Assembly: GCA_015478895.1 (NCBI GenBank) | Contig: JADMKK010000002.1 | Span: forward strand, 1-47,871 | Direction of reading: 5' to 3' | Length of the DNA stretch: 47,871 nt | From: Comamonas sp. | Lineage (GTDB): Bacteria > Pseudomonadota > Gammaproteobacteria > Burkholderiales > Burkholderiaceae_C | Shown: one piece after another, positions 1-47,871 of the stretch | How the letters are laid out: each line of letters opens with the position of its first letter | How positions within the stretch are numbered: position 1 is the stretch's first letter | The notes under the pieces: generated by a model | What the model saw: the letters and a program-made list of their open reading frames with translations, nothing else | What the model was told of the DNA's origin: nothing | Databases searched by the model: none | Program-made: the position numbers and the translations under genes

Positions 1-704
1 TGATCACGACGGCGCCCAGTGTGGTGTACCAAGTGCTCAAGGCCGACGGTGAACTGATCGATGTGGAAAATCCTTCCAAGATGCCCGAGATCGGCCATAT
101 CGAAGAGATTCGTGAGCCTATCGTGACCGTGCACCTGTACATGCCGCAGGAATATGTGGGCCCGGTGATGACGCTGGCCAACCAAAAGCGTGGCGTGCAG
201 ATGAATATGGCTTACCACGGTCGCCAGGTCATGTTGACGTACGAGATGCCCCTGGGTGAAATCGTGCTGGACTTCTTTGACAAACTCAAATCGGTCTCGC
301 GCGGTTATGCGTCGATGGACTATGAGTTTCTGGAGTACCGCGCCTCTGACGTGGTCAAGGTCGATATTTTGCTCAACGGCGAAAAGGTCGATGCGCTGTC
401 CATCATCGTGCACCGTTCGCAGTCGCAATACCGTGGCCGTGCTGTGGTGGCCAAGATGCGCGAGATCATCAGCCGTCAAATGTTCGATGTGGCGATTCAA
501 GCGGCCATTGGCGGCAACATCATTGCGCGTGAGACCGTCAAGGCCATGCGCAAGAACGTGCTGGCCAAGTGTTATGGCGGTGACGTGAGCCGCAAGCGCA
601 AGCTGCTGGAAAAGCAAAAAGCGGGTAAGAAGCGCATGAAGCAAATTGGCTCGGTGGAAGTCCCACAAGAAGCGTTCTTGGCTATTTTGCAAGTCGAAGA
701 CTAA
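1..704 (+). CDS. lepA: Elongation factor 4 (LepA), C-terminal part
   Basis: This is the last 233 or so residues of LepA/EF4, the ribosome-associated GTPase that back-translocates or remodels stalled elongation complexes. The GTPase domain lies outside the window. Visible are the EF-G-V-like region ([20 protein letters not shown], then [19 protein letters not shown]) and the LepA-specific C-terminal domain ending in [14 protein letters not shown], including the basic stretch [21 protein letters not shown]. The frame is open from the first bases, so the true start is upstream. lepB follows 14 bases after the stop, the usual lepA-lepB operon of proteobacteria. Nothing looks broken. Confidence 0.97.
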
Positions 705-718
705 TAACGAAGGTGCCC

Positions 719-1693
719 ATGCAAGCCATGCAATGGATTACTGCGGTCATCTTGGCCGCCTTTGTGGGTTACATCGGAGCCTGGTACACAGGCGCCATTG
801 AAGGCAACTTTGCCTTGTTGATGTTCCTGGCTACTTTCGTCACGGGTCTGTACTGGCTGGCAGAGCGCTTTTACTTCTGGCCACAGCGCAAAAAGGAAGC
901 GGAGCGCCTGAATGCTGAAGCTGCTGCCCGCCGGGAGCAGCTGGAGCGCCAAGGTCTGCGCCATGACATGGTTGAAACCAAAGAAGGTGAAACCCGCATC
1001 CTGCGCCAGCCTTGGTGGCTGGATTGGACGGCAGGTTTGTTCCCCGTGCTGTTCGTGGTTTTTGTACTGCGCTCTTTCCTGTTTGAGCCTTTCAAGATTC
1101 CCTCAGGCTCAATGATTCCTACGCTGATGGTGGGTGACTTGATCCTCGTGAACAAGTTCACCTATGGCGTGCGTTTGCCGGTGCTCAATACCAAGGTCAC
1201 CGAAGGCAATGCGCCCCAGCGTGGTGATGTGATGGTGTTCCGTTACCCGCCGCAGCCTACGCTGGACTACATCAAGCGCGTCGTCGGCGTGCCCGGTGAT
1301 ACGGTGGCGTATTTGAACAAGCGCTTGACCATCAACGGCCAGGAAGTCCCGACCAATCAGTTGCCGGACTTCTTTGACACCGATGCCATGCGCTATTTTT
1401 CTCAGCTCGAGGAACAGCTGGGAGAAAAGTCCCACAAGCTGCTCAATACCAAGGGCATGCCAGCCTTTGTGCAGGGCGCTTCTGAATTCCCGTTTCGCGA
1501 GAACTGTACCTACAGCGTGGAGGGGGTGACTTGCAAAGTGCCTGAGGGGCACTACTTCACCATGGGTGATAACCGCGACAACTCGCTGGACTCTCGCTAC
1601 TGGGGCTTTGTTCCAGAGGCAAATATTGTTGGAAAGGCCTTTTTCGTTTGGATGAATTTCGGTAATCTCAAACGGATTGGCAGTTTCAATTGA
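719..1693 (+). CDS. lepB: Signal peptidase I
   Basis: Membrane-bound serine/lysine protease (324 aa) that removes signal peptides from exported preproteins on the periplasmic side of the inner membrane. Two hydrophobic N-terminal segments (about residues 5-25 and 30-50) are followed by a charged cytoplasmic loop and a third hydrophobic stretch (about 105-120). The catalytic serine is Ser131 in PSGSMIPTL and the general-base lysine is Lys186 in DYIKRVVGVPGD. The C-terminal box GDNRDNSLDSRYWG is intact. The ATG at 719 was chosen over an in-frame GTG six bases upstream because GAAGG at 709-713 is then well spaced. It is co-transcribed with lepA; a hairpin with a short T run follows the stop. Confidence 0.97.
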   Translation: MQAMQWITAVILAAFVGYIGAWYTGAIEGNFALLMFLATFVTGLYWLAERFYFWPQRKKEAERLNAEAAARREQLERQGLRHDMVETKEGETRILRQPWWLDWTAGLFPVLFVVFVLRSFLFEPFKIPSGSMIPTLMVGDLILVNKFTYGVRLPVLNTKVTEGNAPQRGDVMVFRYPPQPTLDYIKRVVGVPGDTVAYLNKRLTINGQEVPTNQLPDFFDTDAMRYFSQLEEQLGEKSHKLLNTKGMPAFVQGASEFPFRENCTYSVEGVTCKVPEGHYFTMGDNRDNSLDSRYWGFVPEANIVGKAFFVWMNFGNLKRIGSFN

Positions 1694-1722
1694 TCGCCTG
1701 ACTGGCGAATCCAATCTAACAG

Positions 1723-1744
1723 TGGCCGCTTTTGCGGCCATTTT
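1723..1744 (+). terminator. Hairpin with short T run between lepB and the DUF4845 gene
   Basis: TGGCCGC (1723-1729), loop TTTT, GCGGCCA (1734-1740), then TTTTG. The seven-base-pair GC-rich stem with only four T residues suggests a weak or partial intrinsic terminator inside the lepB-rnc operon. Confidence 0.55.
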
Positions 1745-1773
1745 GATATTTATAGAGAGAGGGAGTGCAAGCT

Positions 1774-2130
1774 ATGCGTTGTGCATCACGTCACAGTCAA
1801 AAGGGCCTGTCCTTTATTGGTTTGGTGTTGATTGGTGTCCTGGCCGTCTCGGTCTTTGGGATTGGCGGACAATCGCTTCCTATCCTGCTGGAAAATCAGG
1901 CCGTCATCAAAGCTGCAAAAAAGGCAGCCAATGAAGGCGGAAACGTCGCTCAAGTGCGCGAAAATTTTGATCGTGCCGCTCAAATTGACAACATACGCTC
2001 TGTGTCCGGGGCCGATCTGGATATCACCAAATCAGGTGACCAGGTGGTGGTTAGCTATGAGTACGAGCGTCAAATCCCGTTGGTAGGCCCGGCCTACCTT
2101 GTTTACCGTTTTAAAGATCAGACCCAATAG
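1774..2130 (+). CDS. DUF4845 small membrane protein with pilin-like N-terminus
   Basis: A 118-residue protein of the DUF4845 family, which sits between lepB and rnc in many betaproteobacteria and has no assigned function. It starts with a short basic segment followed by QKGLSFIGLVLIGVLAVSVF, a single hydrophobic helix resembling the type IV pilin/pseudopilin signature (a glycine before a hydrophobic run) but lacking the usual glutamate at position +5. The remaining 80 residues form a small soluble, presumably periplasmic, domain. ATG 1774 is preferred over GTG 1765 because the purine-rich GAGAGAGGGAG (1755-1765) then lies at normal distance. Its stop codon abuts the GTG start of rnc, indicating translational coupling. 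Confidence 0.85.
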   Translation: MRCASRHSQKGLSFIGLVLIGVLAVSVFGIGGQSLPILLENQAVIKAAKKAANEGGNVAQVRENFDRAAQIDNIRSVSGADLDITKSGDQVVVSYEYERQIPLVGPAYLVYRFKDQTQ

Positions 2131-2814
2131 GTGCCTATCACCCTTCAAGAGCTGCAGACTACGTTGCAGCATGCTTTTCAAAAACCTGCCTTGTTGCAGC
2201 GCGCGCTGACGCACCGCAGCTTCTCCGCAGACAACAACGAGCGCCTGGAATTTTTAGGTGACTCGGTGCTTAGTTTGGCCATCTCCAGCCTGCTGTACGA
2301 ACGCCTGAAAGAGTTGCCGGAAGGTGATCTCTCGCGCGTGCGCTCCAATTTGGTCAAAGAAGGTACGCTCCACCAAATCGCGGTCAAGCTGCAATTGCCT
2401 GATTTGCTGAGGTTGGGTGAGGGCGAAGCCAAATCTGGTGGCAAAAACCGTCCTTCTATCCTGGCCGATGCGGTCGAGGCCATTTTGGGTGCGGTGTACC
2501 TGGATGCCGGCTTTGCCGCTGGCGAAAAACTGGTGCATCGCCTTTTTGAAGGCGTAGACATCAACCCTCAAATGCGCGCAGCGGAAAAAGATCCCAAAAC
2601 TGCGCTGCAAGAATGGCTGCAAGGCCGGCGCATGAACGTGCCGCAATACACCGTAGCCAGCATTGCAGGTGCTGCCCACAAGCAGACCTTTGATGTGGAA
2701 TGCATCATCCCCGAATTGCGCCTGGGCGCGCGTGGCCAAGGGGCCTCGCGACGTACAGGTGAGCAGGCTGCAGCGGCAGCCATGCTTGAAATTTTGAAAG
2801 CGAAACACCCATGA
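2131..2814 (+). CDS. rnc: Ribonuclease III
   Basis: Double-strand-specific endoribonuclease (227 aa) that processes pre-rRNA and structured mRNAs. The catalytic domain carries the signature [12 protein letters not shown] with metal ligands Glu40 and Asp44, and the second acidic pair Asp113 and Glu116 in [16 protein letters not shown] double-stranded-RNA-binding domain occupies about residues 153-225 ([14 protein letters not shown] to [15 protein letters not shown]). It begins with GTG directly after the DUF4845 stop, and its own stop overlaps the era start (ATGA at 2811-2814), so translation of the three genes is probably coupled. Length is normal for the family. Confidence 0.97.
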
Positions 2815-3950
2815 ACGATGCTGCGAAAAAAGTAGCTAGCACCGCAAGCACCGCAAGCGCCAAGGGCGCTAAAGGCCAAAAAGACGTCAAGGCGTTGCCC
2901 GATGTCACGCCGGCAGGCCAAAGCATGGCCGAGCTGGATGCCATGCTGGCCGCCGCCAAGCCCGGCGCCACGCCTTCGCTGATCGCACGTGCCGATGAGA
3001 TTGAAGCCGAAAAAGCCGCAGAAGCTGCGATTCCCGTGCGCGTGTATGCCCCTGAAGAGCAGCGTTGCGGCTTGATCGCGATTGTGGGCAAGCCCAACGT
3101 GGGCAAGTCCACATTGATGAATGCGCTGGTGGGGCAAAAAATCTCCATCACCTCGCGCAAATCGCAAACCACACGCCATCGCATCACCGGCATTCGCACC
3201 AAGGAAGAGACACAGTTCATCTTTGTGGATACGCCCGGTTTCCAGACCAAGCACTCCACCGCACTGAACAAGTCGCTCAACAAGACCGTGATGGGCGCCA
3301 TCACTGATGTCGATTTGATCTTGTTCGTGGTGGAAGCGGGCAGCTTCACCTTGGCCGATGCCAAGGTGCTGAGCCTGTTCAAGCCCGGCATTCCGACATT
3401 GCTGATTGCTAACAAGCTGGACGAGGTAGGCCGCCGCCACGAGATCGCGCCTTGGCTGCAAAGCATGCAGCAGCGCCATCCGTTTGAAGAGTTTGTGCCC
3501 ATGTCGGCCAAAAAGCGCGATGACGTCCAGCGCCTGTTTGGCATCTGTGCCAAGTACCTGCCTGAGCAGCCTTGGTTCTATAAAGAAGACGAGCTGACCG
3601 ACCGCAGCGAAAATTTCATGGCCGCTGAAATCGTGCGTGAAAAGCTGTTCCGCTTTACTGGCGATGAGCTGCCCTACACCTCCACCGTGGTGATCGACAA
3701 GTTCGAAGAAGAGCCCAGCAAGCAGCACAAGCGCTTTATGCGTGTGGCATCCACCATCATTGTTGAGCGCGATGGCCACAAAGCCATGGTGATTGGCCAA
3801 GGCGGTGAGCGCTTAAAGCGCATCTCCACCGAAGCGCGCCAAGAGATGGAAAAGCTGTTTGACGCCAAGGTGTTCCTGGAAGTCTGGGTGAAGGTGCGCT
3901 CGGGCTGGGCGGATGATGAGACGCGCGTCAAGTCCTTCGGCTACGAATGA
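2811..3950 (+). CDS. era: GTPase Era with long N-terminal extension
   Basis: Ribosome-assembly GTPase that binds the 3' end of 16S rRNA and helps mature the 30S subunit. The G1 box is GKPNVGKST (residues 93-101), G3 is DTPGF, G4 is NKLD, and the C-terminal KH domain includes [18 protein letters not shown]. The protein is 379 aa, about 80 residues longer than typical Era (near 300). The excess is an alanine/lysine-rich, low-complexity segment before the [13 protein letters not shown] start of the G domain. The start is supported by the ATGA overlap with rnc; later in-frame ATGs (2925 and 2943) would remove only part of the extension. All GTPase and KH motifs are intact. Confidence 0.95.
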
Positions 3951-4091
3951 TGCGGGGGGGTGATAGGGATTCGGTCCCCGATACTTTGTCGCCCCCGCTT
4001 GCCGTGGCGCTGCCACTGTCTGCGCAGGGGCTTCGCGTCTCGGCCGCTTCGCTGAACCGACTCCCCATCACCGGCTGCACTACAGCTTCCC

Positions 4092-4121
4092 AAGGCCTCT
4101 CTGAGGCCTTTTTGTCTTTTT
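4092..4121 (+). terminator. Intrinsic terminator upstream of recO
   Basis: AAGGCCTC (4092-4099), loop TCT, GAGGCCTT (4103-4110), followed by TTTGTCTTTTT. The eight-base-pair stem plus T tract is a strong intrinsic terminator that ends only nine bases before the recO ATG. Confidence 0.8.
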
Positions 4122-4129
4122 AAGCACCT

Positions 4130-4894
4130 ATGGCCGCCAAGCGCGTGGGCGAAGAGCCCTCCTTTATCTTGCACCGGTATGACTGGAGCGAATCCAGTTT
4201 GATTCTGGAGGTCTTCACGCGCCACCGCGGCCGTGTGGCGCTGGTGGCCAAGGGGGCGAAAAAGCACACCTCCAACTTTCGGCCGGTGCTGCTGGCGCTG
4301 CAGCCGCTCAAAGTCAGCTACACCTTGTCGGGCGATGGTAATGCGGACATTCATGTGCTCAAAGGCGCTGAATGGGCGGGCGGGCACATCATGCCGATGG
4401 GCAACAACTTGCTCACCGGCATGTACCTCAATGAGCTGCTGATGCGCCTGCTGGCGCGCGATGACCCGTATGCGTATCTGTTCGATGTCTACGGCACAGT
4501 GGTGAAGTTGCTGGCCACGCAGCCTGAAGAAGTGATTGAGCCGGTGCTGCGCGCCTTTGAGCTGATCTTGCTGCGCGAGCTGGGCTTGCTACCCACTTTG
4601 AAGCAGGAGACCGTGACCCTGCAAGGGTTAGAGCCCGAAAAGGCTTATGTTTTGGTGGCTGAGACGGGGCTGCGCCCGGCCTTGGAGGGTGAGCGTGCCT
4701 ACCTCAGTGGTGCGCAGTGGCTGAGCGTGCAGCACGCTTTGGAGCAGGGCGAGGGTGCCTATCCGGCGCTGGTGCGTGCCTGTGCAGCGGTGGCCTCGTC
4801 GTTGAAGTCGCAACTGCGCCATTTGCTGCAATACCATTGCGGCAGCCCCATGCTGCGCACGCGGCAATTGATGATGGATTTGCAAACCTTATGA
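4130..4894 (+). CDS. recO: DNA repair protein RecO
   Basis: Recombination mediator (254 aa) that helps RecR load RecA onto SSB-coated single strands in the RecFOR pathway. The N-terminal OB-fold is seen in [20 protein letters not shown] and [12 protein letters not shown], followed by the helical domain ([34 protein letters not shown]). The zinc-binding cysteines of some RecO proteins are not all present, as is common in proteobacteria. The start ATG has a poor ribosome-binding site and lies just beyond a terminator, so expression may depend on readthrough. The stop overlaps the pdxJ start (ATGA at 4891-4894). Confidence 0.94.
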
Positions 4895-5682
4895 CCGCCA
4901 ACCCCACTTCTCCCCGCACGGCCCTGTCCGTGAATGTCAACAAAGTCGCCTTGCTGCGCAATACGAGGCATCTGGGCATTCCCTCGGTCACGCGCGCCGC
5001 GCAGCTGTGCCTGCAGGCTGGCGCGCAGGGCATCACCATCCACCCGCGGCCCGATGAGCGCCACATTCGCGGCGCTGATGTGGTTGAACTGGCCGCGCTG
5101 ATGCAAGCCTGGCCCCAGGCCGAGTTCAATATTGAAGGCAACCCCACACAGAACCTGATGGACTTCATCCGCAACGTGCGGCCGCACCAGGCCACCTTTG
5201 TGCCCGACAGTGAAGACCAGTTCACCAGCGATCACGGCTGGAGCTTTCCGCAAGATGCGCAGCGGCTGCAGCCACTGATTGCACAGTGCAAGGCGCTGGG
5301 CGTGCGGGTGAGCTTGTTCATGGATCCGATGCCTGAGCAGATGGCCGCGGCCAAGGCGGCAGGCGCTGATCGCGTAGAGCTGTACACCGAACCGTTTGCC
5401 GCCGCTTGGGGCACGAAAGAGCAAGACCAGCAACTGGCGCGTTACGCCCAGGCGGCACAGGCGGCGCTGGATGTGGGCTTGCAAGTGAACGCCGGCCATG
5501 ACCTCAATCGTGACAATTTGGCCGCTTTCGTCGCCGCCGTTCCTGGTCTGGCAGAAGTCTCTATTGGCCACGCGCTGATTGCTGACGCGCTGGAGCTGGG
5601 CTACGCCGCTACGGTGCAGGCTTACCAAGCGTGCATTGACCAAGGCATGGCGCAGCGCCCCTTCAGCAACATTGCTGGTTGA
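4891..5682 (+). CDS. pdxJ: Pyridoxine 5'-phosphate synthase
   Basis: Condenses 1-deoxy-D-xylulose 5-phosphate with 3-amino-2-oxopropyl phosphate, the ring-closing step of the DXP-dependent vitamin B6 pathway. The 263-residue TIM barrel shows [12 protein letters not shown] (13-26), [13 protein letters not shown] with the catalytic His51 and Arg53, [16 protein letters not shown] and the phosphate-binding NAGHDLN near the C-terminus. The ATG at 4891 overlaps the recO stop and gives the family's usual length; the frame stays open further upstream but that part is a shadow of recO. recO-pdxJ-acpS is a conserved order in beta- and gammaproteobacteria. Confidence 0.96.
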
Positions 5683-5701
5683 GTTTGAATATTTAATAAG
5701 T

Positions 5702-5742
5702 GAGCTACTATCCCTTGTGGAATAAGGGCTAGAGGCCATTTT
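5702..5742. repeat. Short palindromic interspersed repeat, copy 1
   Basis: AGCTACTATCCCTT, a seven-base loop, then AAGGGCTAGAGGCC. The CCCTT/AAGGG arms (5712-5716 and 5724-5728) and the flanking AGCT and AGAGGCC recur at several other intergenic positions in this window. It fills the pdxJ-acpS gap. Confidence 0.7.
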
Positions 5743-5753
5743 GGGTCTACATC

Positions 5754-6152
5754 ATGATTTACGGCATTGGCACCGATATTTGTGACATTCGCCGCATTCG
5801 CGCCAGCGTGGAGCGCCACGGCGATCGATTTGCCGAAAAAGTGCTCACCGAGCAAGAACTCCAGGTCTGGCGCGCCCGCAGTGCACGCTGGCCGGAGCGT
5901 GGCATCAAGTATCTGGCCACGCGCTTTTCGGCCAAAGAGGCCTTCAGCAAGGCCGTGGGCATGGGCATGACCATGCCCATGACGTGGCGCAATTGCGAGA
6001 TTGCCAACCTGCCCAGCGGCCAGCCCACCATCGTCCTGCATGGCGCGATGAAAGACTGGTTTGAGGCAAAAGGGCTCAGCGTACACATCACCATGACCGA
6101 TGAAAGCGAGTACGCCGCCAGCTTTTGCGTGGTGGAGCACCGGCAAGCCTGA
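5754..6152 (+). CDS. acpS: Holo-[acyl-carrier-protein] synthase
   Basis: Transfers the 4'-phosphopantetheine arm of coenzyme A to apo-ACP, activating it for fatty acid synthesis. The 132-residue protein begins [15 protein letters not shown] with metal-binding Asp8 and carries the second signature [13 protein letters not shown] with Glu62. Length and both motifs match the AcpS family rather than Sfp. It follows pdxJ after a 71-base gap occupied by a palindromic repeat, and is followed by a 146-base gap holding a hairpin (GCAGGTG 6258-6264 / CACCTGC 6274-6280) before nagZ. Confidence 0.96.
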
Positions 6153-6298
6153 GCACGGCCCGGGGCGTGCGGTGCGTACTCTAAAGACGCCCCTTTAGGC
6201 GCGCTGTGGCACTGCTTGGGCCCGTTATCGCGGTCATACTTGGGGTTTTGTAGCTTTGCAGGTGCGCAAGTGCCACCTGCGAGAAAGTCGAGCGCACC

Positions 6299-7393
6299 AT
6301 GACCGCACTTCACGCCCCTTTGATCATTGACATCGCAGGTAAAGCCTTGACCGATGTGGATCGCTCCCGCCTTGCCCATCCTTTGGTGGGCGGCATTATC
6401 TTGTTTGGCCGCAACTGGGAAAACCGCGACCAGCTGGTGCAGCTGTGTGCGGAAATCAAAGCCGTCAAACATGACCTGCTGATTTGCGTTGATCACGAAG
6501 GCGGCCGTGTACAGCGCTTTAAGACCGATGGCTTTACCCACCTTCCGTCCATGCGCACCTTCGGCGATATGTGGATGGATGACGGTAAAGGCAAAAAACG
6601 TCGCAAAGGCCGTGGCGCGATGGCGGCGATGAATGCGGCCACGGCCGCAGGCTATGTACTGGGCAGCGAGCTGCGCGCCTGCGGCGTGGACTTCAGCTTC
6701 ACACCCGTGCTGGACTTGGACTATGGCGAAAGCTCGGTGATTGGCGACCGCAGCTTTCACCGTGACCCGCGCGTGGTAGCCATGCTGGCAAAAAGCTTGA
6801 TGCACGGCCTGCTGCAAGCGGGCATGGGCAACTGCGGCAAGCACTTTCCGGGGCACGGTCATGTCAAGGCCGATTCGCACGTCGATATGCCGGTGGACAA
6901 GCGCAAGCTGAAAAAAATTCTGTCGGAAGATGCTGCGCCTTACCCGTGGCTCTCCAGCGTGCTGACGGCGGTGATGCCTGCGCACGTCATCTACCCCAAG
7001 GTGGATGGGTCGCCTGCGGGTTTCTCCAAAGTCTGGCTGCAGGACATTTTGCGCGGCGAGTTGCGCTACGACGGCGCGATCTTCAGCGATGACTTGAGCA
7101 TGGAAGCAGCGCGCAGGATTGACGGTGAAGTCATCAGCTACACCGAAGCGGCGATTCGCGCCCTCAATGCCGGTTGCGACATGGTGCTGCTGTGCAACCA
7201 GAGCCTGGGCTTGGGTGAGCATGTGGATGAGCTGCTGGAAGGCATGGCCGCTGCCATGCGTGCCCAGCAGTGGGTGCCGGATGTGGACTCTGAATCACGC
7301 CGCGTATCGCTGCTGCCCGAAACCGTGCCTCAGCCTTGGGATGCGTTGATGCTGCAACCCGCTTACCAAGATGCACTGGGTTTGCTGAACTAA
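6299..7393 (+). CDS. nagZ: Beta-N-acetylhexosaminidase NagZ
   Basis: Family 3 glycoside hydrolase (364 aa) that cleaves N-acetylglucosamine from anhydromuropeptides in the cytoplasm during peptidoglycan recycling. Motifs seen are VDHEGGRVQRF (about residues 64-74), the catalytic KHFPGHGHVKADSHVDMP loop with its His and Asp, and the nucleophile region IFSDDLSMEAA. It starts with MTALHAPLIIDIAGKAL, the usual family N-terminus. An insertion rich in lysine and arginine (KGKKRRKGRGAMAAM) follows the MWMDDG stretch. No signal peptide is present, which fits the cytoplasmic NagZ. The phosphofructokinase gene follows at once. Confidence 0.95.
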   Translation: MTALHAPLIIDIAGKALTDVDRSRLAHPLVGGIILFGRNWENRDQLVQLCAEIKAVKHDLLICVDHEGGRVQRFKTDGFTHLPSMRTFGDMWMDDGKGKKRRKGRGAMAAMNAATAAGYVLGSELRACGVDFSFTPVLDLDYGESSVIGDRSFHRDPRVVAMLAKSLMHGLLQAGMGNCGKHFPGHGHVKADSHVDMPVDKRKLKKILSEDAAPYPWLSSVLTAVMPAHVIYPKVDGSPAGFSKVWLQDILRGELRYDGAIFSDDLSMEAARRIDGEVISYTEAAIRALNAGCDMVLLCNQSLGLGEHVDELLEGMAAAMRAQQWVPDVDSESRRVSLLPETVPQPWDALMLQPAYQDALGLLN

Positions 7394-7401
7394 ATGACGA
7401 A

Positions 7402-8469
7402 ATGAGCGATGCGATGAAAGTAGGCGTATTAACAGGTGGTGGCGATTGCCCCGGTTTGAATGCGGTGATCCGCGCCGTGACCAAGTCGCTCATCAGCCAG
7501 GGCGGCTGTGAAGTGATTGGCATTGAAGACGGCTTTGAAGGCCTGATGGGTGAAGCGGCGCGCGTCAAACCTTTAGGCTGGGATGAGGTTTCCGGCATTT
7601 TGCACATTGGCGGCACCATTTTGGGCACCAGCAACAGCGCCAACCCATTGAAGAATGAGGCCACGCTGGCGCAAGTGCGGCGCAATGTACAGTGCCTGGG
7701 TCTGAATGTGGTGGTGTCCATTGGTGGCGATGGCACACAAAGTTTGGCTTATGGCTTGGCCAACGCAGTGGGTATGCAATGCGTGGGCGTGCCCAAAACC
7801 ATCGACAACGACATTGCCAATTGCGAGCGCAGCTTTGGTTTTGATACCGCAGTCGCCACCGCCACTGATGCGCTGCGCCGCATTGAAAGCACGGCCAACA
7901 GCCACCACCGCGTGATGATTGTGGAAACCATGGGCCGCAATGCGGGCTGGCTGGCACTGGAGGCCGGCGTTGCAGGCGCTGCCGATGTGATCTTGCTGCC
8001 TGAAATTGATTACCAGCTGCAGGCCATCATCGACGTCTGCAAGGCACGCGAACAGCGCCAGCGCTACACCATCATCTGCATTGGCGAAGGTGCCAAGGAA
8101 AGCGGGCAGAGCCTGACCGTGCGCGAAACCATCGCCCACAGCCCTGATCCTGTGCGCCTTGGCGGTGTGGGCCACGTATTGCGCGAGCGCCTGCAGCCCC
8201 ACCTGAAAAGCGAAGTACGCACCACGGTGTTAGGCCACGTACAGCGCGGCGGAGACCCGACACCGTTTGACCGTGTACTGGCCACGCAGTTTGGCCACCA
8301 TGCTGCGCAACTGGTGCTGGCTGGGCAGTTTGGCCGCATGGTGACGCTGCAAAACGGCGCCATTGGCAGCGTAGCAATTGCTACGGTTGCCAACACCCAG
8401 CGCAAGATTGCGCTCGATCACCCACTGCTGACCATGGCGCGCGATATTGGCATTTGTCTGGGGGACTGA
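7402..8469 (+). CDS. 6-phosphofructokinase, group III-like
   Basis: Phosphorylates fructose 6-phosphate at C1. The 355-residue protein shows GGGDCPGLNAVIR, SIGGDGTQS (residues 107-114), PKTIDNDIA with catalytic Asp135, ETMGRNAGWLAL and GHVQRGGDPTPFDR. At the two positions that track phosphoryl donor choice it has Gly111 (ATP-like; E. coli Gly104) and Lys132 (PPi-like; E. coli Gly124). This Gly/Lys pairing is known from actinobacterial ATP-dependent enzymes. Donor use therefore cannot be settled by motif alone. ATG 7402 was chosen; ATG 7414 is an alternative, and the upstream frame overlaps nagZ. The eight-base gap to nagZ suggests co-transcription. Confidence 0.9.
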   Translation: MSDAMKVGVLTGGGDCPGLNAVIRAVTKSLISQGGCEVIGIEDGFEGLMGEAARVKPLGWDEVSGILHIGGTILGTSNSANPLKNEATLAQVRRNVQCLGLNVVVSIGGDGTQSLAYGLANAVGMQCVGVPKTIDNDIANCERSFGFDTAVATATDALRRIESTANSHHRVMIVETMGRNAGWLALEAGVAGAADVILLPEIDYQLQAIIDVCKAREQRQRYTIICIGEGAKESGQSLTVRETIAHSPDPVRLGGVGHVLRERLQPHLKSEVRTTVLGHVQRGGDPTPFDRVLATQFGHHAAQLVLAGQFGRMVTLQNGAIGSVAIATVANTQRKIALDHPLLTMARDIGICLGD

Positions 8470-8811
8470 ATGACCGCGCATGCAGCGCTGATGGACATGC
8501 AGGGTCGGTCAGATGTTTTTGTGCAACACCTTAAAACGTAGCGGTTTGCCTTGGATATTTCTTGCTTTCATTGCATCTTGTGCGTGAAAGTGAATCAGTT
8601 CAAAGGTATGCTGCTATCTTTTGTGATTTGTCTAACTGCCAGAAAGGCTCTGAAAAATGTAAGTGCCTACTTTTTCAGTGTGCCTCAATGTAAAAGATTG
8701 TTGTTGATTGTTGCAAGTCTAGGGTAATCCCTGTCTAATTTCCCGCAATTGAATCATCTATCCATGCCGTCAGTGCGTTTGCGCTGGGCGGCATTTTTCA
8801 TTGGGGTTGCA
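8470..8811 (+). other. Non-coding region before the chemoreceptor gene
   Basis: No convincing gene in 342 bases. It holds an AT-rich middle part with an imperfect hairpin (CTGAAAAA 8650-8657 / TTTTTCAG 8671-8678) and a terminator-like structure near its right end. No clear sigma-28 flagellar promoter was recognised. Confidence 0.6.
8765..8798 (+). terminator. Terminator-like hairpin in the chemoreceptor leader
   Basis: TGCCGTCAGTGC (8765-8776), loop GTTT, GCGCTGGGCGGCA (8781-8793) with one bulged G and two G-T pairs, then TTTTTC. It ends about 13 bases before the chemoreceptor ATG, so it lies in the 5' leader and not after a gene. Confidence 0.5.
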
Positions 8812-10575
8812 ATGCAGTTCAAAAATTTGTCGGTGGCCAAAAAGATTTGGCTCCTGATGCTCGTGGTCATGGGTGCCATGTTGGCGACGGGTCTTTCAAT
8901 GACCGGCTACATGAATCAGTTGGAGGCCAAGTTGCGCGCCGACATTCAGGATATGGATGAACGCATTCGTGTGGTGGTGGAGCTGCGCGGCACCATTGAG
9001 ACGGCCGCAAGCTTTTTGATCGCCAGCAATATGGCGCAGGATGCGGACTCCATGGCTTTCTTTCAGAGCAAGTTCAAGGAAACCAGTGCCAGAACCGAGT
9101 CGCTGATCCAAGACACCGGCAGCCGCCTGGTCACGCCCGAAGGCAAGGCCTTGTTTGAGCGCATTCAGCAAAAGCGCGCAGATCTCAACGTGGTAGCTGA
9201 AAAGATCAGCACAGAACGCCGCAACGATGGGGACGTGGTCGCCATGGTCAGGGCCGAGTTGCTGCCCGCCGTGCAAGGTTTCATGGATGACATGAATACT
9301 CTGGTGGGGCTGCAGGAAAAGCTGCTAAGTAACGCCATGGTGCAAAGCGAGAATTCCCGTTCCAGCGCCATGATGCTGGGTGGACTGGTACTGGCTTTGG
9401 TGGTGATCGCAGGCTTGCTGCTGTCAGCGTGGCTGATTCGCCAGATGACCTTGCCACTGGTGCAGGCCGTGGAGCTGGCAAACAGCATTGCCAGCGGCGA
9501 CTTGACACGCGATGTACACGATGATCGCAAGGACGAACTGGGCCATCTGCTGCGCAGCCTGAACACCATGGCGCAAAAATTGCGCTCTGTGGTGGGTGAG
9601 GTGCGCAATGGTGTGGATTCCGTCTCGTCGGCGGCCTCGCAGATCGCCACAGGCAACCAGGATCTGTCGGCCCGTACCGAACAGACGGCGGCCAATCTGG
9701 AAGAAACCGCAGCGTCGATCGAAGAGCTGACCGCCACGGTCACCCAGTCGGCCGATACTGCGCGCCAGGCCAATCAGCTGGCAGCCACCGCAGTTCAGGC
9801 GGCAGAGCGCGGCGGTGAAGTGGTCAGCCAGGTGGTGATGAGCATGGACCAGATCAACACCTCCAGCCGCAAGATCAGCGACATCATTGGCGTGATTGAT
9901 GGCATTGCCTTCCAGACCAACATCTTGGCGCTGAACGCCGCTGTGGAAGCCGCGCGTGCCGGTGAGCAAGGCCGTGGTTTTGCCGTGGTGGCCGGGGAAG
10001 TGCGCAGCCTGGCTGGCCGCAGTGCGGAAGCGGCCAAGGAGATCAAAGCCCTCATCAGTACCAGCGTAAGCAACGTCGATCTGGGTGCCGAGCAAGTGGC
10101 GCAGGCCGGAGAAAGCATGCAGGAAATTGTGGCCAGCGTGCGCCGCGTGACGGATTTGATTGGCGAAATCACGGCGTCTGCCAACGAGCAGCGCGACGGC
10201 ATTGCGCAGGTCAATCAGGCCGTGAGCAATCTGGACCAGATGACGCAGCAAAACGCAGCGCTGGTGGAAGAGTCCAGCGCCGCAGCGACTTCCATGAACG
10301 AGCAAGCTCAGCGCCTGGCGCAGGTGGTGGCCGTGTTCAATGTGGGCCATATGGCGACAGCCGCAGCCCCTGCGCTGCAGGCACAGCCCAGCATGGCCAG
10401 CGTCAAGGCCGCACCTGTGCGCTCAGCCATCAAGCCCCGTGTGGCCAGCAGCACCGCCAACTCCAGCAAGCCTGTTACTGACAAGGCGGCACCCAAGCTG
10501 TTGCGCCCCGCACCAGCCAGCAGCCCTGCAGCGAAAAGCGCCAACTCCAGCGACGATGACTGGGAAACCTTTTAA
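8812..10575 (+). CDS. Methyl-accepting chemotaxis protein
   Basis: Inner-membrane chemoreceptor (587 aa) feeding the CheA/CheW kinase. Order: TM1 (about 11-33), a periplasmic helical ligand domain of roughly 150 residues (four-helix-bundle type), TM2 (about 186-209), HAMP (to about 262) and the cytoplasmic signalling coiled coil. The hairpin tip is recognisable as DGIAFQTNILALNAAVEAAR and GRGFAVVAGEVRSLAGRSAE (about 360-405). A flexible Ala/Pro/Ser/Lys-rich tail ends in DDDWETF, matching the pentapeptide that tethers CheR and CheB in enterobacterial receptors. The ATG at 8812 is preceded by GGGG (8803-8806); an in-frame ATG at 8764 would add 16 residues overlapping the hairpin. Ligand unknown. 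Confidence 0.93.
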   Translation: MQFKNLSVAKKIWLLMLVVMGAMLATGLSMTGYMNQLEAKLRADIQDMDERIRVVVELRGTIETAASFLIASNMAQDADSMAFFQSKFKETSARTESLIQDTGSRLVTPEGKALFERIQQKRADLNVVAEKISTERRNDGDVVAMVRAELLPAVQGFMDDMNTLVGLQEKLLSNAMVQSENSRSSAMMLGGLVLALVVIAGLLLSAWLIRQMTLPLVQAVELANSIASGDLTRDVHDDRKDELGHLLRSLNTMAQKLRSVVGEVRNGVDSVSSAASQIATGNQDLSARTEQTAANLEETAASIEELTATVTQSADTARQANQLAATAVQAAERGGEVVSQVVMSMDQINTSSRKISDIIGVIDGIAFQTNILALNAAVEAARAGEQGRGFAVVAGEVRSLAGRSAEAAKEIKALISTSVSNVDLGAEQVAQAGESMQEIVASVRRVTDLIGEITASANEQRDGIAQVNQAVSNLDQMTQQNAALVEESSAAATSMNEQAQRLAQVVAVFNVGHMATAAAPALQAQPSMASVKAAPVRSAIKPRVASSTANSSKPVTDKAAPKLLRPAPASSPAAKSANSSDDDWETF

Positions 10576-10592
10576 ACCATAGTGTGTGAACC

Positions 10593-10619
10593 AAGGAGCC
10601 TGTGTGGCTCCTTTTTTTA
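10593..10619 (+). terminator. Terminator of the chemoreceptor gene
   Basis: AAGGAGCC (10593-10600), five-base loop, GGCTCCTT (10606-10613) and a run of T to 10619. Confidence 0.85.
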
Positions 10620-10628
10620 TAAGCAAAA

Positions 10629-10669
10629 TAGGCCTCTAGCCCATTGTTGATAAGGGCTTGAAGCTATTG
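10629..10669. repeat. Short palindromic interspersed repeat, copy 2
   Basis: Reads AGGCCTCTAGCCC ... ATAAGGGCTTGAAGCTATT, that is, the copy at 5702-5742 in the opposite orientation. It ends just before the ribosome-binding site of the next gene. Confidence 0.7.
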
Positions 10670-10684
10670 AAAAAGGATTACGCC

Positions 10685-11167
10685 ATGGATCGACATGAAG
10701 AAGCCGTGCTGCAGCTGCTCACCGCCAACGGTGACACTTTTATCGCCCCGCGCTATGAAGTGGCCGATGGCTGGATGTGCCCCAGCCTGGTGGCGCTGCG
10801 CCCCGCCAAAAAACAGGTGTGGGTGGTGGAAGTGTCGGCTTCGGGCTATCCCTTGAGCCTGGTAGATCGCATCAACCAGCGCATCGAAAAATGGTATGCG
10901 CCGCTGCTGGAGCAACTGCAGCGCCTGCAAGTGACGCACAGCGACTGGAGTATTGGTCTGCTGGTGGTGGTGCGGGATGACCAGATCGACTGGCTGCGCG
11001 CGCGCATCCAGGACATGGCTGGCGTGCAGGTGCTGAGTCTGGAAACCGCCAGCAGCCCATGGGCTTGGGACGGTGTGGTGTGGACGGAAGACATGGACTT
11101 TGCCGCAGGCCACATTCCGCGCAAGGACGGCGCGCAACCGGCCAGCACCGTGCCTACTACGCATTAA
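10685..11167 (+). CDS. Conserved-looking hypothetical protein
   Basis: A 160-residue soluble protein that I do not recognise. It has no signal peptide or membrane segment. It begins [20 protein letters not shown], has a strand-rich middle ([25 protein letters not shown]) and a mixed alpha/beta C-terminal half with [19 protein letters not shown], and ends in a polar tail. The [10 protein letters not shown] segment could be read as the D/E-x-K-like strand of a restriction-endonuclease-type fold, but this is speculation. ATG 10685 has AAGGA (10673-10677) seven bases upstream. Codon use resembles the neighbours. purT follows 86 bases later. Confidence 0.75.
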
Positions 11168-11253
11168 CACGTTGCCTCGCCCCAACGGGCAGCCCCTATG
11201 ATCGGCGCAGTTTGTGCAACCACGGGCTGCCACGCCCAACACAGGGACTCGAA

Positions 11254-12507
11254 ATGACAACGCTGGGTACGCCTTTATCTGCCAACGCCACCAAGGTCAT
11301 GCTGCTGGGCAGCGGTGAACTGGGCAAGGAAGTCTTGATTGCGCTGCAGCGCCTGGGTGTAGAGACGATGGCTGTAGACCGCTACGAGAACGCCCCCGGC
11401 CAGCAGGTGGCGCACCATGCACGCACCATCACCATGAGTGACCCCGCGCAGCTCAAGGCCCTGATTGAAGCGGAAAAGCCAGACCTGGTCGTCCCCGAGA
11501 TTGAAGCGATTGCCACGCCCATGCTCGAAGCGCTGGAGGCGGCAGGCGTGGTGACCGTCATTCCCACCGCACGCGCCGCGCGCCTGACGATGGACCGCGA
11601 AGGCATCCGCCGCCTCGCTGCCGAAACGCTGGGCCTGCCCACCAGCCCGTACCGTTTCTGTGATTCGCTGGAACAATTGCAGGCTGCCATTGACGGCAGC
11701 GATGGCCAGCCTGCGATTGGCTACCCCTGTGTGGTCAAGCCGGTGATGAGCAGCTCCGGCAAAGGCCAGAGCAAGATCGACCGCGCGGCCGATGTGCCCC
11801 AGTCCTGGGACTACGCCATGGCCGGTGGCCGCGTAGCCAAGGGGCGTGTGATTGTCGAAGGCTTTATCGACTTTGACTACGAAATCACTCAGCTGACGGT
11901 GCGCGCCAAAGGTGCAGACGGCCAGATTGCCACGCATTTCTGCGACCCTATCGGCCACATTCAACAAGCCGGTGACTATGTGGAAAGCTGGCAGCCGCAC
12001 CCCATGCACCCTGCAGCGCAGCACAAGGCGCGGGCCATCTCCAAGGCTGTGACCGATGATCTGGGCGGCCTGGGCCTGTTTGGCGTGGAGTTGTTTGTCA
12101 AGGGCGAGCAGGTGTGGTTCAGCGAAGTCTCGCCGCGCCCGCACGATACCGGTCTGGTCACGCTCAGCACGCAGTGGCAAAGTGAATTTGAGTTGCACGC
12201 CCGCGCAATTTTGGGCTTGCCTGTGGATGCCAGCCTGCGCAACCCTGGTGCCAGCGCCGTGATCTATGGTGGTCAAGATGCTGAAGGTTTGGTATTTGAT
12301 GGCGTGGACGAGGCGCTGGCCATTCCCGGCACCGATCTGCGCCTGTTTGGCAAGCCCGAAAGCTTTGTCACACGCCGCATGGGCGTGGCGCTGGCGCGTG
12401 CTGCGGACGTAGACACTGCGCGTGCCAATGCCAAACTGGCAGCCAGTCGGGTGGTGCCCCGTCAACCTTGCAAATTAAAAATAGAGCACCATGCCCTTGC
12501 TGCATAA
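11254..12507 (+). CDS. purT: Formate-dependent phosphoribosylglycinamide formyltransferase
   Basis: ATP-grasp enzyme (417 aa) that makes formyl-GAR from GAR, formate and ATP, a folate-independent third step of purine synthesis. The N-terminal PreATP-grasp domain has [22 protein letters not shown] and VPEIEAIAT. The ATP-grasp core has [29 protein letters not shown], and the metal-binding region [26 protein letters not shown]. The start at 11254 gives the standard N-terminus and has CAGGGA upstream; the frame stays open 195 bases further left without merit. The C-terminus is unusual: the last ten or so codons ([10 protein letters not shown]) lie inside a palindromic repeat that provides the stop codon. 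Confidence 0.95.
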
Positions 12508-12525
12508 GGGGGAAGTGCCAAAAAG
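12477..12525. repeat. Short palindromic interspersed repeat, copy 3 (overlaps purT end)
   Basis: AAAATAGAGCACCATGCCCTT, loop GCTGCAT, AAGGGGGAAGTGCC: a diverged copy in the same orientation as copy 1. The purT stop TAA (12505-12507) runs into the AAGGG arm. Confidence 0.6.
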
Positions 12526-12536
12526 GCCTTATAAAT

Positions 12537-12573
12537 AAAAAGCCGCTGCCTTGGGAAAGGTAGCGGCTTTTTG
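12537..12573. terminator. Bidirectional terminator between purT and the MscS gene
   Basis: AAAAAGCCGCTGCC (12537-12550), loop TTGGGAAA, GGTAGCGGCTTTTT (12559-12572). Long stem with A and T runs on both sides between convergent genes, so it can serve both strands. Confidence 0.88.
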
Positions 12574-12597
12574 CTGGCAAGGGTGATAGCAGCAGGC

Positions 12598-13278
12598 TTA
12601 AGGAAAGCTGGGCGCTTTCGGTGCCGGGGCAGGCTCTGACGCGGCGGTCACGTACCGGATACCCGGCTCAGGCTCTGGGTGCAGCTTTTCGTGGGGCACA
12701 GGCGTGCCAGCGCGCCAGCGGCGCACCACGCGCTGGAAGATCAGCGAGTTGGGGATTTGAATCAGGGTGCCGGGTAAGGGAACCGAGACATCTTCCAGGG
12801 TGGTGTAGAGCAGGTTGATATCCACCACGCGGCCCAGCGCGCCAGGTTTTTCTGCGGTGTCCAGCAGTTCAATGTGATCGCCCACGCGAAAGGGCCCCAC
12901 GGTCAGAATCAGGAAGGCGCAAAACAGGTTGGACAGCACACTCCACGCGGCAAAGAAGGCGACGGCACCCACCGTGGCAAAACCAGTAAACGCTGACCAC
13001 AGCACGCTGGCCGAAACGCCCAGCCGCTCCAGAATAAGAAGCACTGCGCCAGCAATGATCAACCACCGCACGACGGAATTGATCGGCATGAGCAACTCAT
13101 GCGGAAAACCATAGTGCGCGCTGGCGCGCTTGATTACGCGCTTGAACAAGCGGTGCAGCACCCAGGCCACCACCAGGATCAGCAAAATTTGCAGCACAGG
13201 AATGGTCACTTCCAGCCAATCCTGCATCCATGTGGGCAAGCGGGTGCGCAAGCCCGCAAAACGGTCAATCAAAGTCAC
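12598..13278 (-). CDS. Small mechanosensitive channel, MscS family
   Basis: Predicted inner-membrane channel that opens on hypo-osmotic shock. Two hydrophobic segments (VTIPVLQILLILVVAWVLHRL; VRWLIIAGAVLLILERLG) precede the pore-lining helix region SAFTGFATVGAVAFFAAWSV and the beta domain FRVGDHIELL ... LGRVVDINLLYTTLED ... IPNSLIFQRVVRRW. A proline/glutamate-rich tail ends the protein. Only the core is present, without the larger N-terminal and C-terminal domains of MscK-type channels. No ATG start exists. GTG 13278 (226 aa), with GGA six bases upstream, is preferred; TTG 13311 (237 aa) is possible. It faces purT across a bidirectional terminator. Confidence 0.85.
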   Translation of the reverse strand: MTLIDRFAGLRTRLPTWMQDWLEVTIPVLQILLILVVAWVLHRLFKRVIKRASAHYGFPHELLMPINSVVRWLIIAGAVLLILERLGVSASVLWSAFTGFATVGAVAFFAAWSVLSNLFCAFLILTVGPFRVGDHIELLDTAEKPGALGRVVDINLLYTTLEDVSVPLPGTLIQIPNSLIFQRVVRRWRAGTPVPHEKLHPEPEPGIRYVTAASEPAPAPKAPSFP

Positions 13279-13355
13279 AAGCAATCCATCTATCCAGAGG
13301 TTCAAAAGCAAAGGGCACCCAGTGGTGCCCCGACGCGGTACAGCCTAGCGGCCCG

Positions 13356-13540
13356 TTAACGCGCACGCAATTGCTCTATGGTATCCATCTGCATCGCAAA
13401 GCTGAAAAACCGGTTTTTCCTTGGGCTTTAGCGGTGTACAGCGCCTGGTCTGCACGCATGAGCAAACTTTCTTCGTCCGTGGCCGCATCCGGAATGCAGG
13501 TGGTGGTGAGGGGTGGATTGATCTCCACCATCTGAAGTAA
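13356..13540 (-). pseudogene. Remnant of a GGDEF (diguanylate cyclase) gene, C-terminal end
   Basis: On the minus strand this stretch encodes LLQMVEINPPLTTTCIPDAA, then ESLLMRADQALYTAKAQGK, the hallmark last part of a GGDEF domain (usual form: LLxRADxALYxAKxxGRN). A frameshift in the run GGAAAAACCGG follows: restoring one A gives GKNRFFSFAMQMDTIEQLRA up to a TAA at 13356. An in-frame TGA lies just upstream (near 13541), and no GGDEF active site or sensor domain is found before lysS. The remnant is about 60 codons of a gene that has lost its 5' part and has one indel. No function is expected. Confidence 0.8.
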
Positions 13541-13550
13541 TCAAACGCAT

Positions 13551-13583
13551 AAAAAAAGTGTACAGAGCCAAAGCTGGGTACAC
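13551..13583 (-). terminator. Terminator of lysS
   Basis: On the minus strand GTGTAC, a 14-base loop containing CCA/TGG, GTACAC (outer arms 13578-13583 and 13558-13563) and then seven T residues (13551-13557). Confidence 0.7.
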
Positions 13584-13607
13584 CTTGCGTCTTATGCAGA
13601 CCTGGCG

Positions 13608-15155
13608 TCAGATTTGTTCGCGTCGCAATGCAGGGAACAAGATCACGTCGCGGATGCTGGCGCTGTCGGTCAACAGCATCAGCAGGCGGTCAATGCCGAT
13701 ACCGCAGCCGCCTGTGGGGGGCATGCCGTATTCCAGCGCGCGCACAAAGTCGTGGTCGAAGTACATGGCTTCATCATCGCCATCGTCCTTGGCTTCCACC
13801 TGCGCGTTAAAGCGTGCAGCCTGGTCTTCGGCGTCGTTCAGCTCGGAGAAACCGTTGCCGAATTCGCGGCCGGTGATGTACAGCTCAAAACGTTCAGTGA
13901 CTTCAGGGCGCTCGTCGTTGGCGCGGGCCAGTGGCGAGATTTCGGTGGGGTGCTCCATGATGAAGGTGGGGTTCCACAGCTTCTCTTCCACCAGCTCTTC
14001 AAAGTAGAAGACTTGCAGGCTGGCCAGCGAGCGGGTGGACAGCTTGTCCTTGTCTTCGTTCATGCCCAGCTTTTTCAGCGCGTTGATCAACCAGTCGCGG
14101 TTGTTCACGTTCTCGCCCGCTTCGGTGTGCTTGACGATGGCCTCTGGAATGGTCAGGCGCTCGAACGGCTTGGCCAGGTCCACCGGCTTGCCGCCGTAAG
14201 TGCACTCCAGCGTACCCACAGCCTTCATGGCGGCGTCGCGGATCAGCTGCTCGGTGTAGTTCATCAGGTCCTGGTAATCCCAGTACGTGGCGTAGAACTC
14301 CATCATGGTGAACTCGGGGTTGTGACGCACCGAGATACCTTCATTGCGGAAGTTGCGGTTGATCTCAAATACGCGTTCAAAGCCGCCAACGATCAGGCGC
14401 TTCAAGTACAGCTCAGGCGCAATGCGCAGGTACATTTCCTGGTCGAGCGCGTTGTGGTGCGTAACGAATGGCTTGGCGTTCGCACCACCGGGGATGGGGT
14501 GCAGCATGGGCGTTTCGACTTCCAGAAAGCCGTGCTGCACCATGAAGTCACGAATGCCGGCGACCGCTTTGCTGCGCGCCACAAAGCGTGTGCGTGCGTC
14601 TTCGTTCATCATCAGGTCGACGTAGCGCTGGCGAATCTTCTGCTCAGGGTCTGCCATGCCGTGGAACTTGTCAGGCATGGGGCGCAGGCTCTTGGTAAGC
14701 ATGCGGATCTTGGTGGCCTTGATCGACAGCTCGCCGGTCTTGGTCTTCATCAGCACGCCTTCAACGCCAATGATGTCGCCCAGGTCCCACTTCTTGAAGT
14801 CTGCGTAGACTTCTTCACCGACGGCATCGCGCGTCACATAAGCCTGAATGCGGCCGGTGGCGTCTTGCACGGTGGCAAAGCTGGCCTTGCCCATGACGCG
14901 CTTGAGCATCATGCGGCCCGCCACCGAAACGCTCACGCCTTCGGCTTCCAGTGCTTCCGCTTCTTTTTCGCCGTGGGCTTGCACCAAAGGCAGCGCGCGG
15001 TCAGCAGGCTTGAAGTCGTTGGGGAAAGCAACGCCGCCGCTGGCCTTGGAAGACTCGCGCAAGGCTTTGAGTTTTTCGCGGCGCTCAGCGATCAGTTTGT
15101 TTTCGTCTTGCGGAGCTGCTTGTTCGGCAGCAGGGGTGTTTTGTGGTTCAGACAT
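13608..15155 (-). CDS. lysS: Lysyl-tRNA synthetase, class II
   Basis: Charges tRNA-Lys with lysine. The 515-residue protein has an N-terminal OB-fold anticodon-binding domain ([32 protein letters not shown]) and the class II catalytic core, with motif 1 near [19 protein letters not shown], motif 2 [20 protein letters not shown] and motif 3 [19 protein letters not shown] 15155 ([20 protein letters not shown]) is preferred because the family starts with a short polar tail; 25 further upstream residues are open but unlikely. The ribosome-binding site is weak. Remnants of two dead genes lie on either side, but lysS itself is intact. Confidence 0.97.
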
Positions 15156-15298
15156 GGGTGAGCGCAGCGCAAAGGCTGGTGTGACAAGCCAAAAACCAGA
15201 GATTTTAGTTTTTTTGCGCCTGATTGGCATGGGGGCCGCGCAATCACAGTCAAGCGCGCTGGCAAGTGCAGGGCAGCAGCATTTTTGCTCTTGAAAAA

Positions 15299-15386
15299 GA
15301 AGCTATAAGCCCTTGTATTTAAAAGAAATCAATAGCTTTTGTAGCTGAAGCCTTTTATTTGCCAAGGCAAGCTGCTATTTTTTTAG
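15299..15386. repeat. Pair of short palindromic interspersed repeats, copies 4a and 4b
   Basis: AGCTATAAGCCCTTGTATTT (15301-15320) matches the left half of copy 1, and 15346-15382 (GAAGCCTTTTATTTGCCAAGG then AAGCTGCTATTTTTTT) matches the family in inverse orientation. The second copy abuts and supplies the stop codon of the decayed LON-domain gene. The flanking stretch 15231-15298 holds nothing recognisable beyond lysS upstream sequence. Confidence 0.5.
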
Positions 15387-15714
15387 AAGTTTGGGTTCAA
15401 GGCACCATGCCGGCGCTGCGGAACCTTGCGCATTACCTGCCGCAGCGCCGTGGTGGTGTGGCGCAGATCGTCTGGAGTGGGTACGGTTTTATTGGGGGTA
15501 AGCAGCGTGGCATCGGCCACCCACAAGCCGAACTTCATTTTTTGTACATTGCTGATCTGAAAGCGATCAATGCTGGCGCTCCTGTCTTCTGACAGCAGCG
15601 CACCATGTTCAGATACCGTACTTCAAAGACACGCAGTGTCAGGTGCCCGCCGGGAAAAAGTACTGTGTGCAATGGAAAGAGCGGCAGAGAATGCGGGGTG
15701 ATGGAGCTGTTCAT
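15383..15714 (-). pseudogene. Decayed LON N-terminal (substrate-binding) domain protein gene
   Basis: From ATG 15714 the minus strand encodes MNSSITPHSLPLFPLHTVLF, then PGGHLTLRVFEVRYLNMV and CCQKTGAP, the start of a stand-alone LON-N domain (family pattern LPLFPLxxVLFPGGxLxLRxFExRY). That frame then stops within about 12 codons. A different frame continues with RFQISNVQKMKFGLWVADAT and VPTPDDLRHTTTALRQVMRK, matching the middle of the same domain (pattern RFxxxxxxxxxGLWxxxAxLL...PxPDDL). Roughly 55-60 residues between the two blocks are missing, the frame is broken, and the C-terminal part is cut off at a palindromic repeat. The gene is dead by internal deletion and truncation. Confidence 0.78.
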
Positions 15715-15842
15715 GAGAATGGCGCTTTACGCTGGCTATGATGATCCGCAGTCGCACTGACCAGGGCGTCGGCTGATGCCGCGGCCCAGTGCATGGTTCG
15801 AAGCCCTCTTTCGCAACCTCTTGTTTTTCACAACGAGCTTCC

Positions 15843-16406
15843 ATGATTCAACAAATTCTTCAATTTCTGCTGGAGGTCATCAGTGGCCTGGTCGCTGGTG
15901 CATGTTTGCTGCGCATGTACATGCAGGCGCAGCGCATTCCCTTCAACAACCCCGTGGGGCAACTGGTGTTTGCGCTGTCGAACTGGCTGGTGCTGCCGCT
16001 GCGCAAGTTCTTGCCTGCGAAAGGCAAATACGACTGGGCCAGCCTGGCCGGCGCGCTGCTGGTGATGGTGGTGCAATATCTGCTGCTGTGGCTGTTGATT
16101 GGCGGTCGTGGATCGGCAGCGCTGGTGCCTGTGCTGGCCATTTTTGGCGTGCTGCGCATGGTGCTGACGGGCTTGATTGGCATCTTGATCGTCTACGCCA
16201 TCCTGTCGTGGGTGCAACCACAGTCGCCGATTGCCAGCATTTTGTACCGCCTCAGCGAGCCGCTGCTGCGGCCGCTGCGCAAAGTCATTCCGCTGATTGG
16301 CGGGGTTGATCTGTCTGCCTTGGCCGCCATCATCGTGATACAGATTTTGCTGATGGTGCTGGCCAGCGTGCAGTTCAACGTATTAGCGGGAGTTGCTGCT
16401 CTCTGA
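15843..16406 (+). CDS. YggT family integral membrane protein
   Basis: A 187-residue inner-membrane protein with two YGGT repeats, each a pair of hydrophobic helices ending in an NPxxxLVxxLSxxLVxPLRKxxP-like motif. Repeat one includes NNPVGQLVFALSNWLVLPLR and KFLPAKG; repeat two includes LSWVQPQSPIASILYRLSEP and LLRPLRKVIP. The family is conserved near cell-division or proline-synthesis genes in many bacteria and has been linked to osmotic or envelope functions, but its role is unsettled. ATG 15843 was chosen because residues upstream of MIQQILQFLLEV lack hydrophobic character. It is divergent from the dead LON-N gene. Confidence 0.9.
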   Translation: MIQQILQFLLEVISGLVAGACLLRMYMQAQRIPFNNPVGQLVFALSNWLVLPLRKFLPAKGKYDWASLAGALLVMVVQYLLLWLLIGGRGSAALVPVLAIFGVLRMVLTGLIGILIVYAILSWVQPQSPIASILYRLSEPLLRPLRKVIPLIGGVDLSALAAIIVIQILLMVLASVQFNVLAGVAAL

Positions 16407-16424
16407 TGCGGCCAATGCAGTATT

Positions 16425-16452
16425 AAAAAAGGCTCCAGATTGGAGCCTTTTT
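16425..16452. terminator. Bidirectional terminator between yggT and accD
   Basis: AAAAAAGGCTCCA (to 16437), loop GAT, TGGAGCCTTTTT (from 16441). It lies between convergent genes with T tracts on both strands. Confidence 0.88.
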
Positions 16453-16489
16453 GTTGGGGGCATTGAAAGTTTCCCCTGCCATGTGCAGC

Positions 16490-17371
16490 TTAGTCTTGCA
16501 CGACAGCATCTGCCGGCAAGCGCTGCAACATGGCCAGGCTGCTGGCCACGGTGTCGCGCAACTCGCGGCGGTCCACGATCATGTCGACCGCGCCCTTGTC
16601 TTTGAGGAACTCGGAGCGCTGGAAGCCTTCGGGCAGCTTGACGCGCACGGTGGTTTCAATCACGCGCGGGCCTGCAAAGCCGATCAGGGCTTTAGGCTCG
16701 GCCATCACGATGTCACCGACAAAGGCAAAACCGGCTGATACGCCGCCCATGGTGGGGTCGGTCAGTACCGAGATGTAAGGCAAACCCTTCTTGGCCAAAC
16801 GCGTCAATGCAGCATTGGTTTTTGCCATCTGCATCAGGCTCAGCAAACCTTCCTGCATGCGCGCACCGCCGGTGGCGGTAAAGCACAGGAAGGGTACTTT
16901 TTGCTCAATGGCAGTTTCCACGCCGCGCACAAAGCGCTCGCCCACCACGGAGCCCATCGAGCCGCCCATGAAGTCGAACTCGAAGCAGGCCACGACCATT
17001 TCGATGCCTTTGACCGTGCCGCCCATCACGATCAGTGCGTCGGTCTCGCCCGTGTTCTCCAGCGCTTCTTTGAGGCGCTGGGGGTACTTGCGGCTGTCTT
17101 GGAACTTCAAAGGGTCAATCGGCAGGACTTCTTGACCAATTTCGTAGCGGCCTTCGCCGTCCAGGAAATGATTCAGACGCGCACGCGCGCCAATACGGTG
17201 GTGGTGACCACAGGTGGGGCATACATTCTGGTTGCCTTCCAAGTCGGTCTTGTAGAGCACCGTTTCGCAACTGGGGCACTTGACCCACAAGCCTTCAGGG
17301 ATCTGCTGGATGCGATCCTTGGCTTCGGTTTGCTGGATTTTTGCGGGCAGGAGTTTTTCGAGCCAGGACAT
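16490..17371 (-). CDS. accD: Acetyl-CoA carboxylase carboxyltransferase subunit beta
   Basis: With AccA it transfers carboxyl from carboxybiotin to acetyl-CoA, giving malonyl-CoA for fatty acid synthesis. The 293-residue protein has the four-cysteine zinc ribbon CPSC ... CPTC (Cys32, Cys35, Cys51, Cys54) and the crotonase-like carboxyltransferase core, with [37 protein letters not shown] and [20 protein letters not shown]. It lies 60 bases after trpA in the same direction, the usual trpA-accD order in betaproteobacteria. In many relatives folC follows; here a terminator and yggT follow. Confidence 0.97.
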
Positions 17372-17431
17372 AGGTTTTCCTCTTCAAGGCGATCTGGGCT
17401 GCAGGCCGATGGCGGCAGCCCGGGGAGCGCA

Positions 17432-18241
17432 TTATGCGTCCATCGCTTTGCGCACTCCGCGCAAAAAGTCGATGGCCAGCGGGACAATCTTTTCGTGGGG
17501 CTGATCTTCCAGCAACTGGATGATCTTGCTGCCAATGATGGCGGCATCCGAGACTTGGGCGACTGCGTGGGCGGTTTGCGCATCGCGAATGCCAAAGCCT
17601 ACGCCCACAGGAATAGACACGTGTTTTTTAATGCGCGGCATCATGGCGGCTACCGCGTCAATATCCAAAGCGTTCGAGCCTGTCACGCCCTTGAGCGAGA
17701 CGTAGTACACATAGCCTGTGGCAGCACGCGCCACTTGCTGGATACGTTCATCGGTGCTGGTGGGTGCCAGCAAGAAGATTTGATCCATGTCTTTGGCACG
17801 TAGCTTGGCAGCGAATGCTTCGCTTTCTTCGGGTGGATAGTCCACCACCAAAATGCCATCGACGCCGGCTTCGGCTGCGTCGTTCACAAACGCGTCACTG
17901 CCGTGTACCTGGTCATAACGCTCAATGGGATTGGCGTAGCCCATGAGCACCACGGGCGTCGTGTGGTTCTTCTGGCGGAACTCGCGCACATAGCCCAGTA
18001 CGTGCTTGAGGCCGACACCATTGGCAATCGCGCGATCGCCGGCCTTCTGAATGACGGGGCCATCCGCCATAGGGTCAGAAAAAGGCACGCCCAGCTCAAT
18101 AATGTCGGAGCCAGCTTCCACCATGCCGTGCATCAGTGAGGGTGTGATAGCTGCAAACGGAAAGCCTGCGGTCACAAATGGAATCAGTGCCTTGCGGCCT
18201 TCTGCGCGCAGTTGCTGGAATGTGTTGGCAATACGGCTCAT
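17432..18241 (-). CDS. trpA: Tryptophan synthase alpha chain
   Basis: Cleaves indole-3-glycerol phosphate to indole and glyceraldehyde 3-phosphate; indole is channelled to TrpB. The 269-residue TIM barrel has catalytic Glu49 ([12 protein letters not shown]) and Asp60 ([10 protein letters not shown]), in the same numbering as the Salmonella enzyme, and the phosphate-binding region [12 protein letters not shown]. The start overlaps the trpB stop (ATGA at 18238-18241), so the two subunits are translationally coupled, which fits their 1:1 complex. Confidence 0.97.
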
Positions 18242-19506
18242 GCTGCAGGCCCTCCCTTAACCGCCAAACCGCGCATCGAGGGGCGGTCGTAAAAATCAAC
18301 GCCTGAGAGATCGGCCACAGTGCCAATATCCTTATCACCACGGCCAGACAGGCTGACCAGAATGGATTGTTCAGGTTGCATGGTTTTGGCCAGTTTCATT
18401 GCATAGGCAATGGCATGGCTTGATTCCAGTGCGGGAATGATGCCTTCAGCGCGGCACAGATAGTGAAAGGCTTGCAGTGCTTCCTGGTCCGTAATACCGA
18501 CGTAGGTCGCACGGCCCAGCTCTTGTAACCAGGCATGCTCAGGGCCGACGCCGGGGTAATCCAAGCCAGCGCTGATGGAGTGTGTCTCCAGAATCTGACC
18601 GTTGTCATCTTGCATGATGAACGTGCGGTTGCCGTGCAGCACGCCGGAGCTGCCTTTTTGCAGCGAGGCCGAGTGCTTGCCCGTGTCCAGACCTTCACCC
18701 GCCGCTTCCACGCCGATCAGCTTGGTGTTTTCAAAAGGGATATAGGGGTAGAAGATGCCCATGGCATTCGATCCACCGCCTACACAGGCCACGACGATGT
18801 CGGGCTGTTCATTGGCCATCTTCAATTCCTTGAAGATTTCAGGCATTTGCGTCAGGCACTCCGTGCCAATCACACTCTGAAAATCGCGCACCATGGCTGG
18901 GTAGGGCGCAGGGCCGGCCACCGTGCCGATGATGTAGAAAGTGTTGTCGACATTGGCCACCCAGTCACGCATGGCTTCGTTCAATGCGTCTTTGAGCGTC
19001 TTGGAGCCGGATTCAACCGGAATCACCGTCGCGCCCAGCAGCTTCATGCGGTAGACATTGGGGCTTTGGCGTTTGACGTCTTCCGCGCCCATGTACACCA
19101 CGCATTCCAGACCATAGCGCGCGCAGATGGTGGCTGTGGCCACACCGTGCTGACCTGCGCCGGTCTCGGCAATGATGCGCTGCTTGCCCATGCGTTTGGC
19201 CAACATGGCTTGACCAATCACGTTATTGATCTTGTGCGCGCCCGTATGGTTGAGGTCTTCACGCTTCAAATAAATTTGCGCGCCCCCCATCTCCTTGGAC
19301 ATGCGACCCGCGTGGTAAACCGGTGAAGGGCGGCCTACAAAGTGAGCCAATTCGGAATTGAATTCAGCGACGAACTCAGGGTCGTGCTGGTATTTGGCAT
19401 AGGCCTCGCGCAACTCGACCAGCGCGTGGGTCAGTGTTTCACTGGCAAAACTGCCGCCATAAGAGCCAAAGTGGCCGTTGGCATCGGGATAGGAATATTC
19501 AAACAT
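18238..19506 (-). CDS. trpB: Tryptophan synthase beta chain
   Basis: PLP enzyme (422 aa) that joins indole and serine into tryptophan. The PLP lysine is Lys92 in [14 protein letters not shown]. The glycine-rich phosphate loop is [11 protein letters not shown] and the active-site glutamate lies in [14 protein letters not shown]. The N-terminus contains [14 protein letters not shown], typical of the main TrpB1 class that partners TrpA. Only five bases separate it from trpF upstream, and it overlaps trpA downstream. There is no trpE, trpG, trpD or trpC in the window, so the pathway is split, as is usual in Burkholderiales. Confidence 0.98.
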
Positions 19507-19511
19507 CAGGA

Positions 19512-20231
19512 TTAAGGTGCAATTTGTGCATCGGCGGCGCGTACGGCAGCAGCGAAGCGTTGAATCTTTTCAGCATCCTTAACGCCCTTGAGCGGTGTAC
19601 CGTCAGGGCGGGTGGCTTCTACGCCGGAGCTGACATCAACTGCCAAAGACAGGCAGCGGGGTCGTACTTGGCGAATGCCATCGGTCACGTTTGCAGGCGT
19701 AAGTCCACCAGACAAAACGAGGTGAGCGTTGACGCTTGTTGGAAGGAGTGACCAATTGAATGCTTTGCCTGCTCCACCGTAGCCGTCCACATGGGCGTCT
19801 AGCAAAATGGCCTGGGCCTGAGAGTATTGATCGGCGTATTTTACGAGGTCAAAGTCACGGGCGTCGTCACCAAGGGGAATGCGTGCCGCCCGTACAAAGC
19901 GATGGCGACCGTTTTGCGTAGGCAATGCGCAGTCCTGGGGTGTTTCATCTCCGTGAAACTGCAGCAAAGCATGGGGCAGCGCCGTCAACGCAGTCCGTAT
20001 TTCAGCAGCCTTCGCGTTCACAAACAGTAAAACGGGGGTGATGAAGGGGGGCAGGCGCCGGGCCAATTCGCAAGCCCGCTCCAGACTGACGGCGCGGGGG
20101 CTGGGTGCATACAGCACAAAACCTAGGGCATCCACACCCGCAGCCACGGCGGCATCCACATCGCATTCGCGCGTGAGGCCGCACACTTTGATGCGTGTTC
20201 TAGAAATAGGAGCTGTCAGCGCTTGATGCAT
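19512..20231 (-). CDS. trpF: Phosphoribosylanthranilate isomerase
   Basis: Converts phosphoribosylanthranilate to the deoxyribulose phosphate form, the third step of tryptophan synthesis. The 239-residue barrel has the catalytic cysteine in [14 protein letters not shown] (Cys17), [14 protein letters not shown] [34 protein letters not shown] and [10 protein letters not shown]. The only sensible ATG (20231) lies in a palindromic repeat, so the first ten residues ([10 protein letters not shown]) are repeat-derived, and no Shine-Dalgarno sequence is evident. Translation may rely on coupling with truA, whose stop is 24 bases upstream. Confidence 0.95.
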
Positions 20232-20250
20232 AAGGGTTTAAAGCTAATTT
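20204..20250. repeat. Short palindromic interspersed repeat, copy 5 (overlaps trpF start)
   Basis: AATAGGAGCTGTCAGCGCTT, loop GATGCAT, AAGGGTTTAAAGCTAATTT, in the same orientation as copy 1. It spans the truA-trpF junction and the first trpF codons. Confidence 0.6.
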
Positions 20251-20255
20251 GGCAC

Positions 20256-21071
20256 TTAAGGTAGCCAGTCAAAGCCGGGTACGCGGTCAGGCAGATTCCA
20301 CTGAGGATCGTACACGGGGCCCATGAAATACAAACCATGGGGCGAGAAGGTCGGTGCTGCGGCATCGCGGGAGCGTGCAGCCAGCACTTCTGCCATCCAT
20401 TCAGGGGGGTGCGAGCCATCCCCAATCGCCACTAAGCAGCCCATGATATTGCGCACCATATGGTGCAGAAAAGCGCTGCCCTCAAACTCAAACCGCCAGT
20501 AACAGCACTCCATCTCACGGTGCAGGGAAGACGCTACGGCACGGCGAGTGATGTCTAGGCGATGCAGTGTTTTCACGGGGCTCAGTGCTTGGCAGGCCGA
20601 GGCGCGGAACGAGGAGAAGTCGTGCTCCCCGATCAAGCAAGCTGCAGCTTGGCGCATGGCCTCACCGTTCATTGCATTGAACACCCAGCCTACGCGGCCA
20701 GTTTCCACACTGGGCCGCACGGGCGACTGCAGCAGCACATACGCATAGCGACGCGAAGTGGCGCAGGCACGGCTGTGAAACGCATCCGGAACTTGACGCG
20801 CCCACTGCACGGCAATGTCTGATGGCAAAAATGTGTTCGTACCGCGCACCCAAGAGCTCTCAGGGCGTTGCAGCTGCGTATCAAAGTGCACCACTTGCAT
20901 GAGGCCGTGCACGCCAGAGTCGGTGCGACCTGCACACAAGGTGGACACCTTATGCGTAGCAAAGCGGCCCAAGGCCGCTTCGAGTTTGTCTTGAACGGTT
21001 TTACCGTCCGTTTGGCTTTGCCAACCGTTGTAGGCCTGGCCGTTGTAGCTGACCCCGAGGGCTATGCGCAT
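20256..21071 (-). CDS. truA: tRNA pseudouridine(38-40) synthase
   Basis: Isomerises uridines 38-40 in the anticodon stem-loop of many tRNAs. The 271-residue protein has the catalytic Asp51 in CAGRTDSGVHG, the N-terminal MRIALGVSYNGQAYNGWQSQ and the C-terminal FLHHMVRNIMGCLVAIGDG. It lies between fimV (49-base gap) and trpF, its usual place in Burkholderiales. A link to tryptophan genes is positional only. Confidence 0.96.
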   Translation of the reverse strand: MRIALGVSYNGQAYNGWQSQTDGKTVQDKLEAALGRFATHKVSTLCAGRTDSGVHGLMQVVHFDTQLQRPESSWVRGTNTFLPSDIAVQWARQVPDAFHSRACATSRRYAYVLLQSPVRPSVETGRVGWVFNAMNGEAMRQAAACLIGEHDFSSFRASACQALSPVKTLHRLDITRRAVASSLHREMECCYWRFEFEGSAFLHHMVRNIMGCLVAIGDGSHPPEWMAEVLAARSRDAAAPTFSPHGLYFMGPVYDPQWNLPDRVPGFDWLP

Positions 21072-21120
21072 GGCGGCTCCTGGGGAAGCGGCACTGCCGC
21101 TTCAGAAAAAATGCGAGGGT

Positions 21121-23832
21121 TCAATCAAGTTCAGACAGCATTTTTTGGGCGCGGGCTTGGTGAGGGCCGGTGGCTTCTGCCAGAACCTCTTCAATCAAGG
21201 CGCGCGCGCCTTCGCTGTCTCCAATGGCGTTGAATTCCTGTGCCAAGTCAAGCTTGGTAGACAGGGCGTTTTCAGCGTCATTTTGCCCTGACTGCTCAGG
21301 GGCTGCCGCGCTGCCTGCAGAACCAGAGCCAGTCTCAAGGGAGCCCAGATCAAAGTCCAGACCAATTTCAGGGTCAGAGAATGGCTCCGGAGCTGCGGGA
21401 GTAGGCGCTGCTGCAGGTGGCGGTGTGACAGATTCAGGGGGTGGAGGCGCTGGAGTCTCCACATCGAAAGCCGGCGCTTCATCACCCTGCTGATCTAATT
21501 CTTCTTGCAACTCAGGCTGCGGGACAGGCGTTTCTGCTGTCTTCTCTGGCGCAGTAGGTATGGGCGGTGCGTCAACGCCGGACAGGTCAAAGTCCAAGCC
21601 ATCCGTAGCTGCAGCATGGCTGTTGTCGATGGCTAAGTTGTCCTCAGGCGGCTCTTGCGATAGAGCGGACGTAGATGAATCGAACGAAGGCTCTACGTGC
21701 GTGGAAGCCTGCTCACCGGGAAGGTCCTGATCCAGATTGAGGTCTAAGTCTGGAAACTTTTGTGTCGCGGGCTCCGTAATGGCAGCGGTAATGGCAGCGG
21801 CAGAAGCAATGCCCGCTGCTGCAGTGCCGAAAGGTGCGGCATTGTTTAGGGCATCCGCAAACGAAGTCTGGGGTTTGGCTGCGTCATCAGCGCTGGCTGC
21901 CGCATAGAGGGGATTGGTCGGGTCGAGGCTGCGTCCCAGGGCGACCACGCGCTGCCAGTCTGTGCCATCGCTGGGGCTGAGATCCTGCACGGTGCGAGCA
22001 GTACTTTCCAGCGCCTTCAAGTCGTGGCGCTTGGCGTAAATCTCCGCCAGCTTCATGTGCACAGCCAAGCGCTCGGGATTGTTGCGCAAGCCTTCTTTCA
22101 GAATTTCCTCTGCCTGCACATCACGGCCATAAGCCAGGTGGACATCAGCTTCTGCTACAGGATCGGCCTCACCGTCCTCATTGAGCGGGCCGGGCACGTA
22201 GGCCATGGTGGAGGCACCATCTGTGGGTTCAGCGTCCACTGGTTGGTCACCCGCAGCGCCAAAGAAATCGTCATGCTGCGAATGGCGGTCACTCAAAACT
22301 GGGTCTTGCTCGGCGTTGTCCGGGTGCCGCTTCTTCCAGGCACCGTAACCCAGAAGGGCCAAAAGCAGGGCGATGGCAGCGCCGCCTGCCGGAATCAGTG
22401 GGTTCTTTGACAGCCGCTCCATGAAGGAGGGCTCAGCGACGGTGGTGGGCGCTGCCTGTGTTGCTGCCGATTTTGCAGGTGCGTCGTCCTCTGGGGTGGT
22501 TGTCGCTGGGGCCGGTGTCACGGCCGTGTTCTCTGGAACGGCAGTTTCTGCAGGCGTAGGTGCTGATGTGGCAACTTCGATGCTGGGAGCCGCTGACGCT
22601 GGTGGTTCTGCAGTTTCAGGCAACGGCGCAGGCGCAGCTGCGTCAGCAGCCGGTGTGGCGGCAGGTGCGGTTTCTGCGGGTGAGCTCTGCGCCAGTTGAT
22701 TAAGTTCTGTCAGATTGCGCTGCAGCTCATTGAGGCGATCACTTTGATCCTGGGCCTGCTTTTGATCTGCCAGCTGTTGCTCAGCCACTGCAGCGCTTTG
22801 CGCCGAACCCTTGGACAGGGTCAGCTTGTCGGGCGTGGTTGCTGCGGGGCGCGCGTCTTCTACGCGGGCCTGCACTTGACCGCCAGAGCTGCGGCTTGCT
22901 GCTTGCACTGCCGCTGCAGGGGCCTTGGAGGCCAAGCTGCGGCGGTAGGCGTTGAAGTCGCGGCTTTGCGCGGCAACAATGCGGCGCGCTTCTTGTGCCG
23001 GGATTTCCAAGGCTTGTTCGCGGCTGGGCATTTGCACGACCGCACCAGCGCGCATCCGGTTGACGTTGCCATTGATAAACGCTTTGGGATTGCTGCGCAG
23101 CATGGCCACCAGCATTTGATCCAGCGATACACCAGAGGCACGGCGGGCATTCGCAATGTGCCCAGCGGTTTGGCCGGAACGGATGGTCAGGGTTTCCGCC
23201 GCAGACGCTTTTTGGACTTTGGATGCAGATGCTGGTTGTGGTGCTGTGCCTGCAGAAGCGGCGGCGCGGGCGCGCGCAGTGACGGTGCTAGGCGCCGCAC
23301 TCGAGGAGTAACTGCGCCCGGTAACTGCAGCCGACGGCATGGCTGCAGTTGCTGTAATTGCAGGCGCCGGTGCCGGCGTTGGGGTGATTTGTGCTGGGGC
23401 GATGGGCGCTGGGGCAGGGCGTGTGGATGCAGGAAGATCCAACAGCAAGGTATAGCTGCGAACCATTTGGCCACTGTTCCAGTTGGTTTGCAGCACCAAG
23501 TCCAGGAAAGGCGTAGTGATCGGCGCGGAACTGGTTAACTGTAGTTTGGCAGTGCCATCGGCGTTGCGTTGGAGTGCCACGGCGATCGAGTCGGCCGCTG
23601 TGCTGTAGTCCATGCCCTGCGCGCGAAACACGTCGGGGGGCGCTACGCTGGCAAGCAAACTGTCCAGCTCAGCGGGCGTAATCTGGGGAATGGCGATTTC
23701 TGCGCGCAGGTTCTCGCCCAGCGCAGACTGGATGCTGATGGGGCCCAGCGTAAGCGCTGCTGCATCGGTGGTGGACAGTGCAGTAGAGACAAAGGCCGCT
23801 GCGGCCAAGGCTGAAAGTTTCCAACGATGCAT
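21121..23832 (-). CDS. fimV: FimV/HubP-type polar peptidoglycan-binding protein
   Basis: Large inner-membrane protein (903 aa) of the FimV family, which organises the cell pole and supports type IV pilus assembly and twitching. Order: signal peptide (about 1-26), the FimV N-terminal domain LTLGPISIQSALGENLRAEI, a LysM-like region (TLTIRSGQTAGHIANARRAS to GAVVQMPSREQ), a coiled-coil stretch, a Pro/Ala-rich linker, one transmembrane helix (about 475-497, GGAAIALLLALLGYGAWKKR), an acidic cytoplasmic part with TPR-like repeats and the conserved C-terminal FimV motif (LDLAQEFNAIGDSEGARALI). ATG 23832 starts the signal peptide; the longer open frame to 24105 is rejected. No good Shine-Dalgarno sequence. 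Confidence 0.9.
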   Translation of the reverse strand: MHRWKLSALAAAAFVSTALSTTDAAALTLGPISIQSALGENLRAEIAIPQITPAELDSLLASVAPPDVFRAQGMDYSTAADSIAVALQRNADGTAKLQLTSSAPITTPFLDLVLQTNWNSGQMVRSYTLLLDLPASTRPAPAPIAPAQITPTPAPAPAITATAAMPSAAVTGRSYSSSAAPSTVTARARAAASAGTAPQPASASKVQKASAAETLTIRSGQTAGHIANARRASGVSLDQMLVAMLRSNPKAFINGNVNRMRAGAVVQMPSREQALEIPAQEARRIVAAQSRDFNAYRRSLASKAPAAAVQAASRSSGGQVQARVEDARPAATTPDKLTLSKGSAQSAAVAEQQLADQKQAQDQSDRLNELQRNLTELNQLAQSSPAETAPAATPAADAAAPAPLPETAEPPASAAPSIEVATSAPTPAETAVPENTAVTPAPATTTPEDDAPAKSAATQAAPTTVAEPSFMERLSKNPLIPAGGAAIALLLALLGYGAWKKRHPDNAEQDPVLSDRHSQHDDFFGAAGDQPVDAEPTDGASTMAYVPGPLNEDGEADPVAEADVHLAYGRDVQAEEILKEGLRNNPERLAVHMKLAEIYAKRHDLKALESTARTVQDLSPSDGTDWQRVVALGRSLDPTNPLYAAASADDAAKPQTSFADALNNAAPFGTAAAGIASAAAITAAITEPATQKFPDLDLNLDQDLPGEQASTHVEPSFDSSTSALSQEPPEDNLAIDNSHAAATDGLDFDLSGVDAPPIPTAPEKTAETPVPQPELQEELDQQGDEAPAFDVETPAPPPPESVTPPPAAAPTPAAPEPFSDPEIGLDFDLGSLETGSGSAGSAAAPEQSGQNDAENALSTKLDLAQEFNAIGDSEGARALIEEVLAEATGPHQARAQKMLSELD

Positions 23833-24180
23833 GTTTGCGGTCAGGTTCAAAGGGTTGGCCGCTTCGGTGACGGCAGATGTTTTTGTGAAATGCAACAAGT
23901 CCAGTATCGCCGCTGGGCTGCAGGCGCAGTCATTGGCAAAAGACCTTAGCAGCATTGCTGAGGGGTGACAAGCGAGCCCACAGAATGGCAAACGGCCGAG
24001 TGCGGACAGCAGGGGCCGATTATGACGAAGCATTGGCCATTGCTTGGTACTCTGGTGCAGACACTCCCTGGTCGAGTCCAAGATTTTTGCGTCTGCTGCA
24101 CGCATTTACTCAGTCTGGGGTTGGAATGTGTGCGGCTGTGGCTAGGCCGAGACAGGAGCGATGTAGCAGTCTCGGGCATA
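23833..24180. other. Non-coding region upstream of fimV
   Basis: About 350 bases between the asd terminator and fimV. I see no gene, no RNA gene and no clear promoter, although fimV must be transcribed from here if the asd terminator is efficient. Confidence 0.5.
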
Positions 24181-24208
24181 AAAAAAGGAAGCCTGAGCTT
24201 CCTTTTTC
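24181..24208 (-). terminator. Terminator of asd
   Basis: AAAAAAGGAAGC (24181-24192), loop CTGA, GCTTCCTTTTT (24197-24207). On the minus strand the stem is followed by six T residues, 20 or so bases after the asd stop. Confidence 0.88.
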
Positions 24209-24226
24209 ATACCGATAGGTCAGCGA

Positions 24227-25339
24227 TTACTTCGCCAGCAGAATGCGCAACATGCGGCGCAGGGGTTCGGCTGCGCCCCACAGCAGCTGGTCACCGATCA
24301 CGAAGGCGGACAGGTATTCGCCGCCCATGTTCAGCTTGCGCACGCGGCCCACGGCTACTTCCAAGCCGCCGGTGGTGGCTGCGGGTGTCAATTCCTTGAC
24401 GGTTTCTGCACGGTCATTGGCCACGAACTTGACCCAATCGTTGCCGCCCTTGATCAGTGCTTCGATTTCTTCCAAAGGCAAATCCTTCTTCAGCTTTAAA
24501 GTCAAAGCCAAGGAGTGGCAGCGCATGGCGCCAATGCGCACGCACAGGCCATCCACGGGGATGGTGGCTTCGGTGCCGAGGATTTTGTTGACTTCGGCCT
24601 GGCCCTTCCATTCTTCCTTGGATTGGCCGTTGGGCAGTTGTGCATCGATCCAAGGGATCAGGCCGCCGGCCAAAGGTGCGCCGAAGAATTCGGTGGGTAC
24701 ATCGGTGCGGATGGTCTGGGCCACCTTGCGGTCAATGTCCAAAATGGCAGAAGCAGGCGTGGCCAGCTCGTCGGCCACGGCGGCGTGCACCACGCCCATG
24801 CCCTTGAGCAGTTCGCGCATGTGGTTGGCGCCGCCGCCCGAGGCCGCCTGGTAGGTCATGGAAGACACCCACTCCACCAGACCGGCCTTGAACAGACCGC
24901 CCAGGCCCATCAGCAAAATGGAGTTGGTGCAGTTGCCACCAATCCAGTTCTTGCCACCAGCAGCCAGCTTCTTTTTGATCAGATCGTCGTTGACGGGGTC
25001 GAGCACGATGACGGCGTCGTCTTCCATGCGCAAGGACGATGCAGCGTCAATCCAGTGGCCGTTCCAGCCCGCAGCGCGGATCTTGGGAAACACTTCCTTG
25101 GTGTAGTCGCCACCCTGGCAGGTGATGATGATGTCGCACTTGGACAGCTCGGCGATGTCGTTGGCGTCTTTGAGTGCGGTGTGCACCGTAGCCATCGCAG
25201 GGGCCTTGCCGCCGGCGTTGGAGGTGGAGAAGAACACGGGTTCAATCAGCGCGAAGTCACCTTCGGCTTGCATGCGGTCCATCAAAACGGAGCCGACCAT
25301 GCCGCGCCAGCCCACCAAACCTACCAATTGCTTACTCAT
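24227..25339 (-). CDS. asd: Aspartate-semialdehyde dehydrogenase
   Basis: Reduces aspartyl-4-phosphate to aspartate semialdehyde, the branch point for lysine/diaminopimelate, methionine, threonine and isoleucine. The 370-residue protein shows the NADPH loop [15 protein letters not shown], catalytic Cys137 in [34 protein letters not shown] and the late His in [16 protein letters not shown]. It belongs to the gammaproteobacterial-type Asd class. The ribosome-binding site is AAGGGCG (25348-25354). Upstream is a threonine-rich short reading frame and hairpins that could control it. The gene lies downstream of leuB, from which a terminator separates it. Confidence 0.97.
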
Positions 25340-25399
25340 TTTTGAAACGCCCTTGAAGAAATTGCGAAAACAGATGTGAAGTGCTCAATCTGGCTTTTC

Positions 25400-25444
25400 G
25401 GCCCGGCTCGTCTGGCCGGGAAAGGGCGCGCGACGAACCGGGCT
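25400..25444 (-). promoter_or_regulatory. Hairpins of the asd leader, candidate attenuator
   Basis: Minus-strand RNA: AGCCCGGUUCGUC (25444-25432) can pair with GACGAGCCGGGCC (25412-25400), a 13-bp stem with two G-U pairs. The same left arm, extended as GGUUCGUCGCGCGC (25439-25426), can instead pair with GCGCGCGACAACC (25481-25469), which lies at the Thr codons of the short reading frame. The loop contains CGCCCUU (25428-25422), complementary to the asd ribosome-binding site AAGGGCG. There is no U tract, so any control would more likely act on translation or through Rho. Confidence 0.45.
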
Positions 25445-25447
25445 GGG

Positions 25448-25543
25448 TCAGCCTTTAATCGTCGTCGTGGTTGTCGCGCGCACAGCCACACCTGCCAGCA
25501 AGGCAGTCTTCAGAGAAGTGGTGAGGGTGTGGGCGGCAAACAT
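25448..25543 (-). CDS. Candidate threonine-rich leader peptide of asd
   Basis: A 31-codon frame, MFAAHTLTTSLKTALLAGVA then VRATTTTTIKG, with nine threonines, five of them consecutive and followed by isoleucine. It ends about 108 bases before asd on the same strand. TACAAT (25553-25558) lies just upstream, which would place transcription start near the ATG, giving an almost leaderless message. Threonine/isoleucine-rich leaders are known for the enterobacterial thr operon; asd supplies the threonine branch, so the logic fits. No family match is recalled for this peptide, and the Thr run uses ACG-rich codons that could arise by chance in GC-rich DNA. Moderate to low certainty. Confidence 0.45.
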   Translation of the reverse strand: MFAAHTLTTSLKTALLAGVAVRATTTTTIKG

Positions 25544-25680
25544 AGGGGGTGGATTGTAGCTTAACTAATGCGGCTTTAGAGAATCTAATCTCCGTCCCGC
25601 CGTGGGGTTTACGTCTGGCATTGTGGCGGCAAATGCACGCCCCAGCACCTGAATTTTGCTTGGTCGCCGTTAGCGTTACC

Positions 25681-25720
25681 AAAAAAGCCGCATGGCACAG
25701 GGCTGCAGGCGGCTTTTGGA
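25681..25720 (-). terminator. Terminator of leuB
   Basis: AAAAGCCG (25683-25690) pairs with CGGCTTTT (25710-25717), with GC-rich inner pairing. On the minus strand the stem is followed by TTTTTT. It starts about ten bases after the leuB stop. Confidence 0.75.
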
Positions 25721-25728
25721 GTTGCAGG

Positions 25729-26916
<1,188 letters not shown>

Positions 26917-26934
26917 ATTGGTAACTCGCGGCGC

Positions 26935-27591
26935 TCAGCCCTGGATCAGCGAGCGCGACAGCCACGGCTTTTGCGCCAGGCGCTCGGTTTCAAACGCCTT
27001 GATCTTGTCGGCGTGGCGCATGGTCAGGCCAATGTCGTCAAAGCCGTTGAGCAGGCAGTACTTGCGAAAAGGAATGACGTCAAAGGCAATTTCTTCGCCC
27101 TGCGGGCGCACGATGACCTGGCGCTCTAGGTCGATGGTCAGCTCATAGCCGGGGAAGGCATTCACTTCGTTGAACAGCAGATCAATCGTGGCCTCGGGCA
27201 GCACGATGGGCAGCAGGCCGTTTTTGAAGCTATTGTTAAAGAAGATGTCGGCAAAGCTGGGCGCCAGAATGGCGCGAAAACCATATTGGTCCAGCGCCCA
27301 CGGCGCATGCTCGCGGCTGGAGCCGCAGCCAAAGTTTTTGCGGGCCAGCAGCACGCTGGCGCCCTTGTAGCGCGGCTGGTTCAGTACAAAGTCGGGGTTG
27401 GGCTTGCGGGCCGATTCGGGCACGCCGGGCTCACCCGGCTGGTCCAGATAGCGCCACTCATCAAAGGCGTTCACGCCAAAGCCGGTCTTTTTGATCGACT
27501 TGAGGAACTGCTTGGGGATGATGGCGTCGGTGTCAACGTTTTCGCGGTCCATCGGGGCAACAAGGCCCTTGTGCACGGTGAATTTCTGCAT
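26935..27591 (-). CDS. leuD: 3-isopropylmalate dehydratase small subunit
   Basis: Swivelling domain partner of LeuC in the isomerisation of 2- to 3-isopropylmalate. The 218-residue protein has [40 protein letters not shown] [20 protein letters not shown] and [20 protein letters not shown]. Length fits the bacterial LeuD of leuCD type. It lies 26 bases after the small entericidin-like gene and in the same orientation as leuC. Confidence 0.97.
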
Positions 27592-27617
27592 AGCGTGTCT
27601 CGGTATTCAGTGGCGTT

Positions 27618-27743
27618 TCAACGGGCCGCACGTTCAATGGCGCTGCCAGCATGCCGGATGTCTTGGCCAATGCCCTGCACGGTGTTGCACGCCGCCAAGG
27701 TAAAGGCCAGACCAATCAGCAAAATCGAAAAAGAAGGTTTCAT
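27618..27743 (-). CDS. Entericidin-like small lipoprotein
   Basis: A 41-codon gene between leuC and leuD. It encodes MKPSFSILLIGLAFTLAACN then TVQGIGQDIRHAGSAIERAA. The lipobox LAAC places the lipidated cysteine at residue 19; the mature peptide of about 23 residues has the GxGxDIxxAGxAIExAA pattern of the entericidin A/B family (antidote/toxin-like membrane lipoproteins of unclear role in most bacteria). It is 35 bases after leuC and 26 before leuD, so it must be part of the leu transcript. Entericidin-like genes at this position are common in betaproteobacteria. Confidence 0.85.
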   Translation of the reverse strand: MKPSFSILLIGLAFTLAACNTVQGIGQDIRHAGSAIERAAR

Positions 27744-27778
27744 TGCCAAATTCTTTCACGGTCCGTTGGCACAAGGGG

Positions 27779-29200
27779 TTAAGCAAACTTGCGGATGTCG
27801 ACAAAGTGGCCGTGGATGGCAGCGGCGGCGGCCATCGCGGGGCTGACCAAATGGGTGCGACCACCGGCGCCTTGGCGGCCTTCGAAGTTGCGGTTCGAGG
27901 TGGACGCGCAGCGCTCACCGGGCTCCAGACGGTCGGCGTTCATCGCCAGACACATGGAGCAGCCGGGTTCACGCCATTCAAAGCCTGCGGCCTTGAAGAT
28001 CACATCCAACCCTTCGCGCTCGGCTTGTTCTTTCACCAGACCGGAGCCTGGCACCACCATCGCCAGCTTGATGTTCTTGGCCACTTTCTGGCCCAGCTTT
28101 TTGACCACGGCGGCGGCTTCGCGCACGTCTTCAATGCGGCTGTTGGTGCAAGAGCCGATGAACACCTTGTCTACAAAGATGTCGCTCAAAGGTTTGCCGG
28201 GCTCCAGCGCCATATAGGTCAGCGCGCGCTCGATGGCGCCACGCTTGTTGCTGTCTTTCTCCTTGTCGGGATCAGGCACGCAGGCATCTACGCCCAGCAC
28301 CATCTCGGGCGAGGTGCCCCAGGTGATTTGCGGCACGATGTCGGCGGCGCTGAGTTCCACCACGGCGTCAAACTGGGCGTCGGTGTCCGACGTCAGCGTC
28401 TTCCAGTACGCCACGGCGGCATCCCATTGCGCACCGGTGGGTGCCAGCGGGCGGCCTTTGACGTATTGAATGGTTTTTTCGTCCACGGCCACCAGACCGG
28501 CGCGCGCGCCGCCTTCAATGGCCATGTTGCACACCGTCATGCGGCCTTCCATCGACAGATCCCGAATGGCCTGGCCCGCAAACTCAATGGTGTAACCCGT
28601 ACCGCCAGCCGTACCAATTTTGCCGATGATGGCCAGCACGATGTCTTTGGCGGTCACGCCGGGTGCTGCCTTGCCGTTGACTTGCACCAGCATGTTCTTG
28701 GCTTTTTTGGCCAGCAGCGTTTGCGTGGCCATCACGTGCTCGACTTCGGAGGTGCCAATGCCGTGCGCCAGTGCGCCAAACGCACCGTGGGTGGAGGTGT
28801 GGCTGTCGCCACACACCACGGTCATACCGGGCAGCGTGGCACCTTGCTCAGGGCCCATGACGTGAACAATGCCCTGGCCCTTGTCCATGAACGGAAAGAA
28901 CGCCGCCGCACCAAACTCTGCAATATTGCTGTTCAGCGTCGTGATCTGCTCTTTGCTGATGGGGTCAGAAATACCGTCGTAGCCCAGCTCCCAGCCGTTG
29001 GTTGGTGTGTTGTGGTCGGCCGTGGCCACCACGGAGTTGATGCGCCACAGCTTGCGACCCGCTACGCGCAGACCTTCAAAGGCTTGGGGGCTGGTCACCT
29101 CATGCACAAGGTGGCGGTCAATGTACAGAATCGATGTGCCGTCTTCCTCGGTATGGATGACGTGCTCGTCAAAAATCTTGTCGTAAAGGGTGCGTCCCAT
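27779..29200 (-). CDS. leuC: 3-isopropylmalate dehydratase large subunit
   Basis: Aconitase-family catalytic subunit (473 aa) of isopropylmalate isomerase, holding a [4Fe-4S] cluster. The cluster ligands are in [18 protein letters not shown] and [20 protein letters not shown]. Other motifs: [38 protein letters not shown] and [20 protein letters not shown]. The start [16 protein letters not shown] is the usual one. It is preceded in the same direction, after 62 bases, by a LysR regulator gene, which may share its transcript. Confidence 0.98.
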
Positions 29201-29262
29201 GGTGTTCTCTTCTTCGTGGTGGGAAAGTTGTCTTTTGAAATTTTAGGCAGACGCCTTGGCAA

Positions 29263-30183
29263 TCACTCCCAGCCTTTGCCGAGGTGCTCCACCAGTAAAC
29301 GCGATGTCACTGGCAGGGCGTCAAAGTCACGGGCGACCAGACTCAATGTGCGCTGGGCCCAGTTGTCTGTCAACGGCACACTCTTCAAATTGCCCACGCC
29401 GTGCATGAGCTCAAACGCACGATCGGGAATCAGGCCCACGCCCAGTCCGTTGTCGATCATGCGGCACATGGCATCCAGGCTTGTGACCTGAATGCGCTGA
29501 TGCAGGGGGCGGCCCGAGCGCGCTGCCGCGCCGCGAATGGCCAGGCTGATGGAGCTGCCGCCGTGCAGGCCGACGATGTCCCACTCCAGCACTTCCTCAA
29601 ACGCAATGGATTCGCGGCTGGCCAGTGCATGGTCTTGGGGCACCACCAGCACCAGGTTGTCGGTGCGGTAAGCGCGCGTTTGCAGGCCGTTGGTATTGGC
29701 CTGGCCCATGTTGCAGATGCCAATGTCGGCCGTGCCTTCCTGCACGGCTTGCAGCACGTCGGCCGACAGGTGTTCCTGCAGGTCAATCTTGACTTGGGGG
29801 TGCTCTTTGCTGAAAGCGCCCAGGTCTTCAGGCAAGAACTGCACGATGGCCGAAATATTGGCGTGCACCCGCACATGGCCGCGTACACCATCGGCGTACT
29901 CCGACAGCTCGCCCTGCATGCGCTCCAGCCCATACAGCACGTTGCGTGCGTGGTGCAACAGGCTTTCGCCGGCGGGTGTGAGCGTTACGCCACGGCTGTG
30001 GCGGTAGAGCAAGGCAGTGTCCACGGCGGCCTCCAGGTCAGACAGGCGCTTGCTCACGGCAGAGGCGGCGATGTATTCGCGCTCGGCAGCGCGGCCAATG
30101 CTGCCCAGTTCGCACACGGCGACGAACAATTGCAAAGAGGTCAAATCAATACGGCGCGCAAAACTGCGTTCGGAATTCTTCAT
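29263..30183 (-). CDS. LysR-family transcriptional regulator
   Basis: A 306-residue DNA-binding protein. The winged helix-turn-helix occupies about residues 12-70 (DLTSLQLFVAVCELGSIGRA; SAVSKRLSDLEAAV; GVTLTPAGESLL), followed by a periplasmic-binding-like effector domain. The effector is unknown. It is the first gene of the LysR-leuC-ecn-leuD-leuB series, all on the minus strand, so it may regulate the leu genes in cis, but the PQQ-related genes lie on its other side. ATG 30183 was chosen; GTG 30195 would add four residues. No clear ribosome-binding site. Confidence 0.9.
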   Translation of the reverse strand: MKNSERSFARRIDLTSLQLFVAVCELGSIGRAAEREYIAASAVSKRLSDLEAAVDTALLYRHSRGVTLTPAGESLLHHARNVLYGLERMQGELSEYADGVRGHVRVHANISAIVQFLPEDLGAFSKEHPQVKIDLQEHLSADVLQAVQEGTADIGICNMGQANTNGLQTRAYRTDNLVLVVPQDHALASRESIAFEEVLEWDIVGLHGGSSISLAIRGAAARSGRPLHQRIQVTSLDAMCRMIDNGLGVGLIPDRAFELMHGVGNLKSVPLTDNWAQRTLSLVARDFDALPVTSRLLVEHLGKGWE

Positions 30184-30298
30184 GGCGGGGGGCACTTTTC
30201 AAGTCTTCTCGTTTTGAGAAGTTGTAGTTATTTTCCTCTTTAAATAAGTCTTTGTCATCGCGCAATGCGAAGACGTTGGGCATCAAAAATCGAATTGA

Positions 30299-30319
30299 AC
30301 CATCGCGTATGACGATGGT
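30299..30319. promoter_or_regulatory. Inverted repeat upstream of the LysR gene, possible operator
   Basis: ACCATCG (30299-30305), seven-base centre, CGATGGT (30313-30319). Perfect seven-base arms in AT-rich DNA. LysR proteins commonly bind such interrupted palindromes, but the T-N11-A core is not obvious. Confidence 0.35.
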
Positions 30320-30419
30320 GTTTGTGCATTTCTCTCAAATTTCTATCAATAAGAGAGCAATATGCTGTGGTGAATATTGAATGTCAGTATCAAATTGCTT
30401 GAAAATTGAGCAAACAAAC

Positions 30420-30454
30420 AGGCCTGCAGCTATAGAAAAAATAGCTGCAGGCCT
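30420..30454 (-). terminator. Long-stem terminator after the PqqU-like receptor gene
   Basis: AGGCCTGCAGCTAT (30420-30433), loop AGAAAAA, ATAGCTGCAGGCCT (30441-30454): a perfect 14-bp stem. On the minus strand it is followed by GTTTGTTTG, a poor U tract. It may also be built from two half copies of the interspersed repeat (ATAGCTGC...GGCC). Confidence 0.65.
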
Positions 30455-30516
30455 TGGCGGCTGAAAACTGTGGGCCTGCGTCTGCGCGGCAGACGATGGC
30501 TGCGTTTTATGCGACT

Positions 30517-32652
30517 TTAGAAGTTGTAGCGGGCGTTCACGCCGGTGCTCCAGTTGCGGCCAGGTGCGCTTTCAAAGAAGCGGCTGTTGCTGTCACCCAC
30601 GATGACGGAGCCTACGTACTGGCGGTCAAACAAGTTGTCTACGCGCGCGAAGGTGTTCAGCGTCCAGTTGCCGATGTGCTTGGTGTAACCCACGCTGGCT
30701 GCAGCCACCGTATACGACGGTGCAGAGGCGCTGCCTGCATTGGCTTTGTTGGCATCGTTCACAAATACCTTGCTGGCATGCTGGGCCGACACGCCGAAGC
30801 GCCATTCAGGCGTGGGGCGGAAATTCACACCCACAAAAGCGCTTTGCTTGGAAAGTCCGGGCAGCATATTGCCCGCGTTGTCGCCATCCCGAAATTGGGC
30901 GTCCAGATAGGTGTAACCCGCCTGCACATCCCATTGGCGTGACAACTTGATGTCGGCTTGCAACTCCGCACCGACGCGGCGGGTTTTGCCCGCGTTTTTG
31001 TAGACCGTGCGACCACCTGCACTGCCAGCGCTGACGATCTCATCGTTGGTGCTGGAGTGGAAAACGGCAGCGCTCCACATACCCTTGATATCGCCCGTCA
31101 GGCGTTGGCGATAGCCCAGTTCGAACTGCGTGCTCACGCTGGGTTGCAAACCGGTGTTCATGCCACTGCTGGTGGTGCTGTACGACATCTCCGCCAAGGT
31201 CGGGGTTTCAAAGCCACGGCCTACGCTGCCATAGACGGTGTCGTTGGCGGTCAAGGCATGGGACAACGCCACAACAGGCAAAAACTTGTTGTGCTTGGCG
31301 CTGCCCGAATCATCAGGGTTGGTGCCGTTGATGTAGCGGTCGTCCACCTTGAATTTCACACGGCTGTAGCGCAAACCCGTGTCCAGTGTCCAAGTGGGCG
31401 CGAGTTGCCACGAGGCCTGGACATAGGGGTCCGTGTTGGTGATGGTATTTTTCTCGTCGCGGCGCAAGTTGCCTTGTACGCCGACGGTATTGCCGACAAA
31501 GTTTTCATAGCCTTGGCGGTCTTCCTGCACATAGTCCAAGGCCAATCCTGCCGTGACGGTGACCGGCACTGGTGCATCGCTGAAGGTGCCTGTCCAGCGC
31601 GCATCCAAGCCGGCATATTCGCGCGACATATCAATCACGCCACCTGCATGCCCGGCGGGCGCCTGGGTGGCTTGGGGGATGGACTGGTACTGCTCCATCG
31701 AGCGGTGTCCTGCATACGCCGTCAACGCTACGCTGTGGCTGCCATTGAGCTTGCGCTCGTAGGTCGCTCCCACCTGGGTTTGCTCCAGCGACTTGCGGGT
31801 GTTGAACTTTTGCGCAACGGCCTCACCCGTATCGGCGCGGTAAGAGGCGCGCTGCGGGTTGGCGAGGTACTGGGCCCATGTCAGCCCCTGCGGATCTAGG
31901 GCATCCGTTTTCATGGCGTTGGCGGTGATGGTCAAACTTGCATCCTCGCCAATTGCGGTGCTCAGTTTGGCATTGGCAGTGTTGCGGTTGGCCGCACTGT
32001 GGTCACGATAGCCATCGGTCATGAAGCGGCTGGCGCTGACCAAGTAGCTCAGGCCTTGCGCGGTCTGGCCGCCTGCCTTGGCGGCAAAGCGCTTTTGCCC
32101 ATCGCTGCCCAAGCTCACGCCGCCTTCTACGAAAGGCTTGCCTTCCGGCGTTTCTGTGAACATGCTGACCACGCCGCCGGCCGAGTTGCCATAGAGCGCC
32201 GAGTAAGGGCCGCGCAGCACTTCCACACGTTCCAGGCTGCTGATGTCGATGTGCGAGAGCGAGCCCTGGCCATCCGGCATGGTGGCAGGAATGCCATCCA
32301 CATAAATACGTACACCGCGCACACCAAAAGTGGAGCGTGCGCCATAACCGCGCACGGACAGCTGCAGGTCTTGCGCGTAGTTCTGGCGATTCTTGATCTG
32401 CAGGCCGGGCACGCCACTCAAGCTTTCGGACAGGTTGACCTGCATTTGGCGGTCACGCACTTGCTCGCCGTCAAGCACGGTGGCGGAAGTGGGCAGGGTC
32501 TGCAGGCTCGCACTGCCGGTGGCAGAGCGGATTTCAATGGCTTCCAGGACGGGGGCACTATCGTCTGGGTTTTGGGCCAATGCTGTCAGGCTCAGGCTGC
32601 TGAGGAAGAGCGCAATAGCGCGGCTTTGGGCAGAAGGGGCAAAGGAATGCAT
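30517..32652 (-). CDS. pqqU: TonB-dependent outer-membrane receptor, PqqU/YncD-like
   Basis: A 711-residue outer-membrane transporter very similar in sequence to E. coli YncD, now named PqqU, which imports pyrroloquinoline quinone (PQQ). Signal peptide to about Ala26. The plug shows PGLQIKNRQNYAQDLQLSVR, FGVRGVRIYVDGIPATMPDG and LRGPYSALYGNSAGGVVSMF; the barrel shows DGYRDHS, QYQSIP, HAGGVI, GRGFETPTLAEMSY, GGRTVYKNAGKTRRVGAELQ and VDNLFDRQYVGSVIVGDSNS, nearly the E. coli wording; C-terminal Phe. The match is from memory of YncD, not from a search. Its neighbour two genes upstream is a PQQ-dependent dehydrogenase. It is flanked by terminators, so it has its own promoter. Confidence 0.85.
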   Translation of the reverse strand: MHSFAPSAQSRAIALFLSSLSLTALAQNPDDSAPVLEAIEIRSATGSASLQTLPTSATVLDGEQVRDRQMQVNLSESLSGVPGLQIKNRQNYAQDLQLSVRGYGARSTFGVRGVRIYVDGIPATMPDGQGSLSHIDISSLERVEVLRGPYSALYGNSAGGVVSMFTETPEGKPFVEGGVSLGSDGQKRFAAKAGGQTAQGLSYLVSASRFMTDGYRDHSAANRNTANAKLSTAIGEDASLTITANAMKTDALDPQGLTWAQYLANPQRASYRADTGEAVAQKFNTRKSLEQTQVGATYERKLNGSHSVALTAYAGHRSMEQYQSIPQATQAPAGHAGGVIDMSREYAGLDARWTGTFSDAPVPVTVTAGLALDYVQEDRQGYENFVGNTVGVQGNLRRDEKNTITNTDPYVQASWQLAPTWTLDTGLRYSRVKFKVDDRYINGTNPDDSGSAKHNKFLPVVALSHALTANDTVYGSVGRGFETPTLAEMSYSTTSSGMNTGLQPSVSTQFELGYRQRLTGDIKGMWSAAVFHSSTNDEIVSAGSAGGRTVYKNAGKTRRVGAELQADIKLSRQWDVQAGYTYLDAQFRDGDNAGNMLPGLSKQSAFVGVNFRPTPEWRFGVSAQHASKVFVNDANKANAGSASAPSYTVAAASVGYTKHIGNWTLNTFARVDNLFDRQYVGSVIVGDSNSRFFESAPGRNWSTGVNARYNF

Positions 32653-32775
32653 TATTTGAAATTACGTGCTTGAAAAACAGCCAGGCTGGCGCGAAATGCT
32701 AGGCCTTTTGCATTTTTCTGGGAGAAGGCCCTGAAGAACCCATGAATGCATCGCTGCTTTGGCGCAGCAGATGCA

Positions 32776-32800
32776 AAAAAGGGTGGCCATAGCCACCCTT
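32776..32800 (-). terminator. Terminator of the porin gene
   Basis: AAGGGTGGC (32779-32787), loop CATA, GCCACCCTT (32792-32800). On the minus strand the stem runs into six T residues. Confidence 0.85.
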
Positions 32801-32873
32801 TGGATTCTGTGCTGGTGGCTGCAGCGCCTGCCTGTCAGTACAGGGCGGGCGATGTGATCACCCGCCCTGAGCT

Positions 32874-33821
32874 TTAGAACCAGTGCATCATGCCCACGTC
32901 AAATCCGTTGCGGTTGGATGTGAACGCACGGTCATGGGCAATATCTGTATAGACAGTGGTGCGCTTGGACAGGGCGTAGTAATAGCCCAGTGCAAACTTG
33001 TCCTGTACCTTGGTATTCAGATCACGGTTATCCATGCGGGCGTAGGATGCCTTGAGCGTGCCAATGCCTACCTTGCCGGATGCGCCGACCGAATAAGAAC
33101 GAATGCTCTGGTTGTCGATGTTCTTGCCAGCGCCGTAGAAGCCACGCACCTTCAGCGACTGATCGCCCCAGTGTGCAGTCATGGTGTTCCAGGAAGTATG
33201 TTCTTTGCTCTGGCTTTCAGTACCTGCGGCCACATAGAACTTGCCGCTGGCGTAGCTGGCCGCTGCACTGTAAGCATTCTTGGCGCCGGGTACGTCTTCG
33301 TTCGGTGCAAACGTTACGCCCAGTCGGAAACCACCACGCTGGATGTTGTAGTTGATGCCATTGTCAAAACGGTAGGGGCTGGTCGATGCACCAGATTTGC
33401 CACCTGTTTGTGTCGTGATGTTGCTGCTCACGCGGGAGTGCTCAAACACGTCGGCAGGCAGCATCACGTACTGGTACGAAGGGGTGAACATGCGACCCAA
33501 GCGCACTTGGCCGTAAGAGCCTTCCAGACCGACCCAGGAATCAGCGTGCCAGAACTTGGTGGCATTGGTGGGAGCGCCGGTGTCGGCTTGGTAACGGTGC
33601 TGCAAGTGGAAAGAAGCCTTCAAACCACCGCCCAGATCTTCCTGGCCCTTGAAGCCCAGACGGCTGGCTGCACCTTGCATCATGCTGTAGTGATCGTCAC
33701 CGATGTTACGGCCTACGCCCAAGTCGATCGAGCCGTAGACGGTCACATTCGATTGCGCAGCGGCGATCTGAGCGAAGGACAGCGCGCTCAGGAGCGCGAA
33801 GGGGAGAATGATTTTCTTCAT
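32874..33821 (-). CDS. Gram-negative trimeric porin
   Basis: General-diffusion porin of the betaproteobacterial Omp32/OmpC-like family, 315 aa. Signal peptide MKKIILPFALLSALSFAQIA ending near Ala22; the mature start QSNVTVYGSIDLGVGRNIG and the strands RLGFKGQEDLGGGLKASFHL and SWVGLEGSYGQVRLGRMFTP are characteristic; the last residue is Phe (MMHWF), as needed for outer-membrane assembly. It is somewhat short for the family (usually 330-370). ATG 33821 starts the signal peptide; the open frame to 33932 is non-coding. It lies between the PQQ dehydrogenase and the PqqU-like receptor with a terminator on both sides, and may admit the dehydrogenase substrate. Confidence 0.93.
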   Translation of the reverse strand: MKKIILPFALLSALSFAQIAAAQSNVTVYGSIDLGVGRNIGDDHYSMMQGAASRLGFKGQEDLGGGLKASFHLQHRYQADTGAPTNATKFWHADSWVGLEGSYGQVRLGRMFTPSYQYVMLPADVFEHSRVSSNITTQTGGKSGASTSPYRFDNGINYNIQRGGFRLGVTFAPNEDVPGAKNAYSAAASYASGKFYVAAGTESQSKEHTSWNTMTAHWGDQSLKVRGFYGAGKNIDNQSIRSYSVGASGKVGIGTLKASYARMDNRDLNTKVQDKFALGYYYALSKRTTVYTDIAHDRAFTSNRNGFDVGMMHWF

Positions 33822-34027
33822 ATAAATTTTCGGGGAGATAAATGGGGCATTGCATGTGGTGTTCACATCCAATGGCCCGTTCCATTCCATTGCAGATAGC
33901 TTGCGCAATGGGGTGAATTGGTGGGAGGGCACTCATAGCGAGCGCACGGCTGCCTTCTCTTTCAAACAGCAGCCTTATGGATCTGTTGGTTCATTCACCA
34001 AAGTAAGAGCTTGCTTCAGTCAAATAA

Positions 34028-34056
34028 GAAAAAAAGGTGGCTGGAAGGCCACCTTT
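34028..34056 (-). terminator. Terminator of the PQQ dehydrogenase gene
   Basis: AAAGGTGGC (34033-34041), loop TGGAAG, GCCACCTTT (34048-34056); minus-strand T tract of seven. Located about 20 bases after the gene's stop. Confidence 0.85.
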
Positions 34057-34074
34057 GTGCCGTGCTGGCTGGCC

Positions 34075-36474
34075 TTATTTCTTAGGCAGCGCGTAGGCGA
34101 TCACGTAATCACCCTTGTGCTTGGTCTGGCGAGCACCACCCGCTGAGATCACCACAAACTGGCGGCCCGATTCAGGCGACAGGTAGGTGATTGGAGAGGC
34201 TTGTGCGCCCACAGGCATACGTTCTTTCCAGACTTCCTTGCCGGTAGCCGACTCGTAAGCACGCAGGTAGTAGTCTTGGGTGCCAGCGTGGAACACCAGA
34301 CCACCAGCGGTGGAGATCGGTGCGCCCAGTGCCGGCAGGCCCAGAGGTACTGGCAGGCCAGTACGGATGCCGAACATTTCGCTGTCTTCCACCGTAGCGG
34401 TAGGAGTGCGCCATGCCACTTGCTGGGTGTTCAGGTCGATAGCGACCATATTGCCCCACGAAGGTGCGTGGCAAGGCAGGCCCAGTACGGACAGGAACGA
34501 GGAGCGCAGTGCAGCGTAAGGCACGCCGTTTTGTTGGGCGTTTTTCCAGCCCACTTTGGCGCCGTCTTTTTCCTTGAACTCGGCCAGTCGCTCCTTGGCG
34601 GTCTCACCGGGTTCCAGCCACACGATTTGAGGCATGTGGATGTCGTTGGTGATCAGCATGTTGGTACGGGGGTCATACGTCATGCCACCCCAGTTGAAGC
34701 CACCGTAGTAGCCGGGCCACACCAGTGTCATCTTTTGCGATTCCAGCTTGGTGTAGGGGCCTGCGTAGTTCAACTGCTTGAAGTGGATGCGGCACAGCAT
34801 CTGGTCAAACATGGTGGCACCCCACATGTCCGATTCCTTCATGTCCATGGTGCCCAGCTGGGGCATGGTGGACCAAGGCTGTGTCGGTGCGGCAGGTGCG
34901 TCGCCTTCTTGCACATGCAAGTTAGGTACAGCGCGCTCTTCGACGGGGACTACAGGTTTGCCCGTCGCGCGGTCCAGCACGAACAACTGGTGGGTCTTGG
35001 TAGCCAAGATCACCGAAGGTGTCGAGCCGCCCTTGCCGTCCGGCATGTCCACGAACAAAGGAGGTGCGCCGTTGTCGTAGTCCCAAGTGTCCATGTGGAC
35101 TGCCTGGAAGTGCCAGGCTTCCTTGCCAGTCTTTACATTCAAAGCAACTACAGAAGTAGCGTACTTGTTCATTTCAGGTGTGCGGTGTGCACCCCAGAAA
35201 TCCGGTGTGGCATTGCCCAGGGGGATATAGACCAGACCCAGCTTGGCGTCATACGCGCCATGCGACCACCAGTTAGGCGTGCCCTTGGAATAGGTTTCTC
35301 CATCCTTGGGCATCATGTCGATGTCTGGGTTACCCAGATCCCATGCCCAGGCCAGTTTGCCTGTTTTGGCGTGGTAGCCACGGATCACGCCCGAAGGTTC
35401 GTCGGTCTGGATGCCGTCAAACACCCAGCCACCCAGCACAATGAAGTCGCCCGCGACCAAAGGTTGCGAGTTGTTCATGTACCAGAAGTCGGGCAGATTC
35501 TCGCCCAGGCCGCGGCTCAGGTCGGTGTAGCCCTTGCCGGTATCGCCAAAGTTTTCGCACACTTCACCCGTCTTGGCGTCCAGGGCCCACAAACGTGCCA
35601 CCTTGTCGGTAGTGATGATGCGGGTGTCGCATTGGCCGTTGGCAGACTTTTGCGCTTCGGGCACTTCGTAGTAACCCACGCCGCGGCAACGGTTCCAATG
35701 GGGACTAAGCTTGCCCTTGGAGTCAAAGGTCCACTTTTCTTCGCCGGTTTCAGCGTTCAAAGCGATGACCTTGTTTTGAGGTGTGCACAGGTAAATGCTG
35801 TCACCAATGTGGATAGGCGTTACCTGGTCTTCGTTAGGGCCACCTACATCAGCACCGGTCCGGTAAGTCCAAGCCACTTCCAGCTTGTTAACGTTGTTGG
35901 GTGTGATCTGGTCGAAAGGACCAAAACGATCACCGCCGTCATTACGGCCAAACTGGGTCCAGCGGTTTTCTTTGCTGTTAGCGTCGGTAATGACCGGCAC
36001 TTCATTGACCACCTGTGTGCCCAATTTCGCTGTGTTTTGCACAGTGTTGTGGGGTGTGAAAATGGAGGCCGCACCAGCGAACAAGACCACAGCTTGTACC
36101 GCTGTGGCTGGGATGGCGATTTTCTTGGCATCAGGGCGCATGCAGCGCAGAGCGATAGCAGCGATCAAGCCCAACACCAGCATAGGTGCCAAGCGAGGTA
36201 CGAGGCCCCAGAAATTGGCGCCAACTTCAAACAACGCCCACAGCGCTGTGCCAATGACAACGAACAAGAACAGCAAAGCGCCTTGAGGCTTGGTGCGCAC
36301 CAGTAAAACGCCAGAAACCAAAGTGGCCGCACCGGCCAGCAGGTAGTACCAAGAGCCGCCTAAGGATGCCAAGCGAATGCCGCCAATCAGCAATGCCAAG
36401 CCAACGAGGCCAAGCACCACACCGAAGATGCGCACCCAAAGTGGGCTATGCGCAGTAGTGTCAGGAGTGGACAT
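34075..36474 (-). CDS. gcd: Membrane-bound PQQ-dependent dehydrogenase (glucose/quinate family)
   Basis: A 799-residue inner-membrane enzyme that oxidises a sugar or cyclic polyol in the periplasm and passes electrons to ubiquinone. Five transmembrane helices (about residues 12-140) precede an eight-bladed PQQ propeller. Seen are HWNRCRGVGYYE, TPDFWGAHRTPEMNKYATSV, the catalytic region VHMDTWDYDNG with Asp462 (E. coli Gcd Asp466), LATKTHQLFVLDRATG with the PQQ-contacting lysine, and FNWGGMTYDP. Length is close to E. coli Gcd (796). Glucose is the default substrate, but the family also includes quinate/shikimate dehydrogenases, which motifs do not separate. No pqqABCDE genes are in the window; a PqqU-like importer is close by. 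Confidence 0.9.
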   Translation of the reverse strand: MSTPDTTAHSPLWVRIFGVVLGLVGLALLIGGIRLASLGGSWYYLLAGAATLVSGVLLVRTKPQGALLFLFVVIGTALWALFEVGANFWGLVPRLAPMLVLGLIAAIALRCMRPDAKKIAIPATAVQAVVLFAGAASIFTPHNTVQNTAKLGTQVVNEVPVITDANSKENRWTQFGRNDGGDRFGPFDQITPNNVNKLEVAWTYRTGADVGGPNEDQVTPIHIGDSIYLCTPQNKVIALNAETGEEKWTFDSKGKLSPHWNRCRGVGYYEVPEAQKSANGQCDTRIITTDKVARLWALDAKTGEVCENFGDTGKGYTDLSRGLGENLPDFWYMNNSQPLVAGDFIVLGGWVFDGIQTDEPSGVIRGYHAKTGKLAWAWDLGNPDIDMMPKDGETYSKGTPNWWSHGAYDAKLGLVYIPLGNATPDFWGAHRTPEMNKYATSVVALNVKTGKEAWHFQAVHMDTWDYDNGAPPLFVDMPDGKGGSTPSVILATKTHQLFVLDRATGKPVVPVEERAVPNLHVQEGDAPAAPTQPWSTMPQLGTMDMKESDMWGATMFDQMLCRIHFKQLNYAGPYTKLESQKMTLVWPGYYGGFNWGGMTYDPRTNMLITNDIHMPQIVWLEPGETAKERLAEFKEKDGAKVGWKNAQQNGVPYAALRSSFLSVLGLPCHAPSWGNMVAIDLNTQQVAWRTPTATVEDSEMFGIRTGLPVPLGLPALGAPISTAGGLVFHAGTQDYYLRAYESATGKEVWKERMPVGAQASPITYLSPESGRQFVVISAGGARQTKHKGDYVIAYALPKK

Positions 36475-36639
36475 GAGTAATCCAGTGATGAAAAGTGGCG
36501 TGATTCTAGGGTAAACCCTTGTGTTGTTTTTTTATGTCTTTTATAAGAGTTAGAGCCATGAGGTTCGGGGCGCTGAGATTTCAGCGTGATTTGTAAAAAT
36601 CTCAATAAAAAAACCAACAAAATATTGTTTTTAAAAGTA

Positions 36640-36667
36640 ATTACTAAATTTCAGTAATCACTGAAAT
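36640..36667. promoter_or_regulatory. Two overlapping inverted repeats, possible operator
   Basis: ATTACT-N7-AGTAAT (36640-36658) overlaps ATTTCAGT-AATC-ACTGAAAT (36648-36667). Both have perfect arms; they share the central CAGTAAT bases, so only one hairpin or one dyad can be used at a time. They lie about 165-195 bases upstream of the dehydrogenase start. Confidence 0.4.
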
Positions 36668-36783
36668 ATCAATACTCATTTGAAGACCTTCAAGGTGCAG
36701 AGTCTGTTTGAAACCTTTATATGGAAAGCGTGAAATTTGCTTGCATGCTTTGGTAGCGAGCAGCTGTTTGCCACATGCAGGCA

Positions 36784-36809
36784 TAAAAAAACCCCGCCAG
36801 GGCGGGGTT
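36784..36809 (-). terminator. Terminator of dnaJ
   Basis: AACCCCGCC (36790-36798), short loop, GGCGGGGTT (36801-36809); minus-strand run of seven T residues at 36784-36790. Confidence 0.88.
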
Positions 36810-36829
36810 GGTAAATGTGACAGCAAGCG

Positions 36830-37966
36830 TTAGCTAAAGAAACGCTTGAGTTTGTCTGTCCAGCCTTCACCAGTGGGCGAGTGCTTGGAGCCACCTTTCT
36901 TCAGCGATTCTTCCAACTCACGCAGTAGCTTGCGCTGGTATTCGGTGAGTTTGACCGGAGTTTCCACCACGATGTGACAGTACAAATCACCGGGGTAACT
37001 TGAACGTACGCCTTTGATACCCTTGCCGCGCAGACGGAACTGTTTGCCCGCTTGCGTGCCTTCAGGGATATCAATCGCCGCCTTGCCTTGCAGCGTGGGG
37101 ACTTCAATTTCTCCACCTAAAGCGGCAGTAATGAAGCTCACAGGCACTTGGCAGTGCAAATCATCACCTTCGCGTTCAAAGATGTCATGGTCTTTGACGC
37201 GAATTTCGATATACAGATCCCCGGGAGGGCCGCCATTGGTGCCAGGCTCGCCGTTGCCAGTCGAGCGGATGCGCATGCCGTCGTCAATACCAGCAGGGAT
37301 TTTTACTTCCAGCGTTTTCTGGCGTTTGATCTTGCCTTGGCCACTGCAAGTAGTGCAGGGCTCAGGAATGATCTTGCCGGTGCCGCGGCAGTGCGGGCAG
37401 GTTTGCTGCACGCTGAAGAAACCCTGGCGCATCTGCACGGAGCCTTGGCCGCCGCAGGTGCCACAAGTCTTGGGGCTGGTGCCGGGCTTGGCACCGCTGC
37501 CGTGGCAGGTGTCACAGTTATCCCAGCTGGGAATGCGAATCTGCGCATCTTTGCCTTTGGCAGCTTCTTCCAAGGTAACTTCCATGGAGTAGCTCAGGTC
37601 GCTACCGCGGTAGACCTGACGCCCGCCGCGTTGGCCACCGCGCTGGCCGCCAAACATGTCGCCAAAGATGTCGCCAAAGGCTTCGGCAAAGCCGCCACCC
37701 ATGTCACCGCCACCCATACCGCCGCGCATGTTGGGGTCGACGCCAGCATGGCCATATTGATCATAAGCAGCGCGCTTTTGACTGTCCGAGAGCATCTCAT
37801 AGGCCTCTTTGACCTCCTTGAATTTCTCTTCAGCTTCTTTGGACTTGTCTCCCTGATTGCGGTCAGGGTGGTACTTCATCGCCAGCTTGCGATAGGCCTT
37901 CTTGATCTCATCGTCCGAGGCTGTCTTGGTGACGCCGAGGACTTCGTAAAAGTCGCGTTTGGACAT
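36830..37966 (-). CDS. dnaJ: Chaperone protein DnaJ
   Basis: Hsp40 co-chaperone (378 aa) that delivers substrates to DnaK and stimulates its ATPase. J domain at 1-70 with the HPDR motif ([10 protein letters not shown]), a Gly/Phe-rich linker ([20 protein letters not shown]), a zinc-finger region with four CxxCxGxG repeats ([32 protein letters not shown]) and the C-terminal beta domain. Third gene of grpE-dnaK-dnaJ. A strong hairpin in the gap after dnaK may lower its expression relative to dnaK. Confidence 0.98.
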
Positions 37967-37983
37967 TGGTATTTAGTGCCAGT

Positions 37984-38032
37984 AAAAAACAGGAACGCCG
38001 CGCAAGACCCCTTTGCAGGGGGCGGCGCGGCG
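37984..38032 (-). promoter_or_regulatory. GC-rich hairpin with T run between dnaK and dnaJ
   Basis: On the minus strand CGCCGCGC (38032-38025) pairs with GCGCGGCG (38003-37996), with inner CCCC/GGGG pairing; a TTTTTT run follows six bases later (37984-37989). It may act as a partial terminator or an RNase-blocking structure giving more dnaK than dnaJ message. Confidence 0.6.
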
Positions 38033-38062
38033 GCAAGCGGTCACGAATGCCGCTGCACCTAA

Positions 38063-40006
38063 TTACTTCTTCACTTCCTTGACTTCAGCGTCGACGATGT
38101 CGTCGTCATTGGAACCTGCAGGCTTAGACTGCGCCTGTGCAGACTCTGCACCTGCTTCAGCACCGCCCGCAGCAGCAGCCTGCGATTCGGCATACACCTT
38201 TTCGCCCAACTTCTGGCTGGCAGTCATCAGCGCCGTGGTCTTGGCTTCGATGGCGTCCTTGTCTTCACCCTTCAAGGCTTCTTCCAAGTCCTTCGAAGCT
38301 GCTTCAATAGCTTCCTTTTCAGCAGCTTCGAGCTTGTCACCGTGCTCGGCCAGGCTCTTCTTGACGCTGTGCACAGCGGCTTCACCTTGGTTGCGGGCCT
38401 GCACCAGTTCCAGCTTCTTCTTGTCGTCAGCAGCGTTCAATTCTGCGTCTTTGACCATCTGCTGGATTTCTTCTTCCGACAGGCCGGAGTTGGCCTTGAT
38501 TGTGATCTTGTTTTCCTTGCCGGTGCCTTTGTCTTTGGCGGATACGTTCAAGATGCCGTTGGCATCAATGTCAAAAGCTACTTCAATCTGGGGCACACCA
38601 CGGGGGGCTGCAGGAATGCCTTCCAGGTTGAACTCACCCAGCGCCTTGTTGCCCGAAGCCATTTCACGCTCGCCCTGGAACACCTTGATGGTTACGGCCG
38701 GCTGATTGTCTTCAGCGGTCGAGTAAGTCTGGGCAAACTTGGTGGGGATGGTCGTGTTCTTGGCGATCATCTTGGTCATTACGCCGCCCAAGGTTTCAAT
38801 ACCCAGCGACAGCGGTGTCACGTCCAGCAGCAGCACGTCGGTGCGGTCACCGCCCAGTACCTGGCCTTGCACCGCAGCGCCTACGGCCACGGCTTCGTCA
38901 GGGTTCACGTCTTTGCGAGGATCCTTGCCAAAGAATTCCTTGACCTTTTCTTGCACCTTGGGCATGCGGCTCATACCGCCAACCAAGATCACGTCCTGGA
39001 TGTCAGCCACAGCGATGCCGGCGTCCTTGATGGCGGTGCGGCAAGGGGCAATTGTGCGCTCGATCAGGTCTTCTACCAAAGCTTCCAGCTTGGAGCGGGT
39101 CAGCTTGATGCTCAGGTGCTTAGGGCCGGAGGCATCGGCAGTGATGTAGGGCAGGTTGATGTCAGTCTGCGAGGAGTTCGACAGCTCAATCTTGGCCTTT
39201 TCTGCGGCTTCCTTCAGGCGTTGCAGTGCCAGCACGTCCTTGGACAGATCCACGCCTTGTTCCTTCTTGAACTCAGCAATGATGTAGTCAATGATGCGTT
39301 GGTCAAAGTCTTCGCCGCCTAGGAAGGTGTCACCGTTGGTGGACAGCACTTCAAATTGCTTTTCACCGTCAACGTCGGCGATTTCGATGATGGACACGTC
39401 AAACGTGCCGCCGCCCAAGTCATAGACGGCGATCTTGCGGTCTTGGCCCTTTTCTACCTTGTCCAGGCCAAAGGCCAGCGCTGCAGCAGTCGGCTCGTTG
39501 ATGATGCGCTTGACATCCAGGCCCGCGATGCGGCCTGCATCTTTGGTGGCCTGGCGCTGAGCGTCGTTGAAGTACGCGGGCACGGTAATTACGGCTTCGG
39601 TCACTTCTTCACCCAAGAAGTCCTCGGCGGTTTTCTTCATCTTGCGCAGCACTTCTGCGGAGATTTGAGGGGGAGCCAGCTTTTGGCCGCGCACTTCCAC
39701 CCATGCATCACCGTTGTCTGCCTTGGCAATGGTGAAGGGCATCAGGTCGATGTCCTTTTGCACTTCCTTTTCGTCGAACTTGCGACCGATCAGGCGCTTG
39801 GCAGCGTAGATGGTGTTGCGGGGGTTGGTCACCGCCTGGCGCTTGGCGGAAGCGCCGACCAAGATTTCGCCGTCTTCTTGGTACGCAATGATCGACGGCG
39901 TGGTGCGTGCGCCTTCGCTGTTTTCGATCACGCGGGTGGTGTTGCCTTCCATGATGGCCACGCAGCTGTTGGTCGTGCCCAAGTCAATACCAATAATTTT
40001 GCCCAT
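38063..40006 (-). CDS. dnaK: Molecular chaperone DnaK (Hsp70)
   Basis: ATP-dependent chaperone (647 aa) for folding, disaggregation and sigma-32 control. The three Hsp70 signatures are [28 protein letters not shown] and [20 protein letters not shown]. The interdomain linker [20 protein letters not shown] leads to the substrate-binding domain, and the C-terminus ends in the acidic motif [15 protein letters not shown] typical of bacterial DnaK. It is 93 bases downstream of grpE, in a gap with its own sigma-32-like promoter. Confidence 0.99.
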
Positions 40007-40049
40007 TTGAATTCTCCGAATCTTGAAATGTTTGGTTGATTGGCTTGTA

Positions 40050-40076
40050 ACTAGGGGTGTTTACTAGGTTTTCAAG
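40050..40076 (-). promoter_or_regulatory. Possible second sigma-32 promoter, upstream of dnaK
   Basis: Minus strand: CTTGAA (40076-40071), 13-base spacer, CCCCTAGT (40057-40050). The -35 matches the heat-shock consensus exactly; the -10 departs from CCCCATNT in the middle. Confidence 0.5.
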
Positions 40077-40099
40077 CCAAACGTGAAAGTTTTTTATGC

Positions 40100-40654
40100 T
40101 TACTTAGGTGCTGAAACCGTCACCAGTGCAGGACGCAGTACGCGCTCTGCAATCAGGTAGCCTTTTTGCAGCACCGAAACAATCGTGTTGGCTTCCTGCT
40201 CGGCAGGCACGGCGGCAATGGCTTGGTGGTGGTGCGGGTCAAACTTACTGCCCCCCTCTGGGTTGACGACCACGACCTTGTTACGTTCCAGCGCCTGATG
40301 CAGCTGGCGCAAGGTAGCGTCAGACCCTTCACGCAACTGCTCTGCGGTGGCGTTATGGATGGCTAGCGCAGCATCGAGGCTGTCGCACACGGGCAGAAGG
40401 CTTTCTGCAAAGCTTTCAATGCCGAACTTGCGGGCTTTGCTGACTTCTTCGTCAGCGCGGCGGCGCATGTTTTCTGTATCGGCCTTGGCGCGCAAGTACT
40501 GGTCGGCCATTTCGGCGTTCTTGGCCTTGAGCTCGTTCAGCTCGTTTTGCAGGCGGGCCATTTCGTCAGCCACATTGGCGGCCATTGCAGCCTCAACTTC
40601 TTCGGGAGAAGCATCGGAGGGCATGGCGGATTGATTTGTATTTTGTTCAGACAT
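40100..40654 (-). CDS. grpE: Nucleotide exchange factor GrpE
   Basis: Dimeric co-chaperone (184 aa) that releases ADP from DnaK. A disordered acidic N-terminus ([20 protein letters not shown]) leads into a long coiled coil ([20 protein letters not shown]), then the beta-wing domain with [20 protein letters not shown] and the C-terminal signature [20 protein letters not shown]. First gene of grpE-dnaK-dnaJ, with a near-perfect sigma-32 promoter upstream. Confidence 0.97.
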
Positions 40655-40691
40655 GTGGATAGCGTCTCTAAAGAGTGAACCTTGCTAGTTC

Positions 40692-40719
40692 AAATGGGGG
40701 TGGCTTTTGCCCTTTCAAG
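40692..40719 (-). promoter_or_regulatory. Sigma-32 heat-shock promoter of grpE-dnaK-dnaJ
   Basis: Minus strand: CTTGAA (40719-40714), 14-base spacer, CCCCATTT (40699-40692), matching the RpoH consensus CTTGAA-N13-17-CCCCATNT at every fixed position. The -10 is about 38 bases upstream of the grpE start. No CIRCE element was found. Confidence 0.85.
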
Positions 40720-40754
40720 GGCTGTCCCGTTGAAGGGTATTGCCGGGCGCTGAG

Positions 40755-40783
40755 TGTACAAGCCTTAAGCGGCTGTCTATAAT
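40755..40783 (+). promoter_or_regulatory. Sigma-70 promoter of the rpsF operon
   Basis: TGTACA (40755-40760), 17-base spacer, TATAAT (40778-40783). A perfect -10 and a 4/6 -35, placing transcription start near 40790, about 60 bases before rpsF. It is divergent from the grpE promoter. Confidence 0.75.
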
Positions 40784-40789
40784 CTACTG

Positions 40790-40848
40790 TTTTGCCTTGC
40801 TCCACCGCTACAGGCGCAGCGGGGGGCCTAACCCAAAAGGGAGTATTC
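40790..40848 (+). promoter_or_regulatory. rpsF leader, possible S6:S18 autoregulatory element
   Basis: The short leader contains CACCGCT, an eight-base loop, and AGCGGGGGG, a hairpin with a CCG in its 5' strand, followed by AAGGGAG (40838-40844), the rpsF ribosome-binding site. rpsF leaders in many bacteria carry a CCG-bearing hairpin bound by S6:S18. The fit here is suggestive only. Confidence 0.35.
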
Positions 40849-41211
40849 ATGCGTCATTACGAAATCATTTTGTTGATCCATCCGGATCAAAGCGAGCAAG
40901 TTCCAGCCATGCTGGAGCGCTACAAGGGCATGATCACCGCTGGCGGTGGTGCTGTGCACCGTGAAGAAGATTGGGGCCGTCGTCAGCTGGCTTACATGAT
41001 CAATAAGCTCGCTAAGGCACATTACATCTGCTTGAACATCGAAGCCGACCAAACTGTGATGGCTGAACTGGAACACGCGTTCAAGTTCAACGACGCTGTT
41101 CTGCGTCACCTGACAGTTCAAAAGAAGAAGGCTGACACTACAGCTTCTTCCATGATGAAGACTGTCGAGCGCGAAGAAGCCCGCAAGTCTAACCAAGCTG
41201 CTGAAGCCTAA
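40849..41211 (+). CDS. rpsF: 30S ribosomal protein S6
   Basis: Small-subunit protein (120 aa) that binds the central 16S domain together with S18. Typical start [20 protein letters not shown] and the motifs [20 protein letters not shown] and [15 protein letters not shown]; the tail is polar. The ATG at 40849 has AAGGGAG at normal distance, and the longer frame to the left is non-coding. First gene of rpsF-priB-rpsR-rplI. Confidence 0.98.
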
Positions 41212-41230
41212 TTCTTAGACTTCGCTTGGA

Positions 41231-41521
41231 GTGGAAAACCACGTTGTCCTGACTGCCTGTATCGAAGAGCTTCAACCCTTGAGATACACGCCTGCTGGAT
41301 TGCCTGCCTTGGATTTGCGCCTCGCGCACGAATCATCCCAAGTAGAAGCAGGTAGCTCACGCAAAGTCTCGGCAGCTGTGAAAGCGGTGGCATTTGGTGC
41401 GTTGGCAGAGCGGCTCGCTCGCCAAGCACCCGGAAGTTCTTGGAAATTCCAAGGTTTCCTTGCAACACCGCGTAACAGCAAAACCGTGGTGCTTCACATC
41501 CAGGATGTTCAACAAAATTAA
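41231..41521 (+). CDS. priB: Primosomal replication protein PriB
   Basis: Single-strand-binding OB-fold protein (96 aa) that helps PriA restart replication forks. It shows MENHVVLTACIEELQPLRYT, TPAGLPALDLRLAHESSQVE and FGALAERLARQAPGSSWKFQ then GFLATPRNSK, the PriB pattern. The start is GTG with a poor ribosome-binding site, 19 bases after rpsF. The position between rpsF and rpsR is conserved in beta- and gammaproteobacteria. Confidence 0.92.
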   Translation: MENHVVLTACIEELQPLRYTPAGLPALDLRLAHESSQVEAGSSRKVSAAVKAVAFGALAERLARQAPGSSWKFQGFLATPRNSKTVVLHIQDVQQN

Positions 41522-41539
41522 TTTTCAAGAGGTCCAGCA

Positions 41540-41821
41540 ATGGCCACGTTCAAGAAATTCAACAAAGACAAGCGCCCAAAGCGCAACACCCAGTCGCTGC
41601 TGTTCAAGCGCAAGCGTTTCTGCCGCTTCACAGTCGCTAACGTCGTTGAAATCGACTACAAGGATGTAGACACTTTGCGTGACTTCATCGGCGAAAACGG
41701 CAAAATTATCCCCGCACGCCTAACCGGTACGCGCGCCATTTACCAGCGTCAGCTGAACACTGCCATCAAGCGTGCTCGCTTCCTGGCCATGCTGCCGTAC
41801 ACCGACCAGCACAAGATCTAA
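41540..41821 (+). CDS. rpsR: 30S ribosomal protein S18
   Basis: Small-subunit protein (93 aa) that partners S6. Characteristic segments are [40 protein letters not shown] and [29 protein letters not shown] lies before the ATG. Twelve bases separate it from rplI. Confidence 0.98.
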
Positions 41822-41833
41822 GGAGCCACAACC

Positions 41834-42283
41834 ATGCAAATTATTCTGCTCGAGAAGGTTGTGAACCTGGGTAACCTGGGCGATATCGTCAAGGTAAAAG
41901 ACGGCTATGCACGTAACTTCTTGATCCCTTCGGGTCAAGCACGTCGTGCTACTGCTTCCGCTAAAGCTGAGTTCGAAGCCAAGCGCGTTGAACTGGAAAA
42001 GGCTGCTGCTGCCAAGTTGGCAGAAGCCCAAGCTGAAGGCGAAAAGCTCAACGGCTCGACCGTGAAGCTGTCGCAAAAGGCTGGCGTGGATGGCCGTTTG
42101 TTCGGTTCCATCACCAATGCTGACATCGCTGAAGCTCTGAAGGCCCAAGGCTTTACAGTGGCCAAGGCTCAAGTGCGCATGCCTAACGGTCCTATCAAGA
42201 CTGTTTCTTCTTCCTCCGTGGAAGTGGCACTGCACACGGATGTTCTGGTTGAAGTGACTGTGGAAGTGTCGGGCGAAGCCTAA
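41834..42283 (+). CDS. rplI: 50S ribosomal protein L9
   Basis: Large-subunit protein (149 aa) with two globular domains joined by a long helix. The N-terminal domain is [20 protein letters not shown] then [16 protein letters not shown]; the helix is [20 protein letters not shown]; the C-terminal domain ends in [11 protein letters not shown]. Last gene of the rpsF operon, followed by a UUCG-capped terminator. Confidence 0.98.
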
Positions 42284-42314
42284 GCACTGACGCGGAAAAC
42301 TTTTCCGACTCCAC

Positions 42315-42338
42315 AAAAGCCACCTTCGGGTGGCTTTT
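42315..42338 (+). terminator. Terminator of the rpsF-rplI operon
   Basis: AAAAGCCACC (42315-42324), tetraloop TTCG, GGTGGCTTTT (42329-42338). A ten-base-pair stem capped by the stable UUCG loop. Confidence 0.92.
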
Positions 42339-42356
42339 GTGTTTTATGTAGATTAT

Positions 42357-42402
42357 TGGCCTCTAGCCCTTATGGTGCCTGGGCTGAGTGCTTCTTTTTC
42401 TT
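42357..42402. repeat. Short palindromic interspersed repeat upstream of dnaB
   Basis: TGGCCTCTAGCCCTTATGGT matches the right half of copy 1 in inverse orientation; the other arm is degraded (GGGCTGAGTGCTTC). The rest of the rplI-dnaB gap holds nothing clear. Confidence 0.55.
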
Positions 42403-42531
42403 AGCTTGCAGGGCCCATTGCGTGCGTTTTTGGCCCTGTTCGCTTCAGCAGTGCGTAGTGCTCAGGATGACGGCGTAGGGCCTGCACGCTACGATCACCA
42501 GCTTGTCTTTTTTGGGTAGATGGGTAGATAG

Positions 42532-43950
42532 ATGTCTTCAGTGATGCCTCCGTTGGATGATGTTTTCGGCACACCTGTGGCCGACGACCAGCAAGTTGCG
42601 AACTTGCGTTTGCCGCAGTACTCCATGGAGTCCGAATCCAGCGTGCTGGGCGGTTTGTTGATGGACAACAACGCCTGGGATCGCGTGGGCGATTTGTTGA
42701 CCGATCGCGACTTTTACCGCCATGAGCACCAGCTGATTTTTGCCGCCATCGGCAAGATGATCAACGACAGCAAACCTGCTGACGTGATCACGGTGTTTGA
42801 GCACCTGCAGGGCATGGGCAAGGCTGAGGAAATAGGCGGCATCCTCTATCTGAACCAGTTGGCGCAGTATGTGCCCAGTGCCACGAACATTCGTCGCTAT
42901 GCCGAAATCGTGCGCGAGCGTGGCATTTTGCGCAAGCTGCTGACCGTGAGTGATGAAATCGCCACCAACGCGCTGAACCCCCAGGGCAAGCCGGTGGAGC
43001 GCATCTTGGATGAGGCCGAGCAAAAAATCTTTGCCATTGGCGAAGAAGGCTCGCGCATGAAGCAAGGTTTCCAGAGCATGGAAACTTTGGTGGGCGATCT
43101 GCTGGACCGTGTCCAGGAGATGGCCGATAACCCGATGGATGTGACGGGCGTGCCCACGGGTTTTGTCGATCTGGACCGCATGACGTCCGGCTTGCAAGCT
43201 GGGGATTTGGTGGTGCTGGCGGCGCGTCCTTCCATGGGTAAAACCTCTTTCGCGGTGAATATTGCCGAGCACGTGGCGCTTAATGAAGGCCTGCCCGTCG
43301 CCATTTTCTCGATGGAAATGGGTGCCGCCCAGCTGGCGGTGCGTATCGTGGGCTCGATTGGCAAGGTCAACCAGGGCCACTTGCGTACCGGCAAGCTGGA
43401 AGATGAGGAATGGACGCGTCTGTCCGAGGCCGTGGAAAAGCTCAGCCAGGTGTCTTTGCACATTGATGAAACGCCGGGCCTGACACCTTCAGAGCTGCGC
43501 GCCAATGCGCGTCGTCTGTCGCGCACCTGCGGCAAGCTGGGCTTGATCGTGGTCGACTATTTGCAGCTGATGAGTGGCTCCAGCGGCGGCGGTGGTGACA
43601 ACCGCGCCACTGAGCTGGGTGAAATCTCGCGCGGCCTGAAGATGTTGGCCAAAGAGTTGCAATGCCCTGTGATTGCGCTGTCCCAGCTCAATCGCTCGGT
43701 GGAGCAACGCACCGACAAGCGCCCGATGATGTCTGACTTGCGTGAATCGGGCGCTATCGAGCAGGACGCGGACATCATCATGTTCATCTACCGCGACGAC
43801 TACTACAACAAAGACTCCAAAGAGCCGAACGTGGCCGAAGTCATCATCGGCAAGCAGCGTAACGGCCCCACAGGCACGATCAAGCTGTACTTCCAGAAAA
43901 ACCAGACGCGCTTTGAAAATCTGGCCATGGGTGCGGGCGACGATTACTAA
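42532..43950 (+). CDS. dnaB: Replicative DNA helicase DnaB
   Basis: Hexameric 5'-3' helicase (472 aa) that unwinds DNA at the fork. The N-terminal DnaG-binding domain (PQYSMESESSVLGGLLMDNN) is joined to a RecA-like domain with Walker A AARPSMGKTSFAVN (about residues 230-243), Walker B LGLIVVDYLQLMSG, and the arginine-finger region (KELQCPVIALSQLNRSVEQR; DLRESGAIEQDADIIMFIYR). No intein is present. It follows the ribosomal operon terminator, so it is transcribed separately. Confidence 0.98.
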   Translation: MSSVMPPLDDVFGTPVADDQQVANLRLPQYSMESESSVLGGLLMDNNAWDRVGDLLTDRDFYRHEHQLIFAAIGKMINDSKPADVITVFEHLQGMGKAEEIGGILYLNQLAQYVPSATNIRRYAEIVRERGILRKLLTVSDEIATNALNPQGKPVERILDEAEQKIFAIGEEGSRMKQGFQSMETLVGDLLDRVQEMADNPMDVTGVPTGFVDLDRMTSGLQAGDLVVLAARPSMGKTSFAVNIAEHVALNEGLPVAIFSMEMGAAQLAVRIVGSIGKVNQGHLRTGKLEDEEWTRLSEAVEKLSQVSLHIDETPGLTPSELRANARRLSRTCGKLGLIVVDYLQLMSGSSGGGGDNRATELGEISRGLKMLAKELQCPVIALSQLNRSVEQRTDKRPMMSDLRESGAIEQDADIIMFIYRDDYYNKDSKEPNVAEVIIGKQRNGPTGTIKLYFQKNQTRFENLAMGAGDDY

Positions 43951-43970
43951 AGCAAAAAACGCTGCGCAAT

Positions 43971-44004
43971 AAAAAGGGCTTGGTCGCATGACCAAGCCCT
44001 TTTT
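43971..44004. terminator. Terminator of dnaB
   Basis: AAAAAGGGCTTGGT (43971-43984), loop CGCATG, ACCAAGCCCTTTTT (43991-44004). A perfect 14-bp stem with T and A runs. Confidence 0.92.
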
Positions 44005-44018
44005 GCTAGCAAAGAAGT

Positions 44019-44104
44019 GAGCACCTTGCCGTTGTGTTTAAAAGGTTTCAGATAGTTTTATACCTGAGATCCTTCCGATACAACGGCAGGGTGCTCCTTT
44101 TTTA
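44019..44104 (+). repeat. Inverted repeat with 17-base arms behind dnaB
   Basis: GAGCACCTTGCCGTTGT (44019-44035) and ACAACGGCAGGGTGCTC (44080-44096) pair along 17 positions with a single G-T wobble, enclosing 44 bases that contain a weaker inner pairing (AGGTTTCAG / CTGAGATCCT). On the plus strand a T run follows (44098-44103). It could be a small structured RNA with its terminator, or a miniature element with terminal inverted repeats. Confidence 0.6.
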
Positions 44105-44503
44105 GAGGCGCACGATATAGATCAGCAAGCCAATCACCACCAGACTCAGCCCACCGCAAACCCACGCCAGACGAGTGGCACCGGTGCGTAGAAAGCCCAC
44201 GGTCTTGACGATCTGGGTTTGCTGTTCGGCCATTTTCTCCAGCACCAAAGCCGTGGCGCGCTGGGCTTCTTCAGCGTGGGCCAGGCGTGCTTCAAGTTGT
44301 GCCACTTGCTGCAGTGCCAGTTCAGCGGCGTTGTGCGCCGCCGGCGCTGAATGCTCAGGAAAAGCGGCCTGTGCAGCTTCTTCCAGCTCTTGCTCCGGGC
44401 TTTTTTTCATCAGGCCTTTGGCCGCTTTGAGTACGGAGGGCGCTGCCTGAATGACATCACCCCACGGCACGAGTTTGAGGGCGGTGACCCAGCCGATCGC
44501 CAT
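44102..44503 (-). CDS. Hypothetical protein with coiled coil and C-terminal membrane helix
   Basis: A 133-residue protein not recognised as a named family. It begins MAIGWVTALKLVPWGDVIQA then APSVLKAAKGLMKK, has a predicted coiled coil (ALQQVAQLEARLAHAEEAQR to EKMAEQQTQIVKTV) and ends with one transmembrane helix (LAWVCGGLSLVVIGLLIYIV), so it is probably tail-anchored in the inner membrane. Its ATG directly follows the TAA of the phoH-like gene, which implies co-translation. A link to PhoH function is inference from position. Confidence 0.82.
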   Translation of the reverse strand: MAIGWVTALKLVPWGDVIQAAPSVLKAAKGLMKKSPEQELEEAAQAAFPEHSAPAAHNAAELALQQVAQLEARLAHAEEAQRATALVLEKMAEQQTQIVKTVGFLRTGATRLAWVCGGLSLVVIGLLIYIVRL

Positions 44504-46402
44504 TTACAGCACCTCGCTGGCAAAGTCGGCCAGGCGTGAACGCTCGCCGCGTGCCAGTTGGATATGGCCGCCATGCGCCCAGCCTTTAAAGCGATCCACC
44601 GCAAACGTCAGGCCCGAGGAGCCTTCGGTCAGGTACGGCGTATCGATCTGCGCCAGGTTGCCCATGCAGATGATCTTGGTGCCCGGGCCAGCGCGGGTGA
44701 TCAAGGTCTTCATCTGTTTGGGCGTCAGGTTTTGCGCTTCGTCGATGATGACGTACTTGTTCAGAAAGGTGCGGCCCCGCATGAAGTTCATGCTCTTGAT
44801 TTTGATGCGGCTGCGAATCAGCTCATTGGTGGCAGAGCGCCCCCATTCGCCGGGATTGCCGCCGTCGCCCTTGGCCAAGAACTCCAGGTTGTCGTCCAGC
44901 GCGCCCATCCAGGGGCCCATCTTTTCTTCTTCAGTACCGGGCAAAAAGCCAATGTCCTCACCGACGCTGACGGTGGCGCGCGTCATGATGATTTCGGTGT
45001 AGCGACGGTCATCCAGCACTTGCGACAAGCCTGCAGCCAAGGCCATCAGGGTCTTGCCCGTGCCGGCAGTGCCGGTCAGCGAGACAAAGTCCACATTCGG
45101 ATCCATCAGTAGGTTCAGCGCAAAGTTTTGCTCGCGGTTGCGTGCATTCACACCCCAGACGCTGTGCTTGCTGCTGCCGTAATCGCGCAGGGTTTGCAGC
45201 ACCACGGTGTTATCGCGAATCTCTGTCACGCGCGCGTGCAGGCTGGGCTCGCCTGGTGCTTCAAAGTAGACGTACTGGTTGATCAGCATCTGGCTGGTGA
45301 CAGCGCCGCTCAAGCGGTAGAAGGTGCGGCCAGTTTCCTGCCAGCTCTCGACATTCTTGGCTTTTTTCCAGAAGTCGGCGGGCAAAGCCAGGCTGCCGGT
45401 ATAGAGCAAGTCACCATCATCGAGTGTCTTGTCGTTTCGGTAGTCCTCCGCAGGCAGACCCAAGGCGCGTGCCTTGACGCGCATATTGATGTCTTTGGAC
45501 ACCAGAACGACTTCTTGCTGGCCTTGTTTGAGCAGGCGCAGGGCTTGCACTATGCCCAAGATTTGATTGTCCGCCTTGCCTTGCGGCAGGCTGGAGGGCA
45601 GCTTGTTATCCAATGGCACCGTCTGAAAGAACAAGTGGCCCGTGGCACCCTTGTGACCGGTGGCGTCCAACTGCAGGCCGGCCGCCAGGTCGGCGTCTTT
45701 TTGCACATCCACCAAAGCATCCAGTGTGCGGCTGACTTGGCGGCCATTGCGGGCCACTTCAGTCATGCCGCGCTTGTGGCCATCGAGCTCTTCCAGCACC
45801 ACCATGGGCAGGTAGATATCGTGCTCCTGGAAGCGGAAGATGCTGGTCGGGTCATGCAGCAGCACATTGGTGTCCAGCACAAACAGGCACGATTGCGCAC
45901 TGCGCTTTTTGGTGCTGCGCAGGGGCGTGGTTACTGATGCGGCCGGTGCTGGCGTCGGTGCCATATGCTTGTTGGCTGCCTGGGGCGTCGGCTTGGCAGC
46001 GGGTGCAGTAACTGTCGGATTTGGTACGGGTGCTGGTGCTGCAACTAGGGGTTTTGTAGTTGCCGCTGCGTTGCTGACCGGAGCAGCCGTTGCGGCAGCG
46101 CTGGCTTGTGCCGCCGCGCGTTGGCGGGCCAAGCTTTGGGCTGCAGCGTTGGTGGCAGCACTGGCTGTGGCTGTTGCCGGGGTGGTCTTTTTGCTGCTGC
46201 GCGCAGGTTTGGAGGCTGCCGTCTTGGTTGCGCTGGCCGTGTTGGCAGTTGTGACAACGGGAGCGGCTAAGACGGCGGGTTCGTCATCTAGCTGGATGAC
46301 GGCTTGCTTGGCGGCTGTGCGTTTGGGCACACTTGCCGTGACATCAAACGCTTCTTTGGCAACGCGGGCAGCGCGTTTGCTGGGGGCTGGAGGCAATGGC
46401 AT
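44504..46402 (-). CDS. PIN-domain PhoH-like ATPase
   Basis: A 632-residue fusion of an N-terminal low-complexity Ala/Thr/Pro/Lys-rich segment (1 to about 165), a PIN ribonuclease-type domain (from LFVLDTNVLLHDPTSIFRFQ to about 300, with DTN and VVLEELDGHKRG) and a PhoH ATPase domain (about 400-630) with Walker A SLTGTAGTGKTLMALAAGL and Walker B YVIIDEAQNLTPKQMKTLIT. PIN-PhoH proteins (PhoH2 type) are reported to unwind and cleave RNA in some bacteria. The N-terminal segment is longer than the core requires. The downstream small membrane protein is coupled to it. Confidence 0.9.
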   Translation of the reverse strand: MPLPPAPSKRAARVAKEAFDVTASVPKRTAAKQAVIQLDDEPAVLAAPVVTTANTASATKTAASKPARSSKKTTPATATASAATNAAAQSLARQRAAAQASAAATAAPVSNAAATTKPLVAAPAPVPNPTVTAPAAKPTPQAANKHMAPTPAPAASVTTPLRSTKKRSAQSCLFVLDTNVLLHDPTSIFRFQEHDIYLPMVVLEELDGHKRGMTEVARNGRQVSRTLDALVDVQKDADLAAGLQLDATGHKGATGHLFFQTVPLDNKLPSSLPQGKADNQILGIVQALRLLKQGQQEVVLVSKDINMRVKARALGLPAEDYRNDKTLDDGDLLYTGSLALPADFWKKAKNVESWQETGRTFYRLSGAVTSQMLINQYVYFEAPGEPSLHARVTEIRDNTVVLQTLRDYGSSKHSVWGVNARNREQNFALNLLMDPNVDFVSLTGTAGTGKTLMALAAGLSQVLDDRRYTEIIMTRATVSVGEDIGFLPGTEEEKMGPWMGALDDNLEFLAKGDGGNPGEWGRSATNELIRSRIKIKSMNFMRGRTFLNKYVIIDEAQNLTPKQMKTLITRAGPGTKIICMGNLAQIDTPYLTEGSSGLTFAVDRFKGWAHGGHIQLARGERSRLADFASEVL

Positions 46403-46433
46403 GGTGTTTCAGTCCTTGTTTTTCAGGGCTGTA

Positions 46434-46472
46434 AAAAACACAAAGCCGCTGGGCACAGGCCCGAGCGGCTTT
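46434..46472 (-). terminator. Terminator after the peroxiredoxin gene
   Basis: AAAGCCGCT (46442-46450), 13-base middle containing GGGC/GCCC pairing, AGCGGCTTT (46464-46472); on the minus strand GTGTTTTTT follows. Confidence 0.75.
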
Positions 46473-46575
46473 GGAGGGAAAGGTTTTGCAATGCAGGGAG
46501 AAACGCACAAAGGCATGCGGCCCATTATGCATGGCCTGCCACGGGCTGATAGCACGGTGGCAAGCGTGTAGGGCT

Positions 46576-47064
46576 TTAGGCGGCCTTCTTGGCTGCAGCC
46601 TTCAAGTCTTTAACGGCTTTCAGGACGTCATCCACGTGTCCGGGCACCTTCAGGCCGCGCCACTCTTGCACCAGGATGCCGTTGGTATCGATCAAGAAGG
46701 TGGAGCGCTCAATGCCCTTGACCTTCTTGCCGTACATGATCTTGTTCTTGACCACGCCGAACATGTGGCACATCTTCTCTTCGGTATCAGCGATGAGTTC
46801 GAAGGGCAGTTCCAGCTTGGCCTTGAATTCGTTGTGCGAATTCATGTTGTCGCGCGACACGCCAAAAAGCACAGCGCCGGTTTTTTCAAAGTCTTTGAAC
46901 CTATCGCGGAACTGCATGGCTTCGGTGGTGCAACCAGGCGTATTGTCCTTCGGGTAGAAGTACAGAATCAGAATCTGGCCTGTGTGCGAGGTGTTGGATA
47001 CCTTCACACCACTTGTAGCATTGGCTTCGAATTCGGGAAGGGCTTTATTAACAACGATCGCCAT
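46576..47064 (-). CDS. bcp: Thioredoxin-dependent peroxiredoxin, Bcp/PrxQ type
   Basis: Thiol peroxidase (162 aa) that reduces hydrogen peroxide and organic hydroperoxides. The peroxidatic cysteine lies in PKDNTPGCTTEAMQFRDRF; the FGVSRDNMNSHNEFKAKLEL and GIERSTFLIDTNGILVQEW segments are typical. The resolving cysteine five residues later, present in E. coli Bcp, is replaced by Met, so this is a one-cysteine or atypical form. A lysine/alanine-rich tail ends the protein. It is the gene upstream of phoH, with a terminator between. Confidence 0.94.
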   Translation of the reverse strand: MAIVVNKALPEFEANATSGVKVSNTSHTGQILILYFYPKDNTPGCTTEAMQFRDRFKDFEKTGAVLFGVSRDNMNSHNEFKAKLELPFELIADTEEKMCHMFGVVKNKIMYGKKVKGIERSTFLIDTNGILVQEWRGLKVPGHVDDVLKAVKDLKAAAKKAA

Positions 47065-47201
47065 GCGCTTTGATCTCTCGGGTGTAGTCGTTGGAAAGTC
47101 GAGGGGTGTAAGGTGTTATTGCTTTTATGGATAAGTACGCCCCCGACCGCAACCTGTAATTTTACCCTGAATCACAAGATTTGACGAGCCCCCTGCGGAT
47201 A

Positions 47202-47570
47202 CTACTCTAAGATCAGTGCGGCTATTACATTGCGGCCTTCTGCCGCCAAAACGTTGTAGGTGCGGCAGGCGGCGTGCGTGTCCATGGTCTCGAAGCCAAT
47301 TCGTTTGGCCATCAAGGGCTGCAACCACGATGGATGCACAAAACGCAGCTTTGCCCCAGAGCCAAAAATGATGAGTTCGGCATTGAGTTCTGCCAGCGCC
47401 GCGAAATGCTCCGCAGTCAGTGAATCAAAACTGGTGCAGTTCCAGGGGCGCAGAAAGCCGCTGGACGCCATCACGATGTTGCCTTGGTGCTCGATTTTGT
47501 CCACGGCGATCCAGCCGGGGCCGTAGGCTGTGACCATTTGCACGTCAGCGTGGTCGGAGTGGAGTTGCAT
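47202..47570 (-). CDS. Mth938-like domain protein (DUF498)
   Basis: A 122-residue soluble protein of the Mth938/NDUFAF3-like family. Motifs: MVTAYGPGWIAVD, SSGFLRPWNCTSFDSLTAEH, ELIIFGSGAKLRFVHPSWLQ and GFETMDTHAACRTYNVLAAE-GRNV near the end. In mitochondria a relative assists complex I assembly; the bacterial role is not established. ATG 47570 has AGGAA upstream; the longer open frame to 47741 is rejected. It is divergent from the aminotransferase gene. Confidence 0.88.
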   Translation of the reverse strand: MQLHSDHADVQMVTAYGPGWIAVDKIEHQGNIVMASSGFLRPWNCTSFDSLTAEHFAALAELNAELIIFGSGAKLRFVHPSWLQPLMAKRIGFETMDTHAACRTYNVLAAEGRNVIAALILE

Positions 47571-47746
47571 AAAGGTTCCTTGTGAGGCGTACTCTGAAAC
47601 AGGCAAAGTGCAGTCCCTCTGTAGAAAGGGATTATGGGCACCTTGGTTTACGGGGATGCCCTGCGCCTGAAGTGTGGTCAAATTATAGGTTTCACCGAGG
47701 CGCTGTCGCGTCTTGGCACCACTTCGAGCAATCTGGAACACCTGCC

Positions 47747-47871
47747 ATGAAGACCGTCCAAAAATCCGCCAAATTAGCTAACGTCTGTTATGACATCCGC
47801 GGGCCGATCATGGACGCGGCCAAACAGATGGAAGAAGACGGCCACAAGATCATCAAGCTCAACATCGGCAA
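47747..47871 (+). CDS. AlaA-type aminotransferase, N-terminal fragment
   Basis: The first 41 codons of a class I PLP aminotransferase that continues past the window. MKTVQKSAKLANVCYDIRGP and MDAAKQMEEDGHKIIKLNIG match the start of AlaA, the glutamate-pyruvate transaminase that makes alanine. In several betaproteobacteria this gene is followed by hom and thrC, but that cannot be seen here. The upstream gap of 176 bases should hold promoters for both divergent genes. Confidence 0.85.
   Translation, partial: MKTVQKSAKLANVCYDIRGPIMDAAKQMEEDGHKIIKLNIG

Follow-up and report, generated by a model that had tools for sequence, protein, structure and literature searches.

A conserved leader upstream of asd in Comamonas and its family is a likely ribosome-mediated attenuator with threonine, isoleucine, and lysine codons

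In the window (the whole 47,871-nucleotide stretch of Comamonas sp. contig JADMKK010000002.1 analyzed here), a short frame rich in threonine codons ends close to asd, a gene needed for the synthesis of threonine, isoleucine, lysine, and methionine via aspartate semialdehyde. The locus raises the question of whether this frame is a regulatory leader and, if so, what it reads and how it would act on asd. The genes and leader features are as follows.

24227..25339, minus strand: asd, the gene presumed to be controlled, encoding aspartate-semialdehyde dehydrogenase (370 aa; ATG at 25339)
25448..25543, minus strand: leader ORF of 31 codons plus TGA, MFAAHTLTTSLKTALLAGVAVRATTTTTIKG (ATG at 25543, TGA to 25448), conserved in relatives
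25454..25474, minus strand: candidate sensor codons, Thr x5, Ile, Lys (ACA ACC ACG ACG ACG ATT AAA)
25553..25558, minus strand: -10 box TACAAT, located nine bases 5' of the ATG of the leader; TANAAT is conserved in free leaders
25679..25719, minus strand: terminator-like hairpin plus T6 in the leuB-leader gap (sequence; fold z score, -1.83)
25729..26805, minus strand: leuB, whose C-terminal tail bears the sensor codons in other genera of the family

The Asd of the window shares 99% identity with that of Comamonas sp. NoAH 1. Upstream of asd lie leuC, leuD, and leuB, names that we presume from the translations. Between leuB and asd, the order is the terminator-like hairpin with T6, the TACAAT box, the leader frame, and 108 bases of RNA. 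An earlier, sequence-only reading of this DNA had described the 31-codon frame correctly: it contains nine Thr codons, five of them consecutive and followed by Ile-Lys-Gly, and its stop is 108 bases from the asd ATG.

The element is real, conserved, and family-wide; the frame and its Thr codons extend far beyond the locus at which they were first noticed. A BLAST search with 25560-25341 matched 128/299 genomes of the family, and most of the matches listed cover approximately query positions 93 to 159, which correspond to the Thr codons and the hairpin. A covariance model (R1) retrieved one match in the window's own genome, with no further element elsewhere in that genome at an E value of 1 (150 of 570 first-look candidates scored). 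Within the family, R1 matched 300 of 397 genomes, with one match each, representing 108 of 126 genera. The genomes matched in an order sample (10/300) and a class sample (2/184) all belong to the window's family. Because the large searches fully scored only 8 to 17 candidates per genome, weak relatives could be missed. When 20 unmatched genomes of the family were searched again, 5 gave weak matches (E values of 0.02 to 0.36) and 15 were empty at an E value of 1. The pattern is absent from the asd loci of named relatives outside the family, such as Herbaspirillum, Ralstonia, Janthinobacterium, and Gallionella. The element is also missing at asd in L016 and L031, both of which carry the title Comamonas; a different hairpin occurs there in L031.

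For comparison, asd upstream regions were gathered from 80 named loci and from whole-genome matches. Of the resulting 210 loci (L002 to L211), some of which come from the same genome via two routes, 205 contain asd; 153 of these show the hairpin pattern, 151 have the stop motif as well, and the distinct elements number 142. Six of the 52 loci counted as lacking the element carry it nonetheless (L069, L074, L100, L148, L191, and L194), having escaped the pattern; they were recognized from their listed sequences or from a BLAST match together with the LeuB tail. One element (L198) has no recognizable Shine-Dalgarno (SD) sequence, leaving 141 elements and 113 free leaders in the SD and start counts. 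The 131 BLAST matches comprised 30 already among the loci, 100 that were fetched, and 1 (G184) that was left out. Weak second or lone BLAST matches (E values of 2e-4 to 8e-4) account for L207, L208, L209, and L211, with no asd in the fetched stretch. At L265 (genome G035), leuB and asd are 920 bases apart, the hairpin is missing just upstream of asd, where the sequence appears to be coding, and no asd lies within 500 bases around the element (L192); another gene thus seems to separate the element from asd.

Two forms of the element occur. Among the 142 elements, 28 read as the LeuB C terminus, and the remaining 114, not so read, are called free-standing (or free) here. In the fused class, the tail is an addition to a LeuB core that stops at the same point as other LeuB proteins; the LeuB of L074 aligns with chain 4iwh_A over residues 1 to 355 of 362. 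Examples of fused tails are AAITTTKTIKS and AAITGKTITKS and, with Met, AAITTMTKTIKS. The fused form accounts for 59 of 65 loci examined, most of which belong to genera that score lower with the model. In a LeuB phylogeny with 117 rows (65 fused, 44 free, and 8 outside), the best tree needs nine changes between forms, of which well-supported branches force just one. Some free elements, for example, those at L084, L088, and L107, precede asd with no leuB match in the approximately 1,500 bases fetched upstream; because such elements exist, the element follows asd and not leuB. One leuB-asd stretch (L012, titled Chitinophaga pinensis) groups with Malikia on the LeuB tree, and thus its bin is probably mislabeled or mixed.

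The codons ahead of the stop are strongly restricted. At codons -8 to -2 of the 142 elements, Thr, Ile, and Lys make up 952 of 994 residues, and their share of the last nine codons is 0.80 in frame, compared with 0.012 and 0.109 when the two alternative frames are read. Pre-stop readings of the distinct elements include KTTTIKG, ITKKTITG, and TTTIKTKITTG. In a divergent clade of fused loci, the same three residues supply 360/392 positions over codons -8 to -2, and Met supplies 10 more. The regulatory codons of the leader, initially described as Thr rich, are therefore kept in relatives, but they are codons for Thr, Ile, and Lys and not for Thr alone; a Thr-only sensor was rejected because Ile is present in 141/142 elements and Lys in 140/142. 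The sensor likely reads Thr, Ile, and Lys, all of which are end products whose synthesis passes through Asd. Like known attenuators, the element thus has a small ORF in which the regulatory codons specify products of the pathway to which the controlled gene belongs.

The Thr/Ile/Lys bias might also arise as a by-product of RNA constraint, namely, A at the first codon position and pairing of arm 2 (see below), in a simple translational element without amino acid sensing. Most first codon positions ahead of the stop are at least 90% A, synonymous choice tracks arm 2, and codons 2 to 22 of free-standing leaders display no clear third-position excess and no clear coding signature, all of which would be compatible with such a constraint. 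Set against this, Asn, Ser, and Arg, which likewise have codons starting with A, account for only 5/994 residues (1, 4, and 0, respectively), an ATG in frame stands beside a -10-like box in 110/113 leaders, and the codons move with the frame onto LeuB. Constraint on the RNA as the sole cause is thus very improbable. A SecM-like arrest peptide, in which the peptide sequence and not tRNA charging stalls the ribosome, is likewise highly unlikely: although the C terminus is conserved and a free leader, with a modal length of 33 codons, could fill much of the exit tunnel, T, I, and K interchange at codons -8 to -2, where an arrest peptide needs fixed residues, and the residues preceding the sensor codons differ between free leaders and LeuB tails.

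Two further observations concern the composition of the frame. Ile in the sensor codons is mostly ATT (133/213) and Lys is AAA in 129/252 cases (141 elements), unlike the asd genes at the same loci, in which ATC and AAG dominate. The N terminus of free leaders (codons 1 to 22) is alike across genera (MFAARPF..LN..), which may reflect constraint on the RNA or on leaderless initiation.

A loose -10-like hexamer is found just 5' of the in-frame ATG in 110/113 free leaders and is TACAAT, TAGAAT, or TAAAAT in 100 of them. Because a strict TANAAT box sits 6 to 10 bases before the ATG in 106/113, across leader lengths of 29 to 38 codons, the sequences suggest that free-standing leaders are probably leaderless, with the transcript beginning at the ATG or within a few bases of it. 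Among all 7,850 ATGs in the fetched loci, 118 have a TANAAT box at such spacing, leaders included. The sequence-only reading presupposed a transcript that does not start downstream of 25448; judging by the -10 box of the window, transcription likely starts at the ATG of the leader and hence 5' of that position, but a consensus scan of 25200-25800 found no full sigma-70 promoter and no -35 match. In free-standing leaders generally, the box is preceded by a conserved caTcCgc, and the consensus of 105 sequences shows no clear -35 element.

The RNA from the sensor codons to the asd ribosome-binding site contains the following segments.

25469..25481, minus strand: arm 1, GCGCGCGACAACC, which pairs with 25426-25439 (P(1:2) of 0.71 without a ribosome)
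25441..25453, minus strand: hairpin A (GGCUG / CAGCC), which spans the stop codon (fold and comparison)
25432..25443, minus strand: arm 2, GCCCGGUUCGUC (fold and comparison)
25422..25428, minus strand: anti-Shine-Dalgarno CGCCCUU in the loop of hairpin 2:3 (permutation test and fold)
25415..25420, minus strand: arm 2' (CCCGGC), an alternative partner for arm 3 (fold and comparison)
25401..25412, minus strand: arm 3, GACGAGCCGGGC (fold and comparison)
25365..25400, minus strand: hairpin C (CGAAAA..CAGAU / AUCUG..UUUUCG), from the fold; its sequence varies between relatives
25348..25354, minus strand: asd Shine-Dalgarno region, AAGGGCG, complementary to the loop

Arm 2 is complementary to arms 1 and 3, and arm 3 is complementary to arms 2 and 2'. 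By prediction and comparison, mutually exclusive RNA structures thus lie beside the sensor codons, as in known attenuators. The first of two competing hairpins originally proposed, in which 25481-25469 (GCGCGCGACAACC) pairs with 25439-25426 (GGTTCGTCGCGCGC), exists but covers just the first two codons of the five-Thr run (25474-25460). The second is present but longer than proposed, joining 25443-25432 to 25412-25401 in 12 bp, including one G-U pair. Its loop (CGCCCTT, 25428-25422) is, as claimed, complementary to AAGGGCG (25354-25348) in the asd ribosome-binding region. Predicted folding energies are -76.3 kcal/mol for RNA 25546-25330 (z score of -2.84 versus shuffles) and -44.5 kcal/mol for RNA 25448-25322 (z score of -3.48 versus shuffles). 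An Rfam search of 25200-25800 gave a single hit, WLE3 on the opposite strand, at 14.5 bits versus a gathering score of 50 (E value of 3.9); no known riboswitch aptamer or T-box family was matched in this stretch.

With the same sensor, the output could be premature transcription termination, either intrinsic (at hairpin C or 2':3) or by Rho on the C-rich stretch after the leader stop. The leader of the enterobacterial thr operon (thrL), which is rich in Thr and Ile codons, regulates by transcription attenuation. In the asd element, the stretch 25441-25414 is C-rich, and a run of at least four T's lies between hairpin B and the SD in 80/141 elements (at least six in 18/141). Nevertheless, no element has five T's in eight bases after hairpin B (0/141), which rules out an intrinsic terminator at that point, and a scan of the window revealed no terminator between the leader and asd; the G+C-rich hairpin followed by a U tract that marks a thrL-type transcription attenuator is absent. 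Hairpin C would not be switched because it is compatible with both states, and the compensatory complementarity described below involves the ribosome-binding region. We therefore consider termination an unlikely output. The missing U tract had been recognized from the window alone, and the caution that this prompted, with translational control as one option, was well placed.

Conservation of the RNA was evaluated in an alignment (A1) of 64 of the 141 elements, picked for diversity and for a stop-to-start distance of <135. Stem 2:3 is paired in 95.9% of cells, hairpin A in 90.6%, 2':3 in 85.7%, and 1:2 in 77.3%; for the whole structure, 94.4% of cells are paired, versus 15 to 45% when the structure is slid. 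Stem 2:3 is almost invariant, with 1 of 10 pairs changed on both sides, and column shuffles match the observed count of doubly changed pairs in 116/500 cases for the whole structure. Covariation adds little because the stem is nearly invariant, and it did not provide proof of stem 2:3. On the covariation that the sequence-only reading asked for, the outcome is therefore mixed: the stem itself hardly varies, whereas the loop and the ribosome-binding region of asd clearly show compensatory complementarity. This loop-SD complementarity is -11.36 for native pairs and -11.00 for permuted pairs (standard deviation, 0.08; 0/2,000), in a permutation that ignores relatedness; shuffled loops score -7.85 against the SD. 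Native 1:2 pairing (mean, -8.16) exceeds that of synonymous-codon redraws (-6.06 to -6.88), with 0/200 redraws reaching the native value in each of three schemes, and is stronger in free (-8.93) than in fused (-5.03) leaders.

The divergent fused clade (clade S) was tested with 53 of its 59 loci, five having been skipped by the pattern and one being a duplicate. There, the 2:3 loop pairs with a segment before the asd start (-14.0 native versus -11.0 permuted; standard deviation, 0.34; 0/5,000, with relatedness ignored). For the 43 distinct loops, the values are -13.8 and -11.2, respectively (0/5,000, with relatedness again ignored). Exchanges between loop and segment include CCACAAACCC/GGGTTTGTGG, CACCAAACCC/GGGTTTGGTG, and CCTGGACCCC/GGGGTCCAGG. 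A locus's own segment is not always the best partner for its loop (median rank, 8 of 53). In single folds of LeuB-fused loci such as L029, L010, and L065, the start codon of asd is a further partner of arm 2. At such loci, visual inspection suggests that GCG or GUG upstream of the AUG tends to accompany GCGCCC or ACGCCC in the loop.

Taken together, the sequence comparison and the folding models suggest that the conserved asd leader is a ribosome-mediated attenuator that would raise asd translation when Thr, Ile, or Lys runs short; we put the probability of this reading at roughly two in three. The codons and complementarities come from comparison, and from them we infer stalling, the direction of the switch, and its output; the attenuation-type control first suggested for this locus is supported to that extent by comparison and folding. 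With charged tRNAs plentiful, the ribosome would reach the leader stop and cover lower arm 2. Arm 3 would then pair with 2', and the freed loop (CGCCC) would pair with the Shine-Dalgarno region, turning asd off. With charged tRNA(Thr), tRNA(Ile), or tRNA(Lys) in short supply, the ribosome would stall upstream and mask arm 1, which would allow hairpin 2:3 to form and keep the anti-Shine-Dalgarno in its loop, turning asd on. In the class to which the window belongs, the leader would probably be leaderless and transcribed from its own promoter.

The direction of the switch was modeled by setting a ribosome at given codons and folding the RNA downstream of it at equilibrium. For the window, an A site at -7, -5, or -3 gives P(2:3) of 1.00 and loop-SD pairing of 0.00, while the stop codon in the A site gives 0.00 and 1.00, respectively; the SD is unpaired at 0.40 when stalled versus 0.01 at the stop. 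Across free leaders, the SD is more open with the ribosome stalled at -5 than at the stop in 102/113 cases (means of 0.34 versus 0.15; by >0.1 in 61), a gain that is lost when lower arm 2 is shuffled (mean of 0.34 falling to 0.18). At the 28 fused loci, the SD stays closed in every state (open at 0.17 stalled versus 0.15 at the stop; more open in 21/28). Stalling in the divergent clade raises 2:3 in 52/53 loci and lowers the helix between the loop and the downstream segment in 44/53, but this helix remains at 0.79 when stalled. Opening of the ribosome-binding site by the ribosome at equilibrium was not seen in this clade (an increase in just 25/53). Equilibrium folding thus supports the modeled direction in the free class and does so weakly in the LeuB-fused class. 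Because the SD is not opened at equilibrium in the fused class and the divergent clade, any switch there would need to operate kinetically. A pseudoknot, a kind of structure outside the folding model, might still let the loop contact the SD while 2:3 is formed.

In the fused genera, the final leuB codons would serve as the sensor, with the signal read by ribosomes as they complete LeuB. We find it probable that these codons act as an amino acid-sensing leader peptide for asd, such that each finishing ribosome samples Thr, Ile, and Lys (in one clade also Met) at once, and that over evolution the sensor has shifted between the tail of an enzyme and an independent leaderless frame. This would be an unusual design, in which the coding tail of one enzyme doubles as the sensor for the next gene, and would explain the odd C-terminal tail of LeuB in these bacteria. 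Genera keeping either form would make the evolution of leader peptides directly testable by comparison.

The asd element is likely a variant ribosome-mediated attenuator in which one sensor reads several amino acids, the output is probably translational, and the sensor can also take the form of an enzyme tail. If so, it would represent family-wide control of a branch-point enzyme of the aspartate pathway outside enteric bacteria, with several end products read in one leader. It resembles thrL in its Thr/Ile-rich leader ORF, its alternative RNA structures, and its link to a gene of the aspartate family. Unlike with thrL, the gene is asd and not thrABC, Lys codons are added, there is no U-tract terminator, there is no Rfam match at 25200-25800, and the leader is likely leaderless or fused to LeuB. 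As in SecM-secA, the C-terminal end of an upstream protein would control translation of the next gene; SecM, however, is an arrest peptide that senses secretion, whereas the LeuB tail belongs to a metabolic enzyme and would respond to the charging of tRNAs.

Translational attenuators of the erm type, as generally understood and as partly described in PMC8274638, likewise have a leader ORF whose stalled ribosome frees an otherwise paired ribosome-binding site. The predicted signal here is amino acid shortage and not a drug, and the controlled gene is biosynthetic. According to the available portion of PMC7298713, the leader ORF of Sinorhizobium meliloti trpL starts at the 5' end of the transcript and precedes a biosynthetic gene. 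A leaderless leader frame alone is thus not new; trpL differs in its Trp codons and transcription terminator, and no enzyme-fused form is described in that portion. Attenuators of actinobacteria, in the part of PMC1262725 consulted, were also identified through comparison of the sequences preceding amino acid operons but concern Trp, Cys, and branched-chain genes; its conclusion reports no conserved RNA structures ahead of threonine, lysine, or methionine operons, and the term asd is absent from its text. Translational control by an SD-sequestering 5' untranslated region has been proposed for the Corynebacterium his operon (PMC3896937, consulted in part). Among the open-access matches listed, no title or opening of an abstract points to an asd leader in this family or to LeuB as a leader; most of the subscription literature, including the survey of attenuators in proteobacteria by Vitreschak et al. 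(FEMS Microbiol Lett, 2004), falls outside that scope.

Finally, GCTGGCCCTTGTTATT and AATAACACCAGGGCTAGC can pair to form a long hairpin that encloses an inner stem in the leuD-leuB gap of the window (26938-26800, minus strand); the predicted fold of this gap has an energy of -36.8 kcal/mol and a z score of -3.26.
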